DNA of 64,000 nucleotides from Verrucomicrobiota bacterium (lineage in GTDB: Bacteria; Verrucomicrobiota; Kiritimatiellia; SS1-B-03-39; UBA6053). The notes under the pieces were generated by a model. That model was not told the DNA's origin. It made no database searches and saw only the letters and a program-made list of their open reading frames with translations. The translations under genes were made by a program, and so were the position numbers. Positions 1 through 64,000 of this stretch are shown here, piece by piece. The stretch is taken from the NCBI GenBank assembly GCA_020831625.1, contig JAFIGD010000002.1, positions 124,001 to 188,000 on the forward strand, read 5' to 3'. Position 1 is the first letter of the stretch. Every line of letters begins with the position of its first letter.

Positions 1-2
1 TG

Positions 3-656
3 CGGGTGCGGGGCGGCGGAGAGTTGGGGCAGTTGCTGGCGGCGCCGGGCGATAAGCCGGTCGGCATGTTGTGTCCGTCGGATTTCGCGGCGCGTCAGGT
101 GATCCAGGCGGCGGAGCGGGCGGGAGTCGCGGTGCCGGAGGCGTTGGGGGTGTTGGGGATTGGCGACCGGTTTCTGGACCGGATCGCGGTGGAGCGGGGG
201 ATCAGTTCCATTCCCCTGCCGCATCAGGCGCTGGGGCGCGGGGCGGGGGAGCTGTTGCGGGAGCTGATGCGGGGCAAGGCTCCCCGGCAGATTCAGGTCG
301 TGCCCGGCGAGGTGGTGGCCAGAGAGACCACGCTGAGGGACAGTCATCCCCGGGCCCTGGTGGTGCGGGTGGAGGGGGTGTTTCGCCGGAATCTGGCCGA
401 TCCGCCGGATTTGGACGCGTTGTCGCGGCGGGTGGGCATGTCGCGGCGGGCCTTTGAACGGGCATTCCGGGACCAGTCGGGCACGACGCCGTACCAATTT
501 TTCCTGGGGATGCGGCTGGAGGAGAGTCAGCGGCTGCTGCGGGAAACCGATTGGACGGTCACGCGGATCGGGGAGCGGGTCGGGTATGCGGAGCCGTCGC
601 GGTTCAGCGCGTTTTTCAAGCGGATGACCGGCATGAGCCCGACGGAATGGCGCGGC

Positions 657-680
<24 letters not shown>
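3..680 (+). CDS. AraC-family transcriptional regulator with LacI-like sensor domain (5' truncated by window edge)
   Basis: The reading frame is open at the left edge, so the true start lies upstream. The visible N-terminal half resembles the end of a LacI/periplasmic-binding sensor (pattern CPSDFAARQVIQAAERAG, then GIGD...IS). After a linker come two helix-turn-helix motifs of an AraC/XylS DNA-binding domain (RRVGMSRRAFERAFR, then ERVGYAEPSRFSAFFKRMTG). This XylR-like architecture usually senses sugars and controls neighbouring carbohydrate genes. Its 3' end overlaps the convergent GH28 gene by 24 bp, so control of that gene is a reasonable inference but not shown. Confidence 0.85.
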
Positions 681-2035
<1,355 letters not shown>

Positions 2036-2115
2036 TGTTAATTAGCGGATTCCGGGAGGAAGGAAAAGGAAGAATGGTCCGTTAAAACTTGGGAAATTCC
2101 ATACTGGCAAAAGGA

Positions 2116-2144
2116 TTGACTTTCCGCTATGGAAGGTGTTCTAC
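2116..2144 (+). promoter_or_regulatory. Putative sigma70-like promoter for the phosphoesterase gene
   Basis: TTGACT (2116-2121) is followed after 17 bp by TTCTAC (2139-2144), about 24 bp before the chosen ATG at 2168. The -35 is good and the -10 is weak. Confidence 0.35.
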
Positions 2145-2167
2145 ATTCACTCTCATTTAACAAGCCT

Positions 2168-2890
2168 ATGAAATACGCGATCCTTGGAGATATTCACGCA
2201 AATCTGGAAGCCCTGGAAACGGTGCTGGAGGATGCTGAAAAACAGAAATGCACTCATTACCTCAGTATTGGGGATGTTATCGGATACAACGCCAATCCCC
2301 GGGAATGTCTGGAGAAGGTGCAGGCGATGGAGTGCCCGGTGGTGATGGGAAACCATGATTTTTACGGGTCGCGGGAGGATGAACTGATCGGTTTTCATCC
2401 GATGGCGGCGGAGGTGATGAACTGGACGCGCAATCAGATTTCCGACGAGCAGAAGGAATGGCTGCGGGCGCTTCCGTACTCCCGCCGGGTGGAAACCTTC
2501 ACCATTGTGCACAGCACCCTGGACAACCCCAATAAGTGGGGGTACGTGCTGGACCGCTACGATGCCGAGGCGAACTTCAATTATCAGACAACCTCGGTTT
2601 GTTTTTATGGCCATACGCACATTCCGATCGCGTTTGAAAAGGGGGATGAGATCCGTTCGGGCCTCTATTCCAAGATCAAAATCAAGACCGGCAGGAAATA
2701 CTTCATCAATGTGGGAAGCGTGGGGCAGCCGCGGGACGGGGATCCGCGGGCGGCCTATGTGATTTATGACATGCTGAATAACATTATTGAGTTGCGGCGG
2801 CTTGAATATGACATCAAAGTGACGCAGCAGAAAATTCTGGACGCGGGCATGCCAAATAAAATCGCGGCGCGCCTGGCCAACGGTCGGTAA
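2168..2890 (+). CDS. Calcineurin-like metallophosphoesterase
   Basis: The 240-residue protein carries the dinuclear-metal motifs of the calcineurin-like phosphoesterase superfamily in order: GDIHAN at the N-terminus, GDVIGYNANP, GNHD and GHTH, followed by NVGSVGQPRDGDP. This layout is that of the YfcE/MJ0936-like cytosolic phosphodiesterases. The ATG at 2168 is chosen because MKYAILGDIH begins directly at the first beta strand. An upstream in-frame ATG at 2129 would add 13 residues with no family counterpart and would fall within the predicted promoter. The substrate cannot be told from the sequence. Confidence 0.85.
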   Translation: MKYAILGDIHANLEALETVLEDAEKQKCTHYLSIGDVIGYNANPRECLEKVQAMECPVVMGNHDFYGSREDELIGFHPMAAEVMNWTRNQISDEQKEWLRALPYSRRVETFTIVHSTLDNPNKWGYVLDRYDAEANFNYQTTSVCFYGHTHIPIAFEKGDEIRSGLYSKIKIKTGRKYFINVGSVGQPRDGDPRAAYVIYDMLNNIIELRRLEYDIKVTQQKILDAGMPNKIAARLANGR

Positions 2891-2895
2891 CCTTT

Positions 2896-3690
2896 ATGAA
2901 AAAACTGTCGCTTCTGTTTCTCACGGGGATGTTTCTGACGCCGCTCGCGGCGCAGGTGGATATTTCCGCCACGGTCTTCAACCGGATTTTTCTGTTGCAG
3001 GAGTCGATTCCGCTCACATTCACGATCGAAAACAACAGCGGCGAAACCCTGCGCCTGGGCGGGGAGGATTCCAACGGAATTCTGCGGTTTTCGCTGACAA
3101 ATCTTCGTTTGCAACTGGTCCGCCGCACCGGCGTGCCGATCCTGGAGGAGCCCTGGGTGATTCCCAGCGGCACCCGCTCAACCCGGGAGTTTGATTTGGC
3201 GGATCTGTTTCAATTCTCATCGGCCGAGAGTTACCGCGCCAATATTGTTCTTTACGCGTTTGATGACGCCTGGGAAATCCCCACTTACCGCTTTGAGCTG
3301 GTGAACGGTCAGTTGATCGAACGGATCCGCCGCCGGAATCTGGACCGCAGTTTTCATTTGCGCAAAATCAACCGCAAGAATGCCAACGAACTGCTTCTGC
3401 AGGTAAAAAACTTTCAGGAGACCCGGATTCTGGGCACCTATGAGCTGGATCAGGTGCTGATGTTCTTTCCGCCGGAAATGCGGATCGATTCCCAGGGGTT
3501 TATTCATATTCTCTTTTACAAATATGCCGAGCTGATGGTGTACGCCCGTTTCAGTCCCGCCGGTGATCCGCTTGTGCTGGAATATATCCACCCGATGCGG
3601 CAGCGGCCCACCCTGGTTGCGCATGAGGAATATGGATTCTGGGTTCCGGATGGCCGGGTGCTGGAGCGCGAACCGGAGGGGCAGCGGTAA
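2896..3690 (+). CDS. Secreted protein of unknown function
   Basis: The 264-residue protein opens with a clear Sec signal peptide (MKKLSLLFLTGMFLTPLAAQ), with cleavage likely after Ala-Ala. The next stretch (ISATVFNRIFLLQESIPLTFTIENNSGETLRL) looks like a beta-sandwich of the kind found in BsuPI-like or other Ig-fold domains, but I cannot assign a family. The rest is mixed beta and charged, with no catalytic motif I recognise. It starts 5 bp after the phosphoesterase stop, so the two are probably co-transcribed. A periplasmic location is likely. Confidence 0.6.
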   Translation: MKKLSLLFLTGMFLTPLAAQVDISATVFNRIFLLQESIPLTFTIENNSGETLRLGGEDSNGILRFSLTNLRLQLVRRTGVPILEEPWVIPSGTRSTREFDLADLFQFSSAESYRANIVLYAFDDAWEIPTYRFELVNGQLIERIRRRNLDRSFHLRKINRKNANELLLQVKNFQETRILGTYELDQVLMFFPPEMRIDSQGFIHILFYKYAELMVYARFSPAGDPLVLEYIHPMRQRPTLVAHEEYGFWVPDGRVLEREPEGQR

Positions 3691-3706
3691 GCTGTTCGCG
3701 AAAACA

Positions 3707-4225
3707 ATGCACAGCACGCTGATCTTGTCGATTTTAGGACCGGACCGTCCGGGGATTGTGGAGGATGTCGCCTCCTTCGTCCGGGAAATGGACGGAAACT
3801 GGCTCGAGAGCCGCTTAACCCGGCTGGCGGGTCAGTTTGCGGGCATCGTTCAGTTTTCGCTCCCGGCGGAACGTGAGCCGGCGTTCCGGGAGCGGCTGCC
3901 GGCGTTTGAAGAGGCATCATCCCTGCAGTGCCTGGTTGGGCGCGGCGGGGAGGGGGATGCGCCTGCGGGCCGCTGTTTCACCTTGGAGTGCGTGGGGCAG
4001 GACCGTTCGGGAATTGTTCACGCAATCACAGATGTGCTGGCTGGATTCGGGGTGAATGTGGAGTCGTTCAGTTCCGAATGCTCCAGCGCGCCGATGTCGG
4101 GCGAAACCCTCTTCCATGCGACCTTGAAGGTGCGGGTGCCGGACCGTCTGGATTTGGCGGGCCTGGAGCAGCGCTTGACGGAAATCGGGGACGAGTTGAT
4201 GCTCGATGTGTCTTTTGAGGAATAG
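3707..4225 (+). CDS. Double-ACT-domain protein, GcvR-like
   Basis: Two ACT-type modules are visible. The first begins at the N-terminus (STLILSILGPDRPGIVEDVASFVRE). The second begins near residue 90 (CFTLECVGQDRSGIVHAITDVLAGFGVNVESF). The repeated G/Q-x-DR-x-GIV pattern is the ligand-binding loop of ACT domains in GcvR, the glycine-cleavage regulator, and related proteins. At 172 residues it matches that family's length. The ATG at 3707 is used because an upstream start would overlap the preceding secreted-protein gene. It probably acts as a small-molecule-responsive regulator in the cytosol; the target is unknown. Confidence 0.75.
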   Translation: MHSTLILSILGPDRPGIVEDVASFVREMDGNWLESRLTRLAGQFAGIVQFSLPAEREPAFRERLPAFEEASSLQCLVGRGGEGDAPAGRCFTLECVGQDRSGIVHAITDVLAGFGVNVESFSSECSSAPMSGETLFHATLKVRVPDRLDLAGLEQRLTEIGDELMLDVSFEE

Positions 4226-4234
4226 GGGACGGAC

Positions 4235-5218
4235 ATGACTTCACATGCGCAGCCGAAAACCTGGTCAAACCGTTTTTACATTTTCTTTACCGGAATCTGT
4301 ATGGGAGCCGCGGATGTGGTGCCGGGGGTTTCGGGCGGGACCATGGCCTTTATCATGGGGGTCTACGAGGACCTGCTGGACGGGATTCATTCGTTCAATC
4401 TGACCCTGGCGCGGCATCTTCTGGCCCGCCGTTTCCGCGAGGCGTTCGCCGCGGTTCCAATACAGTTTCTGGCGCTGCTCGGCGGCGGAATCGTGGTGGC
4501 TATTTTCTCGCTGGCCAAGGGAATCAAGCATTTGTACGATAACGAGCAGGTCCTGCTGTTTTCGTTTTTCTTTGGACTGATCCTGGCCTCGATCGCGGTG
4601 CTGGGCCGTTCGGTGCCCTGGAACCGCGCCCGGGCGATCAGCGTGGCCTGCGGGACGCTGACGGGCTATTTGATCGTCACCCTGACCCCGCATCACATGC
4701 CGCAATCGCCTTTGGTTCTTTTCCTGAGCGGGGCGATCGCGATCATGGCGATGATTCTGCCGGGAATTTCGGGGTCGTTTCTGTTGCTGATTCTGGGGCA
4801 GTACGCCTGGGTGCTGGATCAGGCAAATCTGATCCGGGAGGCCCTGAAGGCGGGGGATTTCGGATTGTTGTTCCGGACCGGGCTGGGGGTGCTGCCGCTG
4901 GCACTGGGCGCGGTGGTGGGGCTGCTCGCGTTCGCGCGGCTGCTGCGCTGGATTCTGGCGCGCTGGCACTGGGTGACGGTGGCGGGCCTGATCGGCTTTA
5001 TGGTGGGGTCGCTCCGCAAGATCTGGCCCTGGCGGGAGCCGACCCGGATTGTGGATCTGGGGGAGAAAGAGGTGATTCTGGCGGACCGCATGGTGCTGCC
5101 GGAGCTGGGCGGGGAGCTGGCGGCTGCGGTGGGCCTGGCTCTCGCGGGGTTTGTGCTGATTGTCGCGATTGAAAGCATTCAGCGGCGGAAGCCTGCTGTT
5201 CAGGAGTTGAAGGCATGA
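4235..5218 (+). CDS. DUF368 membrane protein, candidate undecaprenyl-phosphate transporter (PopT family)
   Basis: The signature MGAADVVPGVSGGTMAFIMGVYEDLL close to the N-terminus (split here only by reading length) and the repeat-like MAMILPGISGSFLLLILGQY in mid-protein are diagnostic of DUF368. Members of this family (PopT) have been shown to recycle the C55 lipid carrier undecaprenyl phosphate across the inner membrane. The 327-residue protein has roughly eight to nine hydrophobic segments. Its stop overlaps the thrC start by 4 bp (ATGA), so the two are translationally coupled. No envelope gene lies immediately beside it, so its function here rests on the family alone. Confidence 0.8.
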   Translation: MTSHAQPKTWSNRFYIFFTGICMGAADVVPGVSGGTMAFIMGVYEDLLDGIHSFNLTLARHLLARRFREAFAAVPIQFLALLGGGIVVAIFSLAKGIKHLYDNEQVLLFSFFFGLILASIAVLGRSVPWNRARAISVACGTLTGYLIVTLTPHHMPQSPLVLFLSGAIAIMAMILPGISGSFLLLILGQYAWVLDQANLIREALKAGDFGLLFRTGLGVLPLALGAVVGLLAFARLLRWILARWHWVTVAGLIGFMVGSLRKIWPWREPTRIVDLGEKEVILADRMVLPELGGELAAAVGLALAGFVLIVAIESIQRRKPAVQELKA

Positions 5219-6600
5219 AGTATGTGAGCACACGCGGTCAATCGGAACCGCTTGATTTTACGGACGCGGGGCTGGGCGGACTGGCCACCGACGGCGGCCT
5301 GCTGGTCCCGGACTCGCTCCCGGATCTTTCCGGGGAGCTGGACCGGCTGGCGGAGCTGTCCTATGCGGATCTGGCGTTTGAGCTGTTTTTGCGGTTCACG
5401 GATATCCCGGAGGCGGACCTGCGGGGGCTGGTGGACCGGGCGTATTCGACCTTCCGCCATCCCGACACCGCGCCGACGGTGCCGCTGGGCGACCGCTTTG
5501 TGCTGGAGCTGTTTCACGGTCCGACGCTGGCGTTCAAAGATATGGCCATGCAGTTCTTGGCGCAGTTTTTTGAATATGCCCTGGAGGCGCGGGATGAGCG
5601 GCTGAACATTCTCGGCAGCACCAGCGGCGACACCGGTTCGGCCGCGATTCACGGCGTGCGGGGCAAATCGCGCATCAATATTTTCATGATGCATCCCGAG
5701 GGGCGCACCAGTCCGGTGCAGGCGCTGCAAATGACCTCGGTGCTGGATTCGAATGTCTTCAATCTCGCGGTGGACGGAACCTTCGATGACTGTCAGCGGA
5801 TCATGAAAACACTGTTTGCGGATGTGCCCTTTAAGCGGGAATATCAGTTGGGTGCGGTGAATTCGGTGAACTGGGTGCGGGTGATGGCACAGATTGTGTA
5901 TTATCTGTATTCCGGACTGCGGACGCTGCGGGCCGAAGACGCCTCGGCGGTGCAGTTCAGTGTGCCCACGGGGAATTTCGGGAACATTCTTGCGGGGTTT
6001 TATGCCTCACAGATGGGGTTGCCGGTGAGCCGGCTGATTCTGGCCACCAATGAGAACGATATTCTGGCGCGGTTCATTCAGACCGGCGTGTACGAGCAGG
6101 GACAGGTTGCGCATACGATCAGTCCGTCGATGGACATTCAGGTGGCGAGCAATTTCGAGCGGTTTTTGTATGCCTTGCTGGCGTCGGATCCGGCGGCGAC
6201 GCGGGAGGCCATGGGAACCTTCGGTCAGTCGGGGCGGATGGATTTGCAGACCTGCGGGGCGCATCCGGCGCTGAAACTGTTCGCGGCGCGGCAGATTGAC
6301 ACGGAGCGCACGCTGGCGACGATCCGGGAGGCGGACGCGCGGCACGGCATGCTGCTGGATCCGCACACCGCCGTGGGGGTTGCGGCGGGGGATGATCTGC
6401 GGCTGTCCGGCGATCCGCTGGTGTGTCTGGCCACGGCCCATCCGGCGAAATTCACGGACGCCATTGTGCAGGCGGTGGGGCGCGAGCCGCATCATCCGGT
6501 TCTGGACGCGCTGGCGGATGCGGAAACGCGCTGTGAGCGGATGGCGAACGATGTGGACGCGGTCCGGAACTATATCAAGCAAACCCTGTCATCCTCATGA
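5215..6600 (+). CDS. thrC: Threonine synthase
   Basis: The 461-residue protein is a PLP-dependent enzyme that converts O-phospho-homoserine to threonine. It opens with the typical MKYVSTRGQ...FTDAGLGGLATDGGLLVP. The PLP lysine is Lys108 in HGPTLAFKDMAMQF. The phosphate-binding loop STSGDTGSAAIHG and the later PTGNFGNILAG are both present. This is the long form of the family (GLATDGGLLVP type) found in most Gram-negative bacteria. It overlaps the upstream DUF368 gene and the downstream argJ gene by 4 bp each, forming an amino-acid biosynthesis pair with argJ. Confidence 0.95.
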   Translation: MKYVSTRGQSEPLDFTDAGLGGLATDGGLLVPDSLPDLSGELDRLAELSYADLAFELFLRFTDIPEADLRGLVDRAYSTFRHPDTAPTVPLGDRFVLELFHGPTLAFKDMAMQFLAQFFEYALEARDERLNILGSTSGDTGSAAIHGVRGKSRINIFMMHPEGRTSPVQALQMTSVLDSNVFNLAVDGTFDDCQRIMKTLFADVPFKREYQLGAVNSVNWVRVMAQIVYYLYSGLRTLRAEDASAVQFSVPTGNFGNILAGFYASQMGLPVSRLILATNENDILARFIQTGVYEQGQVAHTISPSMDIQVASNFERFLYALLASDPAATREAMGTFGQSGRMDLQTCGAHPALKLFAARQIDTERTLATIREADARHGMLLDPHTAVGVAAGDDLRLSGDPLVCLATAHPAKFTDAIVQAVGREPHHPVLDALADAETRCERMANDVDAVRNYIKQTLSSS

Positions 6601-7805
6601 AAACACCTGTTTATGAAGAGCGTTGTGATTTGCCGCCGGGTTTCCGCGCGGCGGGCGTACATGCCGGCATCAAGGCGGACGCGTCCAAACCGGACATGGC
6701 GCTGCTGGTGTCGGATGTGCCGGACACTCTGGCGGTCGGCATGTTCACCACCAACAAGGTGAAAGCGGCCCCGGTGCGGCTGGATCAGGCGCGGCTGGCG
6801 AACGGCCGGGCGCGGGCGGTGGTGATCAACAGCGGCAACGCGAACGCCTGCACGGGTCCGCAGGGAGAGCGGGACGCGCTGGAAATGGGGCGTTTGACCG
6901 CCGGGGCGCTTGGGCTTGCGGAGGAGGATGTGCTCGTGTGTTCGACCGGAACCATCGGCAAACCGCTGAATTTGGATCCCATCCGCAAGGGGATCGGCAT
7001 GCTGGCGGAGGGACTGCGTGCGGACGGCGGTCCGGATGCCGCGCAGGCGATTTTGACCACCGACACCCGTCCGAAGATGTGCATGACCCGCATCCCGGTA
7101 GACGGAAAAGAGGTGACCCTTAGCGGTTTTTGCAAGGGGGCGGGCATGATCGAGCCGAATATGGCCACCATGCTGGCGTATATCTGCACCGATGCCGTCG
7201 TGGAGCCTGAGAGCCTGCGGGAGGCGGTGCGGACGGCGGTGAACCAGAGCTTCAACCGTATTTCCATCGACGGCGACACCAGCACCAATGATTCGGTGTT
7301 TGTGTTTGCGAACGGGTCCGCCGGAAACGCGGCGCTGTCGCCGGAGCATCCGGACTGGTCGCTGTTTCAGACGGCGCTCAACGGGGTGATCTTTGATTTG
7401 GCGATGAAGATTGTGTGGGACGGGGAGGGGATGACCAAATTCATTGAGCTGCGGGCCAAAGGCGCGGTGTCGGATGCGGAGGCGGACAAAGCCCTGCGGG
7501 CGGTGGCGAATTCGTTTTTGGTGAAAACCGGATGGGCGGGCACCTATCCGGTCTGGGGCCGAATCGCGGATGTGCTGGGCTATTGCGGAGTGGAGATTGA
7601 TCCCGACGCGATGGGCATTGAGTATAACGCGATTCCGGTGATGCGCGGCGGCATGTCGGCGGGCACGCCCAAAGAGACGCTGGACGCGGTGATTTCCGAA
7701 AACCGCTACACGATTACAGTGGACCTCGGCACCGGCGGATCCGGGACCGCGGTGCTGTACACCTGCGACTGCACGGAGGAATATGTGCGCATCAACATGT
7801 TTTAA
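6597..7805 (+). CDS. argJ: Bifunctional glutamate N-acetyltransferase / ornithine acetyltransferase
   Basis: ArgJ recycles the acetyl group between N-acetylornithine and glutamate in arginine synthesis. The 402-residue protein carries the self-processing site EPNMATML. Cleavage is expected between Ala190 and Thr191, which yields alpha and beta chains and exposes the nucleophile Thr191. Other family blocks are NSGNANACTG, STGTIG and the late SSRNRYTI-like element (here SENRYTITVDLG). It starts inside the thrC stop (ATGA). Whether it is mono- or bifunctional cannot be decided from the sequence. Confidence 0.95.
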   Translation: MKTPVYEERCDLPPGFRAAGVHAGIKADASKPDMALLVSDVPDTLAVGMFTTNKVKAAPVRLDQARLANGRARAVVINSGNANACTGPQGERDALEMGRLTAGALGLAEEDVLVCSTGTIGKPLNLDPIRKGIGMLAEGLRADGGPDAAQAILTTDTRPKMCMTRIPVDGKEVTLSGFCKGAGMIEPNMATMLAYICTDAVVEPESLREAVRTAVNQSFNRISIDGDTSTNDSVFVFANGSAGNAALSPEHPDWSLFQTALNGVIFDLAMKIVWDGEGMTKFIELRAKGAVSDAEADKALRAVANSFLVKTGWAGTYPVWGRIADVLGYCGVEIDPDAMGIEYNAIPVMRGGMSAGTPKETLDAVISENRYTITVDLGTGGSGTAVLYTCDCTEEYVRINMF

Positions 7806-7876
7806 CCCTCTGTCTGACTTTGCCCCCCCGCCTCAAAACACTTGAATTTCCCGGGGAAACCTCTAACGCCTCTGCA

Positions 7877-8236
7877 ATGACCAATTTCCCCACCTCTCTT
7901 GTTGTGTCCGTGAATGTGCTTCGTGAACGTCTTGCGGATGATATCCGTATCCTGAATGTGCATGATGTGTCGACCGTGACTTCGTATTTCCTGCTGGCCA
8001 CCGCCAGCGGGATTCCGCACATCCGCGCGCTGACCGATGAGTTGGACGGGGAGTGCAAGTCGAATAAAATCCGCCACCGCCGCAAGGGCGGTTCGCCGGA
8101 AAGCGGGTGGATGGTCATGGATTTCGGGAATGTGGTGGTGCACATCATGACCCGTGAGCACCGGGAGTTTTACGCGCTGGAGCAGTTGTGGAGTGACGCG
8201 AAAACGGTGGATCCGGCGGAGGTCGCTCCGGAGTAA
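7877..8236 (+). CDS. rsfS: Ribosomal silencing factor RsfS
   Basis: The 119-residue protein matches RsfS/Iojap, which binds ribosomal protein L14 and blocks 50S-30S joining in starvation. Typical elements are the ILNVHDVSTVTSYFLLATASGIPHIRALTDEL region, the ESGWMVMDFGNVVVHIM strand, and REFYALEQLW near the end. The ATG at 7877 is preferred. A TTG at 7820 would add 19 residues with no family counterpart. It is followed 5 bp downstream by rlmH, the gene order seen in many bacteria (rsfS-rlmH). Confidence 0.9.
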   Translation: MTNFPTSLVVSVNVLRERLADDIRILNVHDVSTVTSYFLLATASGIPHIRALTDELDGECKSNKIRHRRKGGSPESGWMVMDFGNVVVHIMTREHREFYALEQLWSDAKTVDPAEVAPE

Positions 8237-8241
8237 GCCAA

Positions 8242-8673
8242 ATGAAGTGGCGGATCATCACCACCGGGAAACCGTCCTTTGTCTGGTCGAGGGACGCGGC
8301 GGGGGAATATGAAAAACGGATCCGGCGGTTTACGGCGCTTTCGGTGGTGAGTTTGAAGGCCGGCTCCGATGTGGCCGCCTACCAAAAGGCCTCGGAGGGC
8401 TGTTTCCGGATCGCGCTGGATGAGCGGGGGCTTTCGCTGAACACTCTGGCGCTGTATGACCGGGTGATGGCATGGGAGCAGGAGGGCACGAAAGAGGTGT
8501 CGGTCTGGATTGGCGGCTCCGACGGATTCGGGGAGGCGGTGAAACCGCATGTGGATTTGACGCTGCGGCTGGGGGATTTCACACTGATGCATGAATTGGC
8601 GCTGGTGGTTTGGCTGGAGCAGGTGTACCGTGTGTACACGCTGAAAGAAAATATCCCGTACCACCGACCATGA
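8242..8673 (+). CDS. rlmH: 23S rRNA (pseudouridine1915-N3)-methyltransferase RlmH
   Basis: This 143-residue SPOUT methyltransferase modifies pseudouridine 1915 in helix 69 of 23S rRNA. The SAM-binding knot motif IGGSDGFGEAV is present, as is the C-terminal hallmark EQVYRVYTLKENIPYHR. The N-terminus is slightly unusual (MKWRIITTGKPSFVWS in place of the common MKI-type start), but length and fold motifs agree with the family. It sits directly downstream of rsfS, and its stop overlaps the next start (ATGA). Confidence 0.93.
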   Translation: MKWRIITTGKPSFVWSRDAAGEYEKRIRRFTALSVVSLKAGSDVAAYQKASEGCFRIALDERGLSLNTLALYDRVMAWEQEGTKEVSVWIGGSDGFGEAVKPHVDLTLRLGDFTLMHELALVVWLEQVYRVYTLKENIPYHRP

Positions 8674-9548
8674 ATGTCACCAATCTTTTGCAGACCGCCG
8701 TGATGGCGGGGTTGAGTCTGTTGGAACCCGAGGCGGCGTTCCATCCGGAGCCGGTCGGCCGCATCGAGGCGGTGGAAGTGGAGGAGTCCTCGGGACTGGC
8801 GAACTCGCGTCAACATCCGGGGCTGTGGTGGACGCACAACGACAGCGGGCACACGAATCATCTTTTTCCGATGTCGGACTCCGGCGCGGTGTTGGGGCCG
8901 CCCGTTGAAATCGAGGGCGCGGTGAATGTGGACTGGGAGGATATTTCCGCGGATGACCGGGGACAGTTGTGGATTTCGGATCTGGGGAACAACCGCAACC
9001 GGCGGCGGGATCTGAAGGTGTACGTGATCGATGAGCCGCTGCCGGTGGAGGGCGTGTTCCCGGAATCGGTTCCGGTGAAGCGGGTGTTGCGGATGCGGTA
9101 TCCGGATCAGGACGCGTTTCCGCCGGAGAAACGGAATTTTGATTCCGAGGGGATTTTTGTGCGGGATCAGATCCTGTATGTGCTCACCAAACACCGTTCG
9201 GATGCGGACACGAAGCTGTACCGCCTGGCGGATGACGGCGGGGACGCGGAGCAGGTGCTGGAGTATATCCAGACCTTTCCGGAGATCGGGATGGTGACCG
9301 GCGCGGCGCTGCATCCCGACGGGCGGCGGCTGGCGGTGCTGACCTACACCGGGGTGTGGCTTTTTGAAACCGACGGACAAACAGAGCGGTTCCTGTCCGG
9401 GCGCATCTCCAACGTGCTCACCGCCTTGCGCGCCTGGGGGCAGGTGGAGGGAATCGACTGGCTGGACGATGAAACCCTGCTGATCTCAAACGAACAGCGG
9501 GACCTGTTCCGCATTCCGCTAAAGGTGCTGACCCTGGCGGGAGAATAA
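8670..9548 (+). CDS. Beta-propeller-like protein of unknown function
   Basis: The 292-residue protein starts at the ATG that overlaps the rlmH stop by 4 bp. It contains regularly spaced strands with Trp and Asp-Gly turns (LWWTHNDSGHTNHLFPMSD, LWISDLGNNRNRRRDLKVYVI, LYVLTKHRSDADTKLYRL, LAVLTYTGVWLFE). This suggests a beta-propeller or esterase-like phytase-type fold. The N-terminus (NLLQTAVMAGLSLLEPEAAF) is only weakly hydrophobic, so secretion is uncertain. I do not recognise the function. Coupling to rlmH is positional only. Confidence 0.6.
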   Translation: MNVTNLLQTAVMAGLSLLEPEAAFHPEPVGRIEAVEVEESSGLANSRQHPGLWWTHNDSGHTNHLFPMSDSGAVLGPPVEIEGAVNVDWEDISADDRGQLWISDLGNNRNRRRDLKVYVIDEPLPVEGVFPESVPVKRVLRMRYPDQDAFPPEKRNFDSEGIFVRDQILYVLTKHRSDADTKLYRLADDGGDAEQVLEYIQTFPEIGMVTGAALHPDGRRLAVLTYTGVWLFETDGQTERFLSGRISNVLTALRAWGQVEGIDWLDDETLLISNEQRDLFRIPLKVLTLAGE

Positions 9549-9550
9549 TG

Positions 9551-9627
9551 AACCACGGATAGCCCTGCCGGACCACGGATAAAGACGGGGACAAACCAAG
9601 GATGGCTTACGCCGGACCACGGATGGT
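9551..9627. repeat. Degenerate ACCACGGAT repeat cluster
   Basis: Three spaced copies of ACCACGGAT and one CCAAGGATGG occur just after the stop of the propeller-like gene. The same dispersed motif recurs at about 46978, 47042 and 62392. Confidence 0.8.
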
Positions 9628-9628
9628 A

Positions 9629-9669
9629 TTGTAAAATAACATGTTGTAAAATAACAGGTATTTTAAAGA
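9629..9669. repeat. Direct repeat TTGTAAAATAACA x2 and a palindromic element shared with position 21677
   Basis: TTGTAAAATAACA occurs at 9629-9641 and 9644-9656. The segment 9647-9669 is identical to 21677-21699 and contains a perfect 7-bp inverted repeat, TAAAATA-ACAGG-TATTTTA. Both copies lie upstream of plus-strand genes. Confidence 0.75.
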
Positions 9670-9724
9670 TCCTTGGCCGCCCGGGGACAGGGTCTATTCC
9701 TGTTTTGGGTGTGGCGGGACGTTG

Positions 9725-9741
9725 ACAACACAAGATGTTGT
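9725..9741. promoter_or_regulatory. Inverted repeat in the nrdR promoter, NrdR-box-like
   Basis: ACAACA-CAAGA-TGTTGT lies about 46 bp before the nrdR ATG. Its core ACACAAGATGTTGT loosely resembles the palindromic NrdR box (ACACWATATATWGTGT), which suggests autoregulation. The match is imperfect. Confidence 0.35.
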
Positions 9742-9786
9742 ATGGTAGGGAGGTGAAGCACATATTTTACACGATTTAGAGACTTT

Positions 9787-10242
9787 ATGAAATGTCCCAA
9801 GTGTCAGGAACTCGAAGACAAGGTGATTGACAGCCGGCTGATCCGCGAGGGTGAGGTGATTCGGCGGCGTCGGTTGTGTCTGGCCTGCGGGTATCGGTAT
9901 ACGACGTATGAGGAGGTGGTGCGGTCGGGGTTGCGGGTGATTAAGCGGAGCGGGATCACCGAGGAGTTCAAGCGGAGCAAGATTCAGGTGGGGATTCAGA
10001 AGTCCTGTGAGAAGCGTCCGGTCTCTGAGGATCAGATTAACGCGGCGGTGGATCAGATTGTGAAGGAGCTGGAGACGGAATACGAGAAGGAGGTGCCGAG
10101 CATGGAGATTGGCAACAAGATCATGCGGCATCTGGAGCACTTGGACGAGGTGGCGTTTGTGCGCTTCGCGAGTGTGTATCGCCGGTATCGCGATATCAAT
10201 CAGTTCCTGAGTGAAGTGGAAAGTCTGATCGAGCGGGAGTAG
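9787..10242 (+). CDS. nrdR: Transcriptional repressor NrdR
   Basis: NrdR represses ribonucleotide reductase genes in response to dATP/ATP. The 151-residue protein begins with the zinc ribbon MKCPKC...CLACGYRY, with four cysteines in two CxxC pairs. An ATP-cone domain follows (VIKRSGITEEFKRSKIQVGIQKSCEKRPVS...) and ends FVRFASVYRRYRDINQF. Length and motif order match the family exactly. No ribonucleotide reductase gene is in the window. The next gene starts 5 bp after the stop. Confidence 0.96.
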   Translation: MKCPKCQELEDKVIDSRLIREGEVIRRRRLCLACGYRYTTYEEVVRSGLRVIKRSGITEEFKRSKIQVGIQKSCEKRPVSEDQINAAVDQIVKELETEYEKEVPSMEIGNKIMRHLEHLDEVAFVRFASVYRRYRDINQFLSEVESLIERE

Positions 10243-10878
10243 TCGCGATGGTTGCTTTTGCTGAACAGGACAGTTTGCGGAGGGCGGCGCGGCTTGAGGC
10301 GCTTCTGGAGGATGCGGGGATGAGCGGTGAGGCGTCGGATCATGTGTGGATGGCGGAACGGCTGGCGGAGGTGTCTGAGGTGCTGGATCCGGGCGGGGAG
10401 GATTTGCTGACAGAGCGACTGCTGGCGGCGGCGCATTTGCGGGGGTTGAATGAGGGCGCGGCGGCGGCGCGGGTGATGGCGCGGTTTGATTTGTCGGAGT
10501 GCCCGGTGGAGGCGATGCGGGAATTACTGCGGGCGGCTTCGCTTTCGCCGGAGGGCTGGCGGTTTCTTCGCTCGGAGGTGTGCCGACTGGAGCGGCCGGC
10601 GGGTCGGGAGGTGTTGCGCTGGGAGATTGACGGGGCGAAGCTGCTGGAGGTGTCGCGGGTGTGGCACGAGCTGGGGGAGCGGGTGATGTTCCGGCGGCTG
10701 GTGCGGGCGTTTTGCCGCTGGGTGGCCTATCGGGAGGGCAATGTGGAGGTGGTGATCCGCCGGGCGCCTGCGGAGGCGGGGCCGCGGTGGGTGAACGAAT
10801 TGCGCGGGGCGCTTGAGCTTGAATGCGGTGTGGGCGGTCTTCGGGTGGCTCCGCTGATCGCCTGGGAGGGGGAGGGCT

Positions 10879-11904
<1,026 letters not shown>

Positions 11905-11947
11905 GTTTTAGCGGGAACGGCGCGGGGGGGCAATGATTTTTGTTTAA

Positions 11948-13927
11948 CTATTCGCGGGAGAGAATCTCAACCAGATTCTGATTGGAGGCCTGAATGGCGG
12001 GGTAGGCGCCGAAGAGGAGTCCGGTGCCGAAGGATGCGCTGAAGGCGATGGTGACGATGAGGGGGTCGAAGACAATGGGGAAATCGAGGGGCCGGGAGGC
12101 GAGGGCGACCCCGAGGCCGGCAAGGAGGACCCCGGCGAGGCCGCCGACCATGCTGATGATGATGGCTTCGACGAGGAACTGGCGGCGGATGTCCTCGCGG
12201 CGGGCGCCGATGGCGCGGCGGATGCCGATCTCTTTGAGACGTTCGGTGACCGCGGCGAGCATGATGTTCATAATGCCGATGCCGCCGACGACAAGGGAGA
12301 TGGCGCTGATGCTGAGGGCGAGCACGTCGAGGAGTTTCTGGGATTCCTGCTTGGATTTGAGGAGGTCAAGGGGGATGATGAGGTCGTAATCCTCGACACC
12401 CTGGTGGCGGACATCGAGAATGCGGCGGATAGAGCGGCCGGCTTCGGAGAGTCGGTCCTCTTCGGCGAGCTGGACCATGATTTCGTCGAGTTCGCTGCGG
12501 AGGGGGACGTGGGTGAAGCGTGTGGTGACGGACCGGAGGGGGACGAGAATATCGCGGTTGGCGTCGTTGGCGCCGACGGCTTCGAGTTCGGCGGTGTCGA
12601 CGAATCGGTTTTCGAGGACGCCGATGACTTCGAAGGGCTGTCCGCCGAGGAGGAAGGGAAGGCCGAGCATCCCGCCGGGGGTTTCCCCCTCCGGGATCAG
12701 GCCGGAGCCGATGATGGCGAAGCGCTGCTGGCGGAGGTCGTCGAGGGGGTGGAAGTCGTGACCGGCGGCGAGATTGAGGTTGTTGACGTTGAGGTAGTCG
12801 CCGGCGATGCCGCGGACGCGGGCGGCGGCGACGGGGGTGGTGCCGCGCATGACTTCGAGGGAGAGGTCGCGGGCTTTGGCGACGGCGGTGATGTCGGGCA
12901 TGGCCTCCTGAAGAATGCGGGCGTCTTCGCGGGTGAGGCCCATGGAGCCCTGTCCCCGGGCCTGGTGGAGGGCCTGGTCTTCGAGGCGGCGGTCGACAAT
13001 GCGGATGAGGTTGGCGCCGAGGGCGCGGATTTGGTTGGCCTGTTTGAGTTTGCTGCCTTCGGAGAAGGAGGACATGGCGATGACGGACGCGACACCGATG
13101 ATGACGCCGAGCATGGTGAGCGAGGTGCGGAGTTTGTGGGCGAGGAGGCCTTCGCGAAAGCCCATGCGGACCATGTCGCGGAATCCGAGGTTGCCGCGGT
13201 TTTGGATTTCTGCCGGTTCCGAATGTTCGAGGGTTTTGGCGTCGGTCCGCTCGGTGTCGGCGATGATCTTGCCGTCGGACAGGGTGATTTTACGGCGGGC
13301 GTGGTCGGCGATTTTGTTGTCGTGGGTGACGAGCAGAATGGTGTGGCCCTGACCGTTCAGTTCGTCGAGGAGGGCGAGGATTTCTTTGCCGGTTTTGGAG
13401 TCGAGGGCGCCGGTGGGTTCGTCGGCGAAGAGGACTTCGGGCGCGTGGATGAGGGCGCGGGCGATGGCGACGCGCTGGCACTGGCCGCCGGAGAGTTCGT
13501 TGGGTTTGTGGTGGGTGCGGTCTTCGAGGCCGACTTTGGCGGCGATGATCCGGGCCTGCGCGAGGCGTTCGGTCAGGGGAATGCCGGAGTAGGCGAGGGG
13601 GAGGGCGATGTTTTCGAGGACGGTGAGGTTGGGGAGCAGGTTGAATTGCTGGAAAACGAAGCCGATGCGTCGGTTGCGGATTTCGGAGAGCTTGGTGTCG
13701 TTCGCGGCGGACATGTCCTCGCCGGCGAGGTGGTAGGAGCCGGTGGAGAAGCGGTCCAGACAGCCCAGCATGTGCATGAGCGTCGATTTGCCGCTGCCGG
13801 AGGCTCCGACAATGGCGGCGAATTCGCCGCGCTTGACGTCGAGATCGACGCCGTCGAGGGCGTGGACTTCGTGGGTGCCCATGGTGTAGGTTTTGCGGGC
13901 GCCACGGACGCGGATGAGCGGGGTCAT
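11948..13927 (-). CDS. MacB-type ABC exporter, fused ATPase and FtsX-like permease
   Basis: Residues 1 to about 230 are an ABC ATPase: Walker [10 protein letters not shown] (41-49), signature [15 protein letters not shown], Walker [13 protein letters not shown]. Residues 265-290 are a first membrane helix ([20 protein letters not shown]). A periplasmic MacB-PCD domain follows, then three C-terminal helices of the FtsX domain with the conserved cytosolic [10 protein letters not shown] loop. At 659 residues it matches MacB, an outward mechanotransmission transporter. It is the last gene of a three-gene operon and overlaps the upstream adaptor by 4 bp. The cargo is unknown, and no TolC-like outer-membrane channel is nearby. 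Confidence 0.92.
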
Positions 13928-15207
13928 GGTGTTTCCTCCTCCGCGAGATGAATGACAACGGAGGCGGTCATGCCGGGCATGGCACCGAGGTCGCGGGTGT
14001 CGACAGCGATTTCCGCGAGGAACTGAGCCTGCTGGGCGGGCGGGGCCTGGCGGTAAATGGGGGTGAGGTCCATGCGGTCGAGGCCGAGGGCGCTGACGGT
14101 GGTGACGCTTCCTTTCAGCACGTGTTCCGGAAAGGCGGTGAGGCGGACTTCGGCTTTTAGGCCGGGCCGGAGATAGAGGATGTCGCTTTCGTGAATGAGC
14201 ACGCGGAGATTCAGCTGGTCGGGATCGACAATCTCGCCGAGCACGTTGTCGGTCCAGGTTTGGCGGCCGACTTCGATGGTGTCCCAGGATCGGTTGCGCC
14301 AGTTGAGGCTGCGGGTGAGGCGGAGGATGCCGGCGGCGGGGCTGAAAACCTCCGCTTTTTCGAGTTCCTCCATCCGGTCCTCCAGCACTTCCCGCTGGTG
14401 GCCGAGTTGCAGGCGGACGCCGGCGATTTCCGTGTCTTTGGCCGCGACTTCCCGCTGGTGGCGGCGGAGGCTGCGTTCGACGATCTCGCGGTTTTGATCG
14501 ACGGCGCTCTGAAGCGAGAGGCGCTCCTCCTCCATGAGCGGGCGGGTTTCGAGTTCGAACTGGGTGCGCCGTTCATCCAGCAGCGCCTCAGCGGCGATGA
14601 CCTCGCGTTCAAAGCTGTCAAGGGATGTGGCGGGAGCGAAGTTGCGTTCGACCAGTTCCCGCTGACGCTGGAGGCGCTCCCGGCGGTCTTCGAGATCAAG
14701 CTCGGCGGTTTCGATGGAGAGGGTGAGCAACCGACGCTCTTCCGGGCGGAGTCCTTCGCTGCGGATGCGCAGGGCGAGTTCGGCGTGGGCGAGTTCTGCC
14801 CGTTCACGGACGCTGATCGCGTTGTAGGTTTGCACGAGGATTTGACGTTCGGATTCGACCGATTCGAGTTCTTCAAGGCGGTTCTCGATTTGTTCCTCCT
14901 GGGATTCGATGCGGCTGCGGATCTCTTCGGGATCGAAGGCGAAAACGAGGTCACCCTCGGCGACCCGTGATCCGTCCGCAGCGACATGTGAAAGATGTCC
15001 GTTGAGCGGAGAAAGGACCCGGGCCAGGACGGCGGGATCGAGGACCCCGACTTCAAAAAGGCGGTCGCGCGGGGTTTCGGCGCGAACCGGCCGTTCGCGG
15101 GGCGGCGCGGGAGGGGTGCGCAGGACCTTGACGACGATGGCGGCGGTCAGCAGGATCAGGAGTCCGCCGAACAGGCGGAGGCGGTTCAGGAATTTGGAGG
15201 ACTTCAT
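13924..15207 (-). CDS. HlyD/MacA-type periplasmic adaptor subunit
   Basis: The 427-residue protein has one N-terminal membrane anchor (LFGGLLILLTAAIVVKVL). Next comes a short lipoyl half-motif ending SRVAEGDLVFAFDPEEIRSRI, and a long coiled coil (about residues 85-275) rich in Glu, Arg and Leu. The returning lipoyl strand (VFSPAAGILRL) and a beta-barrel ([25 protein letters not shown]...) complete the fold. This is the membrane fusion protein layout. Both ends overlap neighbours by 4 bp (the 864-residue adaptor upstream, MacB downstream), which argues for one assembled exporter. Confidence 0.88.
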   Translation of the reverse strand: MKSSKFLNRLRLFGGLLILLTAAIVVKVLRTPPAPPRERPVRAETPRDRLFEVGVLDPAVLARVLSPLNGHLSHVAADGSRVAEGDLVFAFDPEEIRSRIESQEEQIENRLEELESVESERQILVQTYNAISVRERAELAHAELALRIRSEGLRPEERRLLTLSIETAELDLEDRRERLQRQRELVERNFAPATSLDSFEREVIAAEALLDERRTQFELETRPLMEEERLSLQSAVDQNREIVERSLRRHQREVAAKDTEIAGVRLQLGHQREVLEDRMEELEKAEVFSPAAGILRLTRSLNWRNRSWDTIEVGRQTWTDNVLGEIVDPDQLNLRVLIHESDILYLRPGLKAEVRLTAFPEHVLKGSVTTVSALGLDRMDLTPIYRQAPPAQQAQFLAEIAVDTRDLGAMPGMTASVVIHLAEEETP

Positions 15208-17798
15208 TGGCTGTCCCTCCTGAACGGAAAGATCACATGGGCGATAGCTCCCGGTTTGAGGGGGCGCTCGGAGACATTCCGCAGGATAACCTCCACATCA
15301 ATCACGTGTTCAAGGGGCGGTTCAAGATTGGCATACACGCCGGCACGCAGGTTGGGAATGGTGGCGGGGACCAGGATTTCGCTGAGATTGCGGATACTGC
15401 CGGTCCACAGCTGGGAGCCTTCGCTGGGGATACGGACCTGGACGGGCATGTTGTGTTTAAGAAAGCGAATGTACCGCTCGGAAACCTGAACGCGCACCAC
15501 CATGCGGTCGGAGTCCGAAATACTCATGAGGTGCGAGTTGCTCCAGACGTTCATTCCTGTCCGGATTTTTGACACCGTCACTCCGTCGAAAAGATTCTCA
15601 TACTTCAATAATCCGTCTGATTCGGCGCGGATGACCATCGCCTTCAAATCGTCTTGACGGTTTGCAAGCCGCTCCTCCCGGCTCCGTTCGATGCGCTGTT
15701 GGCGCCGGAAGTGGGCTTCCGCATTGGCAATCTCACGGCGGAACCGGTTCTCGAGTTCGCTCAACCGGGATTCCTGCCGCGCCAGCTCCAGATTGGCCTG
15801 ACTGCGCTCAAGTTCCGTGGAGGTCTCTTCTGCCAGAGCGAGCCGGATTTCAGCTTGTTCGAGGCTGATGCGGCGGTGCTGAACATCCCGTTGCCGGCGG
15901 CGCAGCTCGGTGGGCGCGGTGAGATCGGGATTGGCTTGGGCCCTTTGCAGCTCACGTTCGGCGGCCGCCAGTTGAATCCGCGCGGTGGTTTCCTCCAGTT
16001 GCGCCTGATGTAATTGACTGGTGCTCAGCGAAAGATCAAGTTGTTCGACTTCCAGGCGACGAATTTCCAGCTGATTGCGGGCGCTGGCGATCTGGAATGC
16101 CGCCTCCCGGCGGCGCAGGGCCAGATTCTCCTCCGCGGATTCCCGGTTGCTGATCCTGCGGGTTAAATCATCCTCCGCGTCCCGAAGTCGACTGGTGATG
16201 TTTTCGCTGTCCAACTCGGCAAGGATGTCCCCTTTCTGCACGTAGGTGTCTTCGGGCGCGAGGCGGGTGATCCGAAGATCCCACGCCCGCACGGACGGGG
16301 CATTCACGGCAATGCTTTCCAACGGAATCAGCGCGCCGCTGGCGGTGACCCGATCGCCGGAAATCGCGTCCAGATCCGCGTCCCCCTCCTCCAGCCAGTC
16401 CCCGTCCGCAGAAAGGCCCCGTAACGGAAAGTCACGGTCCTGCAGTATGAAGCGGGTTCCGGAAGCGACTCCGTTGACCGGCGTGAACACACCGTTCACG
16501 CTGATGTGGTGATTCCCGTCTCGCATTCGGACCCATTCCAGAGGGACGGACGGTCCGATAATCGGCGCGGCGGTACGGATTTTGGCGGTGCCGAACACTC
16601 CGAAAGGAATGCCTTCGGGAAGCTCGTCGAGAACAATGACGGTATCAAACACCATTACGCCGGTTTCGGCGGAGGCGTCGCCCTGGGTTCGGCGGTCGGT
16701 TTCGGAAATATCCCGGGGCAGCGGGGAAATGCTGTGAATCCGGCCGATGAATTCCCGGTCCGGGACCGGGTTCAGGGTGACCCGGGCGGAGTCGCCAACC
16801 CGGAAGAGAGAACGTTGCTCCTCCGGAATGCGGCCCTGCAGTGCCAGGCTTTCCGGATCGGGAATTTCAACCAGGGCCATGCCCCGCGCGGGCTTTCCGC
16901 CGGAGGCGAGTTCGCGTTTGAGTCGGGGGGTGTAAATCAGAACGCCGCTGGACGGCGCGGTCAGCCTGCCATGCCGGAGTTCCTCTTCAACCTCGGCCTG
17001 CTCGCGTTCGAGATTGTTGAGGCGTCTGTCGGTGGTTCGGGTTTCAATGCGGAGAATTTCCCGTTGCGATTCGATCTCCAGTTCCAGTTTTTCAATTTCC
17101 AGATTCAGATTTTCGATACGAAGTTCATTGATCCGCAGGGTGCGGGTTGTTGCGGGCAGGGAGGCGGAGCGCAGTCGGTTTTCGGCAAAGGCGGTTCGCG
17201 CCTGTTGGAGCGCCAGTTCGGTTTCCGCCCGCTCGAGGGTGCCCGGAGAAACCAACTCCCGTTCCAGCCGGTCCCGGGCGATGTCCCGCTCATTTTGCAC
17301 CGCCTCGCGGTTGCGCAGTGCGACATCCAATCTGCTTTTGGCAATGGCCACATCTTCCGGTCGCGGAAGGGCTTTCAGATACTCCCGCCGCGCCCGAAGG
17401 ACCTCGCGCTGGGATTCCAGGGCCGATTTTTGGTCCTCCAGCCCCAGAATCCTTTGCTGAATCCGGCCGAGCTGAACCTCAATCTGATTTTGCGTCTCGG
17501 CGAGATTGCGCTCTATGCTCCGCTGACGGTTCAGTGGCGCGGTGAGGTCGAATTCGAACACGGTATCGCCCTTTTTGACCAGAGATCCTTCGGGCAGCCG
17601 GAAGGTGAACTGGGGCCAGCGGATGGGATTCTCAATGATAACCTGTTCGCGGGCAAAGGTTTGAACGCGGATTGTGAGAGAGGGGTGTGCTTCCTCCCGT
17701 TCAAGTACAGAGGCTTGCGTCCCGGCGAGAACGGGGGAAAAGGCGTGGCAAAGCCCTGACGCGGCCAGGGCGGTGATCATAGTCCGAAGCGAAAACAT
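15204..17798 (-). CDS. Unusual tandem (double) HlyD-like periplasmic adaptor, 864 residues
   Basis: Two complete adaptor-like units are fused. A signal peptide covers residues 1-26. Unit 1: lipoyl strand with LVKKGDTVFEFDL (73-85), coiled coil about 87-275, return strand RLTAPSSGVLIYT, barrel 316-410. Unit 2: YVQKGDILAELD (519-530), coiled coil about 531-720, return strand with RAESDGLLKYENLFDG, barrel 766-860. Family members normally carry one unit of 350-450 residues. It is the first gene of the MacB operon and overlaps the second adaptor by 4 bp. It could supply two of the adaptor positions around MacB or form a longer channel. Confidence 0.85.
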   Translation of the reverse strand: MFSLRTMITALAASGLCHAFSPVLAGTQASVLEREEAHPSLTIRVQTFAREQVIIENPIRWPQFTFRLPEGSLVKKGDTVFEFDLTAPLNRQRSIERNLAETQNQIEVQLGRIQQRILGLEDQKSALESQREVLRARREYLKALPRPEDVAIAKSRLDVALRNREAVQNERDIARDRLERELVSPGTLERAETELALQQARTAFAENRLRSASLPATTRTLRINELRIENLNLEIEKLELEIESQREILRIETRTTDRRLNNLEREQAEVEEELRHGRLTAPSSGVLIYTPRLKRELASGGKPARGMALVEIPDPESLALQGRIPEEQRSLFRVGDSARVTLNPVPDREFIGRIHSISPLPRDISETDRRTQGDASAETGVMVFDTVIVLDELPEGIPFGVFGTAKIRTAAPIIGPSVPLEWVRMRDGNHHISVNGVFTPVNGVASGTRFILQDRDFPLRGLSADGDWLEEGDADLDAISGDRVTASGALIPLESIAVNAPSVRAWDLRITRLAPEDTYVQKGDILAELDSENITSRLRDAEDDLTRRISNRESAEENLALRRREAAFQIASARNQLEIRRLEVEQLDLSLSTSQLHQAQLEETTARIQLAAAERELQRAQANPDLTAPTELRRRQRDVQHRRISLEQAEIRLALAEETSTELERSQANLELARQESRLSELENRFRREIANAEAHFRRQQRIERSREERLANRQDDLKAMVIRAESDGLLKYENLFDGVTVSKIRTGMNVWSNSHLMSISDSDRMVVRVQVSERYIRFLKHNMPVQVRIPSEGSQLWTGSIRNLSEILVPATIPNLRAGVYANLEPPLEHVIDVEVILRNVSERPLKPGAIAHVIFPFRRDSQ

Positions 17799-17922
17799 GT
17801 GGGGAATTAACGTCGTTTTTTCTCACAAAATTGCAAGGCTAAAGCGCGGGAAATTGTCCTCGCTGAAGAGTGATTCCGGCTTGGAGATTGAAATTCGGGC
17901 GGCGGGGCGGTAAGTGAGGGGC

Positions 17923-19053
17923 ATGGATGATGTGCAAAAAATCAATGTGCTGGATTTGAGCCTGGCCGAACTGACCGGTCAGGTGAATGCCTGGGGGCAG
18001 CCGGCGTTTCGGGCGAAGCAGCTCTACCGTCAGTTGTGGGTGTTGCTGGCGGACGATTTTGATCAGATGTCGGATTTGCCGGCGGCGTTCCGGTCGTTTT
18101 TGAAGGAGCATGCCTGTATTTCGACCTTGCGGTTGCTGAAGGTGTACCGCGGGGACGGAGGACTGACACGCAAGGCGGTATTTGCACTGCCGGGGAATGA
18201 GACCATCGAGGCGGTGCTGATGGTGTATCCAGACCGGGCGACCGTGTGCGTGAGCAGTCAGGCGGGCTGTCCCATGGGCTGCGTGTTCTGCGCGACCGCG
18301 AAGCTGGGTTTCATGAAGGATTTATCGCCGGGCGACATCGCGCATCAGGTTTTGTGGGCGCAGCGGATGCTTCGGGAGATTCCGGAGGATGTGGATGAGG
18401 AGGGGATGGCGAAGCATCGGCTGGATTCGGTGGAGCGGGTGCCGGGCCGCCTGACCAACGCGGTGTTCATGGGAATGGGCGAGCCGTTCAACAATTACAC
18501 CAACTGGCGGGCCTCGGTGGAGCGGCTGCACGATCCGGACGGCTTTAATTTCGGGGCGCGCAATTTCACGGTGTCCACAGTGGGGCTGATTCCGGGAATC
18601 CGCAAGCTGACAGAGGATCCGCTACAAATCAATCTGGCGATCAGTCTGCACGCGGCGGACGATGAGATCCGCTCGGCGATGATGCCGGTGAACCGCCGTT
18701 ATCCGGTGGGGGATCTGATTGACGCCGTGCGCGAGTATACGGACAAGACCCATCGGCGGGTGTCGTTTGAGTATGTGCTCATCGAGGGGAAGAACGACGA
18801 TTTGCATGAGGCTCAAAAGCTGGCGGATGTGCTGCTGGCGAAAGGGAAGTTCCCCATGCATGTGAACCTGATCCCGCTGAATCCGGTGGACGACATCGGC
18901 ATGACCCGCAGCAGCCGCGAGCGGGTCAACGCCTTCCGCAACTACCTGGAGTCGCGCGGCGTGCCCGCCACGGTGCGGATTCAGCGCGGGGTCGACATCA
19001 ACGCCGCCTGCGGACAGCTCGCCGGCGACGCCGCCAAAGCCCTGTCAGCGTAA
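17923..19053 (+). CDS. rlmN: Dual-specificity 23S rRNA/tRNA adenine-C2 methyltransferase RlmN
   Basis: RlmN is a radical-SAM enzyme that methylates A2503 of 23S rRNA and A37 of some tRNAs. The cluster-binding motif CPMGCVFC gives Cys116, Cys120 and Cys123. The substrate loop GMGEPFNNY, the FTVSTVGLIPGI block and a C-terminal Cys in GVDINAACGQLAG (the methyl-carrier position) are all present. The ATG at 17923 follows GAGGGGC, a good ribosome-binding site; a GTG at 17914 is the alternative. Between the [4Fe-4S] motif and GMGEPF there is an acidic insertion of about 20 residues. Confidence 0.95.
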   Translation: MDDVQKINVLDLSLAELTGQVNAWGQPAFRAKQLYRQLWVLLADDFDQMSDLPAAFRSFLKEHACISTLRLLKVYRGDGGLTRKAVFALPGNETIEAVLMVYPDRATVCVSSQAGCPMGCVFCATAKLGFMKDLSPGDIAHQVLWAQRMLREIPEDVDEEGMAKHRLDSVERVPGRLTNAVFMGMGEPFNNYTNWRASVERLHDPDGFNFGARNFTVSTVGLIPGIRKLTEDPLQINLAISLHAADDEIRSAMMPVNRRYPVGDLIDAVREYTDKTHRRVSFEYVLIEGKNDDLHEAQKLADVLLAKGKFPMHVNLIPLNPVDDIGMTRSSRERVNAFRNYLESRGVPATVRIQRGVDINAACGQLAGDAAKALSA

Positions 19054-19060
19054 TCACGTG

Positions 19061-19110
19061 TTTTCCGAGGTTCGGAAAATCGGATCGCCCTTTTTCCGAG
19101 TGTCGGAAAA
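19061..19110. repeat. Pair of TTTTCCGA-N3-TCGGAAAA palindromes, 31 bp apart
   Basis: Perfect hairpins at 19061-19079 and 19092-19110 lie directly after the rlmN stop and before the convergent methyltransferase gene. They may act as a bidirectional terminator or be members of a repeat family also seen at 46343-46422 and 62290-62336. Confidence 0.85.
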
Positions 19111-19184
19111 TACGCAGTACCGCTTTTTGCTTGATGCCCCCCTTTTTTTCGCACCCGAATAATTTCGGGGAATGCAAGGGGCCG

Positions 19185-19907
19185 CTATCCCAGGGACGTT
19201 CCATGCAAAAGCGACGCGCAGCCAAAAAAGAGATCTCTGTATTCCACCTGGAAGCCCTCTTCCTGAAGGATATGCTGGAACATTCGGCAGTTTTGGAATT
19301 CCCTGGTGTAAGCACCCAGCATCCGGTAGTTGTCGGGGTTGCCTAAAAAAAGCCGTCCCAGAATTGGGATGATCCTGTTCAGGTAGAAAAGATAGGGTGC
19401 GCGAAGCGCCGGAGCAGCGGGTATGGATATTTCTACAAAGGAAAATGCCCCCCGGGCTTTCAGCAAACGTTTCAGCATGACCGCAAGGGCCTTCAACCCT
19501 TTTTCGTCCAGTGTTTTAAGTCCAAAAGTACACACCACCGCATCGAACGGGGCATCCGGCGGAAGCGTTGTGAGGACATCCGCTGTGAGCACCTCTACCT
19601 TGGCTCCTTTGAACTTCATCGCTTTTTTTTGGGCACCGGCGCACATGCAGGGAGAAAAATCCACCCCGGTGAGGCGGGAAAACTGCGGATGGTGGTGGCG
19701 AAGATATTTCCAACTTTCCCCCATCCCGCACATCAAATCGCAAACGCGCCCCCCCTCCCGTAACGACAAACGTTTTACAGCCTCACAGCGCCATCGCTCA
19801 CTGAATCCGAATGAGGTCACCGAGTTCATAACCCCGTAGGTAGAGGACATTTCTTCAAAAAGGTCCCGTACAAAAGCGGTGTCGTGATGTACTTCTACCC
19901 GTTTCAT
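19185..19907 (-). CDS. UbiE/MenG-like class I SAM-dependent methyltransferase
   Basis: The 240-residue protein has the N-terminal FVRDLFEEMSSTYGVMNSVTSFGFSERWR block typical of UbiE/MenG quinone methyltransferases. The SAM motif follows as VCDLMCGMGESW (where the family has DxxxGTG), then GVDFSPCMC and the FGLKTLDEKG motif (compare FGLRN in UbiE). The C-terminal part includes a hydrophobic YLFYLNRIIPILGRLF segment, seen in this family. A quinone or other lipid substrate is plausible. The Cys-rich motif I is a deviation, so a specialised relative is possible. No menaquinone genes are adjacent. Confidence 0.75.
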   Translation of the reverse strand: MKRVEVHHDTAFVRDLFEEMSSTYGVMNSVTSFGFSERWRCEAVKRLSLREGGRVCDLMCGMGESWKYLRHHHPQFSRLTGVDFSPCMCAGAQKKAMKFKGAKVEVLTADVLTTLPPDAPFDAVVCTFGLKTLDEKGLKALAVMLKRLLKARGAFSFVEISIPAAPALRAPYLFYLNRIIPILGRLFLGNPDNYRMLGAYTREFQNCRMFQHILQEEGFQVEYRDLFFGCASLLHGTSLG

Positions 19908-19921
19908 CGAAGGGATCTTAT

Positions 19922-21562
19922 TTAGTTCTTCAGCACATCTGCGACCAGGGACTCGGCTTCGGTCTGGATGCGGGCGAGGTGGGCTTCGTCGATGAAGCTT
20001 TCCGCGTAGATTTTGTAGATGTCCTCGGTGCCGGAGGGGCGGGCGGCGAACCAGCCGTTTTGGGTGATGACTTTGAGGCCGCCGATGGCGGCGTTGTTGC
20101 CGGGGGCGCGGGTGAGGGCTTTGAGGACGGGTTCGCCGGCGAGGGTGTCGGCCTTGAAATCCTCGGGGGAGAGGCTGGCGAGTTTTTTACGCATGGGGGC
20201 GTCGGCGGGGGCGTCTTTGCGTCCGTAGCAGGGGGAGCCGTGCTTCGCGGCAAGCTCGGCGTAGTGTTCGCCGGGGTCCTTGCCGGTGACGGCGGTGATT
20301 TCGGCGGCGAGGAGGCAGAGGAGGATGCCGTCTTTGTCGGTGGACCAGGCGGTGCCGTCTTTGCGGAGGAAGGAGGCTCCGGCGCTTTCCTCCCCGCCGA
20401 AGCCGTAGGAGCCGTCGCTGAGGCCGGGCACAAACCACTTGAAGCCGACGGGAACTTCGGCGAGGTCGCGGCCCAGACCGGCGGCGACTCGGTCGATCAT
20501 GGAACTGGAGACGAGTGTTTTGCCGATTTTAGCGTCGGCGGCCCATTGCAGCCGGTGGGTGAAGAGGTACTGAATGGCGACGGCGAGGTAGTGGTTGGGG
20601 TTCATGAGCCCGCAGGAGCGGACGACAATGCCGTGGCGGTCTGCGTCGGGATCGGACCCGAAGGCGAGATCGTAGTCGTCTTTGAGATCGATGAGTCCGG
20701 CCATGGCCCAGGGGCTGCTGCAGTCCATGCGGATTTTACCGTCGCGGTCGATGTGCATGAAGCCGAAAGAGGCGTCCCAGGCGGGGTTGACGTTGGTGAG
20801 GTTGAGTTTGTAGCGTTCGGCGATGGGGGCCCAGTAGTCGAGGGAGGCCCCTCCGAGGGGATCGACGGCGAGTTTGAGGCCGGAGTTGGCGACCGCGTCG
20901 AGGTCGAGAATGTTCGCGAGGTCCTCGACGTAGGGGGTGAGGAAATCGGTTTCGACGAGCAGTCCCTGTTTGCGGGCCTGGGCGAGGGTGATGCGGTTGA
21001 CGTCTTCGAGATCGGTTTCCAGAATGGCATTGGCGCGGTCCTGAATCCAGGAGGTGGCGTCGCTGTCGGCGGGACCGCCGTGGGGCGGGTTGTATTTGAG
21101 CCCGCCGTCCTGCGGAGGATTGTGGGACGGGGTGATGAGAATGCCGTCGGCTTTGTCGGTGTGGACGAGATTGTGGGCGATGATGGCGCGGGAAATGGCC
21201 GGAGTGGGGGTGGGACGCCGGCCGCGCTGGACGTGAACGGCGACCCGGTTGGCGGTGAGGACTTCGAGGGTGGTGACCCAGGCGGCTTCGGAGAGGGCAT
21301 GGGTGTCCATGCCGAGGAGGAGAGGGCCGTCAACCCCGCTGCGCTGACGGTATTCGCTGGTCGCCTGGGCGATGGCGAGAATATGGTTTTCGTTGAAGCG
21401 GGCGTCGGAGGAGGAGCCCCGGTGGCCGGAGGTGCCGAAACTGACGCGCTGGATCTCGTTGGCGGGATCGGGATGGAGTGTATAGTAGTCGGCGACGATG
21501 CGCGCGACGTTGGGGATGTGTTCGGGCGGGACAGGTTTGCCGGCAAGGGGATGCGTGCTCAT
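19922..21562 (-). CDS. pgm: Phosphoglucomutase (alpha-D-glucose phosphate-specific)
   Basis: The 546-residue enzyme interconverts glucose-1-phosphate and glucose-6-phosphate. GTSGHRGSS at residues 43-51 and the phosphoserine loop [12 protein letters not shown] (Ser146) define the bacterial Pgm family. The metal-binding loop DPDADRHGI, the sugar-binding [10 protein letters not shown] and the C-terminal phosphate loop [15 protein letters not shown] follow in order. Length agrees with E. coli Pgm. It lies 14 bp downstream of the methyltransferase start on the same strand and is divergent from the glycerate kinase gene. Confidence 0.96.
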
Positions 21563-21676
21563 ATGTTGCTTTCAGTAAAAGGTTGCTCCCGTTTCGTAGC
21601 AGGAGAGAGGAATGAGAACCAGTCAAAATCAAGCTGAACTGAACGGAAATACAAAAATGTAGTAAAATATTTCATT

Positions 21677-21699
21677 TAAAATAACAGGTATTTTAAAGA
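21677..21699. repeat. Palindromic element identical to 9647-9669
   Basis: TAAAATA-ACAGG-TATTTTA plus AAGA occurs in the pgm/glycerate kinase divergent intergenic region. It is an exact copy of the element in front of nrdR. Confidence 0.75.
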
Positions 21700-21749
21700 A
21701 TTTTGATTGTGAGTGGACAGGAAGGCGGGATGGGATTAGGAATTCGGGT

Positions 21750-22901
21750 ATGTGTTCAGCAAAGACGGATGTTTCGGTTTTGGTGTGTATGGATTCGTGG
21801 AAAGGGTCGTTGTCGGCACTGGAGGCGTGTGCGGCGGTGAAGCGGGGTTTGGGACGGGTGCTGAACCCGGAGGGGATCGGGATGTCGCCGATGGCGGACG
21901 GGGGCGAGGGGACTTTGGAGATTGTGGCGGAGCAGACGGGGGCGGAGCGGATCACGCGGCGGGTGTGCGGTCCGTTTGAGGGTCGGGAGACAGACGCTTC
22001 GTTTTTGTGGTGGCCGGAGCGGGGGGAGGCGCTGATTGAAATGGCGGTGTGCGCGGGTTTGCCACTGCTGAGGGAGGAAGAGCGGGATCCGTTGCGGACG
22101 ACGACCTTCGGGGTGGGGGAGCTGGTGCGTGAGGCGGTCGCGTTGGGGGCGCGGAGGATTTCGTTGGCAGTGGGCGGATCGGCGACGGTGGACGGGGGCG
22201 CGGGCCTGGCGGCAGCGCTGGGATGGCGGCTGTTGGATCGGGAGGGGCGGGCGATACCGTTGGGCGGCGGCGGACTGGATGATTTGGTTCGGATTTTGCC
22301 GCCGGCGGATGGAGTCCGGGAGGATGTTGAGGTGGAGGTATGGTGTGATGTGACGAATCCGTTGTTGGGGGAGAAGGGAGCGGCGGCGGTGTTCGGACCG
22401 CAGAAGGGGGCGTCGGTGGAGGATGTGGCGCGGTTGGAGCGCGGTCTGGGCCGGTTCGCGGAGATTGTGAAGCGGGACACGGGGCGCGATGTGGGGTCGG
22501 TTCCGGGCGGGGGCGCGGCGGGCGGACTGGCGGCGGGGGCGCTGGCGTTTTTGGGGGCTCACCTGGTGCCGGGGGTGGAGGCGCTGATGCGGATTACGCA
22601 TCTCGCGGAACGCATGCGTGCGGCGGACTGGGTGGTGACGGGCGAGGGACGCTTTGACGGTCAGAGTCTGGATGGAAAAGTGGTGTCGGGGATTTGCGGG
22701 CTTGCCCGCGGGAGCGGCGCGCGGGTCGCGGTGCTGGCGGGGTCGGTGGCGGTGGAGGAGCGGGTGTGGCGGGCGGCGGGGATTCGCTGTGTGGAGGCGG
22801 CGAACGCGGAGGGGTTGCCGATGGAGGAGGCGATGGCCCGCGCGGAGGAACTGGCAGAAGCGGCCGGGGAGCGGTTGGGGAGGCGGATTCTGGCGGGTTG
22901 A
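21750..22901 (+). CDS. Glycerate kinase, GarK/GlxK family
   Basis: The 383-residue protein belongs to the type 1 glycerate kinase family, which phosphorylates D-glycerate to 2- or 3-phosphoglycerate. Recognisable blocks are DSWKGSLSALEACAAVKRG, SPMADGGEGTLEI, the GGSATVDGGAGLAAALGW loop, CDVTNPLLGEKGAAAVFGPQKGA, GGGAAGGLAAGALAFLGA and VVTGEGRFDGQSLDGKVVSGI. The order and length match the family. It stands alone, with a repeat-bearing region upstream and an intergenic repeat downstream. No glyoxylate genes are visible. Confidence 0.92.
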   Translation: MCSAKTDVSVLVCMDSWKGSLSALEACAAVKRGLGRVLNPEGIGMSPMADGGEGTLEIVAEQTGAERITRRVCGPFEGRETDASFLWWPERGEALIEMAVCAGLPLLREEERDPLRTTTFGVGELVREAVALGARRISLAVGGSATVDGGAGLAAALGWRLLDREGRAIPLGGGGLDDLVRILPPADGVREDVEVEVWCDVTNPLLGEKGAAAVFGPQKGASVEDVARLERGLGRFAEIVKRDTGRDVGSVPGGGAAGGLAAGALAFLGAHLVPGVEALMRITHLAERMRAADWVVTGEGRFDGQSLDGKVVSGICGLARGSGARVAVLAGSVAVEERVWRAAGIRCVEAANAEGLPMEEAMARAEELAEAAGERLGRRILAG

Positions 22902-22949
22902 GGCAGAAGTGCTGTGGTGATGGGGATGTTGACGGGAGATTTTCGGGAA

Positions 22950-22970
22950 TTTTGACGGGATAACAGGATC
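22950..22970 (+). repeat. Dispersed TTTTGACGGGATAACAGGATC element
   Basis: A 21-bp element after the glycerate kinase gene. Near-identical copies are at 59549-59569 and 61897-61917, with inverted or degenerate copies at 59661-59700 and 63929-63956. Confidence 0.85.
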
Positions 22971-23086
22971 GTGCAGGATGGAGTGTGGTTAAGCCAGGAG
23001 GCTGGTGAGAGTGGCGGAGAGCGGCTGAGATGACAGTAGTTGAATTTGACTGGACATGGTGAAATTGAATGGGCTACACTGTTGGG

Positions 23087-23809
23087 ATGAAGTATATTTT
23101 TTGTTTGATTGGGTTTGTTTTTACGGCGGTTTATTCCGGAGAGGAACAATTCATTTCTGATTTCGTGCGAGATAATGAATTGAAAGGGTACGTTTTATTT
23201 AATCCGTACAGCAGCTTTGAGCTCTTAGAGAAAGGAGTCCCCGGCGGTGATTTGTCAAACGTGGACGTTCTTCTGCCCTCCAAATCAACGGTTGACGGTT
23301 GGGCGATTAATGTTTCTGATAAAACCGATGCGGAACTGCGGGAATATATTCATGCGTTTATCCCCCGGTTTCAAGCCTTGGATGACTCAGGGTTTATCAT
23401 AAACTTCGAAACCAGAAATTTGAATTTGTTTCTTCAAGAATTTGAACGGTATTTCGGCGTTCAATTTGTTTCCGTTGACGACGCACGGAATACGAATGTG
23501 GTCGTTAAGATCAATAGACATATGAGAGCACATGAACTGAACAATATATTTTCGCTTATTTGTCTTAATCTGGGCTTGGCCGTTCATCCTGTTGAAGATA
23601 AACCCGGCCAGTATGTTCTTATAAAAGAGAATCGGTCATATGTGAGGAGAAGAGCATTATCTCTCGGCAGAAAACGAACGAGAATAGATGATTTTGAGGA
23701 AGTGAAAATCGGTGTAAGGTTGTCACAAATGATTGATGAGGTTAGGCACGAAGAGATTTCTATGCTTCAATATATGCTTAGATTAGAGATGCTGGAAAAA
23801 GATAAATGA
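23087..23809 (+). CDS. Exported protein with a secretin/STN-like N domain
   Basis: The 240-residue protein starts MKYIFCLIGFVFTAVYSG, a signal peptide. Residues about 105-180 (INFETRNLNLFLQEFERYFGV, then KINRHMRAHELNNIFSLICLNLGLAV) follow the beta-alpha-beta pattern of the secretin N0/STN domain (compare FxNxxLxxVLxxLxxxxGxN). No secretin barrel follows. The C-terminal part is charged and helical. The gene is noticeably more AT-rich than its neighbours and stands alone, which suggests horizontal origin. The ATG at 23087 is chosen because it begins the signal peptide; 23069 would add six residues. Confidence 0.55.
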   Translation: MKYIFCLIGFVFTAVYSGEEQFISDFVRDNELKGYVLFNPYSSFELLEKGVPGGDLSNVDVLLPSKSTVDGWAINVSDKTDAELREYIHAFIPRFQALDDSGFIINFETRNLNLFLQEFERYFGVQFVSVDDARNTNVVVKINRHMRAHELNNIFSLICLNLGLAVHPVEDKPGQYVLIKENRSYVRRRALSLGRKRTRIDDFEEVKIGVRLSQMIDEVRHEEISMLQYMLRLEMLEKDK

Positions 23810-24022
23810 TTTTTTGAAGGGTTCCCATCCGGGGCGCGTGAATCTTATCGACGCTATCCCAAGGCTGCGGTCGTGCCTCCCTTGCCTTGGGCTATGCGAT
23901 TTGCCCCCATCCGGGGGCGAGAGGATAGACACCAATAAGAGTGCCACTCCCGCGAGGGGAGTGGGGGCGTGGGATATGGGTGTGTCACCATCCTTCCACT
24001 GTGGGGAACGCGGTGGGGACGT

Positions 24023-25204
24023 TTAAGCCAGGAGGGTGGCGAGGATTTGGGGCCAGCGGTCGGGGGGGAGGATGCACTGGAGGCCGAGGGGGCCTTCGGC
24101 GGAGATGACGGGGAGGGTGAGGACGGGGAGCCGGGCGAGACTGGCGGGGGAGGTGTAGCGCAGGAGGAGGGCGCGCTCGTCCAGCCGCATGGGCGAAACG
24201 GGGGGCGGATTGGGGCTGACGGGCATGAGCAAAACGTCGTTCGTTTCGAAGAGTTTGTTTAAGGTCTGGATCAATTTCCGTTCGAGATCCCGGGCGGCGT
24301 CGAGTTGTTCGGGGGTCCATGTTGAACCCCGGAGGATGCGGTCGCGGGTGACGGGATCGTAGGCATCGGGTTGGGTGTCGATCCATTCTTTATGCACCTC
24401 GTAGGCTTCGCGGCTTTGAAGGACATTGAAGGCCTGCATGCGGGCTTCACCTTTGAATTCGGGATTGAAGGAGGATTCGGTGACGGTTCCGTTAATGCGG
24501 CGTCGGGCGATGCGGGCGAAGCCGGAGTCTTCGGTCAGGGTGCTGCTAATGCGGAGGGGTTCGGCCTGGGGTTCGGGCAGATCGAGGAGCGCCTGACTGA
24601 AGCGGAGCATGTCGTCGGCGGAGCGGGTGAACCAGCCCACGGAGTCGTAGGAGGGGGAGAGGGGAAAGCATCCGTCGCGGGCCCATTCGTTCGGGGACAT
24701 GCGGAAGCCGAAGATGCCGCAGTAGGCGGCGGGCACGCGGACGGAACCGCCGGTGTCGGTTCCGAAGGCGACGGGCACAAAGCCGCGGGCGACGGCCCAG
24801 GCGCTGCCGCTGCTGGAGCCGCCACTGCAGTGGCCGGGCAGGAAGGGGTGGGGGCAGTCGCCGAAGAAGGCGTTGGCTCCGTCGAGTCCGTAGGCGAAGG
24901 GGTTCATGTGGACTTTGCCGGCGACGGTGAGCCCGGCCTTTTTCGCGGCGGTCACGAGGGCGGCGTCGGGGTGCGGACCGGGGCGCTGGGTGTGTAGAAA
25001 CGTTGAGGAGGCGTCGGTGGGGAGTCCGGCGACATCGTAGTTGTCTTTGAAGAGGCAGAGTTCGCCGGCGAGGGGTTTGCCGGCGGCGGTTTGCAGGGCG
25101 AGGTCGGCTTCCAGATCGGCCTGCGGCCGACAGTGACTGAACACGGCGCGGCGGACCTCGGGGTCCAGGGAGTTCAGCGCGTGATGGAAGCCGTCGGGGG
25201 TCAT
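24023..25204 (-). CDS. Amidase-signature family hydrolase
   Basis: The 393-residue enzyme has the Ser-cisSer-Lys triad of amidase-signature proteins: Lys53 in [12 protein letters not shown], cis-Ser130 in GGSSSGSA and nucleophile Ser154 in [12 protein letters not shown]. It hydrolyses a carboxamide to acid and ammonia; the substrate is not apparent. It is shorter than GatA (about 480), and no gatB/gatC is nearby, so a catabolic role is more likely. It is the last of four minus-strand genes beginning with the tandem GTP cyclohydrolase II-like gene; its start overlaps the FAH gene stop by 4 bp. Confidence 0.9.
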
Positions 25205-26010
25205 GTGAGGGGTTCCTCCAGGACGGGGTTTTCGAGGACACCGATGCCGTCGATCCAGGTGAGGAGCCGGTCGCCGGTTTTGAGGTACACGGGCGGTTTG
25301 CGGGCGGCGCCGACACCGGGCGGGGTGCCGGTGAGGATGACGGTGCCGGGGAGCAGGGTGGTGCTGCCGGCGAGGAAGGCGATGAGTTCGCGGACGGAGA
25401 AGATCATGTCGGCGGTGTTGGATGCCTGCATGCGTTCGCCGTTGAGATCCATGCCCATGGGGAGGTTGTCAGGATCGGGAATTTCGTCGGGGGTGACGAG
25501 GACGGGGCCGAGGGGGCAGAAGGTGTCGAAACTTTTGCCTTTGACCCACTGACCGCCGCTGTAAATTTTTTGCCAGTCGCGGGCGCTGATGTCGTTGGCG
25601 ACGGTGTAGCCGGCCACATAGTCGAGGGCGTTTTCCGGGAGGATGTTCTTGCAGCGTTTGCCGATGACAACCGCGAGTTCGACTTCGTAGTCAACCTGAT
25701 CGCTGGCGAGAAACCGCGGGAGCATGACCGGGGAGAGATGCGCGGTGACGGCGGCGGGATTTTTCATGGTCACCACGGGGTGAGAGGGAAAGGGCTGGTT
25801 CATTTCCTCGGCGTGAGCGCGGTAGTTGACCCCGATGGCGAAGACAACGGGGGCGGGCACCGGGGGGAGCCAGGTGACCGGGTGAACAGGAATTTCCGTG
25901 GGTTCCCATCCGCCGGTTTTCGCGGGGACAGCTTCGACCCATTTATCGCCTTGGGCGATGACGGTGACGGGTTCGGAACGGGTTTGGCAGAGGATGCGGG
26001 CTAATTTCAC
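25201..26010 (-). CDS. Fumarylacetoacetate hydrolase (FAH) family protein
   Basis: The 269-residue protein has the FAH fold signature [13 protein letters not shown], the metal-binding [12 protein letters not shown] and [13 protein letters not shown], and the late [13 protein letters not shown]. Members hydrolyse C-C bonds of acylpyruvates or decarboxylate/tautomerise oxaloacetate-like acids. The start is GTG at 26010. It overlaps the preceding gene's stop (GTGA), and homology begins exactly there (VKLARILC); a start at 26127 would run through the upstream gene. In context it may process a keto-acid product of the nitrogen-removing steps. Confidence 0.88.
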
Positions 26011-27080
26011 GTGGTGTCTCCGGTGGCGCGGGGGCCGGGTTGGTTTAGGTGATAGCCGGGGCCGTCTTCGCCCTTGCCGGGCCAGTCGATGAGGTCGACC
26101 GGCTCCGTCCGCAGGAGGGCTTCGCAAAGGGAATTGAGGCGGGCTTCATAGTGAAAGAGGGCGAGGGGAGGCGGGAGCGGGGATTCGATGATGCGGTATC
26201 CGCCGCCGCGTTCGAAGAGGGGGGTGAGCTGGCGGACAAGGTCCTGCTCATCCGGGTCGGATGTGGTGAAGATCCAGTTGGCCGCGGGCTCGGCGATGTC
26301 CCGCTGGAAGCGGCCGTGGGCGTAGCTGAGGGCGTCGGCCAGCCCCGGGGGACGCACCATGAAGGTCTCCATGCATTTGTAGGCAAGGTTCTGCGCGGTT
26401 TCGGCGCATTCGTTGGTGAAATAAAAGGTGACCCCATTTTTCAGGTCGCGGAGCCAGGCTTCGGGCTCATCGACTGGTGGGGCGGGTGTGGAAAAGAGAT
26501 CGGGGATTTGTTTCAGGGCTTCCGCGCCTCCGAGGCAGCCGGGGGAGAGCGCTTCGCAGAATTGGCAGACGGCGAGCTGGACGCAGACCGGACCGATGAA
26601 GCGGGGGAGGAGGGTGTATTCGTTTTCGAGGGGATGGGTCCAGAGGACTGCGCGTTCTTCGCGGAGAGTGCGCAGCAGATCGGCGCGGTCGGGTTTGCCC
26701 GCGTGTTGCTGACCTTCGGGGGTGGCGGCGGTGAAGAGGATGAGCCCGGAAAAGGCGGGACGGTGGAAGAGGGGAATCCCGGCGTTGGGGGAAAGCCCCT
26801 GGGAGAAGACAGCCAGATAGGGGGCGGGATTCCGCAGGGGATTTAGGGGTCGGTAAAAGCGGGCGAGGGGTTCGAAGCGGGCGGGGATGCCGATGCGCTG
26901 GAGGGTTTGAACCAGCAGCCGGGCGGCGGCTTCGGAGCTGCCGGCGCCGGTGGCGACAAGGCCCCGCTCCGCGATGTCCGCCGGCAAGGGCGGGGCGGGG
27001 TCGGTCAACTGGTCCCGCAGAATGCCCGGGAGGGTTTTGAGGCGTTCACAGACAAGATCATATCCGTTCGCCGGCGGCAT
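26007..27080 (-). CDS. SIS-domain-like protein
   Basis: The 357-residue protein resembles sugar isomerase (SIS) proteins. An early Rossmann-like stretch [22 protein letters not shown] is followed by [18 protein letters not shown], similar to the GxGSS...SQSGxT pattern of phosphosugar isomerases. A second half has ITFYFTN... and a region ending [35 protein letters not shown]. There are no glutaminase domains, so it is not GlmS. A phosphosugar (for example ribose-phosphate) ligand would fit a pathway that passes through a ribonucleotide, but that is inference. It overlaps the FAH start by 4 bp and begins one base after the GCHII-like gene ends. Confidence 0.6.
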
Positions 27081-28655
27081 TTATTCCGACTCCAGGAAGA
27101 TCCATTTTTCGACATTGAAGCCGCTTTGATGCAGGGCCTGGGCGTATTCGCTTTTGCTGACCAGGCTGTTGGGGGAGTTCATGATCATTTGAATGTTGTG
27201 ACTGGGAATGTGGGACTTGAGGATTTCAAACATGCAGCCGTAGTCGCGCTGATCGAAGGCGATGCCCAGTTTGCGGTAGGAGGCCTGGGTGTCAAGACTT
27301 TGTCCGGTCTCGGTGAACATGCGGTCGAGAGCGTAGGCACCGAATCCGGCGCCGCGTCCGTCTTGATAGACGAGCACGATGGCACCGGAGCCGTAGCGGA
27401 CGATGTGCTGGACGGCGCGCTGGTATTTGGCTTTGTTGTCGTCGAAGGTGACCGGGAAGCGGTCGAGAATGGATTCGCTCTGGATGCGGACCACGGGCTG
27501 TTCGTAGCTCTTGGCGGAGCCGTGGGTGAGCACGACCACGTCGTCGCCGCTGACCACGTCAAAGTAGACGTGGACGCGGAACCAGTAGGGTTCGAGGAGC
27601 AGACGGCCGAGCGGATTTTCCGGATCCTCTTTGACGCGGCGTTCGATTTCGGGGGTGTTCACATGCAGGATCAGTCGGCTTCCGCGCAGGGATTCGTACT
27701 GAAACACGGCGGGGTTGGCTCCGAGGGTGGCATCCCGAAGGCCCGATTCGCCCAGCAGGGTTTGCACGGCGTCCTCGTTCATGACAATTTCCTGGTCGAT
27801 GGGTCGGATCGGCAGGAGATAGCTGGCCATGTAGATGAAGCGCTGGGCGGTTTCGAGGCGGCGGGGTTTGAAGGGAATGACCGGCTCCGGAAGTTCCATG
27901 ACCGGCAAGGTGGAGGATTCGGGCCGGGCCAGGGCGTGGCCGGACTCCTGTTTGGACCGGAGGTAGAAGAGATTAAACGGACCGGGCTCGAATTCCAGAT
28001 TCTCCATGCGGCGGACCTTGAGTCCGTTGCGCTTCATGGCATTGACCTTGTCGGGATTGTTGGTCAGAACGATCCATTCGGCTTCAATGCCGAGGATATG
28101 GACGATGTCGGAGATGTTGAGGTACTGCCGATAATCTTTTTTAAGCCCCATGACGCGATAGGCCTCGAAGGTGGAGATGGTCTCTTTGCTGGCCTGCACC
28201 AGCATGCGGTCGCGGGCTTTGCTGGAGTATCCGACCCCGCGGCCCTCCTGAAGCAGATAGAAAAGCACGCCGTTTCCGCTTTGGGCGATGCGCTCCATGG
28301 CGCCTTCGAGCTGCTGGACGCAGTCGCAGTCACAGCCGCCGAGGGTTTCGCTGGTCACACAACTGGAGTGCATGCGGGTGTAGAGCACGTCGGCATCCTG
28401 AATGTTCCCATAGGTCAGAGCGAGGATGTAGCCCTTGTGAATGATGTCCTGAAAAATGCAGGCCTCGAACATTCCGAAGCGGGTATTGACCGCGGTTTTG
28501 GCCAGATATACAGTGGTGCCGTGCATGGGGTGCTCGCCGGACTCCTCGGGGTTCAGCCGGGAGGCGTGTTCGGCGTATTCCCGAAGCCAGAGAGGCAGCG
28601 ATCCTTTTTCTTCAAGCGAGGGTGTCGGGGGAGGGGGAATTGATGTTGTTGTCAT
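27081..28655 (-). CDS. Tandem GTP cyclohydrolase II-like protein; C-terminal copy lacks zinc ligands
   Basis: The 524-residue protein contains two GTP cyclohydrolase II (RibA) domains. Copy 1 (about residues 60-270) keeps the zinc cysteines in SSCVTSETLGGCDCDC, the catalytic region LFYLLQEGRGVGY with its Tyr, and VLTNNPDKV. Copy 2 (about 345-520) keeps the fold (YGSGAIVLVYQDGRGAGF, YRKLGIAFDQRDYG) but reads VRIQSESILDRFP where the zinc motif should be. No ribB, ribD, ribE or ribH is adjacent, so riboflavin synthesis is unlikely. GCHII homologues act in ring-opening catabolism (URC1 in the uracil URC pathway), and the amidase-rich neighbourhood fits that kind of role. Confidence 0.85.
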   Translation of the reverse strand: MTTTSIPPPPTPSLEEKGSLPLWLREYAEHASRLNPEESGEHPMHGTTVYLAKTAVNTRFGMFEACIFQDIIHKGYILALTYGNIQDADVLYTRMHSSCVTSETLGGCDCDCVQQLEGAMERIAQSGNGVLFYLLQEGRGVGYSSKARDRMLVQASKETISTFEAYRVMGLKKDYRQYLNISDIVHILGIEAEWIVLTNNPDKVNAMKRNGLKVRRMENLEFEPGPFNLFYLRSKQESGHALARPESSTLPVMELPEPVIPFKPRRLETAQRFIYMASYLLPIRPIDQEIVMNEDAVQTLLGESGLRDATLGANPAVFQYESLRGSRLILHVNTPEIERRVKEDPENPLGRLLLEPYWFRVHVYFDVVSGDDVVVLTHGSAKSYEQPVVRIQSESILDRFPVTFDDNKAKYQRAVQHIVRYGSGAIVLVYQDGRGAGFGAYALDRMFTETGQSLDTQASYRKLGIAFDQRDYGCMFEILKSHIPSHNIQMIMNSPNSLVSKSEYAQALHQSGFNVEKWIFLESE

Positions 28656-28693
28656 AATGCACCTTTATAGAGATGTTCAATTTTGTAGAGGAT

Positions 28694-28722
28694 AGTATCA
28701 TTGCTTACAAACTTGTTGTCAA
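28694..28722 (-). promoter_or_regulatory. Promoter of the GCHII-like operon
   Basis: On the minus strand, TTGACA (28722-28717) is followed after 17 bp by GATACT (28699-28694). An AGGTG ribosome-binding site precedes the ATG at 28655. Confidence 0.55.
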
Positions 28723-28747
28723 TGGATGCCGAACAAGAAAAAAATGT

Positions 28748-28770
28748 AATTTTGTCAGTGATACAAAATT
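28748..28770. promoter_or_regulatory. Operator-like palindrome AATTTTGT-N7-ACAAAATT
   Basis: A perfect 8-bp inverted repeat with a 7-bp spacer overlaps the -35 element of the plus-strand formamidase promoter and lies upstream of the divergent promoter. Its position would allow one repressor to control both units. Confidence 0.6.
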
Positions 28771-28797
28771 GACGTTTCACGGGCGCGGGCGTATCCT
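28769..28797 (+). promoter_or_regulatory. Promoter of the formamidase operon, likely leaderless
   Basis: TTGACG (28769-28774) and TATCCT (28792-28797) are 17 bp apart. Transcription would begin at or within 1-2 bases of the ATG at 28804, and there is no Shine-Dalgarno sequence, so the mRNA is predicted to be leaderless. Confidence 0.55.
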
Positions 28798-28803
28798 CGT
28801 CCT

Positions 28804-29757
28804 ATGAGTGAACATTTTCTGGATCAAAGTGTGGTTGTGAACCGGTGGAATCCGGCGTATCCGCCGCGCTTAACGATTGAGCCGGGGGACACGCTGACGC
28901 TGGAGATGCGGGATGCGAGTGACGGTCAGGTGACTCCGTCGATGACGCTGGCGGAATTTTCGATGATGGACAAAGGGCGGGTGCACGCGCTGACGGGTCC
29001 GGTGGCGGTTGCGGGCGCGGAGCCGGGGGACCGATTAATTCTGGATATTCTGTCCTACGCGCATGCAGGCTGGGCCTGGACGAGCATTATGCCGGGGATG
29101 GGGTTGTTGCCGGAGGATTTTCCGGAGCCGTTTCTGCATATCTGGCGTCTGGAGGCGGATTTTACGGAGAGTATGCCGGGTCTGCGGATTCCGCTTCAAC
29201 CCTTTTGCGGGATTATCGGGGTGCAGCCGCTGATCGACGGTGAATCCCGCACGCGGCCGCCGGGGATTCACGGGGGGAATATGGATGTGCGGCATTTAAC
29301 GGCGGGGAACCGGCTGCACCTGCCGGTGCTGCATCCGGGGGCGGGGCTGTGCGCCGGGGACGCGCACGCGGCGCAGGGCGACGGAGAGGTGTCGATTAAC
29401 GGCATGGAGGCTCCGATGACGGTGAAGCTGCGGGTGGATCTGGTGAAGGATGCGCCGCTGTCGGGTCCGTTTGTGGAATGCCGGGTGCCGCTGGAGCCGG
29501 AGGTGTTCCGCACCTGCCCGCATCACGCCTTTGTGGCGTCGCACGCGGACCCTCGCGAGGCGGCGAAGGAGGCGGTCCGGCGGGCGATTGATTATTTGTG
29601 CCGGCGCGCGGGCCTGAGCCCGGAACAGGCCTACGTGACATGCAGTGTGGTGCTGCGGCTGAAGATCAGTCAGTTGGTGAATCAGCCGGTCACCACCATC
29701 ACGGGCTATTTGCCGGAAGCGATTTTTCTCGAACCCTCCACCCTGTACCCGGGCTGA
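28804..29757 (+). CDS. Acetamidase/formamidase family protein
   Basis: The 317-residue protein belongs to the FmdA/AmdA family, which hydrolyses formamide or acetamide to the acid and ammonia. The diagnostic core is GGNMDVRHLTAGNRLHLPV followed by HPGAGLCAGDAHAAQGDGEVSING, which carries the metal and catalytic residues. The late TCSVVLRLKISQLVN block also fits. It is the first of three tightly packed plus-strand genes (formamidase, DUF3891, RidA). If the neighbouring GCHII-like protein or creatininase-family enzyme releases a formyl-amide, this would be the natural next step, though that is inference. Confidence 0.92.
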   Translation: MSEHFLDQSVVVNRWNPAYPPRLTIEPGDTLTLEMRDASDGQVTPSMTLAEFSMMDKGRVHALTGPVAVAGAEPGDRLILDILSYAHAGWAWTSIMPGMGLLPEDFPEPFLHIWRLEADFTESMPGLRIPLQPFCGIIGVQPLIDGESRTRPPGIHGGNMDVRHLTAGNRLHLPVLHPGAGLCAGDAHAAQGDGEVSINGMEAPMTVKLRVDLVKDAPLSGPFVECRVPLEPEVFRTCPHHAFVASHADPREAAKEAVRRAIDYLCRRAGLSPEQAYVTCSVVLRLKISQLVNQPVTTITGYLPEAIFLEPSTLYPG

Positions 29758-29759
29758 AT

Positions 29760-30587
29760 ATGATACGTCTTGACTGCGAAAAGGATTGGCTGTTGCTGGG
29801 GCACGCGGATCACGCGGCCCTTGCGGGCGAGTTTGCGCGGCACTGGAAAAACGAACGGTTTGCGCCCCCGGAGCCGTTCGCGCATCTTCTGGATGCGGTG
29901 AGCCGTCATGACGACAGTTGGCGGCAGCGGGACGCGGAGCCTGAATTGACGCCGGAGGGTCACCCTTCCGCATTTTCGCGGGAGTTGGTGGGGACGTACG
30001 AGGCCTTTGAGGATATAGATTTGGCGGCTTATCTGGGGGTGCGCGGCGGGGCGACGGAGCAGGCGGCGGCGCGGGATCCGTACAGTGCGGTGCTGATTTC
30101 GATGCACACGGTGAATCTGCTTACGGAACAGGCGGATCCGGACACGCTGGATGCGGAGGGCCGGGACCTGCTGGATGCGTTTGTCGCGGGACAGCGGTCG
30201 CGGCAGGCGGAATTGCTGAAGGATTTGGCCGGACGCGGGATGAAACCTGAGCATCTCATGGCGGAGGCGCTGCGGCGGGGGTTTGAATTTTTGCAGGCCT
30301 GCGACAGCTTTTCGTTGCTGGTCGGGGTGGATTATCCGGAGCGGTCCGCGCTGCGGCATCGGCATCCCTTCGGCGATGGGAACGCGGTGGAGATTGCTTA
30401 CCTCCCATTGGGTGACCGACGATACCGGCTGGATCCCTGGCCGTTGGATGAGCCGGAACTTGTTTTTGACATTCCTTACCGCCGCGTGGCAAAATCGGCG
30501 ATGACCGCGCTGGAACCGTTCCGCGCCGCGTATGCGAACGCGGCGGTGGAGCCGGTGCGGATTGTTGTGACTGGAGAAAGCCTATGA
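29760..30587 (+). CDS. DUF3891 family protein
   Basis: The 275-residue protein starts MIRLDCEKDWLLLGHADHAALAGEFARHW, the normal opening of DUF3891. A helix-rich body follows, with conserved AVSRHDDSWRQ and SMHTVNLL, which give possible metal-binding His and Asp residues in an HD-like arrangement. The family has no established activity that I know of. The ATG at 29760 lies 2 bp after the formamidase stop, and the gene's stop overlaps the RidA start by 4 bp, so it belongs to the same transcript. Confidence 0.75.
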   Translation: MIRLDCEKDWLLLGHADHAALAGEFARHWKNERFAPPEPFAHLLDAVSRHDDSWRQRDAEPELTPEGHPSAFSRELVGTYEAFEDIDLAAYLGVRGGATEQAAARDPYSAVLISMHTVNLLTEQADPDTLDAEGRDLLDAFVAGQRSRQAELLKDLAGRGMKPEHLMAEALRRGFEFLQACDSFSLLVGVDYPERSALRHRHPFGDGNAVEIAYLPLGDRRYRLDPWPLDEPELVFDIPYRRVAKSAMTALEPFRAAYANAAVEPVRIVVTGESL

Positions 30588-31045
30588 GTGCCGAAGAAAA
30601 TCTGAAGCGTCTTGGACTTGAATTGCCCCCGGCCCCGGTGCCGGGGGGCAAATATCTGCCGTTTCGACGGGTGGGGAATCTGGTGTATCTGGCCGGGGTG
30701 ATCAGTGTTTCGGAGGCCGCGGGGGAATGGACCGGGCAGGTGGGGGATGAGCGGACGCTGGAGGACGGCCGGGCGGCGGCCCGGGTCTGCGGGCTGAACG
30801 CGCTGGCGGTGTTGCGGAGTGTCACCGGATCGCTGGACGATGTGAAACAGGTGGTGAATGTGAGCGGATACGTGAACGCGGTGGCCGCGTATGGCCAGAG
30901 TCCCTCGGTGATCAACGGGGCGTCGGAACTGTTTGTGGAGGTGTTCGGCGGGGCGGGAGAACACGCCCGCGCGGCGGTGTCGGTTGCGGGCCTGCCGAAA
31001 AACGCGACGGTGGAGATTCAGGTGGTGGCGGAAATGATGGATTGA
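30584..31045 (+). CDS. RidA (YjgF/YER057c/UK114) family protein
   Basis: RidA proteins deaminate reactive enamine/imine intermediates; RutC of the Rut uracil pathway is one member. The 153-residue protein has the family pattern NLVYLAGVISVSEAAGEWTGQVGDERTLEDGRAAARVCGLNAL (read in parts) and the C-terminal HARAAVSVAGLPKNATVEIQVVA, where the Arg of HARAAVSV corresponds to the catalytic arginine. It overlaps the DUF3891 stop by 4 bp. Its length is slightly above the usual 125-130 residues. An imine-hydrolysis or protective role in the neighbouring nitrogen-releasing pathway is likely. Confidence 0.88.
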   Translation: MSAEENLKRLGLELPPAPVPGGKYLPFRRVGNLVYLAGVISVSEAAGEWTGQVGDERTLEDGRAAARVCGLNALAVLRSVTGSLDDVKQVVNVSGYVNAVAAYGQSPSVINGASELFVEVFGGAGEHARAAVSVAGLPKNATVEIQVVAEMMD

Positions 31046-31085
31046 TTCACAGAAGGAATTTGATTTATAAAAACAATTTTGAATA

Positions 31086-31379
31086 TCATACAGTCCCTAC
31101 GCCGGATAATAAATATGGTATTCCCAGAGTTAGCATACCGGAGAAAAATACAGCCAACCCGAAGCTGGAGCAGAAATCCAAGTTATAACCTTTGAAGATT
31201 CGGTAAAATATAGGGAATGAAATTAGCCAGACAGGTCCCCCAATAACTATACCAAAAACAGGCGTTAAGTTAATAAACGTATTCAGATCCTCTGTAGCAA
31301 TTAAGACAATATAGGTTGATAGTGCGACCATTATCATTCCGCACAAGAGGTATCCAGCTGTCCAAATTATTGGTTTCAT
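31086..31379 (-). CDS. Small membrane protein, unknown
   Basis: This 97-residue, very hydrophobic protein has about three membrane segments (TAGYLLCGMIMVALSTYIVLI, FGIVIGGPVWLISFPIFYRIF, FGLAVFFSGMLTLGIPYLL). The DNA is distinctly more AT-rich than the surrounding operons. There is no recognised family and only a weak ribosome-binding site. It sits with the toxin-antitoxin remnant in an AT-rich patch (31.05-31.9 kb) that looks acquired. Confidence 0.45.
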   Translation of the reverse strand: MKPIIWTAGYLLCGMIMVALSTYIVLIATEDLNTFINLTPVFGIVIGGPVWLISFPIFYRIFKGYNLDFCSSFGLAVFFSGMLTLGIPYLLSGVGTV

Positions 31380-31437
31380 AACAGCTAGGCTGTGGGACGC
31401 GAAGCGTTCTCACCAGCCATTGATTCGCATTCATTCA

Positions 31438-31713
31438 CTAGGCAACTTCCAGCCGAAGGTTTTTCCCCACGGCCTCAGCAAAGCATTCGAGTGTGGAAAG
31501 GCGGATGTCTTCCGCGTGGTTTTCAATGCGAGAAATGGCCGATTTTTTGGTGTGCAATTTTTCGGCGACTTGTTCCTGGGTAAGGCCCGCATCCAAACGG
31601 GCCTGTTTCAGCATGGCTCCAATTTTGAACTGCTCGTACCCCCGATCAAATCCTTTGGCAAAGCCGGGGCTTTTCTGTTTGCGCTTTTCAATGTAGGTAT
31701 CCAGATCGTCCAT
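31438..31713 (-). CDS. XRE-family antitoxin (HigA-like)
   Basis: The 91-residue protein has a helix-turn-helix at residues 34-70 ([54 protein letters not shown], read in parts), the XRE fold, and ends NLRLEVA. Antitoxins of HigB/RelE-type toxins have this size and ending. The toxin gene lies 3 bp upstream on the same strand but is truncated, so this antitoxin may be solitary in effect. Confidence 0.85.
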
Positions 31714-31716
31714 AAG

Positions 31717-31905
31717 TCAGCTCCTGTTTAAGTGGTCTTTTTTTCGTTGTTCGGCCAGTTTGATTTCTTTGGATGGGGTTTTCTGCGTTTTCTTCTGAAA
31801 TGAGTTTGTCAGAATCACCCATTCGCCATCGTTGAGAAAGCCCAGCAGACGAAACGTATCCCGGCCCGCATTCACTCTGACCTCCCAAATATCATCAGTA
31901 TTCAC
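31717..31905 (-). pseudogene. 5'-truncated HigB/RelE-like toxin remnant (phage Gp49-like)
   Basis: The readable 62 residues (start GTG at 31905) match the C-terminal half of HigB-type toxins: [21 protein letters not shown], then [30 protein letters not shown]. Family members are about 110-120 residues, so the first 45-50 are missing. Homology continues four codons upstream of the GTG (LKKL), then meets the 3' end of the SBF transporter gene, and the two overlap by 11 bp. The toxin is probably inactive. Confidence 0.75.
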
Positions 31906-32881
31906 GAGTTTTTTCAGATAAGTGCGGGATCAACCAGCCGCCGAGAATGAGCTGGGCGGGATGGTACATGAGCAGGGGGAGCAGAATGAGGCTGAGTTCC
32001 ATGTCGGGCGGGAAAATGAGCGCCGAGAGCGGCAGGCCCATGGCCAGGGTTTTCTGACTGCCGCTGAAGAGGGCGGCGATGCGGACGGGCGCGGGAAAGC
32101 CCGCCCAGCCGCTGACGGTCCAAAGACCGGCGCTCATGGTGAGCAGGAGCAGGAGCACGCCGGCCAAGGTCAGCAGCAGCGAGGCGGGCGGAACCTGATT
32201 CCAGGTGTCGCGCAGAAAGCTTTGGCAGAAGGCGACCCAGATGATGTAGAGGATGATGCCGCTGTTCAGGCGTTTGAAGAAGATTTTGTGCAGGTGGTAA
32301 AACGTGCTGAGCTGTCCCCGGGCCGCCTGTCCAAGGGCGAGCGGCAGCAGAATGGTGGTGGCGACATTCAGCAGCGTCTCCGCCAGGGTGACTGCCCCCT
32401 CCGATTCGCCCGCGCCCAGAAATGCGACGCTGAGAGCAGGAGTGATGAACACGCCCAGCACGGCGGAGAGGGTGCAGTTGAAGAGGGCGCCACTGACCGC
32501 GCCGCGGGCCATTCCCGTGAGTGCCACGGCGGAGGTGATGGTGGTGGGGACAAAGCTTAAATAGAGAAATCCCCGGCGGAGATCGGGCTGTTCGAGCAGG
32601 CCCCCGCCGAAGTGGAGGAGTAAAAACGTGAGGAGCGGAAACACCAGATACACCGCGCTCTGCACCAGCAGGTGCAGCCGCCAGTTCACGAGCCCCCGGC
32701 GCAGTTCCTCGCCGGGAAGCTGCACGCCCTGATTGAAGAAAATCAGAAAAATTCCGATGCCGCGCAGGGTGCGGACGGGCAGAACGCTGTCGGGGCCGCC
32801 GAGTTCGGGGATCAACCCCGCCAAAAGCACGATGCACAAAAGACTGAGCACAAATGAATTTGCGGAGAGGAAGCGTTTCAT
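31895..32881 (-). CDS. SBF-like (bile acid:sodium symporter family) transporter
   Basis: The 328-residue protein has about nine to ten membrane helices and the family landmarks [52 protein letters not shown] and [21 protein letters not shown] of the SBF-like (YfeH-type) group. Substrates in this group are organic anions. It is the last gene of the amidohydrolase/creatininase operon (start overlaps the creatininase stop by 4 bp), so it may import the pathway substrate. The last eight residues (SEKTREY and stop) are encoded by DNA derived from the fused toxin remnant, so the native C-terminus has been lost. Confidence 0.85.
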
Positions 32882-33636
32882 GGGAGGGTTCGGATTTGGT
32901 GAAGAAGGTGCTGTACCGCGCCGTCGATCCAGCGTCGACCCTTTTCGGCGGTGGCGCGGGTGGCGTCGCCCATGGTGCCGCTGGGGCTGAGATCGCGGCT
33001 GTGCCAGGCCCGGGTGACGGGGGCGGATTCGGCCTGAACGGCGGTGTCGGGATTTTCGGGGCCGATCCACTGGCAGTCCGCCAGCTCCATGGCGCAGTCT
33101 TTGGGGACAGTGGCGAGGAGAATCGAGGTTTCGTATTCTCCGGCGTGGAGTCCCTGCCGCTGTTCGCGCGGGGGGAGGCCGGTGTCGGGGCACTGGGTGT
33201 CGAGCCAGTGGAGTTGAACGGTTCCTCGCAGGTTCTCTTCCCGCATGAGTGTCCGCAGACAGGGGGTGTTGCCGCCGTGGGTGTTGAGGATGGCCACGCG
33301 TTGAAACCCCCAGGCGCGCAGTTGAAGGAGTGTTGCCTGAAACAGGGCGGCGAGGCTGTCCCGGCCGAGGCTGAGTACTCCGGGAAAGCCGAGGTGCTCA
33401 TTGCTTTTGCCGATGTACAGGGGCGGGGCGATGAGCACCGGTTCGGCGGGTTCCAGTCCCCGGCAAATTCCCCCGAGAAGGATGTCGGCAATCAGCGCGT
33501 CGGTTCCGACCGGCAGGTGCGGCCCGTGCTGTTCGACGGCGGCGACGGGCAGCAGAATCAGAGGGTTTGTTTCCACCAAAGCCGCGCGTTGCGCGGGGGG
33601 CAGGCGCATCAGATTTCGTTCCACGGCGGCGGTCAT
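32878..33636 (-). CDS. Creatininase-family amidohydrolase, metal ligands intact
   Basis: The 252-residue enzyme has EQHGPHLPVGTD (Glu35, His37, Asp46), LNTHGGN (His120) and HAGEYET (Glu169), the dinuclear metal site of the creatininase superfamily. Besides creatininase, this family includes the archaeal ArfB deformylase, which acts on the GTP-derived formamidopyrimidine. The GCHII-like gene in the same cluster makes an ArfB-type formyl-amide hydrolysis an attractive but unproven role. ATG at 33636 overlaps the upstream stop by 4 bp. A start at 33765 would run into the paralogue gene. Confidence 0.9.
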   Translation of the reverse strand: MTAAVERNLMRLPPAQRAALVETNPLILLPVAAVEQHGPHLPVGTDALIADILLGGICRGLEPAEPVLIAPPLYIGKSNEHLGFPGVLSLGRDSLAALFQATLLQLRAWGFQRVAILNTHGGNTPCLRTLMREENLRGTVQLHWLDTQCPDTGLPPREQRQGLHAGEYETSILLATVPKDCAMELADCQWIGPENPDTAVQAESAPVTRAWHSRDLSPSGTMGDATRATAEKGRRWIDGAVQHLLHQIRTLP

Positions 33637-34163
33637 GTGGCGCCCCCTTTGGGTGTGTCCTGATAGACTTCCTGCAGAAGCCGGGCGAGGGTGTCCGCCT
33701 GCGGGTCCATCGCGAGGCGATAGAGGGTGAGTCCGGTGGCGATGCGGGCATCCCGCAGGCCGCAATCCAGTCCGTCGGCCAGGAGCGGGTTCGGGTGCAG
33801 GATCAGCAGCCGGGTGAACCCGGTTTGGGCAACCGAGGCGATCAGTTCCTCAAGGATGCGCCAGGCTTCGGACGCGGGAAGGGTGAAGAGTTGTCCGGGC
33901 TCCTGAGCGGGAAGGTGGCGCAGAGGGGGGAGGACGGGGAAAAGCATGTCGCCGGGCAGACGGGCGAGGGCGTCGCGGAGGACGGGCGCGGCCTGTTGCT
34001 CCTCGGCATCCGGCGGCGTGTCGGGACCGCGATCGATGAGCATGTAGACCGGCAGGACGGGGAGGGCGTTTTTGCGGGCGAGGGCCGCGAGATCCTGTTG
34101 ACGGTATCGGTGCCAGACGGAGGGTGGCTGTGCGGGGAAGAGCGGGTGGAGGGTGTCAGTCAT
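33633..34163 (-). CDS. Degenerate creatininase-family paralogue without metal ligands
   Basis: The 176-residue protein aligns with its downstream neighbour: VLPVYMLIDRGPDTPPDAEE against ILLPVAAVEQHGPHLPVGTD, and LLILHPNPLLADG against VAILNTHGGN. Between these blocks both have a PPL...LP/LG segment and an amphipathic helix. The Glu, His and Asp metal ligands and the NTHGGN histidine are all replaced, so catalysis is not expected. Overlap of 4 bp with the active paralogue and 8 bp with the amidohydrolase suggests co-translation. A structural or regulatory partner subunit is the simplest reading. Confidence 0.6.
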   Translation of the reverse strand: MTDTLHPLFPAQPPSVWHRYRQQDLAALARKNALPVLPVYMLIDRGPDTPPDAEEQQAAPVLRDALARLPGDMLFPVLPPLRHLPAQEPGQLFTLPASEAWRILEELIASVAQTGFTRLLILHPNPLLADGLDCGLRDARIATGLTLYRLAMDPQADTLARLLQEVYQDTPKGGAT

Positions 34164-35412
34164 GGCGGGGCTCCCGCTGATGCAGCACCCTGCCGTTGCG
34201 GACGGTGGCCAGAATGTGTTCGGGCGCGGTGCGGGTGACGAGGGTGGCGGTGAGGTCCCGGCTGTTTTGGAAGCAGGGGGCGAGCAGATCGACGATGATG
34301 AAGTTCGCGGGCAGGCCGGGCGAGAGACTTCCGGGGATTTCGGTTCCCCACGGGCTGTGCCTGAAATTGGCGGTGGCGGTTTTCAGGATTTCGCGCGGGT
34401 GGGGGTTGCGGCCGTCGCCCCGTTGGCTCCGGGCCAGGCGCCAGGTGAAGTCCAGCTCTCGGAAAAGGTCGGGGCCGTTGAGGATGCCGTTGTCGGTGCC
34501 CAGCAGGAGCGGAACGCCGGCCTGGAGGAGCGCGGCCACGGGCGGGAGCGGCAGACCGAGGGCGGCATTGGCACGGGGATTGATCACCGCCGGCTTTCCC
34601 GAGGCGGCGAGCAGCTCGATTTCTTCAGGGCTTGCCGCAGTCAGATGCACAATAAGATCCGGATCATACAGATTTAACGCCTGCTCCAGATCGCCTTTTT
34701 CGGTTCGCTTCAGGCTCAGGGTACGGTAGCCGGCGTTTTCAAGGCAATGCACGGCGCGGACACGGTGATGCGCGGCGGTGATGTCCCGGATTTCGCGCCA
34801 GGCGGCATCGGTGAGGTCGTTCATGGTGCTCTCGGAAAAGCCGTCGGAGATCCGCATCAGTTCCAACAACTCCTCACGGGCTGCGCGGGGAAGCGGAGCC
34901 TGATTGGCGGTCAGTTCCTTCGGCGTAAAGGGGGTGTCCCGCAACTGGCTGAGGATAAAGGAGCGGACACCGCTGACGCGGGAGGCTTCGCGGAGACGGC
35001 GGGCGCCTTCAACGCCCTGTTCACGGAAATCCGCGTGGGCGATGGTGCCGGTGGCGGCCATTTCCTGAAGAAAGCGGGTCATGTGGGCGATGTGGTCTTC
35101 CGCGGTAATGGATTCCAGCGCCCGGTACTTGTAACCATGCGGACGGAAAAAAGCCTCCTCGAGGGTGAGGGCCACGGCGGCTTCGGGCAGGAAGCCATCG
35201 CCGACATGGGTGTGGGCGTTGACAAGGCCGGGAAGGATGCCATAGGCGGGCGGCGGACCGCCGTCATCGGCGCGGGTCAGGATTTCGGTGATCCGCCCCT
35301 CCCTCCAGGCAAAACCCTCGCAAGGGGTTGGATCGAGGGATTCGCCGACCCAGACCAGACAATTTGTCAGGCTTCCGGCGGGTTCTGAGAGGGTGATAAA
35401 CGGTTGTTTCAT
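34156..35412 (-). CDS. Amidohydrolase-superfamily deaminase/hydrolase
   Basis: The 418-residue enzyme has PGLVNAHTHVGD (His67, His69), later histidines in RAVHCLE and LIVHLTAA, and the catalytic Asp in LLLGTDNGIL. This is the layout of the cytosine/guanine deaminase and chlorohydrolase (TrzA/AtzA) branch. Such enzymes remove an amino group or another leaving group from nitrogen heterocycles. It is the first gene of the four-gene operon leading to the SBF transporter. An ideal TATACT -10 lies close to its start with no good -35, which suggests activator control. Confidence 0.85.
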   Translation of the reverse strand: MKQPFITLSEPAGSLTNCLVWVGESLDPTPCEGFAWREGRITEILTRADDGGPPPAYGILPGLVNAHTHVGDGFLPEAAVALTLEEAFFRPHGYKYRALESITAEDHIAHMTRFLQEMAATGTIAHADFREQGVEGARRLREASRVSGVRSFILSQLRDTPFTPKELTANQAPLPRAAREELLELMRISDGFSESTMNDLTDAAWREIRDITAAHHRVRAVHCLENAGYRTLSLKRTEKGDLEQALNLYDPDLIVHLTAASPEEIELLAASGKPAVINPRANAALGLPLPPVAALLQAGVPLLLGTDNGILNGPDLFRELDFTWRLARSQRGDGRNPHPREILKTATANFRHSPWGTEIPGSLSPGLPANFIIVDLLAPCFQNSRDLTATLVTRTAPEHILATVRNGRVLHQREPRHD

Positions 35413-35440
35413 ACAATTTTGAAGGAGTATACACCTGATG

Positions 35441-35485
35441 CGACAAAAAACGCATTAATTTTATCACGAAAAGTGATTTTTGTCG
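35441..35485. promoter_or_regulatory. Nested inverted repeats in the divergent amidohydrolase / phosphoribosyltransferase promoter
   Basis: CGACAAAAA (35441-35449) pairs with TTTTTGTCG (35477-35485). Inside lies ATCAC-GAAAA-GTGAT (35463-35477). The elements sit between the two divergent starts and share the TTTTGT/ACAAAA half-site theme with 28748-28770. Confidence 0.55.
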
Positions 35486-35510
35486 TATCGTGTCGGAGAA
35501 AGGATTCATT

Positions 35511-36080
35511 ATGAAGAAATTGCCTGAGTTAAAATTTGTGACCTGGACGGAACTGCATCACATGGGATTTGAGCTTGCGAACCGGCTCCGGGGATTGCAG
35601 CCCGCGTCCTGCACGATCTTATCGGTCGCGCGGGGCGGACATGTTCTGGCCCGCCTGCTGTCGGATTTTCTGGAGTTGCCGATTTACAGTTTCAGTATTC
35701 AGTCCTATCAGGATTTGCAGCAGCATGAGCTTCGGATCACACAGGAACTCAGCGGCGATTTCAAGGGACGGAACGTGTTGCTGGTGGATGAGATTATTGA
35801 CTCCGGACGAACGCTGGTGCGGGCGCTGGATTACTTGAACACCTTTGAGGTGGCGCGGGTGACGAGTGTGTCGCTGCACGTCAAACCGGAGGCGATTCTC
35901 AAGTCGGACTTTTATGTGGAGGAAACGGACAAATGGGTGGTGTATCCGTATGAGGTGCGTGAGACGATTGAGGCTTTGGCTCCGATCTGGTCCGCGGCGG
36001 GGGCTTCAAAGAAAGATTTAGAGGACACCCTGGTCGAGGGTGGTGTGCCTCCGGAATGGGTGGGGGCGTTTTTGGGTTGA
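35511..36080 (+). CDS. Purine-type phosphoribosyltransferase
   Basis: The 189-residue protein is a type I phosphoribosyltransferase with the PRPP-binding motif VLLVDEIIDSGRT (about 89-101), the upstream RGGHVLARLL loop, and the KWVVYPYE segment seen in xanthine/guanine/hypoxanthine-type enzymes (COG2236). It makes a nucleoside monophosphate from a base and PRPP. The ATG at 35511 follows GGAGAAAGG. It is divergent from the amidohydrolase operon across a palindrome-rich promoter, which places it in the same putative regulon, where it could activate a heterocyclic base before ring opening. Confidence 0.85.
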   Translation: MKKLPELKFVTWTELHHMGFELANRLRGLQPASCTILSVARGGHVLARLLSDFLELPIYSFSIQSYQDLQQHELRITQELSGDFKGRNVLLVDEIIDSGRTLVRALDYLNTFEVARVTSVSLHVKPEAILKSDFYVEETDKWVVYPYEVRETIEALAPIWSAAGASKKDLEDTLVEGGVPPEWVGAFLG

Positions 36081-36149
36081 AGTCCCGGAAAAGAGGCGAA
36101 AGAAATGCGTGTTGGTTGTGCTTGACCTGCGGAATTTGCGGAGGATGAT

Positions 36150-37853
36150 ATGCGGATGAATAAAACAACCCCACCCATGCTTTCGATTCGTTTGCCGCCT
36201 GACCACAACGTTTCCTGTGCGCCTCACACGCCGGTTCGGGAGGTGTTGGCGGAGGCGGTTGAGCCGGTGTCGGGGCTGCCCTGGCTGGGGGCGCTGGTGA
36301 ACAATGATGTCTGCTCGCTGGATTATCCGCTGTGTGCGGATGGCGAAGTGCGCCCGGTCAGTTTTTTGAACCGGCACGGTTCCCGTATTTACCGCCGGAC
36401 CCTTTCATTTCTGCTGGCAAAAACGATCCGGAGCTGTTTTTCGGAGGCCAAATTTTCGGTGGAGCACAGTCTGGGAAACGGATATTACTGTTCGTTTCAG
36501 ATGAACGGCAATCCGGGGATCCGTTCCCACGAGTTGGAGAAGATTCGGACGTCCATGGAGGATTTGATTGCCCGGAATGTGCCGATCACCCGCCGTCAGG
36601 TGGCGTATGGCGACGCGGAGCGCTGGCTGATTGAGCAGGGCTTGTTGGACAAGCTGAATTTGCTTCAGTACCGGAATCCACCGATGATCACGCTTTTTGA
36701 ATGCGAAAAATTCGCCGAGGCGGCGTTGGGTGTTCTCGCTCCCTCGACCGGGGCCGTGCCGATGTTCCGTCTTCTGCCCTATGAGCCGGGCTTTGTGTTG
36801 CAGTTTCCTGACTGGGACGAAGAGAAGAAGTGCCTGGTTTTGAAAACGTTCGAACGATTGCCGCATTTGTTTGAAATTTTTCAGGAACATAAAACCTGGG
36901 GCCGGGTGATCGGCGTGAACACGGTCGGGGATTTGAACACGTTGACCGCACAACGGCAGGAAAAAGGTTTAATTCGGATTTCCGAGACGCTTCACGAAAA
37001 AAAGCTGGGGCATCTTGCGGATGAAATCGCCCTGCACCGCGACCGGCTCAAATGGATTCTGATCGCCGGCCCGAGTTCGGCGGGAAAAACCACCACCTCT
37101 AAACGGCTGATGGTTCATTTGCGGGTCAACGGACTGCGCCCGGTCCGGCTGGAGCTGGACAATTATTTCTGCGGACTGGACCGCACGCCGAAACATCCGG
37201 ACGGCTCGTATGACTTTGAGCATATCGAGGCGATTGATTTGGCCCTGCTGAATGATCATCTTTCCCGGCTGGACCGTCTGGAGACCATCGAACTGCCCAC
37301 GTTTAATTTCCGGGAGGGGCGCCCGGAATTTCTGGGAAACACTCTGACACTGGAGGAGGATCAGGTGGTGGTGATTGAAGGAATCCACGCCTTAAATCCC
37401 CGTTTGACCGATCATATCCCCGCCGCGCACAAGTACCGGGTGTTTGTGAGTCCGCTGACCCAGCTCAAACTGGACAACAACAACCGGCTGTCCACCACCG
37501 ATCTCCGGCTGATCCGGCGTATTGTCCGCGACGCCACCTCCCGCGGGCATGACGCGCTGGGCACCCTGAGGATGTGGCCGAGTGTGCGTCTGGGCGAGAA
37601 ACGGTGGATTTTTCCGTTTCAACAGGAGGCGGATGTGACCTTCAACAGCAGTCTGGATTACGAGTTGGCGGTGCTGAAGCCGTTTGTTGAGCCGCTGCTG
37701 CACGCGGTGAAACCCACGGAGGAGGTGTACGGTGAAGCCCGCCGCCTGCAGGATTTTCTGGCGATGGTGGTGGGCGCCTCCCCTCAGGATGTGCCGCCGC
37801 ACTCGCTGTTGCGCGAGTTTATCGGAGGCAGTGTGTATGAGGCGGACGCATGA
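36150..37853 (+). CDS. Nucleoside kinase with TGS/SAD-like N-terminus (uridine kinase-type)
   Basis: The 567-residue protein has three parts. An N-terminal ubiquitin-like/TGS-type region (to about 80) is followed by a ThrRS editing-like region (RRTLSFLLAKTIRSCFSEAKFSVEHSLGNGYYC). The C-terminal uridine kinase/phosphoribulokinase domain has Walker A GPSSAGKT (307-314), the LDNYFCGLDRTPKHPDGSYDFEHIEAID region and VIEGIHALNP. Proteins of this architecture are annotated as nucleoside kinases in several anaerobe-rich phyla. GGAGGA precedes the ATG. The gene overlaps the Hsp15-like gene by 4 bp and follows the phosphoribosyltransferase by 69 bp, so nucleotide salvage is a consistent theme. Confidence 0.85.
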   Translation: MRMNKTTPPMLSIRLPPDHNVSCAPHTPVREVLAEAVEPVSGLPWLGALVNNDVCSLDYPLCADGEVRPVSFLNRHGSRIYRRTLSFLLAKTIRSCFSEAKFSVEHSLGNGYYCSFQMNGNPGIRSHELEKIRTSMEDLIARNVPITRRQVAYGDAERWLIEQGLLDKLNLLQYRNPPMITLFECEKFAEAALGVLAPSTGAVPMFRLLPYEPGFVLQFPDWDEEKKCLVLKTFERLPHLFEIFQEHKTWGRVIGVNTVGDLNTLTAQRQEKGLIRISETLHEKKLGHLADEIALHRDRLKWILIAGPSSAGKTTTSKRLMVHLRVNGLRPVRLELDNYFCGLDRTPKHPDGSYDFEHIEAIDLALLNDHLSRLDRLETIELPTFNFREGRPEFLGNTLTLEEDQVVVIEGIHALNPRLTDHIPAAHKYRVFVSPLTQLKLDNNNRLSTTDLRLIRRIVRDATSRGHDALGTLRMWPSVRLGEKRWIFPFQQEADVTFNSSLDYELAVLKPFVEPLLHAVKPTEEVYGEARRLQDFLAMVVGASPQDVPPHSLLREFIGGSVYEADA

Positions 37854-38233
37854 GTGTGCGGCTGGACAAGTGGCTGTGGGCGGCGCGTTTTTTTAAGACC
37901 CGAACCCTGGCGCAGGCGGCCATCGAGGGTGGGAAGGTGCACCTGAACGGATCGCGGACCAAACCGGGGCATTCGATTCAGGAGGGGGTGATGCTGGAGA
38001 TCCGCGCGGGCATGGAGGTGTATGAGGTCGAGGTGTTGGCGCTGGCCGATAAACGCGGGCCGGCCTCGGTTGCGCGGGGGCTCTATCGGGAAACGGAAGA
38101 GAGCAAAGTCCGCCGGGAGCGGGATTCGCTGGCGCGGAAAGCGGCGGCGATGGCGACCCCGACCCGGGAGGGGAAACCCGACCGCTATCAGCGGCGTCGA
38201 ATCCAGAAACTGCTGAACACGAAGAGTTGGTAA
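37850..38233 (+). CDS. hslR: S4-domain RNA-binding protein, Hsp15 (HslR) family
   Basis: The 127-residue protein has the S4 domain at the N-terminus (VRLDKWLWAARFFKTRTLAQAAIEGGKVHLNG) and a basic C-terminal tail rich in Arg and Lys. Hsp15 binds free 50S subunits that carry a stalled peptidyl-tRNA and helps recycle them. Length is near that of E. coli Hsp15. It starts inside the nucleoside kinase stop (ATGA). Confidence 0.9.
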   Translation: MSVRLDKWLWAARFFKTRTLAQAAIEGGKVHLNGSRTKPGHSIQEGVMLEIRAGMEVYEVEVLALADKRGPASVARGLYRETEESKVRRERDSLARKAAAMATPTREGKPDRYQRRRIQKLLNTKSW

Positions 38234-38237
38234 AGGC

Positions 38238-39722
38238 CTACGTTCTCAGCCGGAAGGCCATCAGGGTCATGTCGTCGTATTGGGGGGCTTCACCGGTGAA
38301 GCGGAGGACGCGTTCTTTAATGTTGTTGCACATTTGGTGCGCGTTGAGGGTGCGGCTGGAGATCATGACGCGGGTGAGGGGGACGATGCCCCATTCGTCG
38401 CCGTCGGTGTTCATGGCCTCGGTGATGCCGTCGGTGTAGGCAACGACCCAGGCACCGGGTTCGAGGGTGACGCGGGTGGTCTCGATGGTGGCGTCAAAGG
38501 TGTCGGCGTCGACGAGACCGACGGCCATGCCGCCTCCGAATTCGCGCAGGACCGTTTTCTCGTTGGGCTGCAGCAGGATCGGGGGATCGTGACCTGCGCG
38601 GGCGATGGCCAGTTCGCGGGAGTGGATGTTGTAGACCATGTAGATCATGGTGACGAACATGTCCTCATAGATATCGGCGACCATGGTGCGGTTGACTTCG
38701 CGCAGCACCTCGGCGGGGCAGGTGATGCGGGCGGCGTGGGCGCGGAGCACACTGCGGCAGATGGACATCATCAGCGCGCCGCCGATGCCTTTGCCGGACA
38801 CATCGGCAATGGCGAGTCCGACGTGATCATCGTCGATGGGAATCACATCATAATAGTCGCCGCCAACCTCCTGGGCGGCGAGGTTGAAGGCGTGGATATC
38901 GATGCCGGGAATATCCGGCAGTTCACGGGGGAGCAGGCCTTTTTGGATGCGCATGGCCATATGGAGGTCCTGGTCCATACGGCGTTTTTCATCGAGGGCG
39001 GTGCGGAATTTGGCGTAGTACGTGGAGACGCTAGCCTGGTCGGCAATGGCCTGAAGGAGGCTTTGGTCGCGTTCACTCAGGGGAACGCCGTCGACGCGGT
39101 TGACGACACAGATCACGCCCATGACCTCGTGCCGGAACCGCATGGGGACCATCAGCAGGCTGCGGATGTTCAGGATTGAGTTGTCAAAATGCGGAACGCG
39201 CGGATCCCGTTCCGCGCGTTCGATGAGCAGAGGGGTGCCGAAATCGGCGGTTTGGCCGACGAGGCCTTCGCCGAGGGCCACGGGGGTGGAGAGGGTGAGT
39301 TCCTCGAGCTGCTCGGTTTTGAGCATTCCCAGATCCAGACCGCCCACTTTGGATTTGGTGCCGGAGAGGGGCGGGTATACGCCGGAAATGGCGTGGGCGC
39401 GGAGTTGCTGATCCTCGCCGAGCAGATAGACGGCCCCGCCGGCGGTGTGGGTGGTCTGCAGGCAAAAGTAGAGCACGCGCTGGAGCAGCCGTTCGGTGCT
39501 GAGGCCTTCGGATTCGGTGAAGATATCCCCGGTGGCCTGCACGTAATTGAAGATGAGTTCTTTTTCTTTGAGCAGGTTGTCGCGCTCGATGCGGATGCGG
39601 CGCAGGACACGGATGGAGAAATAGCATCCCACAAAAGACACCGCCCCGCCGATGACCAGCATCGCGGATAAAACCGAGGTGAGAATTTGAGCCGGATAGA
39701 TGAGGGGCGGGACGAAGCTCAT
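38238..39722 (-). CDS. RsbU-type serine phosphatase with GAF domain and membrane anchor
   Basis: The 494-residue protein begins with a membrane helix (ILTSVLSAMLVIGGAVSFVGCYF) and a short coiled coil. A GAF sensor domain covers about residues 60-240 (LLMVPMRFRHEVMGVICVVNRV). A PP2C-like SpoIIE phosphatase domain follows from about 265 with EVGGDYYDVIPIDDDHVGLAIADVSGKGIGGALMM and VVAYTDGITEAMN, which hold the metal aspartates. Such enzymes dephosphorylate STAS anti-anti-sigma factors. The STAS gene lies immediately upstream on the same strand, so the two form a partner-switching pair. No anti-sigma kinase is visible. Confidence 0.92.
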   Translation of the reverse strand: MSFVPPLIYPAQILTSVLSAMLVIGGAVSFVGCYFSIRVLRRIRIERDNLLKEKELIFNYVQATGDIFTESEGLSTERLLQRVLYFCLQTTHTAGGAVYLLGEDQQLRAHAISGVYPPLSGTKSKVGGLDLGMLKTEQLEELTLSTPVALGEGLVGQTADFGTPLLIERAERDPRVPHFDNSILNIRSLLMVPMRFRHEVMGVICVVNRVDGVPLSERDQSLLQAIADQASVSTYYAKFRTALDEKRRMDQDLHMAMRIQKGLLPRELPDIPGIDIHAFNLAAQEVGGDYYDVIPIDDDHVGLAIADVSGKGIGGALMMSICRSVLRAHAARITCPAEVLREVNRTMVADIYEDMFVTMIYMVYNIHSRELAIARAGHDPPILLQPNEKTVLREFGGGMAVGLVDADTFDATIETTRVTLEPGAWVVAYTDGITEAMNTDGDEWGIVPLTRVMISSRTLNAHQMCNNIKERVLRFTGEAPQYDDMTLMAFRLRT

Positions 39723-39731
39723 TGGGGGCGG

Positions 39732-40262
39732 TTATCCGTGTCGTTGTCTCCGGATATCCTCGCGGAGGTAGTCGAGAACATCCTGAAAACGCAGGGCGTT
39801 GTCCTCATGGGCATCCAGGAGGTTTTCGTGGGCCTCGAGCATGGTCTCGGCGGAGGCGAGCGGCGTCTGGGCGGCGACATCCAGTTCCTTCAGTTCGCCC
39901 GGATTGTCGAGCAACGGTCCGGGAAGCGGAACCTGTCCGGCGTCCAGAAGGCGGTCGAGTCCCAGCGTGGACATCAGTCTTTGGATTTTTTCCGAAGTGT
40001 GGCTCACCTGGACTTTGCCGTCCGCCTCCCGATGAAAGCGGGTGCAGAGGCCGGCGAGGACACCCATGAACGTGCTGTCCATGCCGATGCAGTCGCGGAG
40101 GTCCAGAACCAGATGGCGCACGCCGCTCTCCAGCAGGGCGTTTCCGAAGTCTTTGACAGAGGCGCTGACCTTGAAGGAGCCGCGGCCTTGAACCACGGCA
40201 TAGCCAATCTGATTGTGAACGGCGACTTGTATGCGGTCGCGGGGATTTTCGGTTTCGTTCAT
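39732..40262 (-). CDS. STAS-domain anti-sigma factor antagonist
   Basis: The 176-residue protein carries a STAS domain in its first 120 residues: VVQGRGSFKVSASVKDF, then LVLDLRDCIGMDSTFMGVLAGL, where the Ser of MDSTFMG is the usual phosphorylation site. The C-terminal tail of about 50 residues is acidic and helical and unusual for the family. ATG at 40262 starts MNETENPRD; an ATG at 40298 would add 12 residues. The RsbU-type phosphatase starts 9 bp downstream, so it is probably the phosphatase acting on this protein. Confidence 0.85.
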   Translation of the reverse strand: MNETENPRDRIQVAVHNQIGYAVVQGRGSFKVSASVKDFGNALLESGVRHLVLDLRDCIGMDSTFMGVLAGLCTRFHREADGKVQVSHTSEKIQRLMSTLGLDRLLDAGQVPLPGPLLDNPGELKELDVAAQTPLASAETMLEAHENLLDAHEDNALRFQDVLDYLREDIRRQRHG

Positions 40263-40326
40263 AGGTATGTTTTGCAAGAAATGAGAAGAAGGTACCATTA
40301 ATTCCTAACACCGTACCGGCGGACTG

Positions 40327-41313
40327 TCAATCAGCCACGCTGTCGGATGCGGGGAAATCCTGTTCGAAGAGGCCGGCGAGTTCCGGGGCGCAGAGTTCGT
40401 AAAAGGGACATCTGGAGCAGATCTCGGGGTCATAACAGGGATCCCACTCCTCGCGGTCGAGCGGGGTGTTGAGGGCGATGTCCGCGCCTTCGAGGTACTG
40501 GGACATGTCCTGGACGGAGTCACGGAGCCGTTCCCGGGCCTGTTCAAGATCAAAGGCGGTGAGAGGAACCTCCACCGATTCACCGCTTTGAAGATATTCC
40601 AGGCTCAGCGCAATTTGTTCGGGGGAAACGCCGTGTTTAACGCTGGCCCAAAGACCGTACATGCCGATCTGGGCGGCGTGTTCGGGTTTGGCTCCGCCGC
40701 TTTTCCAGTCGAGAATGTGCCAGCGGCCGTCCTCGACATACACGTAATCGGGGATCGCGTAAATTTTCACCCCTTCGAAAATGAAGTGTTCGGGATCGCC
40801 TTTGCCGACGGTTTGAATCGGAATTTCCATGTCCGGGGTGACATGGGCGAGGCGGGGAAGAATTTTTTCGCGGAAGGTGTGAAGGCAGCGTTTGACGTTG
40901 TCGGCGATTTGGATCATCATTTCCCGCTCGGATTTGGTGTGAAAGCGGGGATAGTAGTGCTCGTGCAGACAGCAGGCTTTCGGGTTTTGCCGCCAGATTT
41001 TCTGGGTGGACTGATCCCATCCCTGACGAAGGATGCGCCGCGCCACGGACTCGAAGGCCTGCTCCTCCGTGGCGTTCACGCCCTGCTGATGCTGCCGGAG
41101 CATCCACATGACACTGTCTTCCACGGCCACGCCCTGGAGGCTGAAGCGGTTGTCCATTTTGTTGAGGCGGTAGGCGGTTTTACACTCGCGGGACGCGTCC
41201 CGTTCCCAGCCGCCCCAGGCTCCGTATTTGGACCAATAGCGTTTGCGGCGGCAGAGTTCGAAATCGGTCGCAGCCGAGTGGGACCACGAAAAGACGTTTT
41301 GCAGTTTTGCCAT
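40327..41313 (-). CDS. PD-(D/E)XK nuclease, Cas4/RecB-like, with possible Fe-S cluster
   Basis: The 328-residue protein opens WSHSAATDFELCRRKRYW, typical of RecB/Cas4-like nucleases. Its active site is IPDYVYVEDGRWHILDWKSG (the D...DWK pattern). One cysteine near the N-terminus (FELC) and three close to the C-terminus (EICSRCPFYELC) match the split [4Fe-4S] cluster layout of Cas4 and AddB-type nucleases. No cas gene or CRISPR array is in the window. ATG at 41313 is chosen over 41331. The function may be DNA repair or defence. Confidence 0.85.
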   Translation of the reverse strand: MAKLQNVFSWSHSAATDFELCRRKRYWSKYGAWGGWERDASRECKTAYRLNKMDNRFSLQGVAVEDSVMWMLRQHQQGVNATEEQAFESVARRILRQGWDQSTQKIWRQNPKACCLHEHYYPRFHTKSEREMMIQIADNVKRCLHTFREKILPRLAHVTPDMEIPIQTVGKGDPEHFIFEGVKIYAIPDYVYVEDGRWHILDWKSGGAKPEHAAQIGMYGLWASVKHGVSPEQIALSLEYLQSGESVEVPLTAFDLEQARERLRDSVQDMSQYLEGADIALNTPLDREEWDPCYDPEICSRCPFYELCAPELAGLFEQDFPASDSVAD

Positions 41314-41370
41314 TATGGATCTATACGGCATGAGCTTTGCGGGTCGAGAAATTATGTGAACTTTAGTGTA

Positions 41371-41502
41371 TTACGGTTGCGCTTTGGCTTGGGTGCGGGT
41401 GGTGAGGTGCAGCGGATATCCGCCGCGCAGCAGATGACCGGCCATCGAGGCGCCCATTACGCCGGTGCCGATGAAGCCGAGAGTTGGAGTGGGGGTCTTC
41501 AT
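41371..41502 (-). pseudogene. Fragment of a 3-hydroxyisobutyrate dehydrogenase-type NAD-binding domain
   Basis: Only 43 residues remain: the Rossmann start LGFIGTGVMGASMAGHLLRGGYPLHLTTRT, then a stop. Full members are about 290 residues. It lies at the edge of the defence patch, between the nuclease and hsdR genes, and appears to be a gene cut by an insertion or deletion. Confidence 0.7.
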
Positions 41503-41709
41503 ACGGGTATCCAAACCCGATTCGAGCGATGATGCAATCACGAATTGTGCATTAGGGTTCGGGATGTACGGTGGTTTGTTTGGTGACGTTGGCCAAAACC
41601 CCTTCCAGCATAGGGTCATCAAAACGGACTTTCCGCCTCAATCAAACTGGGAAGGATGAATTTAATCTTCATGAGCCCACGCTGAAGCGGTTCCGGGAAT
41701 CCATTTCGT

Positions 41710-44700
41710 TTAAGCGGGCGGGGACTCCGATTCCAGAGCCAAAATGCGCATGATGCTTTCGTTCAGGGCTTTTTTGAACTCCGCGTCACCCGCATAAAGT
41801 TTGTAGAGATCCAATTCCCGGCGGCGCTCCCGGTTGATGGCGTCGCTGATCAACGATTCCAACGCGATGCGCCGGTTTTGCCGGTCAGGATTGTTCACCA
41901 CTTGAGAGTCGTACTTGCTGCTCTTTTTCACGTGGCGCAGGATATTGATCAGTTTGATCCTCTGCTCCTCCGGGGTGGCGTCCCAGGCGGAGAACCAGCG
42001 CTCATTGAAAAAGCGGATAATCTCGTCCAGCGGCGATTCGTCTTCAGGCTCCTCATGAAAGCCGCGCATGTTCGGATTCACCGGATCGACGGTCGTTTCT
42101 TGGTCATTCAGAGGAATGGCTTGGTTCAACTGCACGCGTTCCAGACCGTAGGTGGAGAGATCCACGCTTTCCAGTAATTCGTTCAACTCATCCACGTCCG
42201 GATCGTTGACATGCAGCTTCGGGATCAGAAATTTCAGAAACCAGAACAGCTTCTCCCATTCCACCTTGAGGAACGGGATGATACAGGCCAGTTGCCCGTA
42301 CAATTTGACGAACTGCTTGGCTTTGATTTTAAAATCGATTTTCAGGGGCTCCTCGTCCAACAGATCGAACCGGGCCACCGCCCCATCGATGATCGGATGC
42401 AGTTTCTCGGCATCTTCTCCTTTGAAAAACAGCGCGTTGAAGCGATCCAGATCCTCCCCGGTGTACACCTGGACCTCCCCCAGGGCCTCCCGGAGATCGT
42501 GCAGCACATTCACATCCGTGGGTTCGGACAGAGAGGTTGCGGTGTAAAACGGATCAAAGGCCTTTTGAATGTCCGACGCGCTGTTGTAAAAATCCAGGAT
42601 GAAGGTGTCCCGCTTGCCCATGGATTCGTTGCAGCGGTTCAGCCGGGAAAGCGCCTGCACGGCCAGAACCCCCTGCAAGCGCTTGTCCACGTACATGCTG
42701 TGCAACAGCGGTTCGTCGAATCCAGTGAGGTATTTATTGGCCACCACCAGCAAACGGTAGCCCGGATCCTCCGCCGTGCAGGGTTGCGCGAACCGCTCCG
42801 TAAGGTCTTTGGAGGGAAACCCGTTCAGAGACTCCTCCGTGTGTTCGACCCCATCCACCGTTTTTGACCCCGAAAACGCCACGATCGCCTGAAACTTCGC
42901 GCCTTGCGTCTTCAACAAACGCTGGATGGCCTGGTGATACCGGATCGCACTTTCGATGTTCCGGGTCACCACCATGCCCAGGGCCTGGCCCTTCAGCTTT
43001 TTCGCGGCCACGACCTTCAGCAGAAAATGCTCGACCATGATGGAGGCTTTCGCGTCGATGGTCTGCTGATCGCCCTCCACGAAGCTCCGCAGTTTCTTCT
43101 GCGCCCGCGCCGTCTGATAGAGAGGGTTGTCCTCCACCGATTTCTGCACCTCGTAATAGCTTTTGTAGGTGGTGTAATTGGCCAGCACATCCAGAATGAA
43201 ACCCTCCTCGATGGCCTGCTTCATGGAGTACAAATGAAACGGCACAAACCCGCCGTCGGCGGTGCGGGTGCCGAATTTTTCCAGGGTGGCGGCTTTCGGC
43301 GTGGCGGTGAACGCGAAAAACGAGGCGTTCTTCCCCATCCTGCGCCGCTCCATCGCCTGCAGAATCAGATCCTCGATGTCCTCGGGCTCCTCCCCGGATT
43401 CCGAAGACCCCAGGGACATGTTCAATTTGTCGGCCGACTGTCCCCCCTGCGAGGAATGCGCCTCGTCGATGATCACCCCGAAACGGCTCCCGCTCATGTC
43501 CGCGATGCCGTCCACGATGAACGGAAATTTCTGAATGGTGGTGGTGATCAGCTTTTTGCCGTTCTCCAGGTGCGCCCGCAGCTCCGTGGAACTCTCCGCG
43601 TGCGCCAGCAGATTCTTCACCTCCGCGAACTGGCGGATATTGCGGTCGATCTGACGGTCGAGCACCCGCCGGTCCGTCACCACCACCACCGAATCAAACA
43701 GATTTTTCTCGCCCTCAAGATCAAACAGCTCCACCAATTGATACGCCAGCCAGGTGATGGAGTGCGATTTGCCCGATCCCGCCGAATGCTGCACCAGATA
43801 CCGGTGCCCCGGACCCTTGGACTTCACGTCCTCCAGCAGGGCGCGCACCACCTGCAACTGATGATACCGGGGAAAATACAGCGTTTGCTTCACCTTGCCC
43901 GACTTCTTGTCCTTCACCTCGGTGAATTTGGCGAAATGCTCGATGATGTTGCAGAGACTCTTGCGGGTCAGCACCTCTTTCCAAAGATAGGCGGTGCGGT
44001 GTCCCGCGGGATTGGGCGGATTCCCTTTCCCGTGCCTGTTCCCCTGGTTGAAGGGAAGGAAATGGGTTTTAGGTCCCTCCAAGCGGGTGGTCATCCACAC
44101 CTCGTCCGGATCCACCGCGAAATGCACCAGACAGCGCCGGAACTGGAACAGCGTTTCCCCCGGGTCCCGGTCCTCCTGATATTGCCTGCGGGCGTGATGC
44201 GCCGTTTGCCCCGTCCACGGATTCTTCAGTTCCAGGGTCACCACCGGCAGACCATTGATGAACAAGACCATGTCCACCGTCTTCCGCGTGTCCGCAGAGA
44301 ATGTCACCTGGCGGGTGACCGAAAACACGTTCGACTCGAACCGCGCCTCCACCTCCGGATTCAGAAGGTTGTACGGCAGCCGGTACAGCAGGATAAAATG
44401 CGCCGCGTCCACGTCCAGTCCCCGTTTCAACACCGCCAGCAACCCGTCTTTCTTCAGTTTGCGGTGCAGCCGCTCCACCACCTGCTGCTTCCAATCCGGC
44501 TTGTAGTGCAGTTTTTTACACTCCTCCGGCTGGGTGGATTCCAGAAACCGCCAGAACACCGCCTCGTCCAGCGCGAACTCCGCATTGAAATCTTTCGGAT
44601 CACCCTTCTCATACCCGCCTTTGCCCCGCGTGCGGAATGCCCCTTCCTCCTTCGCGCCGCCCTTTTGACCCGTCACTGCCACCACCTCGCCGGCCAGAAA

Positions 44701-44751
44701 CGACTCGATGTTTTCCTCCAGTGCTTTTTCAGATGTGTCCGAGGTGCTCAT
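41710..44751 (-). CDS. hsdR: Type I restriction enzyme R (motor/endonuclease) subunit, orphan
   Basis: The 1013-residue protein has the N-terminal nuclease site (Asp160 in TVDMVLFINGLPV and Glu174-x-Lys176 in TLELKNP). The helicase part has Walker A HSAGSGKS (322-329), DEAHSSQ and further SF2 motifs (VVTDRRVLDRQ, AFTATPK, QALSRLNR). HsdR translocates and cleaves DNA only in complex with HsdM and HsdS, and neither is in the window. GAAGAAGG precedes the ATG. The upstream region holds a 24-bp perfect palindrome. It is either an orphan subunit served by methylase genes elsewhere or a relic. Confidence 0.93.
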   Translation of the reverse strand: MSTSDTSEKALEENIESFLAGEVVAVTGQKGGAKEEGAFRTRGKGGYEKGDPKDFNAEFALDEAVFWRFLESTQPEECKKLHYKPDWKQQVVERLHRKLKKDGLLAVLKRGLDVDAAHFILLYRLPYNLLNPEVEARFESNVFSVTRQVTFSADTRKTVDMVLFINGLPVVTLELKNPWTGQTAHHARRQYQEDRDPGETLFQFRRCLVHFAVDPDEVWMTTRLEGPKTHFLPFNQGNRHGKGNPPNPAGHRTAYLWKEVLTRKSLCNIIEHFAKFTEVKDKKSGKVKQTLYFPRYHQLQVVRALLEDVKSKGPGHRYLVQHSAGSGKSHSITWLAYQLVELFDLEGEKNLFDSVVVVTDRRVLDRQIDRNIRQFAEVKNLLAHAESSTELRAHLENGKKLITTTIQKFPFIVDGIADMSGSRFGVIIDEAHSSQGGQSADKLNMSLGSSESGEEPEDIEDLILQAMERRRMGKNASFFAFTATPKAATLEKFGTRTADGGFVPFHLYSMKQAIEEGFILDVLANYTTYKSYYEVQKSVEDNPLYQTARAQKKLRSFVEGDQQTIDAKASIMVEHFLLKVVAAKKLKGQALGMVVTRNIESAIRYHQAIQRLLKTQGAKFQAIVAFSGSKTVDGVEHTEESLNGFPSKDLTERFAQPCTAEDPGYRLLVVANKYLTGFDEPLLHSMYVDKRLQGVLAVQALSRLNRCNESMGKRDTFILDFYNSASDIQKAFDPFYTATSLSEPTDVNVLHDLREALGEVQVYTGEDLDRFNALFFKGEDAEKLHPIIDGAVARFDLLDEEPLKIDFKIKAKQFVKLYGQLACIIPFLKVEWEKLFWFLKFLIPKLHVNDPDVDELNELLESVDLSTYGLERVQLNQAIPLNDQETTVDPVNPNMRGFHEEPEDESPLDEIIRFFNERWFSAWDATPEEQRIKLINILRHVKKSSKYDSQVVNNPDRQNRRIALESLISDAINRERRRELDLYKLYAGDAEFKKALNESIMRILALESESPPA

Positions 44752-44831
44752 AGGCCTTCTTCAAAGTATATTTATTGGGTTTTGCAACCCTGTAAGCTTG
44801 GGTAAACCAAAAGGACATCCATCCAAAACCT

Positions 44832-44855
44832 ATTATCAGTGCTAGCACTGATAAT
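44832..44855. promoter_or_regulatory. 24-bp perfect palindrome upstream of hsdR
   Basis: ATTATCAGTGCT followed by AGCACTGATAAT is perfectly self-complementary with no loop. There is no T-run, so it is more like an operator than a terminator. It shares the core GTGCTAGCAC with a second site at 44936. Confidence 0.8.
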
Positions 44856-44935
44856 TTACTATGAAGACGATATCAAGGAAAACCCGATAGATAATTTTGT
44901 GGAACAGCTTGACAAACACCTTTCGTGTAGTAAAC

Positions 44936-44947
44936 CGTGCTAGCACG
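44936..44947. promoter_or_regulatory. Second GTGCTAGCAC palindrome, just upstream of the AbiEi-like gene
   Basis: CGTGCTAGCACG is a 12-bp perfect palindrome flanked by AAA/TTT. Its centre is 98 bp from that of the 24-bp palindrome. Both may bind one regulator, for example the AbiEi-like antitoxin, which is known to autoregulate in related systems. Confidence 0.6.
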
Positions 44948-44955
44948 TTTTATAG

Positions 44956-45663
44956 GTGAAAGCAGAAAACTCAACAGATTCAGACCCCACACGTCACAAC
45001 GTTTCCACGCAGTTGGCGGCGGCGTGGATGCATGCCCCCACGGGTTGTTTTTGTCATATCACTTCGGTATTTTTCCATGCGTTGACTCAGCAGATTCCAC
45101 AAAAGGTGTTCATCCGAAGAAGGGACATCGCGCCGCGTAAAACAAAACGGACGAACCAGTTGAGCGACTCGCAAATTCGAAGTCAGTTTATCAAGCCACA
45201 CAAATCGACAGGGAAACGGCTCCCGCTTCCGGGAGGTGAATGCGTTCTGATTTCCGGTTATAAAAACGACCAGACTGGCGTGATACCCGTACCTGAGCAG
45301 TACCTGGCATTTCCAGAAGGAGCCCGGATTACCGATCTGGAGCGCTGTCTGATTGATGCCGTGGTGGCTCCGCATTATAACGGAGGGGTCATGTCACTGC
45401 CCGCGCTTTTTAGGGAAGCGGCCAAACAACTGGATCTTCAAAAACTCATCGACCACTATTGGGAACTGGAGTTCCTTTACCCTTTTCATCAAACGATCGG
45501 ATTCTTTCTGAAAACCAGTGGACAAAAGGAAGCCGCAAAGCAGTGGCGGGACACCTTTCCTCCCACGAATCGTTTCTTCGTGGATAAAACCGCGAAAACA
45601 AATTGGGTCTACGATGAAACCTGGCAGGTGCAGTATCCACGGGGATTGACGGATGACCATTGA
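44956..45663 (+). CDS. AbiEi-like antitoxin/transcriptional regulator (type IV TA)
   Basis: The 235-residue protein resembles AbiEi antitoxins. The C-terminal region ARITDLERCLIDAVVAPHYNGGVMSLPALFREA corresponds to the conserved TxxERxLxD...GG element, followed by a helix-rich ending. The N-terminus up to about residue 50 (KAENSTDSDPTRHN) is not typical, so the true start may be further downstream. The 3' end overlaps the toxin start by 11 bp, as in bicistronic AbiE operons. The two GTGCTAGCAC sites just upstream are candidate operators. Confidence 0.6.
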   Translation: MKAENSTDSDPTRHNVSTQLAAAWMHAPTGCFCHITSVFFHALTQQIPQKVFIRRRDIAPRKTKRTNQLSDSQIRSQFIKPHKSTGKRLPLPGGECVLISGYKNDQTGVIPVPEQYLAFPEGARITDLERCLIDAVVAPHYNGGVMSLPALFREAAKQLDLQKLIDHYWELEFLYPFHQTIGFFLKTSGQKEAAKQWRDTFPPTNRFFVDKTAKTNWVYDETWQVQYPRGLTDDH

Positions 45664-46336
45664 AGAGGTCATTACCGAAGCGGTCCTGGCCGTTTATGGC
45701 GAACCGGAGTTAGCCGAACACATCTATCTCGATTTCAAACACCGCAGAAAACCCCAAAAAGCCCATCCCGACAAACCGGACTGGTGGGGCGGCTGGGTCT
45801 GCGAATTCAAACTCTGTCCCATTTAGTTTCGGAAAGAACCCCTGGAAACCCGGCGACGCAATGCGCTGGTGCCGGCCGGCACGAAAAAATCCACCATTCC
45901 CCTCGACATCAGTGATCATGAATATTGCGGAACCGGGCGGCGTAAAGTCATTGGCGGCGTGGAGATTCATGGCTACACCCGCGATCTGCTGGTACTGGAA
46001 AAACTCCGCGTCATCTGCCAGCAGCACCCCGACTACCCCTACAGCAAAGACAAAAACCGCGCCCGGGATTTTTATGACATCCTGCAACTCACTCAGGACG
46101 CCGACGAGGTATTTCTCACCACCTGCCGGAACGAAATCGACAATGTCTTCGACGCCAAAGAGGTTCCCCTGACCTTCCTGAACGCCCTCTGGGACGAGAC
46201 GTTCACCGCCACCTTCGCCCGCGGCTTTGACGAAGTCCGCGAAACCATCCGCGGCACCCCTTACCCCTTCGACATCTACCTCGAACACGCCCGGTTTCTC
46301 GTGCTTGATGTGTTACCTGATCTTCGGAAAACATAG
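45653..46336 (+). pseudogene. AbiEii/AbiGii-like nucleotidyltransferase toxin interrupted by one in-frame TAG
   Basis: From ATG 45653 the frame reads MTIEEVITEAVLAVYGEPELAEHI... to CEFKLCPI, meets TAG at 45824-45826, then continues in the same frame as FRKEPLETRRRNALVPAG to 46336. The distal part has the family hallmark GYTRDLLVLEKLRVICQQHPDY and RARDFYDI of AbiEii/AbiGii toxins. Apart from the single stop the frame is clean over 227 codons. The usual N-terminal nucleotidyltransferase motif (GGT...DID) is not evident, so the gene may also be shortened. Inactivation by an amber mutation is the simplest reading. Confidence 0.7.
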
Positions 46337-46342
46337 GCTCAA

Positions 46343-46422
46343 TCCGAGCATCGGAACCGATTTCCCAGAGGCTTCCGAACGGACTCGGAAAACGGGTCTT
46401 CTGATTTTCCGAGATCGGAAAA
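46343..46422. repeat. Three TTCCGA...TCGGAA palindromes at about 32-bp spacing
   Basis: TCCGA-GCA-TCGGA at 46343-46355, TTCCGA-N6-TCGGAA at 46373-46390 and TTTTCCGA-GA-TCGGAAAA at 46405-46422 lie between the toxin remnant and the next gene. They belong to the same family as 19061-19110 and 62290-62336. Confidence 0.85.
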
Positions 46423-46482
46423 GAGGGGACGGATTTTGTGGATCGTGCTTGCCGTCGGCGGGTGGATTTGTAGCATGGGGGG

Positions 46483-47025
46483 ATGAACACAGAGACGTTT
46501 CCGCCGCCGCTTCCGCATCAGAGACCGCCCGAACGGGGGCTTTCGCGGGGAATGCTGTGGGCGCTCATCGGGCTGGGGTTCGCGGCGGTTCAGTTTTTGG
46601 TTTCCGAGACGGCGTTTCAATTGGCGGAGGTGACGGGTGAGGAACGGCTGTATGATCTGAGTGACGGCATCGCCTGGCCGGCGGGGCATCTTTATGACCG
46701 GGCGGAAATCACATTATTGATTGAGGAACTTCGGGAGATCTCGGTTTCCAGTGCTGTGGAGGATGAGATGCGGAAAACCGCGCTGAGGCTGCTGGAACGT
46801 CAGCATGAGACCGCGTTTTTGGAGGAGGCCCGCGAATTTGTCGATGCGCATGAGCTTGACGCAACTTTAAGCGTGGTCATGGAATATTTCATTTACGGCG
46901 GGACCTGTGTGTTGTGGGGTGTGGTGGTGGGCCTGGGCGGATTCGTGCTGACATCGGCTGGGAGGGGGGAGGAATTTGAACCACGGATGGACACGGATGG
47001 ACACGGATGGAAAGGGATGCGGTGA
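46483..47025 (+). CDS. Hypothetical two-helix membrane protein; C-terminus encoded by a dispersed repeat
   Basis: The 180-residue protein has a proline-rich cytosolic start, a membrane helix near residues 23-40 (GMLWALIGLGFAAVQFLV) and a second one near 138-160 (YGGTCVLWGVVVGLGGFVL). Between them is a soluble, Glu-rich helical region. The last 15 residues (EPRMDTDGHGWKGMR) are translated from a CACGGATGG repeat array, so the original stop was lost or replaced. No family is recognised. Confidence 0.6.
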   Translation: MNTETFPPPLPHQRPPERGLSRGMLWALIGLGFAAVQFLVSETAFQLAEVTGEERLYDLSDGIAWPAGHLYDRAEITLLIEELREISVSSAVEDEMRKTALRLLERQHETAFLEEAREFVDAHELDATLSVVMEYFIYGGTCVLWGVVVGLGGFVLTSAGRGEEFEPRMDTDGHGWKGMR

Positions 47026-47130
47026 GGCAGGGGGGAGAAAAGACCACGGATGAAGACCACGGATGCGGTGAGGCAGGCGGGCAGACTACGAATGCTGTGA
47101 GGCAAGGGGGGGAGAAAGTGGGCTGTGAGG
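46978..47130. repeat. CACGGATGG / GGTGAGGCAGG repeat cluster
   Basis: Three consecutive CACGGATGG units (46982-47010) are followed by GACCACGGATG copies and four degenerate GTGAGGCA(A/G)G units reaching to about 47130. The region is non-coding apart from the 3' end of the upstream gene. Confidence 0.85.
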
Positions 47131-47152
47131 CAGGGGGGGACGGATGTTGATT

Positions 47153-47866
47153 TTATTCCGCAGAGGCGATGGCGAGGGCGGCGAGGGTGGCGGTGTCGGT
47201 GCGGAGGATGCGGGGGCCGAGGGTGGCGGGGACAAAGCCGAGGGCGGCGAAGCGGTCGAGTTCGTGGGGGATCCAGCCGCCTTCGGGGCCGATGGCGAGG
47301 AGGGTGCGGCCGGAAGATTCGGGGAGCCGGTGGAGGGGGGTGCCGCGGCCGGGATGGAGCACGAGGCGGCGGGCGGCGTCGGTGGCGGTGTCGAGTTCGT
47401 CTTCGAGGAAGATCTTGAGCCGGCGGATGACGCGGACCTCGGGGAGCCGGGTGTCGCCGGCCTGGGTGAGGCCTTCGATGAGGGCGGTTTCGAGGGGGGC
47501 GGGATCGAGGACGTGGGTGTCGAAGTAGGGTCGTTCGACGCGGGCGGCGTTGGTGAGGAAGAGGCGGCCCACGCCGAGGGCGGCGATCTGGGGGAGAAGG
47601 CGGCGGAGCACTTTGGGGCGCGGGAGGGCGAGGAGCAGATCGACCCCGGGGCGGGGCGGGGTTTCGCCTTCGGTGAGGCGGAGGACGACGGCTTGCGGGT
47701 CGAGGGTTTCGATCACCCCCTGCGCGAGGGGGCCGTTGAGGCGGCCGAGTTTCAGGGTGTCGCCGGGGCGGGCGCGGAGGACCTTGCGGATGTGGTCGGC
47801 GCGCGCGTCCTGAAGGGTCAGCAGGCCCTCCACCGGTTCATGCTGCCGGTAGAGGATGCGGTTCAT
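47153..47866 (-). CDS. rsmE: 16S rRNA (uracil1498-N3)-methyltransferase RsmE
   Basis: The 237-residue protein has an N-terminal PUA-like domain ([16 protein letters not shown]) and a SPOUT methyltransferase domain with [29 protein letters not shown] and [12 protein letters not shown], the knot that binds SAM. RsmE methylates U1498 of 16S rRNA. Length is typical. Its start overlaps the glnS stop by 4 bp. Confidence 0.94.
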
Positions 47867-49530
47867 TTTCCTTTCCAGCCGTCGCGCAGGGTGGCGGTCC
47901 GGTTGAAGACGGGGGCATCGGGGCGGGAATCGGGATCGGGAGTGAAGTAGCCGATGCGTTCGAACTGAACCGGTGCGCCGGGGGCGAACTCGGCGAGGGA
48001 GGGTTCGACGCAGCCGGTGACGACCTGGAGGGAGTCAAGGTTGAGGAAGTCTCGGAAGTCTTTGCCGTCCACGCCGTCGGGTTCGGGTTCGGTGAAGAGG
48101 CGGTCGTAGAGGCGGACTTCGGCTTTGAGTCCGTGTTTGGCGGAGACCCAGTGGAGGGTGCCTTTGACTTTGCGGCCGTCGGGGGTGCCGCCGCCGCGGG
48201 ATTCGGGGTCCCAGGTGCAGCGGAGTTCGGTGACGTCGCCCTGTTCATCTTTGACGACACCGGTGCAGGTGATGTAGCAGGCGGCGCGGAGCCGGACTTC
48301 GCGGCCGGGGCCGAGGCGGAAGAATTTTTTGGGGGGATCCTCCATGAAGTCGTCGCGTTCGATGTAGAGTTCGCGGCTGAAGGGGACCTGCCGGGTGCCG
48401 GCGGTTTCGTCTTCGGGGTTGTTGACGGCCTCGAAGGTTTCCTCCGCGTCTTCGGGATAGTTTTCGATGACGACTTTGAGGGGATTGAGCACGGCCATGC
48501 GGCGTTCGGCGGTTTTGTTGAGGTCCTCGCGGACGCAGAACTCGAGCAGGGCGTAGTCGGTGAGGCTGTTGAATTTGGTGATGCCGACGCGTTCGCAGAA
48601 GGTGCGGATGGCGGCGGGGGTGAAGCCGCGGCGGCGCATGCCGGTGAGGGTGGGCATGCGGGGGTCGTCCCAGCCGCTGACGTGGTTTTCCTGGACGAGG
48701 GTGAGGAGTTTGCGCTTGCTCATCACGGTGTAGGTGATGTTCAGGCGGGCGAACTCGGTCTGTTCGGGCAGGGGTTTGGGGAGAGTGACGTTTTGGAGGA
48801 TCCAGTCGTAGAGGGGGCGGTGGACTTCAAATTCGAGGGTGCAGAGAGAATGGGTGATGCCTTCGATGGCGTCTTCGAGGCAGTGGGCGAAGTCGTAGAT
48901 GGGGTAGAGGCACCAGGTGTCGCCGGTGCGGTGGTGGGCGGCGTGGCGGATGCGGTAGATGGCGGGGTCGCGCAGGTGCAGGTTGGGACTGGCCATGTCG
49001 ATTTTGGCGCGGAGGACATAGGCGCCGTCGGGGAATTCGCCGGCGCGCATGCGGGCGAAGAGGTCGAGGTTTTCGGCGGTCGGCCGGCTGCGGTGCGGGC
49101 TTTCTTTGCCGGGGCGGGTGGGGACGCCGCGGTAGTCTTTGAATTCCTCGGGGGTGAGGGTGCAGACGTAGGCGAGGTCTTTTTCGATGAGTTCCACCGC
49201 GAAGGCGTACATTTTTTCGAAGTAGTCGGAGGCGTAGCAGGGTTCGCCGGGCCAGGAAAAGCCGAGCCAGCGGACGTCCTCGGCGATGGCATCGACGTAT
49301 TCCCGGTCCTCTTTGACAGGGTTGGTGTCGTCATAGCGGAGGTTGCAGGCACCGCCGAATTCGAGGGCCATGCCGAAATTGAGGCAGATGGATTTGGCGT
49401 GGCCGATGTGGAGGTAGCCGTTGGGTTCGGGCGGGAAACGGGTTTTGACCGCGGTGTGTTTGCCGGCGGCGAGGTCGGCGGCAATCATGTCGCGAATAAA
49501 ATGGGAGGGTTTTTCAGAGGGGTCGGTCAT
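47863..49530 (-). CDS. glnS: Glutaminyl-tRNA synthetase
   Basis: The 555-residue class I synthetase attaches glutamine to tRNA-Gln. It has the HIGH signature in [34 protein letters not shown], and the KMSKS-type loop VMSKRKL. The two beta-barrel anticodon domains follow ([25 protein letters not shown]). The ATG at 49530 begins [16 protein letters not shown]; a start at 49581 would add 17 unconserved residues. The presence of GlnRS suggests that direct charging, not only the GatCAB route, is used. It is followed by rsmE on the same transcript. Confidence 0.96.
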
Positions 49531-49636
49531 AGAATGGGGTCCGGAGGGGATGAAAAAAGGATTGGTTTCTACATGACGCAAAACCGGCGGCTTTCAAGCG
49601 TTTTGCGGAAGAAAGCGGGGGGCGGGGATGGAAATA

Positions 49637-49676
49637 TGCTCTCACGGAGGCACGGAGTCACGGAGAGAGGGGGGCG
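49637..49676. repeat. CACGGAG dispersed repeat
   Basis: CTCACGGAGGCACGGAGTCACGGAG-type repeat upstream of glnS. It is a second kind of dispersed element related to those at 46978 and 62392. Confidence 0.7.
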
Positions 49677-49678
49677 GT

Positions 49679-49785
49679 AATGGGGTGATGGGTGATGGGG
49701 TAATGGGGTGATGGGGTGATGGGTGATGGGGTAATGGGGTGATGGGGTAATGGGATGATGGGGGATGCGTTGATGGGGATTCCAT
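49679..49785. repeat. GGGTGATGG / GGGTAATGG short tandem repeat
   Basis: About ten units of 8-9 bp (ATGGGGTGA and ATGGGGTAA variants) lie between aroD and glnS. No open frame of interest; probably a slippage-prone minisatellite. Confidence 0.85.
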
Positions 49786-49853
49786 CACAACATCAAAACA
49801 GGAATCCATCACACCGGGTCTCATACAGTCCGGGGGCAGCGCGCCCGGAGGGC

Positions 49854-50561
49854 CTACATCAGTTGTTTCAGGATCGTAAGAATCTCCCCGGCGGACTTTT
49901 GGCCGGGGGCGCTGGGCTGGTCGAGGTAGCCGTAGGTGAATTTGGTGCCGAGAGCGGGGAGGGCGGTGCGGGTGGGGGTGCCGGGGTCGCCCATGCCCAT
50001 GACGCAGAGGGGGCGGGTGAGGGCGTGCTGGGCGACGAGGTGCATGAGGGTGATGATGTCCGCTTCGCGGTCGACCCGCACGGCGAATTTGGGCAGGGCG
50101 TTGGGGGTTGCGAGCATGTCTTCGATCATGCGGTTGAGGTCGGCCAGCGGCGGGGTGCCGTTGAAATCGTGGCGGGAGACGATGATGGGCTTGCCGAGTG
50201 CGGCGGCCTGTTCGCAGAGGGCGGGGCGGAGGGCGCTGTCGGCTTCGATGTCGATGGTGGAGGCGACCTTCAGCACCGCTTCGAGGATGGGCAGCCGGGC
50301 GGCGTCGGCTCCGGTCCATTTTCCGCCGTCTTCGGGGAGACGCAGGGTGGCGATGACGGGAATGCCGAGGGCTTCCGCGCGCTGGATGGCCTGCAGGACG
50401 GCGGGAAGATCGGTGAGATCAAACCCGTCCAGCCGCGCCTCGACCGCGTCGCATTGTTTGCGGATGTCGGGAGAGAGTTGATTGAAAAACGCGGCGGAGA
50501 GCACGGTGCCGATGACACGGGGGCGGTCAAGCGAAAGCGGGCCGAGATGGAATGTGTTCAT
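49854..50561 (-). CDS. aroD: Type I 3-dehydroquinate dehydratase
   Basis: The 235-residue enzyme dehydrates 3-dehydroquinate in the shikimate pathway through a Schiff base. EARLDGFD and IATLRLPEDGG match the type I active-site strands. The catalytic His is in IIVSRHDFNGTP, and the Schiff-base Lys is in ALPKFAVRV. The later MGMGDPGTPTR and FTYGYLDQPSAPGQ blocks are as expected for the family. It is monocistronic here, without other aro genes nearby. Confidence 0.9.
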   Translation of the reverse strand: MNTFHLGPLSLDRPRVIGTVLSAAFFNQLSPDIRKQCDAVEARLDGFDLTDLPAVLQAIQRAEALGIPVIATLRLPEDGGKWTGADAARLPILEAVLKVASTIDIEADSALRPALCEQAAALGKPIIVSRHDFNGTPPLADLNRMIEDMLATPNALPKFAVRVDREADIITLMHLVAQHALTRPLCVMGMGDPGTPTRTALPALGTKFTYGYLDQPSAPGQKSAGEILTILKQLM

Positions 50562-50652
50562 GGGTGAGAAAATTCGGGGGTGAAAATGCTTTATTTGTAT
50601 GGGGGCGTGTGTTCAAAGCAAGAGGATTCTGTCAATCCTGTGTGACGGGTGA

Positions 50653-51957
50653 ATGCTGATGAAGATTTTTGTGCTGCTGAGAATGTTGCTTTGTTTGGCC
50701 GGCGCTTTCGCGTCGGTTGTGAATGCGTCTGAACCGATGCGGACCTGGACGGATGTGCAGGGGCGCATGATTACGGCGACGATGCTGGAGCCGGGTCCGG
50801 AGCATGTGAAGGTGCGGATGAGCAACGGGGCGGAACACGAGATTCCGCTGGAGCGGTTGATCGAGGCGGACCGGCAGTATGTCCGGCGGCGTTTGCTGGC
50901 GATGATTGAATCGGGGCAGCTGACCGGGGTGCGGATCCCGCCGTCTCAGCGTGTCTGGCCGCAGAGCACGGGGGTGTCGCCCACGTCGGTGGAGGTGACC
51001 GTGGTGGAGGAGAACGCCGCGCGGCGACGGTATGTGTATCACACGGCGGATTTTGAGTTTATTTCGGACGAGCGGCTGGCGCGGTCGGTGATGACCGAGG
51101 TGTCGCGGGCGTTTGAAGCGACGCGGACGCTGCTGTTGGCGCTGCCCTGGGGGCTGCGGGCGACGGCCCCGGACGGGCACGAGCGCTTTAAATCGCAGTT
51201 GTTTGAAACCCGGGAGGCGTATGTCCGCGCGGGAGCGCCCGAAAACAGCGGCGGGGTCTACATGAGCGGTCCGAAGATTTTCATGGTGCCGTTTCAAAGT
51301 CTCGGGCTGCGGAGGCGGGCGCAGACCTGGTATATGGACCGCAATTACACCAATGACACGCTGATTCACGAGATTGTGCATCAGTTGATGGACGAGGTGT
51401 TGCCGGCATTGCCGTTGTGGGTGATCGAGGGCACGGCGGAGTATGTCCGCATTCTGCCCTACAATGCGGGCACCTTCCGGCCTCAGGATCATCAGCGGGC
51501 ATTGCGGGCGGAAATCGCGGAGCGGCAGCGGCGCGGGCACCGTCTGCGGATCGACGGATTGGAGGCGTTCATGAACATGACCCACCTGCAGTGGCATGCA
51601 ATCGCCAACCGGTCCAGTCGGGATCAATCCTACCTTTACATCGCCTCGCTGTTGTTGACGTATTATTTCAATCATCTGGACGGTGACGGACACGGAACGC
51701 GTTTCATGCAGTTTATGGACGCGGTGCATGACGACGTGGACCGCCGTGCGGACATTATGGCCGATCCCCGCGTGGAGCATTTGCCGAACGGCGGCTGGCG
51801 GATGCCGCAGGGGATGATGCCGCCGGAACTGACCCATGAACGATTGCCGTTTAATCATATCGGCGTTCTCGTGGATGAGCGCCCCTACGCCCAACTGGCC
51901 GAAGAAATCGAAACCGCGTTCCGGGGCATCGGCATCCGGTTGACGGTTACGCCTTAA
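50653..51957 (+). CDS. Secreted SHD1-domain gluzincin-like metallopeptidase
   Basis: The 434-residue protein has a signal peptide (IFVLLRMLLCLAGAFASVVNA). An SHD1-type domain follows (RTWTDVQGRMITATMLEP...EIPLERLIEADRQYV), a module common in Planctomycetes and Verrucomicrobia exported proteins. The catalytic part has HEIVHQL, an HExxH zinc motif near residue 239, and a downstream Glu in WVIEGTAEYV, the gluzincin pattern of DUF1570-type peptidases. It is probably periplasmic or extracellular. A second in-frame ATG lies at 50659. Confidence 0.75.
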   Translation: MLMKIFVLLRMLLCLAGAFASVVNASEPMRTWTDVQGRMITATMLEPGPEHVKVRMSNGAEHEIPLERLIEADRQYVRRRLLAMIESGQLTGVRIPPSQRVWPQSTGVSPTSVEVTVVEENAARRRYVYHTADFEFISDERLARSVMTEVSRAFEATRTLLLALPWGLRATAPDGHERFKSQLFETREAYVRAGAPENSGGVYMSGPKIFMVPFQSLGLRRRAQTWYMDRNYTNDTLIHEIVHQLMDEVLPALPLWVIEGTAEYVRILPYNAGTFRPQDHQRALRAEIAERQRRGHRLRIDGLEAFMNMTHLQWHAIANRSSRDQSYLYIASLLLTYYFNHLDGDGHGTRFMQFMDAVHDDVDRRADIMADPRVEHLPNGGWRMPQGMMPPELTHERLPFNHIGVLVDERPYAQLAEEIETAFRGIGIRLTVTP

Positions 51958-52058
51958 CCGGGAGGTATTCGACAGGGAATGCCCCTTTTCGAAAAAATCA
52001 CCAAACGGGTGGAATCGAATTGCCAAAACCTGTGCGTCCCGCTACCCCTTTAGATTCA

Positions 52059-53021
52059 ATGAATACTTTAAAGACGTTGACCCTGTTGTTGATCGCGCTT
52101 CCGCAAGTGCTGATGAGTGAGGAACGCGTTTTTATCCATGAGGAAACCGGGATTATTCTCCCGCGGACACTTGGAGCGTTCACCATGGGGACGGCGCATG
52201 TCTTCGACGAGAAAGAACTTGGCGTGGTGGTGCCTTACAACAGTGACGGGGCGTCCGTATCCGTCTATATTTACACCGGGGGGATACCCGAGGATCCGGA
52301 GAACGCTTCACCCCGGAAAAAGGTCATTGATGAACTCGTCCGCAGTCTTGGCGAGTTAAGAGCGTTGGAGGAAATGGGGATTTATGAGCGTGTCACCTTC
52401 GCGGACTCCGGAAGAATGCGTGGAAATGAAAACCTCTTCCCGTTCATGTATATGCCGTTGACGTTCGATCAGGTGAAGGATGCCGGGACCGGAGAATCGA
52501 TCAACCGCCGGCGCAGGGTCTCCATGATTGGTGTGGGGCTGTGCAAAGGGCATTTTGTGAAGGTCCGTTACAGTTTCCGCCGGGATGAGCATCAGGAGGA
52601 GCAGGAAAAACGAAAAGAAGACTTTCTGAATCGGTTCCTTACGGTTGTTCATGAGGTGTTTCTCCGGGTTCACGTGGAGGAATATCTTGAGACGTATATG
52701 AAGATGCCGCTTTCCGAGGAGGGACGCGAAGCGCTTGGGGCGATTGTGACGTATGCTGAGCGAAGTGAGCTGATCCTGGTGCGAATCCATTCCGGGGTGA
52801 CCCCCTGGTTCGCGATAGAGGACTACCCTTATTCCCGTGAGCTGTTAGGCGCCTATATTGCGGGGCAAGTATATCAACAACTCCGCACCAACACCTTCGA
52901 ATCTGATGAAGACGCGGGGATGAAGCAGGTGCTGGAGATCTACAAACTGCTCAGAGAAATCGACGAAAAGGCTTATTGCGAGCCCTTGGAAAAGCTCTTG
53001 GACGCGGCCCGCTTGGATTGA
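52059..53021 (+). CDS. Exported hypothetical protein
   Basis: The 320-residue protein begins with a signal peptide (NTLKTLTLLLIALPQVLMS). It then reads ERVFIHEETGIILPRTLGAFTMG..., a mixed alpha/beta protein with a charged central helix (RRDEHQEEQEKRKEDFLNRFLTVVHEV). No known catalytic motif is recognised. ATG at 52059 starts the signal peptide directly; 52020 would add 13 residues. It lies downstream of the metallopeptidase gene on the same strand with a 101-bp gap. Confidence 0.6.
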   Translation: MNTLKTLTLLLIALPQVLMSEERVFIHEETGIILPRTLGAFTMGTAHVFDEKELGVVVPYNSDGASVSVYIYTGGIPEDPENASPRKKVIDELVRSLGELRALEEMGIYERVTFADSGRMRGNENLFPFMYMPLTFDQVKDAGTGESINRRRRVSMIGVGLCKGHFVKVRYSFRRDEHQEEQEKRKEDFLNRFLTVVHEVFLRVHVEEYLETYMKMPLSEEGREALGAIVTYAERSELILVRIHSGVTPWFAIEDYPYSRELLGAYIAGQVYQQLRTNTFESDEDAGMKQVLEIYKLLREIDEKAYCEPLEKLLDAARLD

Positions 53022-53064
53022 TGGGCATTGACAGACGGGGGCCGATCTATCAGGGTTGGAGGCG

Positions 53065-53427
53065 ATGAAATCTTCTCTTGATATCGGCGAAACAGGCCTG
53101 CCCCGGAATCTGTTTGATTCGCTGCCGGAAGCGGTGGCGGACGAGGTGTTTGAGACGCTGATCGCGACCGACAAGGTGCGCATTGTGCGGATCACCTCAC
53201 ACGGCCAGTCCACGCCGGAGGGGGAATGGTATGATCAGCCCGATCATGAATGGGTGACGGTGCTGCGGGGGGCGGCGCGGATTTTGGTGGAAGGGCAGGG
53301 GGAGCACCCTTTGGGTCCCGGCGATACGCTGTTTTTGCCCGCTCATTGCCGGCACCGGGTGACGTGGACCGACCCGGAGGTGAAAACCGTGTGGCTCGCG
53401 GTTCATTTTGCGCTTTCAACCTTGTAA
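53065..53427 (+). CDS. Cupin-domain protein
   Basis: The 120-residue protein has a single cupin barrel: EGEWYDQPDHEWVTVLRGAARILVEGQ gives motif 1 with its His and Glu, and LGPGDTLFLPAHCRHRVTWT gives motif 2. Small cupins of this kind bind a metal and act as sugar isomerases, oxygenases or sensors; the substrate is unknown. TTGGAGGCG upstream of ATG 53065 is a strong ribosome-binding site, which argues against an apparent start at 53056. Confidence 0.8.
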   Translation: MKSSLDIGETGLPRNLFDSLPEAVADEVFETLIATDKVRIVRITSHGQSTPEGEWYDQPDHEWVTVLRGAARILVEGQGEHPLGPGDTLFLPAHCRHRVTWTDPEVKTVWLAVHFALSTL

Positions 53428-53630
53428 ATTCGGAGTGTCATTCCGGATTTACATGGTTAGTGGCCTGCACCCTGGAAATTTTCTTGCGTTTTATAAGCGT
53501 CGGAAAGTATTGTGGACATTATGAAAAACGTTGCGGCGCTTCTCGACGAGGAAAGAGACCTCTATTGATTTATTCGGATAGCCGTTTTCTGGTTTTAGAT
53601 ATCCAGCATGTGTCTTTGCGCATGGCTGCT

Positions 53631-54200
53631 TTATTGATGTGGACTTGATTCGGTGCCAAATTCAGCATGATAAGTTGAAACGACTTGGTTTAAGGTCTGG
53701 GCTAAGGCGTTTACCCCTCCGGGCGGGAAGGCGACCGACCAGTAGAATTCAGTGTCGGTTTGGGGCAAATGCCGCAAATCCGCTCTGCGCAGCTGTTTTT
53801 CCGCAAGTTCAGTTAATTCAATTTTCTCATATAAGCAAAATTTGAGAAACCACTCTCTTTCGCAACTTTCGGTGTGAGTAAAGGCCTCAATCCGCTTCAC
53901 ATTTGATAATTCCAGAAAAAGTGCCGGTTTGTTCAAAAAAAGATATCCGGGGTATAAAATCAGCTGATTTTCGGTGATGGTCGCCAGTATTGCCGGAAAA
54001 AGAAAAATCAAAATACCGACGCAGGTCATACACCCCCAAAAGATAGTCATTCCTGTATCAGATCCGTCCACGTATAACAGGCCTGTGGCCCCTAATGAAG
54101 GTGTCGCAACAAATGCGCCGAAAAACCTGGATGACCGGAGGTCTCTACGGTCTTCAAGTTTAAAAGATTCATTTGAGTTATGGGGTGCGGGCCCGGTCAT
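53631..54200 (-). CDS. Hypothetical two-helix membrane protein
   Basis: The 189-residue protein has two adjacent membrane helices (ATPSLGATGLLYVDGSDTGMTIFW, then MTCVGILIFLFPAILATI) and a soluble C-terminal part with a PH-like look (ITENQLILYPGYLF...LELSNVKRIEAFTH). There is no recognised family. It ends downstream of recN on the same strand, 11 bp from the recN stop. Confidence 0.5.
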   Translation of the reverse strand: MTGPAPHNSNESFKLEDRRDLRSSRFFGAFVATPSLGATGLLYVDGSDTGMTIFWGCMTCVGILIFLFPAILATITENQLILYPGYLFLNKPALFLELSNVKRIEAFTHTESCEREWFLKFCLYEKIELTELAEKQLRRADLRHLPQTDTEFYWSVAFPPGGVNALAQTLNQVVSTYHAEFGTESSPHQ

Positions 54201-54211
54201 GGTTTTTTGGG

Positions 54212-55882
54212 CTAACCCTTCCCGGCGTTGGCGAGGAGTTCGCGGGCGTGGTCGGCGGAGAGGCTGGCGTGCTGTTTGCCGCCGAGCATGCGGGCGATTT
54301 CGTCGACGCGGTCCTCGCCGGTGAGAGGGGTGACGCGGGTGAAGGTGCGGCCGTCGACGACTTCTTTGCGGACGGCGAGGTGCTGGTGGCCGTGGACAGC
54401 GACCTGGGGGAGGTGGGTGATGGACAGGACCTGGCGGGTGTCGCCGACCTCGGCCATTTTGCGGCCGATGGCGTGGCCCATTTCGCCGCCGACGTTGGCG
54501 TCGATTTCATCGAAGACCATGACCGGGATTTGATCGTAGTCGGCGAGGAGGGTTTTGATGGCGAGCATGACCCGGGAAATTTCGCCGCTGGAGGCGATGT
54601 CCCGGAGGCTGCGGATGGCTTCGCCGGGGTTGGGGGCGAACTGATAGTCGATGAGGTCGATGCCGGAGGGGGCGGGTTCGGCGTCGAGGACCGCGATTTC
54701 GAAGCGGGCGTCGGGGAAGCCGAGATCACGCAGCTGGTTGAGAATTTTGGCTTCGAGGTCTTTCGCGGCGGCCTGGCGCTCTTTGCGGAGGGCTTTTCCG
54801 GCGGTTTGCAGATCCTGAAGCTGTTTGGCTTCGCGGGCGGCGAGTTCGGCGAGCAGGCCTTCGCGGTCCTCGAGGTCTTTGAGGCGCTGTTGGGATTCGG
54901 CGAGGGTTTCGAGGGCGTCTTCGACGGTGGGGCCGTATTTTTTCCGCATGCGGCTGTACACGGAGAGGCGGTCGTCGAGCCAGGTGAGGCGGCCGGGGTC
55001 GGCCTCGATGCGGTCACCGGCGAGGCGGAGGGAGGCGGCGAGTTCGCGGAGCTGGGTCTGCATGCCTTCGACCTCTTCGAGCCAGACGGCGGCGTCGGGA
55101 TGGATGTCGCGGAGGGTTTCGAGGGCGCGGCGGGCGGCGGCAAGGGCGTCGAAGGCGTTGCCTTCGGTCTCATCAAGGGCGAGGAGGGAGCCGGAGAGGC
55201 CTTCGATGATGTTCTGAGCGTTGCCGATGAGGGTGTGTTCTTCGCGGAGGGTTTCCTCTTCGCCGGGTTCGAGGGCGGCCTGCTCGAGTTCCTGCACGCG
55301 GTAGCGGAGGAGGTCGAGCTGTTGTTCGAGGGCATCGGCATCGCCCTGGAGTTCCTGTTGCCGGCGGCGGGTTTCGCGGAGGGCGGTCCAGGCGCCGGCA
55401 TAGGCCTGATGGGCGGCGGGGGTGGTTCCGGAGGCGTCGACAAAGGTGCGCTGGGTATCGGGATCGAGCAGGGACTGGTGGTCGTAGGGACCGTGCATGT
55501 CGACGAGTTCGTCGCCCAGCTTTTTGAGGAGGGCGAGGGTGACGGCGGCGTCATTGACGGTTTGGCGGCCGTTGCCTTCGGCTTTGAGTTCGCGGAAAAT
55601 AATCAGCAGACCGTCCTCGCAGGGCTCGAGACCCGCCTCTTCGAGGATATGGTTGATTTTGTCTGGGTGCTGGAGGCTGAAGACACCGCGCACCGAGCCC
55701 TTGTCCTCGCCGGTGCGGAGGGCTTTGCGGTCGGCCCGCGCGCCCAGGATGAGGTTCAGGGCCCCCATGAGGACCGATTTGCCGGCGCCGGTCTCGCCGG
55801 TGATGGCGTTCAGACCGGGTCCAAAGCGAATGGACACCTTTTCGACAAGTGCAAGATTGTTCACGGTCAGTTCGGTCAGCAT
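54212..55882 (-). CDS. recN: DNA repair protein RecN
   Basis: RecN is an SMC-like ATPase for double-strand break repair. The 556-residue protein begins LTELTVNNLALVEKVSIRF with Walker A ITGETGAGKS (27-36). A long coiled coil follows in the middle (SLRLAGDRIEADPGRL...). The C-terminal ABC-type half has SGEISRVMLAIKT and VMVFDEIDANVGG. ATG at 55882 is used because the conserved N-terminus starts there; a start at 55900 would add 6 residues. Confidence 0.95.
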   Translation of the reverse strand: MLTELTVNNLALVEKVSIRFGPGLNAITGETGAGKSVLMGALNLILGARADRKALRTGEDKGSVRGVFSLQHPDKINHILEEAGLEPCEDGLLIIFRELKAEGNGRQTVNDAAVTLALLKKLGDELVDMHGPYDHQSLLDPDTQRTFVDASGTTPAAHQAYAGAWTALRETRRRQQELQGDADALEQQLDLLRYRVQELEQAALEPGEEETLREEHTLIGNAQNIIEGLSGSLLALDETEGNAFDALAAARRALETLRDIHPDAAVWLEEVEGMQTQLRELAASLRLAGDRIEADPGRLTWLDDRLSVYSRMRKKYGPTVEDALETLAESQQRLKDLEDREGLLAELAAREAKQLQDLQTAGKALRKERQAAAKDLEAKILNQLRDLGFPDARFEIAVLDAEPAPSGIDLIDYQFAPNPGEAIRSLRDIASSGEISRVMLAIKTLLADYDQIPVMVFDEIDANVGGEMGHAIGRKMAEVGDTRQVLSITHLPQVAVHGHQHLAVRKEVVDGRTFTRVTPLTGEDRVDEIARMLGGKQHASLSADHARELLANAGKG

Positions 55883-56029
55883 GAAGCGAATCTTAACCAC
55901 TTGCGGTTTGGATGCAATCCCTTATGGTTGCCGCTGTTGAATTTCTCTTCATTTTTACAAGCTTATGCTTTATGTCTGCGGGGATATGCGCTAGAACCAG
56001 CCAGAATCTATTCCGCTTTTGGAGTCACT

Positions 56030-57529
56030 ATGAAAATTGAAACGTTTTTTAATCATTGGAAACTCCGTGAAAACCCGTTCACGGCCGAGGAGGCGCGGGA
56101 TGACGATGTGTATGCGCGCATAATGCGGGACGGGGTGGCGCATCCGGAATTTGAGAAAATTTTCGGCCGGCCGGAGCGGCCCAGCACCTCGGTGGTGTTC
56201 GGGGAAAAGGGGAGCGGGAAAACCGCGCTGCGTCTGTTGATGGAGCAGCGGCTGCGGGAATACAACGAAGGAAACGCCCGCAAAAAGACCTGGATTGTCC
56301 GCTACGACGAATGGAACCACATGGTGGACCGCACGGTGGGCGCGGCCAATGCGGAGCAGCCGGAGGCGTTTCAGAAGATCCGGCTTGAGGATCATATTGA
56401 TAAAATTATTTCGATGGTGGTCACGGAGATTGTGGATGCGGCAAGCCGCCCCTCTTCTTCGAAAGTGGCCCGCGAACTGGGCAAGAGTCTCCGGAAAATG
56501 CCCCGTCAGCACCGTCTGGATCTGGCGTATTTGAGCATTCTCTATGATCAGCCCTCTTTGAGCACCCGCGGCGAGCGCTGGCGGAAACTCTCGAAAATTC
56601 TCCGGGTGGGCTCGTTTGTGACCCCGACGAAACTTCTGTATCTCTTCGGATCCGGGGCTCTGGTGTTCTTTTTGAGTCTTTTTGCAATTATCGGACTCGG
56701 CCTGATGTACCCCTACGCCTTCGCGGCGGCGGCGGTCGGCGGATTTCTGACCTTTGTGGGCGGTTGGTTCGGCATCGGTCAGGCTGTCGCCAACCACAAG
56801 CGCCGCAAGAACATCCAGACGGAAATCAAGGTGGTGGATCATCCGTCCTCGGCGCTGTTCAATCAGTTGGGCACGGTGAAATCGGCGGACTTGGATTCGC
56901 TGCCGCTGCCGACACCGGGCGATCAGGACGCGCGCTATGAACTGCTGGGCCGCCTGCAGCGGATTCTGAAGGGGCTTGATTTCGTCAGCATTACCGTGCT
57001 GGTGGACCGGGTGGACGAGCCGAGTCTGGTCAACGGCAACCCCAAGAAAATGCGCAATCTGATCTGGCCGCTGTTCACGCACAAGATTCTGCAGCAGGAC
57101 GGTTTGGGCATCAAGATGCTGCTGCCGATCGAGCTGGGATATGAACTGAAGCGGGAGGACGGGGAGTTCTTCAGCAAGGCCCGTCTGGATAAAGGCAATT
57201 TGATCGAGCGTCTGGAGTGGACGGGTGTGAACCTGTACGACATTTGCAATCACCGTGTTCAGGCGGTGTTCGACGGCGAAGGAGAGCCCACGCTGCTCAA
57301 GGATCTGTTCGAAGAGCGCGTCAGCGTGCAGGATCTGGTTGATTCTCTGGACCAAATGAAACAGCCGCGGGACGCGTTCAAGTTCCTGTATGAAGTCATT
57401 ATTCAGCATTGCAAAGGCTCTACCGACGCCGAGCCGGAATATTTGATTCCGAAGCTGACCCTGGAGCAGGCCCGCCGTCATCAGTCGCAACGCGTGCAGG
57501 ATCTGGCCCGCGGCTTTTCCGCAGCCTGA
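56030..57529 (+). CDS. Membrane-anchored P-loop ATPase of unknown function
   Basis: The 499-residue protein has Walker A FGEKGSGKTA (57-66) and a Walker B-like VLVDRVDE (323-330). Two membrane helices sit between residues 203 and 253 (LLYLFGSGALVFFLSLFAIIGLGL, then AAAAVGGFLTFVGGWFGIGQAV). This resembles KAP/AAA-type predicted membrane NTPases but I cannot name the family. GGAG precedes the ATG. It is followed 9 bp later by a lipoprotein adaptor gene, so it may belong to the same transcript. Confidence 0.7.
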   Translation: MKIETFFNHWKLRENPFTAEEARDDDVYARIMRDGVAHPEFEKIFGRPERPSTSVVFGEKGSGKTALRLLMEQRLREYNEGNARKKTWIVRYDEWNHMVDRTVGAANAEQPEAFQKIRLEDHIDKIISMVVTEIVDAASRPSSSKVARELGKSLRKMPRQHRLDLAYLSILYDQPSLSTRGERWRKLSKILRVGSFVTPTKLLYLFGSGALVFFLSLFAIIGLGLMYPYAFAAAAVGGFLTFVGGWFGIGQAVANHKRRKNIQTEIKVVDHPSSALFNQLGTVKSADLDSLPLPTPGDQDARYELLGRLQRILKGLDFVSITVLVDRVDEPSLVNGNPKKMRNLIWPLFTHKILQQDGLGIKMLLPIELGYELKREDGEFFSKARLDKGNLIERLEWTGVNLYDICNHRVQAVFDGEGEPTLLKDLFEERVSVQDLVDSLDQMKQPRDAFKFLYEVIIQHCKGSTDAEPEYLIPKLTLEQARRHQSQRVQDLARGFSAA

Positions 57530-57538
57530 CGAGAAACC

Positions 57539-58810
57539 ATGCGCGCCAGCGAACGGCGGGTGGGGCTTCGTAAGGCCGGCGGAAAAAAAATCCGCCTGCT
57601 CTTGGCGGGATTGGGGGGAATGATCGCGGTCGGTCTGGGATCGGGATGCGGACGCCCGGAGCGGGATGCGGACCGTGTCACCCATGAGGTTACGCTGGAG
57701 GATTTTGAGGTGTGGACGGCCTTTCAGGGGGTGCTCGACGCGGTGCAAAGCGAATCCGTGGCCTCATCCATCAGTCAGCCGACGGCCTTGTTGATGCTGG
57801 CACCGGAGGGGGCGATGGTGCGGCCCGGGGATGTGGTGGCGGTGTTCGACACCTCCTCACTGGAGGCGGAACTGGCGGTGTTGGAGCGGGACGCGGTGCT
57901 GGCGGAAACGGAAAAGCGCACCCTGACGCAGGCGGAAATTCCGCTTCGCCGGGCGAGACTTTCAGCCGAACTGCGCGAGGCCCGGGACACGCTGGCGCGT
58001 GAGGGGTCGGTCGGGGAGCGAATGGAGGAACTGGCGGCGGACGGCCTGATCTCACCCGGAGAGCTTACGGGATACGCGTCCAGGGTGGAGACGCTGCGGG
58101 AAACGGTGTCGGGTCTGGAAACGCAGATTCGCATCCAGGAGGAGATCATGGTTCCGGCACAGACGGAGCAGGCGCGGGCCCGACTGAACAGCGCGCGGCG
58201 TCAGTTGCAGCTTGTGAGCGACCAGATCGCGGCGGCGCGGGTGACCGCGACCCGCGGGGGGCGGGTGGTGTATTTGCCACTGCATATCGGGGGGGAGTTC
58301 CGGACGGTTCGGGAGGGGGATACGGTGTTCCGCAATCAGGAGTTCATGCGGATCTCGGACATGGAGCAGTTGGTGGTGCGGTGCGATGTGCCGGAATCGA
58401 GGCTGTCGCGGGTTCCGGCGGGTGCCGAAGTCCTGGCGGTGCCGGACGCGTTTCCCGAGCTGCGGCTGGAGGGTCAGGTGTTGTCCATCAGTTCGGTGGC
58501 GGTGCAGCCCGCCGGCCGCCCCGCGCACATGAAAACGTTCACGGTGACGATGCTGCTTTTCGACGCGGATCCGCGGCTGCGTACGGGCATGACGGTGCGG
58601 GCGCGGGTGCTGTCGGAGCGTCATCCGCAAAGTCCGGTGGTGCCCCGCCCGTTTGTTCGCTTTGAGGCCGGGACGCCGTATGTGTTTGTGCGGCGCGGTG
58701 ACGGTGAGGACCGGGTGGCGGTGACGCTCGGGAGCGGCAATGAAACCCATTTCATGATTGTGGAGGGAGTGGAGGCCGGCACCGTTCTGGTCCGTCCGCC
58801 GGCATTATGA
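57539..58810 (+). CDS. HlyD-type periplasmic adaptor lipoprotein
   Basis: The 423-residue protein has a basic N-terminus, a hydrophobic stretch and a lipobox-like GLGSGC, so it should be lipid-anchored. The adaptor pattern is clear: lipoyl strand APEGAMVRPGDVVAVFDTSSLEAEL, coiled coil about 100-225, return strand ATRGGRVVYLPLHIGG, and barrel/MP domain (VRCDVPESRLSRV...). It overlaps the ABC ATPase gene by 4 bp (ATGA). Normally a permease of the MacB/FtsX type would be encoded next, but none is. Confidence 0.85.
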   Translation: MRASERRVGLRKAGGKKIRLLLAGLGGMIAVGLGSGCGRPERDADRVTHEVTLEDFEVWTAFQGVLDAVQSESVASSISQPTALLMLAPEGAMVRPGDVVAVFDTSSLEAELAVLERDAVLAETEKRTLTQAEIPLRRARLSAELREARDTLAREGSVGERMEELAADGLISPGELTGYASRVETLRETVSGLETQIRIQEEIMVPAQTEQARARLNSARRQLQLVSDQIAAARVTATRGGRVVYLPLHIGGEFRTVREGDTVFRNQEFMRISDMEQLVVRCDVPESRLSRVPAGAEVLAVPDAFPELRLEGQVLSISSVAVQPAGRPAHMKTFTVTMLLFDADPRLRTGMTVRARVLSERHPQSPVVPRPFVRFEAGTPYVFVRRGDGEDRVAVTLGSGNETHFMIVEGVEAGTVLVRPPAL

Positions 58811-59493
58811 GCGTTCTGCTGGATGTGCGCGGGGTGAGCAAATCCTTCAGCGGCAGGCGGGTGCTGGGGCCGGTCTCGTTCACGTTGGCACCGGGTGAAT
58901 TCTGCGCGGTGACCGGGCCCTCGGGATCGGGAAAAAGCACGTTTTTGAATCTGTCCGGGTTTCTGGATACGCCGGACACGGGCGAAATCCGCTTCGCGGG
59001 TGAAACCGTGCCGGCGGGAGACGTCCGGACGGTCACCCGCCTGCGCCGGGAGAAGATCGGCATGATTTTTCAGTCCGTTTTCCTGCTGCCGCAGCGGAGT
59101 GTGTTGGAAAACGTGCTGTTCCGCGCCCGCTACAGCGGGATTCCCCGGGAGAAATTTATGGCGCGGGCTTTGGCGCTGCTCGATCAGTTGGGGCTTGCGG
59201 AACGGAGCGGGCAGAAAGCCCGGCTGCTTTCCGGCGGCGAGGCACAGCGGGTGGCGATCGCGCGGGCGCTGCTGACCGATCCGGCGCTGCTGCTGGCCGA
59301 CGAGCCCACCGGCAATCTGGACGCGGAGTCCGCCGAAGAGGTGATGCGGGCCTTGAGCGATTGCGCCGCGCGCGGGATCGGGGTGCTGTTGGTGACGCAC
59401 AACCCCGCGCTGCTTCATCATGTGCACACCCATGTGGAATGCCGGGAGGGACATTTCACGGAGAAGCGCGAACCCGGAGGAAACGCGCGCTAA
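58807..59493 (+). CDS. ABC transporter ATP-binding protein, LolD/MacB type, without adjacent permease
   Basis: The 228-residue ATPase has Walker [10 protein letters not shown], the [15 protein letters not shown] signature, Walker [13 protein letters not shown] and the H-loop VTHNP. Its closest kin are LolD, MacB and FtsE-type ATPases that pair with FtsX-fold permeases. The preceding gene is an adaptor and the next plus-strand gene is a DUF2868 protein, so the partner permease is either distant or lost. Confidence 0.92.
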
Positions 59494-59548
59494 ACCTGTA
59501 CTTGCTCCGTTTTTTGAGGGGATCAAGTTTTCAAATGTATAGGAATTC

Positions 59549-59569
59549 TTTTGACAGGATAACGGGATC
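59549..59569 (+). repeat. Dispersed TTTTGACAGGATAACGGGATC element
   Basis: Near-copy of the 22950 and 61897 elements, located after the ABC ATPase gene. Confidence 0.8.
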
Positions 59570-59660
59570 ATCCGGATTTTTTACTGTTTATCTGTTTTCA
59601 CGGAAGATAAAGTGCGAAGGCACACGAAACATACGCAACTTAAATGTAACGGAATTACAG

Positions 59661-59700
59661 GATTCATTCTTTCATCCCGTCAATCCTGTTATCCCGTCTG
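59661..59700 (-). repeat. Inverted copy of the GACGGGATAACAGGAT element
   Basis: Read on the minus strand, 59700-59661 contains GACGGGATAACAGGATTGAC followed by a GGGATGAAAG stretch. It faces the direct copy at 59549, so the two could form a long stem. Confidence 0.75.
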
Positions 59701-59724
59701 AATTATCCTTATCACACAAAATAT

Positions 59725-61089
59725 ATGAGTCATCAGCGCGCAACCTGGACGTTGGCGGATCTCACCGAGCTGGATCTCCGGCTTCGCGGAGAGATTTCCC
59801 TGACCCCGGCGGATCTGACACCGGGGGTGACGCTTCCGCGTGAGGATGTGTTGCGCCATTGGCTGGGCGAGCAGCGGCGTCAGCATCCGGGACCGGAACA
59901 AACCGCGCGGCGGCTGGCGGGCCTGGAACGGATTTTGCGGTGGGTGGTTTTCGGGGCGCTGTTTCTTTCCGGCGCGGGGGCGGCGGTCGGACTGTTGCAG
60001 TACGAGGGCGACCGGCTGATCAATGTCAGCCTGTACCTGGGCACGCTGGTGTTCGGGCAGTTGGGACTGTTGCTGTTGTTGGCGCTGTCCAAACTCCTGT
60101 TGCGGCGCTCCGCGGGTACGGTTTATCAGAATATCCTGTTCCATTTTTTTGAAGGGAAACCGGGCGGAGCCGGAGGGCTGGAGCCGATGCGGTCGCTGCG
60201 GGCCTGGCGCGCGCGGGCGTTCGCCTCCATGCAGCTTGCCGCCGTCGGCTTCAATCTCGGGGCGCTCTCGGCCACGTTTCTCCGGGGGCTGACCCGTGAT
60301 CTGGCCTTTGGCTGGGCCACCACCCTGGATGTCGGCGGGGAGGGGATGGCCCGTCTGACCTCGGCGCTGGCCGCGCCCTGGGGCGGGGCGTTCGCACCCA
60401 CTCCGGATCAGATCGCCTTCAGCCGCATTGTGCTGAAAGACGGACTGGAGCTGGTGGATCCCCGCGCGGCGGCGTCCTGGTGGCCGTTTCTGATGATGTG
60501 TGTGCTGGTGTACGGTCTGATCCCGCGGCTGATCCTGACCCTGAGCGGCACCGCGTATCTCCGCCGGTGTCTTCGCCGGGTGCGGCTGGATGATCCGGCC
60601 AGCGAGCGGCTTTATCTGCGGCTGACCCGTCGGCCGCTTCAGTTTCAAACGTCCGAACCCGCCGGAGACATTACCGCGCTGCCGCCGGTGACGGTGGGAA
60701 CCGGCATCCGGCCTCCGGGACCGGTGCATGTGCTTCAGCCTGCGGAACTGCAACTGAATGCCGGGGCGCTTTCCAAAGCCGTGGAGGGACTGCTGGAGGT
60801 TCCGGTCGCGTCGGTGGACGAAGCGGAGGCGGTGCCGGAAAGCGTTCCGTCCGGGGGCCTTGTCATGATCCAGGAACTCTGGCAGCCTCCGCTGGAGGAG
60901 AGTCTGCACCGGCTCCGGCGGCTGCGTGAAGACGCGCCGCCCAACATCGATCTGACCCTGATCGGCATCGGGTATCCCGAAGACGGCCGCCTGTTCACCC
61001 AGCCCGCCGCCACCGACACCCAGGTCTGGCTGCACGCCCTCGCCCGGCTGTCCGATCCGCATGTGCAACTTGTCGTCTGGCCGGGGTAA
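59725..61089 (+). CDS. DUF2868 membrane protein
   Basis: The 454-residue protein has the DUF2868 layout: an N-terminal soluble part (LTELDLRLRGEISLTP), two membrane helices (VVFGALFLSGAGAAVGLL, LGTLVFGQLGLLLLLALSKLLL), a further pair (MQLAAVGFNLGALSATF, WWPFLMMCVLVYGLIPRLIL), and a C-terminal domain with a Rossmann-like end. In many bacteria DUF2868 is partnered with a DUF3482 GTPase, which is absent here. The function is unknown. Confidence 0.7.
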   Translation: MSHQRATWTLADLTELDLRLRGEISLTPADLTPGVTLPREDVLRHWLGEQRRQHPGPEQTARRLAGLERILRWVVFGALFLSGAGAAVGLLQYEGDRLINVSLYLGTLVFGQLGLLLLLALSKLLLRRSAGTVYQNILFHFFEGKPGGAGGLEPMRSLRAWRARAFASMQLAAVGFNLGALSATFLRGLTRDLAFGWATTLDVGGEGMARLTSALAAPWGGAFAPTPDQIAFSRIVLKDGLELVDPRAAASWWPFLMMCVLVYGLIPRLILTLSGTAYLRRCLRRVRLDDPASERLYLRLTRRPLQFQTSEPAGDITALPPVTVGTGIRPPGPVHVLQPAELQLNAGALSKAVEGLLEVPVASVDEAEAVPESVPSGGLVMIQELWQPPLEESLHRLRRLREDAPPNIDLTLIGIGYPEDGRLFTQPAATDTQVWLHALARLSDPHVQLVVWPG

Positions 61090-61101
61090 GGAGTCTCACC
61101 G

Positions 61102-61872
61102 ATGAGAAAGATACAGTTTCTGATCATGATTGTGGTTTGCGCGGGACTGTTGGGTTCCCATCGCGCGGACGCCGGAGAAGGCGGGCGTTTGCGGCGGTTT
61201 GAGTCACAAACCGCCGCCAAGCGTCCGCCGCGGGTTTCGAATCCGCAGCCGGTGAGCGCCCCATCGAAAAACGAAGAACCTTCGGTCATGGATGAGTTGC
61301 TGTTGGATCTGTTTGTGCGGCCGCTTGCGTTCGGAATGCTGGCCGGGGGCGCGTACGGGCTGGAACTGTCGGGAAACCGGATGGCGGGGGACCCGATCTT
61401 TCCGCTGGCGCGCCTGGATGCGGGCGTGCAATATATTTCGTCGGACATCACCGCCTACGGATACGGAGTCGAACTGGGTCAGGCGATCATCGCCGCCGAT
61501 TTCCGTCACACCTATTACAACGACCGTCTGTTCGACGACACCCTGCATTTTTATCAGTTTCACGCCCTGTACCGGATGGGGTTCGGGCCGAGGGTTGAAA
61601 CGAACCTGGCGCTTGGCGGGATGTGGCTGCGCGGAGAGGAAAGCGCGTCCGCGTTTTCGGTGGGACTGCCGGTCCGGTATTGGCCGTCGCGGCGGCTGGG
61701 GGCGGAGGTCCGGCCCATGTTCGGGTTCTTCGAGGCGGGCACGCTCTACGATCTCGAGGCCGGATTCCTGCTCCGGTATGAGCACGGCGCCTTGCGCCTG
61801 GGGTACCGCTGGGTGGAAAGTCAGGGCGAACGCCTCAGCGGTCCCCGGATCGGATTCTCCTTCCGGTTTTAG
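61102..61872 (+). CDS. Predicted outer-membrane beta-barrel protein
   Basis: The 256-residue protein has a signal peptide (KIQFLIMIVVCAGLLGSHRADA) and a low-complexity linker. From about residue 110 come alternating amphipathic strands with aromatic residues (GVQYISSDITAYGYGVELGQ, LGAEVRPMFGFFEAGTLYDLEAGFLLRYEHGALRLGYRW). It ends in phenylalanine (GFSFRF), the BAM recognition signature of outer-membrane barrels. It starts 12 bp after the DUF2868 stop, so co-transcription is likely. Confidence 0.75.
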   Translation: MRKIQFLIMIVVCAGLLGSHRADAGEGGRLRRFESQTAAKRPPRVSNPQPVSAPSKNEEPSVMDELLLDLFVRPLAFGMLAGGAYGLELSGNRMAGDPIFPLARLDAGVQYISSDITAYGYGVELGQAIIAADFRHTYYNDRLFDDTLHFYQFHALYRMGFGPRVETNLALGGMWLRGEESASAFSVGLPVRYWPSRRLGAEVRPMFGFFEAGTLYDLEAGFLLRYEHGALRLGYRWVESQGERLSGPRIGFSFRF

Positions 61873-61896
61873 AAGGAAGAGGCGAGGACGGGAAAA

Positions 61897-61917
61897 TTTT
61901 GACGGGATGACAGGATC
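61897..61917 (+). repeat. Dispersed TTTTGACGGGATGACAGGATC element
   Basis: One-base variant of the 22950-22970 element, placed between the barrel gene stop and the convergent CopG-type antitoxin. Confidence 0.85.
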
Positions 61918-61943
61918 GCCGGATCCGGTTATGGAACAGGTGG

Positions 61944-62225
61944 TCAGGCGCGTATTTCCATTTCCTCCCGGACTTTTTCCGAAAGATACCTTTTCACAAG
62001 CGATTGGTATGGAACATCTTTTTTGTTCGCGATAACTTTAAGCTGTTCAATCATACTTTCCGGTAACCGGATGGATATTGATTTCAGACTGGGTTTCAAA
62101 TTGGGAAAGGTAACGTTTTTTCCATTTTTCCAATTGATATATTCAGCAGAATCATGTTTCGCCCAGAACTCTCTCTCATCCGCCTCACTTTTAAAGTGTG
62201 GAATCTTATTCGCTTGAGTTTTCAT
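61944..62225 (-). CDS. CopG-family antitoxin (BrnA-like)
   Basis: The 93-residue protein ends with a ribbon-helix-helix domain (SISIRLPESMIEQLKVIANKKDVPYQSLVKRYLSEKVREEM). The N-terminal KIPHFKSEADEREFWAKHDSAEY matches the PF12441-type CopG antitoxin that pairs with BrnT toxins. It overlaps the toxin remnant upstream by 20 bp. As the toxin is truncated, this antitoxin may act alone. Confidence 0.85.
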   Translation of the reverse strand: MKTQANKIPHFKSEADEREFWAKHDSAEYINWKNGKNVTFPNLKPSLKSISIRLPESMIEQLKVIANKKDVPYQSLVKRYLSEKVREEMEIRA

Positions 62226-62397
62226 AAATTTTCCTTTCTTTACGACTCATATCTCTGGCGGAGATCACCCGGATCTGTTTTGGAGCGGATTCCGATACTC
62301 GGAAAATGAGGGGCGGCTTTTTCCGACGGTCGGAAACGTTTGTCCGCACGGACTTGTTCTGTGTGTGGGGCGGGGGGGTATTTGAAGTTATAACCAC
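62206..62397 (-). pseudogene. BrnT-like toxin remnant, N-terminus replaced by repeats
   Basis: Only the C-terminal third is recognisable: FRVSESAPKQIRVISARDMSRKERKIYEN, matching the RVIxARxMxxxERxxY ending of BrnT ribonuclease toxins (about 90 residues). Upstream the frame runs into TTCCGA palindromes and CACGGATGG repeats, so the first about 60 residues are missing. It is therefore probably inactive. Confidence 0.75.
62290..62336. repeat. Pair of TTTCCGA-N3-TCGGAAA palindromes, 31 bp apart
   Basis: TTCCGA-TAC-TCGGAA (62290-62304) and TTTCCGA-CGG-TCGGAAA (62320-62336) have the same spacing as the pair at 19061-19110. They sit inside the truncated BrnT frame. Confidence 0.85.
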
Positions 62398-62423
62398 GGA
62401 TGGACACGAATGGACACGGATGG
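62392..62423. repeat. CACGGATGG dispersed repeat
   Basis: AACCACGGATGGACACGAATGGACACGGATGG-type array (shortened here in the text by its unit) just upstream of the BrnT remnant. It is a copy of the element at 46978. Confidence 0.8.
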
Positions 62424-62622
62424 CGCGCTTTCAAGTTTGAAAATTTACACAACGTGTATCCATCCAATCAAGTTAAACTCAAATAAATCGCTTGGCACAA
62501 AAGCCCGATCCAAAAAGGGCTGGAACTTTGGAGAATTGTTTTATTTGCTTTGGTTTTGGGAAAAGCAATGGTCATCGATATACCTTTACATTGCAGCAAA
62601 GTTTCAGCTCACCGGGCCGATT

Positions 62623-62895
62623 TCACACGGAACGGTGCAACGGCTGGTTTCCCAATCGATTTTCTTTTGAAGCTTTCAACAAAAGTTCCTTCACACGCTG
62701 CCATTCATTCGGCTCAAAATTTCTAAGGTCAAGCCGGAAGCGATTATCGTCTGTTTCGATGTGCGCATATCCAAACGGAAACTTGACCCCACGGATCTGA
62801 TTCAACTCAAGAGTAACTGTCGCTTCCTTACCTTGAGTTCTTAAGGTGAGATGATCGCCTTCCAGTTTGAAGTGGCCAAAAATTGTGTGTTTCAT
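62623..62895 (-). CDS. Small hypothetical protein
   Basis: The 90-residue protein begins MKHTIFGHFKLEGDHLTLRTQGKEATVTLELNQIRGV, with alternating beta strands, and closes with a helix (EPNEWQRVKELLLKASKENR). This resembles a small PH-like or bPH fold, but no family can be named. It lies among toxin-antitoxin genes on the same strand. I see nothing certain about its role. Confidence 0.45.
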   Translation of the reverse strand: MKHTIFGHFKLEGDHLTLRTQGKEATVTLELNQIRGVKFPFGYAHIETDDNRFRLDLRNFEPNEWQRVKELLLKASKENRLGNQPLHRSV

Positions 62896-63167
62896 TCTAT
62901 CTGATTAACGTCTCTGTTGACCGGACCGCGTTCTCACTTTTCGGTGCGACTGGTGGTGTATGCCCGGCGTGGGCGGTGAAATTGTGAGGTGAAAGATCTA
63001 TGACCATGGAATGATGAAAGCAAAAACACAAGGCAATCGCAACTGCGTATCGTGAGAAAAAGTGGGTTTTTTGAGTGGTGTGACCTGCATCCCCGATTAC
63101 ATCCGGTCCGCTTTAAAACGGCTGTTAATTGACAATTGCCTATAATTCCCTGTAATTGGTGCGGGTT
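62896..63167. other. Non-coding interval, no feature recognised
   Basis: 272 bp between two small minus-strand genes. No convincing frame, RNA gene or terminator was found, although the sequence has short GC-rich hairpin-prone stretches (for example around 62940-62975). Confidence 0.5.
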
Positions 63168-63668
63168 TCAATCCGACGGTGGTTGTATGCCGCGGGTGGC
63201 GAACCACTCTCTGAGAAAATACAGATCTCCCCGGTCTTTCTCCCGGTGGGTGTCCCGCTTCATCCGCCAAAGATCTTCATGACTTGCGAAAGGGATCTTC
63301 ACGCCATGGAGGGTTTCATGGCGGCAATTTTCGGCTAGATCCTGATACCGGCACCCTGAGGCGCTGGCCATGAGGTCCACCGTGATTTCGTCTGCAACCC
63401 GCACGATCACATAGGACTCGATTTCACCGGGCTGCAATTCGCGAACCGCTCCGTCCGGCAATGTTGACAGGGCTTGGAAAACCCGTTGTTCATTTTCAGG
63501 TGAAACATCCACCACCAAATCGATATCGGCTGTGAATCGTGGATAGCCCGCATGAATGACCGCGAACCCCCCCACCACCACATAACGTGCTCCGGCATCG
63601 TTCAATGATCGGCAGAGTGCGACAAAATCCTCTTCGGTTGGCGGGCGGGATTCCATTTCGTTTCCCAT
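63168..63668 (-). CDS. Nucleotidyltransferase-fold protein (AbiEii/MNT-like toxin partner)
   Basis: The 166-residue protein has YVVVGGFAVIHAGYPRFTADIDLVV, which gives Gly-Gly at 33-34 and the Asp48-x-Asp50 pair of minimal nucleotidyltransferases. The C-terminal region has FASHEDLWRMKRDTHREKDRGDLYFL, which is usual in TA-linked nucleotidyltransferases. It overlaps the preceding small gene by 1 bp (TAATG), so the two form a bicistronic TA-like unit. Confidence 0.75.
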   Translation of the reverse strand: MGNEMESRPPTEEDFVALCRSLNDAGARYVVVGGFAVIHAGYPRFTADIDLVVDVSPENEQRVFQALSTLPDGAVRELQPGEIESYVIVRVADEITVDLMASASGCRYQDLAENCRHETLHGVKIPFASHEDLWRMKRDTHREKDRGDLYFLREWFATRGIQPPSD

Positions 63669-63883
63669 TAGTTCTCCCTGACATAGTTTCGAATCAGATC
63701 TTTTTCCGCCTCTTCATGACTCTGATAGCGATACACACCTTTTGGCATGCCTTTACCCCATCTGGCAAACATCTGACTGCCGGTTTGCTGCAAAACCGCG
63801 GACACTTCGCTGACCTCCGGCACTTGGCGTCGTCCAACCGTTTTCCCAATCTTTTCCTCAAAATTTACCGATGTGCTTTCCAT
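63668..63883 (-). CDS. Small protein upstream of the nucleotidyltransferase, antitoxin candidate
   Basis: The 71-residue protein (MESTSVNFEEKIGKTVGRRQV, then PKGVYRYQSHEEAEKDLIRNYV) is the size of antitoxins paired with nucleotidyltransferase toxins. Its C-terminal KGVYRYQSHEEAxxD pattern is common in such partners. It shares one base with the downstream gene (TAATG overlap). Assignment rests on operon position. Confidence 0.55.
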   Translation of the reverse strand: MESTSVNFEEKIGKTVGRRQVPEVSEVSAVLQQTGSQMFARWGKGMPKGVYRYQSHEEAEKDLIRNYVREN

Positions 63884-63928
63884 TGTGCTAACTTGCGCTT
63901 TGAATACGCCCTTGTCAATCCCATGAAA

Positions 63929-63956
63929 TGACAGGATAAGAGGATAACCGGATCGG
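63929..63956 (+). repeat. Degenerate GACAGGATAA...GGATAACCGGATC element
   Basis: Member of the GGGATAACAGGATC repeat family upstream of the last minus-strand unit. Confidence 0.7.
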
Positions 63957-64000
63957 GTATGGAGCGGATTCAGTTCGGTTTGCTTTAAAGTTGTAGATTA

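Follow-up and report, generated by a model that had tools for sequence, protein, structure and literature searches.

The window analyzed here is the whole stretch of 64,000 nucleotides, and in its middle part a gene for a tandem GTP cyclohydrolase II (GCHII)-like protein is surrounded by genes for hydrolases, a transporter, and a purine-type phosphoribosyltransferase (Table 1). The GCHII fold is that of the enzyme opening vitamin B2 (riboflavin) synthesis. On the minus strand, the genes run in the order tandem, SIS, FAH, and amidase, with the amidase gene being the last, and the GTG at 26010 where the FAH gene starts overlaps the stop codon of the SIS gene.

Table 1. Genes and domains at the tandem GCHII locus (positions in the window).
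Feature	Positions	Strand	Remarks
Amidase (amidase-signature family)	24023..25204	(-)	PF01425; PRK08310/AtzE-like
FAH family protein	25201..26010	(-)	PF01557, 250.9 bits; ORF listed to 26127
SIS-fold protein	26007..27080	(-)	357 aa; start codon directly abuts tandem stop
Tandem GTP cyclohydrolase II-like protein	27081..28655	(-)	524 aa; PF00925 twice; AlphaFold2 model; family of ~80 loci
Half 2, zinc-less GCHII-like domain	27093..27590	(-)	Residues ~356-521
Half 1, zinc-type GCHII domain	27930..28508	(-)	Residues ~50-242
FmdA/AmdA (formamidase/acetamidase) family protein	28804..29757	(+)	Divergent from tandem gene; PF03069, 192 bits
DUF3891 protein	29754..30587	(+)	PF13030
Rid (YjgF/RutC-type) family protein	30584..31045	(+)	PF14588, PF01042
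SBF-like transporter	31895..32884	(-)	PF13593, 273.8 bits
Creatininase-family hydrolase	32878..33636	(-)	PF02633, 198.8 bits
Degenerate creatininase-like protein	33633..34163	(-)	176 aa; hhalign to creatininase family, E = 9.5e-16
Amidohydrolase-superfamily deaminase/hydrolase	34156..35412	(-)	PF01979; PRK07213, 211.5 bits
Xanthine-type purine phosphoribosyltransferase-like (XPRT-like) protein	35490..36080	(+)	PF00156

For the creatininase-family hydrolase, the best NCBIfam model is MftE (120.6 bits), with ArfB reaching 17.7 bits, both under their cut-offs. The 176-aa protein next to it has no Pfam match, and the two make up a second pair of a catalytic and a degenerate copy in the same cluster. 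The XPRT-like protein scores 61.5 bits against PRK09177 and 50.7 bits against the HGPRTase model, both under the curated cut-offs, as is likewise the case for the HPRT-like genes. The gene directly after the XPRT-like one (36150-37853, +) encodes 567 aa and includes a phosphoribulokinase/uridine kinase domain. Also, glycerate kinase genes are found near the tandem gene or directly divergent from it, in the window (21750-22901, +) and in two related loci (L052:6613-7788 and L128:6664-7845), which would fit the use of an end product with three carbons. A 578-aa open frame runs antisense to the tandem gene (26907-28643, +), and comparable antisense frames lie over the homologues; this frame is most likely an artefact of codon composition. 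Scanned against Rfam, neither the window nor any of nine related loci showed a purine riboswitch or another element.

Two halves of the tandem protein

The preliminary description of this DNA proposed a duplicated GCHII domain, and the comparison of the two halves bears this out. PF00925 (GCHII) exceeds its cut-off of 23.3 in each half, with 128.4 and 58.7 bits, and profile-profile alignment gives E = 8e-16 between half 1 and half 2 and E = 2.6e-15 between half 2 and RibA. Moreover, in the AlphaFold2 model of the protein, which was built from 53 homologues and is confident (pLDDT 87.4, pTM 0.86), the order of strands and helices in residues 357-520 is almost one-for-one that of residues 61-218. 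A Foldseek search with this model returns E. coli RibA (PDB code: 2bz0) as the top match, with a TM score on the target of 0.92 for the best half aligned only, followed at lower ranks by UTP cyclohydrolase (PDB codes: 7eev and 7ej3) and RibBX (PDB code: 6mnz).

A comparison with profile models of RibA and URC1 had been suggested, and its outcome is divided; the pointers to URC1 and to XMP as a substrate were apt. Resemblance to RibA stands at the level of the broader RibA subfamily, where the model NF001591 gives 178.4 bits summed over both halves (cut-off of 148), but not at that of the RibA equivalog domain TIGR00505, where 148.3 bits fall under the cut-off of 205.85. For the PRK07198/NF005536 equivalog, whose length, along with the match to 7eev/7ej3, leads us to take it as the URC1 model, the score is 23.3 bits, far under the cut-off of 403. 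The tandem protein is thus a member of the GCHII superfamily that fails both the RibA (TIGR00505) and the URC1 equivalog tests. Among solved structures, the closest to half 1 by sequence is RibA, with 147 bits, as compared with 29.5 bits for UTP cyclohydrolase.

The three zinc cysteines attributed to the first domain are indeed there, C99, C110, and C112 being invariant in 53 of 53 homologues. E137 (E92 in E. coli), D174 (D126), R176 (R128), and K203 (K154 in E. coli RibA) are invariant as well, and the QEGR motif of RibA is retained. However, the catalytic tyrosine, whose region had been described as kept too, is not there: R150, an arginine in all 53 homologues, stands where E. coli RibA has Tyr105, whereas the eight RibBA controls, with the RibBA of the same genome among them, all have the tyrosine. 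In Streptomyces GCHIIs, changes at this tyrosine cause the enzyme to halt at a formylated product. R150 could mean an altered or lost hydrolytic chemistry, which would speak against the ring opening proposed below.

Half 2 is zinc-less, as had been described: the first zinc cysteine is replaced by the invariant S395 and the remaining two are lost. Nevertheless, R390, S393, E394, S395, D432, and G433 are invariant in the 53 sequences, as is the motif D468-x-R470-D471-Y472, which aligns with the nucleotide-site region of RibA. Since these residues persist though the zinc ligands are gone, half 2 is under strong constraint and would be a partner or binding domain and not debris, which agrees with the role as a binding or structural partner suggested for it before.

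The tandem arrangement, in which one half has no zinc motif, is genuine and conserved. Relatives occur in about 80 loci, with identities of about 38-95% and nearly all above 50%, so the arrangement is neither chance nor a local accident. The family belongs mainly to Opitutia-type Verrucomicrobiota (Opitutaceae, Puniceicoccaceae, Coraliomargarita, and Cerasicoccus), and its presence in the phylum is patchy (16 of 388 genomes). Tandems with 35-47% identity and the two-half layout are also present in 5 of 46 genomes of a second phylum; in one of these loci (L136:836-2413, -) a further tandem GCHII adjoins the first, and in it the better-matching zinc-type half is the second one. On plasmids, tblastn detected no complete tandem, as at no place was 80% of the query covered. 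In the tree, half 1, half 2, and RibA make up three separate clades, with half 2 on its own long branch. Because each of them forms one clade, the tandem looks like the outcome of a single old event, a reading for which the long branches call for caution.

The closeness of half 1 to RibA among solved structures, together with the zinc ligands and the equivalents of D126, R128, and K154, would be expected if the protein were a second GCHII of the riboflavin type, with half 1 making the ordinary product for flavins and half 2 being structural. Nonetheless, the same genome carries a separate full RibBA of normal type, and the tandem is therefore probably not a riboflavin enzyme. Moreover, the arginine at the Tyr105 position in all members and the separate clades speak against this role, and no riboflavin gene was recognized among the recurrent neighbors, purine and hydrolase genes being found instead. 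A riboflavin function is thus improbable, and it was discarded as the main reading on account of the RibBA, the lost Tyr105, and the separate clade.

SIS-fold partner and gene neighborhood

With E values of ~1e-9, Foldseek matches the AlphaFold2 model of the SIS-fold protein (pLDDT of 93.7) to NagB-II and to the isomerase domain of GlmS. By sequence, the protein of the window matches no Pfam family notably; PF01380 does not match it even at an E value of 10, and weakly matches 9 of 41 homologues (best E of 0.0019). In these 41 homologues, a GxGSS loop and K235-x-x-E238 ... H255-G are invariant, and the latter resembles, as judged by eye, the K-N-K-E ... K-H-G-P of GlmS. Because hhalign of the protein with the GlmS of its own genome failed (E of 0.22, no active-site mapping), the mapping of the active site rests on the fold match and on motif spacing by eye. 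From the model, the protein is predicted to be a phosphosugar isomerase/deglycase-like partner.

The association of both genes extends to their distribution. The SIS profile is found in 15 of the 388 genomes of the phylum, and all 15 are within the 16 tandem genomes (hypergeometric probability of 4e-26, in which shared ancestry is ignored). The two genes are mostly adjacent, although in one genome (G266) they lie some kilobases apart and in another (G298) on separate contigs; in the second phylum, an SIS homologue adjoins the tandem in three of four fetched contigs. The sole sampled tandem genome without the SIS protein (G088, locus L047) also misses DUF3891, though a permease of the purine type lies immediately upstream of its tandem gene. 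The SIS profile has no match either in the 'Proteobacteria' genome of L123, whose phylum relatives have the SIS gene beside the tandem. About one-third of the tandem neighborhoods show no visible SIS gene, with short contigs being part of the cause.

Across 86 loci, the transport genes near the tandem encode an AzgA-type permease (30 loci), a TonB receptor (20), and a purine nucleoside permease (NUP; 17), and those for salvage encode adenosine deaminase (18), HPRT-like proteins (15), and adenine deaminase (7). Others are Rid (24), amidase (19), a second amidohydrolase (18), and DUF3891 (14), with creatininase (9), FmdA (7), and FAH (6) being rarer. The first of these permeases matches PF00860, the xanthine/uracil permease family, and its assignment as AzgA-type is our own reading of the sequence. 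The Rid gene alone is uninformative since it is present in 75 of the 388 genomes. DUF3891 is found in 16 of them, 14 being tandem genomes, also when the genes are unlinked. Where the hydrolase cluster is unlinked from the tandem it is still one unit, with adenine deaminase in four of eight loci (L141-L144). In the second phylum, genes of the 5-formyltetrahydrofolate cyclo-ligase family lie by the tandem and SIS genes (L134:817-1581, L135:8707-9474, and L136:4546-5307, the last one assigned by sequence similarity only) and possibly serve one-carbon handling.

Based on these data, the tandem gene belongs to a system of several genes, in which the SIS partner looks obligate and the neighborhood is one of purine salvage and catabolism. 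This context, which the preliminary description had missed, tells much more about function than the tandem architecture does. The enzymes of classical purine degradation do not accompany it: xanthine dehydrogenase (TIGR02963) is over its curated cut-off in none of 18 tandem genomes, with no match at all in 13 and partial FeS-type matches in 5, and allantoinase (TIGR03178) is over its cut-off in none, the matches under it probably being dihydroorotases.

This neighborhood also bears on whether the protein could be a member or an equivalent of URC1 (UTP cyclohydrolase) in a cluster that degrades uracil. The logic would be the same, with a GCHII-fold enzyme beside a phosphoribosyltransferase, and UTP cyclohydrolase is among the fold matches; but the neighbors are adenine and adenosine deaminases and purine-type phosphoribosyltransferases, and half 1 is far closer to RibA than to UTP cyclohydrolase, as the scores given above indicate, with PRK07198 not approaching its cut-off. 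A role in uracil degradation is therefore improbable, and it was not favored because of the weak similarity to UTP cyclohydrolase. DUF1688 (URC4) is found in none of the 18 tandem genomes, and the control genomes gave no match either.

GCHII paralogues begin several secondary pathways, and with an SBF transporter and TonB receptors close by, the tandem might catalyze the entry step to a pterin, a deazapurine, or a toxoflavin-like product that the neighbors tailor. Nonetheless, the neighbors are importers, deaminases, and hydrolases, and no ligase, methyltransferase, or oxidoreductase was recognized among the recurrent ones. Moreover, in one outlier genome (G366, locus L146), FAH, DUF3891, amidohydrolase, FmdA, Rid, and amidase genes make up a cluster without the tandem or the SIS gene, adjoined by two NMT1/THI5-like binding proteins. 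Proteins of this type often bind pyrimidines, and the ligand here is presumed to be one, which fits a cluster degrading an imported aminopyrimidine. Biosynthesis has, in our estimation, little chance of being the function of this system.

Proposed route of purine degradation

Taken together, we consider that purine catabolism here probably has its first committed step in the tandem GCHII-fold enzyme, which would open the imidazole ring of a purine nucleotide, with this substrate being deduced from the neighbors only. Whether the genes constitute an undescribed purine degradation at the nucleotide level is in our judgment an even bet. It would combine salvage of the base, ring opening by the tandem, and recovery of pentose phosphate by the SIS deglycase, as a mirror image of URC, and would proceed without xanthine dehydrogenase or uric acid. 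In the open-licence PMC literature, we found no description of a tandem GCHII, of a purine-nucleotide cyclohydrolase, or of such a pathway.

Each enzymatic step of this route is one that we infer. Purine bases would be imported and deaminated, and an HPRT or XPRT-like enzyme would convert them with PRPP to IMP, GMP, or XMP, the candidate bases being hypoxanthine, xanthine, and guanine. The nucleotide would possibly be further phosphorylated before ring opening, because the half-1 residues matching the triphosphate site of RibA are kept. Then, half 1 would hydrolyze the imidazole ring, whereas half 2 would be a pseudo-enzyme partner, completing the fold or binding the nucleotide. That half 2 is instead a decaying copy with no role, as the loss of all three zinc ligands and its own long branch could suggest, is very unlikely given its residues invariant in 53 sequences (R390 to Y472, listed above) and the two-half layout in a second phylum.

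After ring opening, the SIS protein would cleave the (phospho)ribosylamine, freeing the pyrimidine and returning pentose phosphate, which is the role of URC4 in URC. Degradation of the aminopyrimidine, with loss of formyl and amino groups and opening of the ring, would fall to the creatininase or FmdA, Rid, amidohydrolase, amidase, and FAH proteins. With Tyr105 replaced, the enzyme may leave the formyl group on the product of ring opening, and the creatininase-family protein would be the candidate deformylase, given that a formamidase of this family is known to act on a formylated GCHII-type product (PMC9478397); this is the least certain of the sub-steps.

If this proposal is true, hydrolytic opening of the nucleotide ring would need neither a molybdenum enzyme nor oxygen, and it would explain a possible use of purines by Opitutia-type bacteria. 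To our knowledge, the known routes of purine degradation act on the base, with xanthine or uric acid as intermediates. Moreover, the GCHII fold would serve ring-opening catabolism of purines and pyrimidines alike, and likely functions would be available for two families that have none, the SIS-fold partner and DUF3891. The tandem would also lend itself well to the study of an enzyme fused to a pseudo-enzyme copy of itself.

Finally, parts of this system can be compared with known ones. Half 1 shares with RibA the fold, the zinc cysteines, the equivalents of D126, R128, and K154, and the QEGR motif; the tandem differs from it in having two domains per chain, the second one zinc-less, an arginine for Tyr105, a clade of its own, and a purine-catabolic instead of a riboflavin context. 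RibBX has a GCHII-like second domain too, which we take to be degenerate, and in Arabidopsis RIBA2 the zinc-binding residues are lost in the GCHII part (PMC3509567), but both pair this part with a RibB domain and not with a second GCHII. The SIS-fold partner has the double-SIS fold of the GlmS isomerase domain and NagB-II, although with ~14% identity and no glutaminase domain. In the riboflavin pathway, BrbF, a formamidase of the creatininase family, deformylates the formylated GCHII product (PMC9478397); the protein at 32878-33636 is of the same family, being, however, a family-level relative of BrbF/ArfB only, with MftE as its best model. The closest parallel in logic is the URC uracil pathway of yeast and bacteria, composed of UPRT, a GCHII-family enzyme (UTP cyclohydrolase by the name given in 7eev and 7ej3), and a DUF1688 protein acting on ribosylurea (PMC2174524, PMC7530994; Zhang et al. 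2021, as cited in PMC12507026). As with URC1 (urg1 in fission yeast), a GCHII-fold enzyme stands with a phosphoribosyltransferase in the catabolism of a base, whereas the tandem is remote from it in sequence, lies in a purine-type neighborhood, and has as its partner an SIS-fold protein and not DUF1688.
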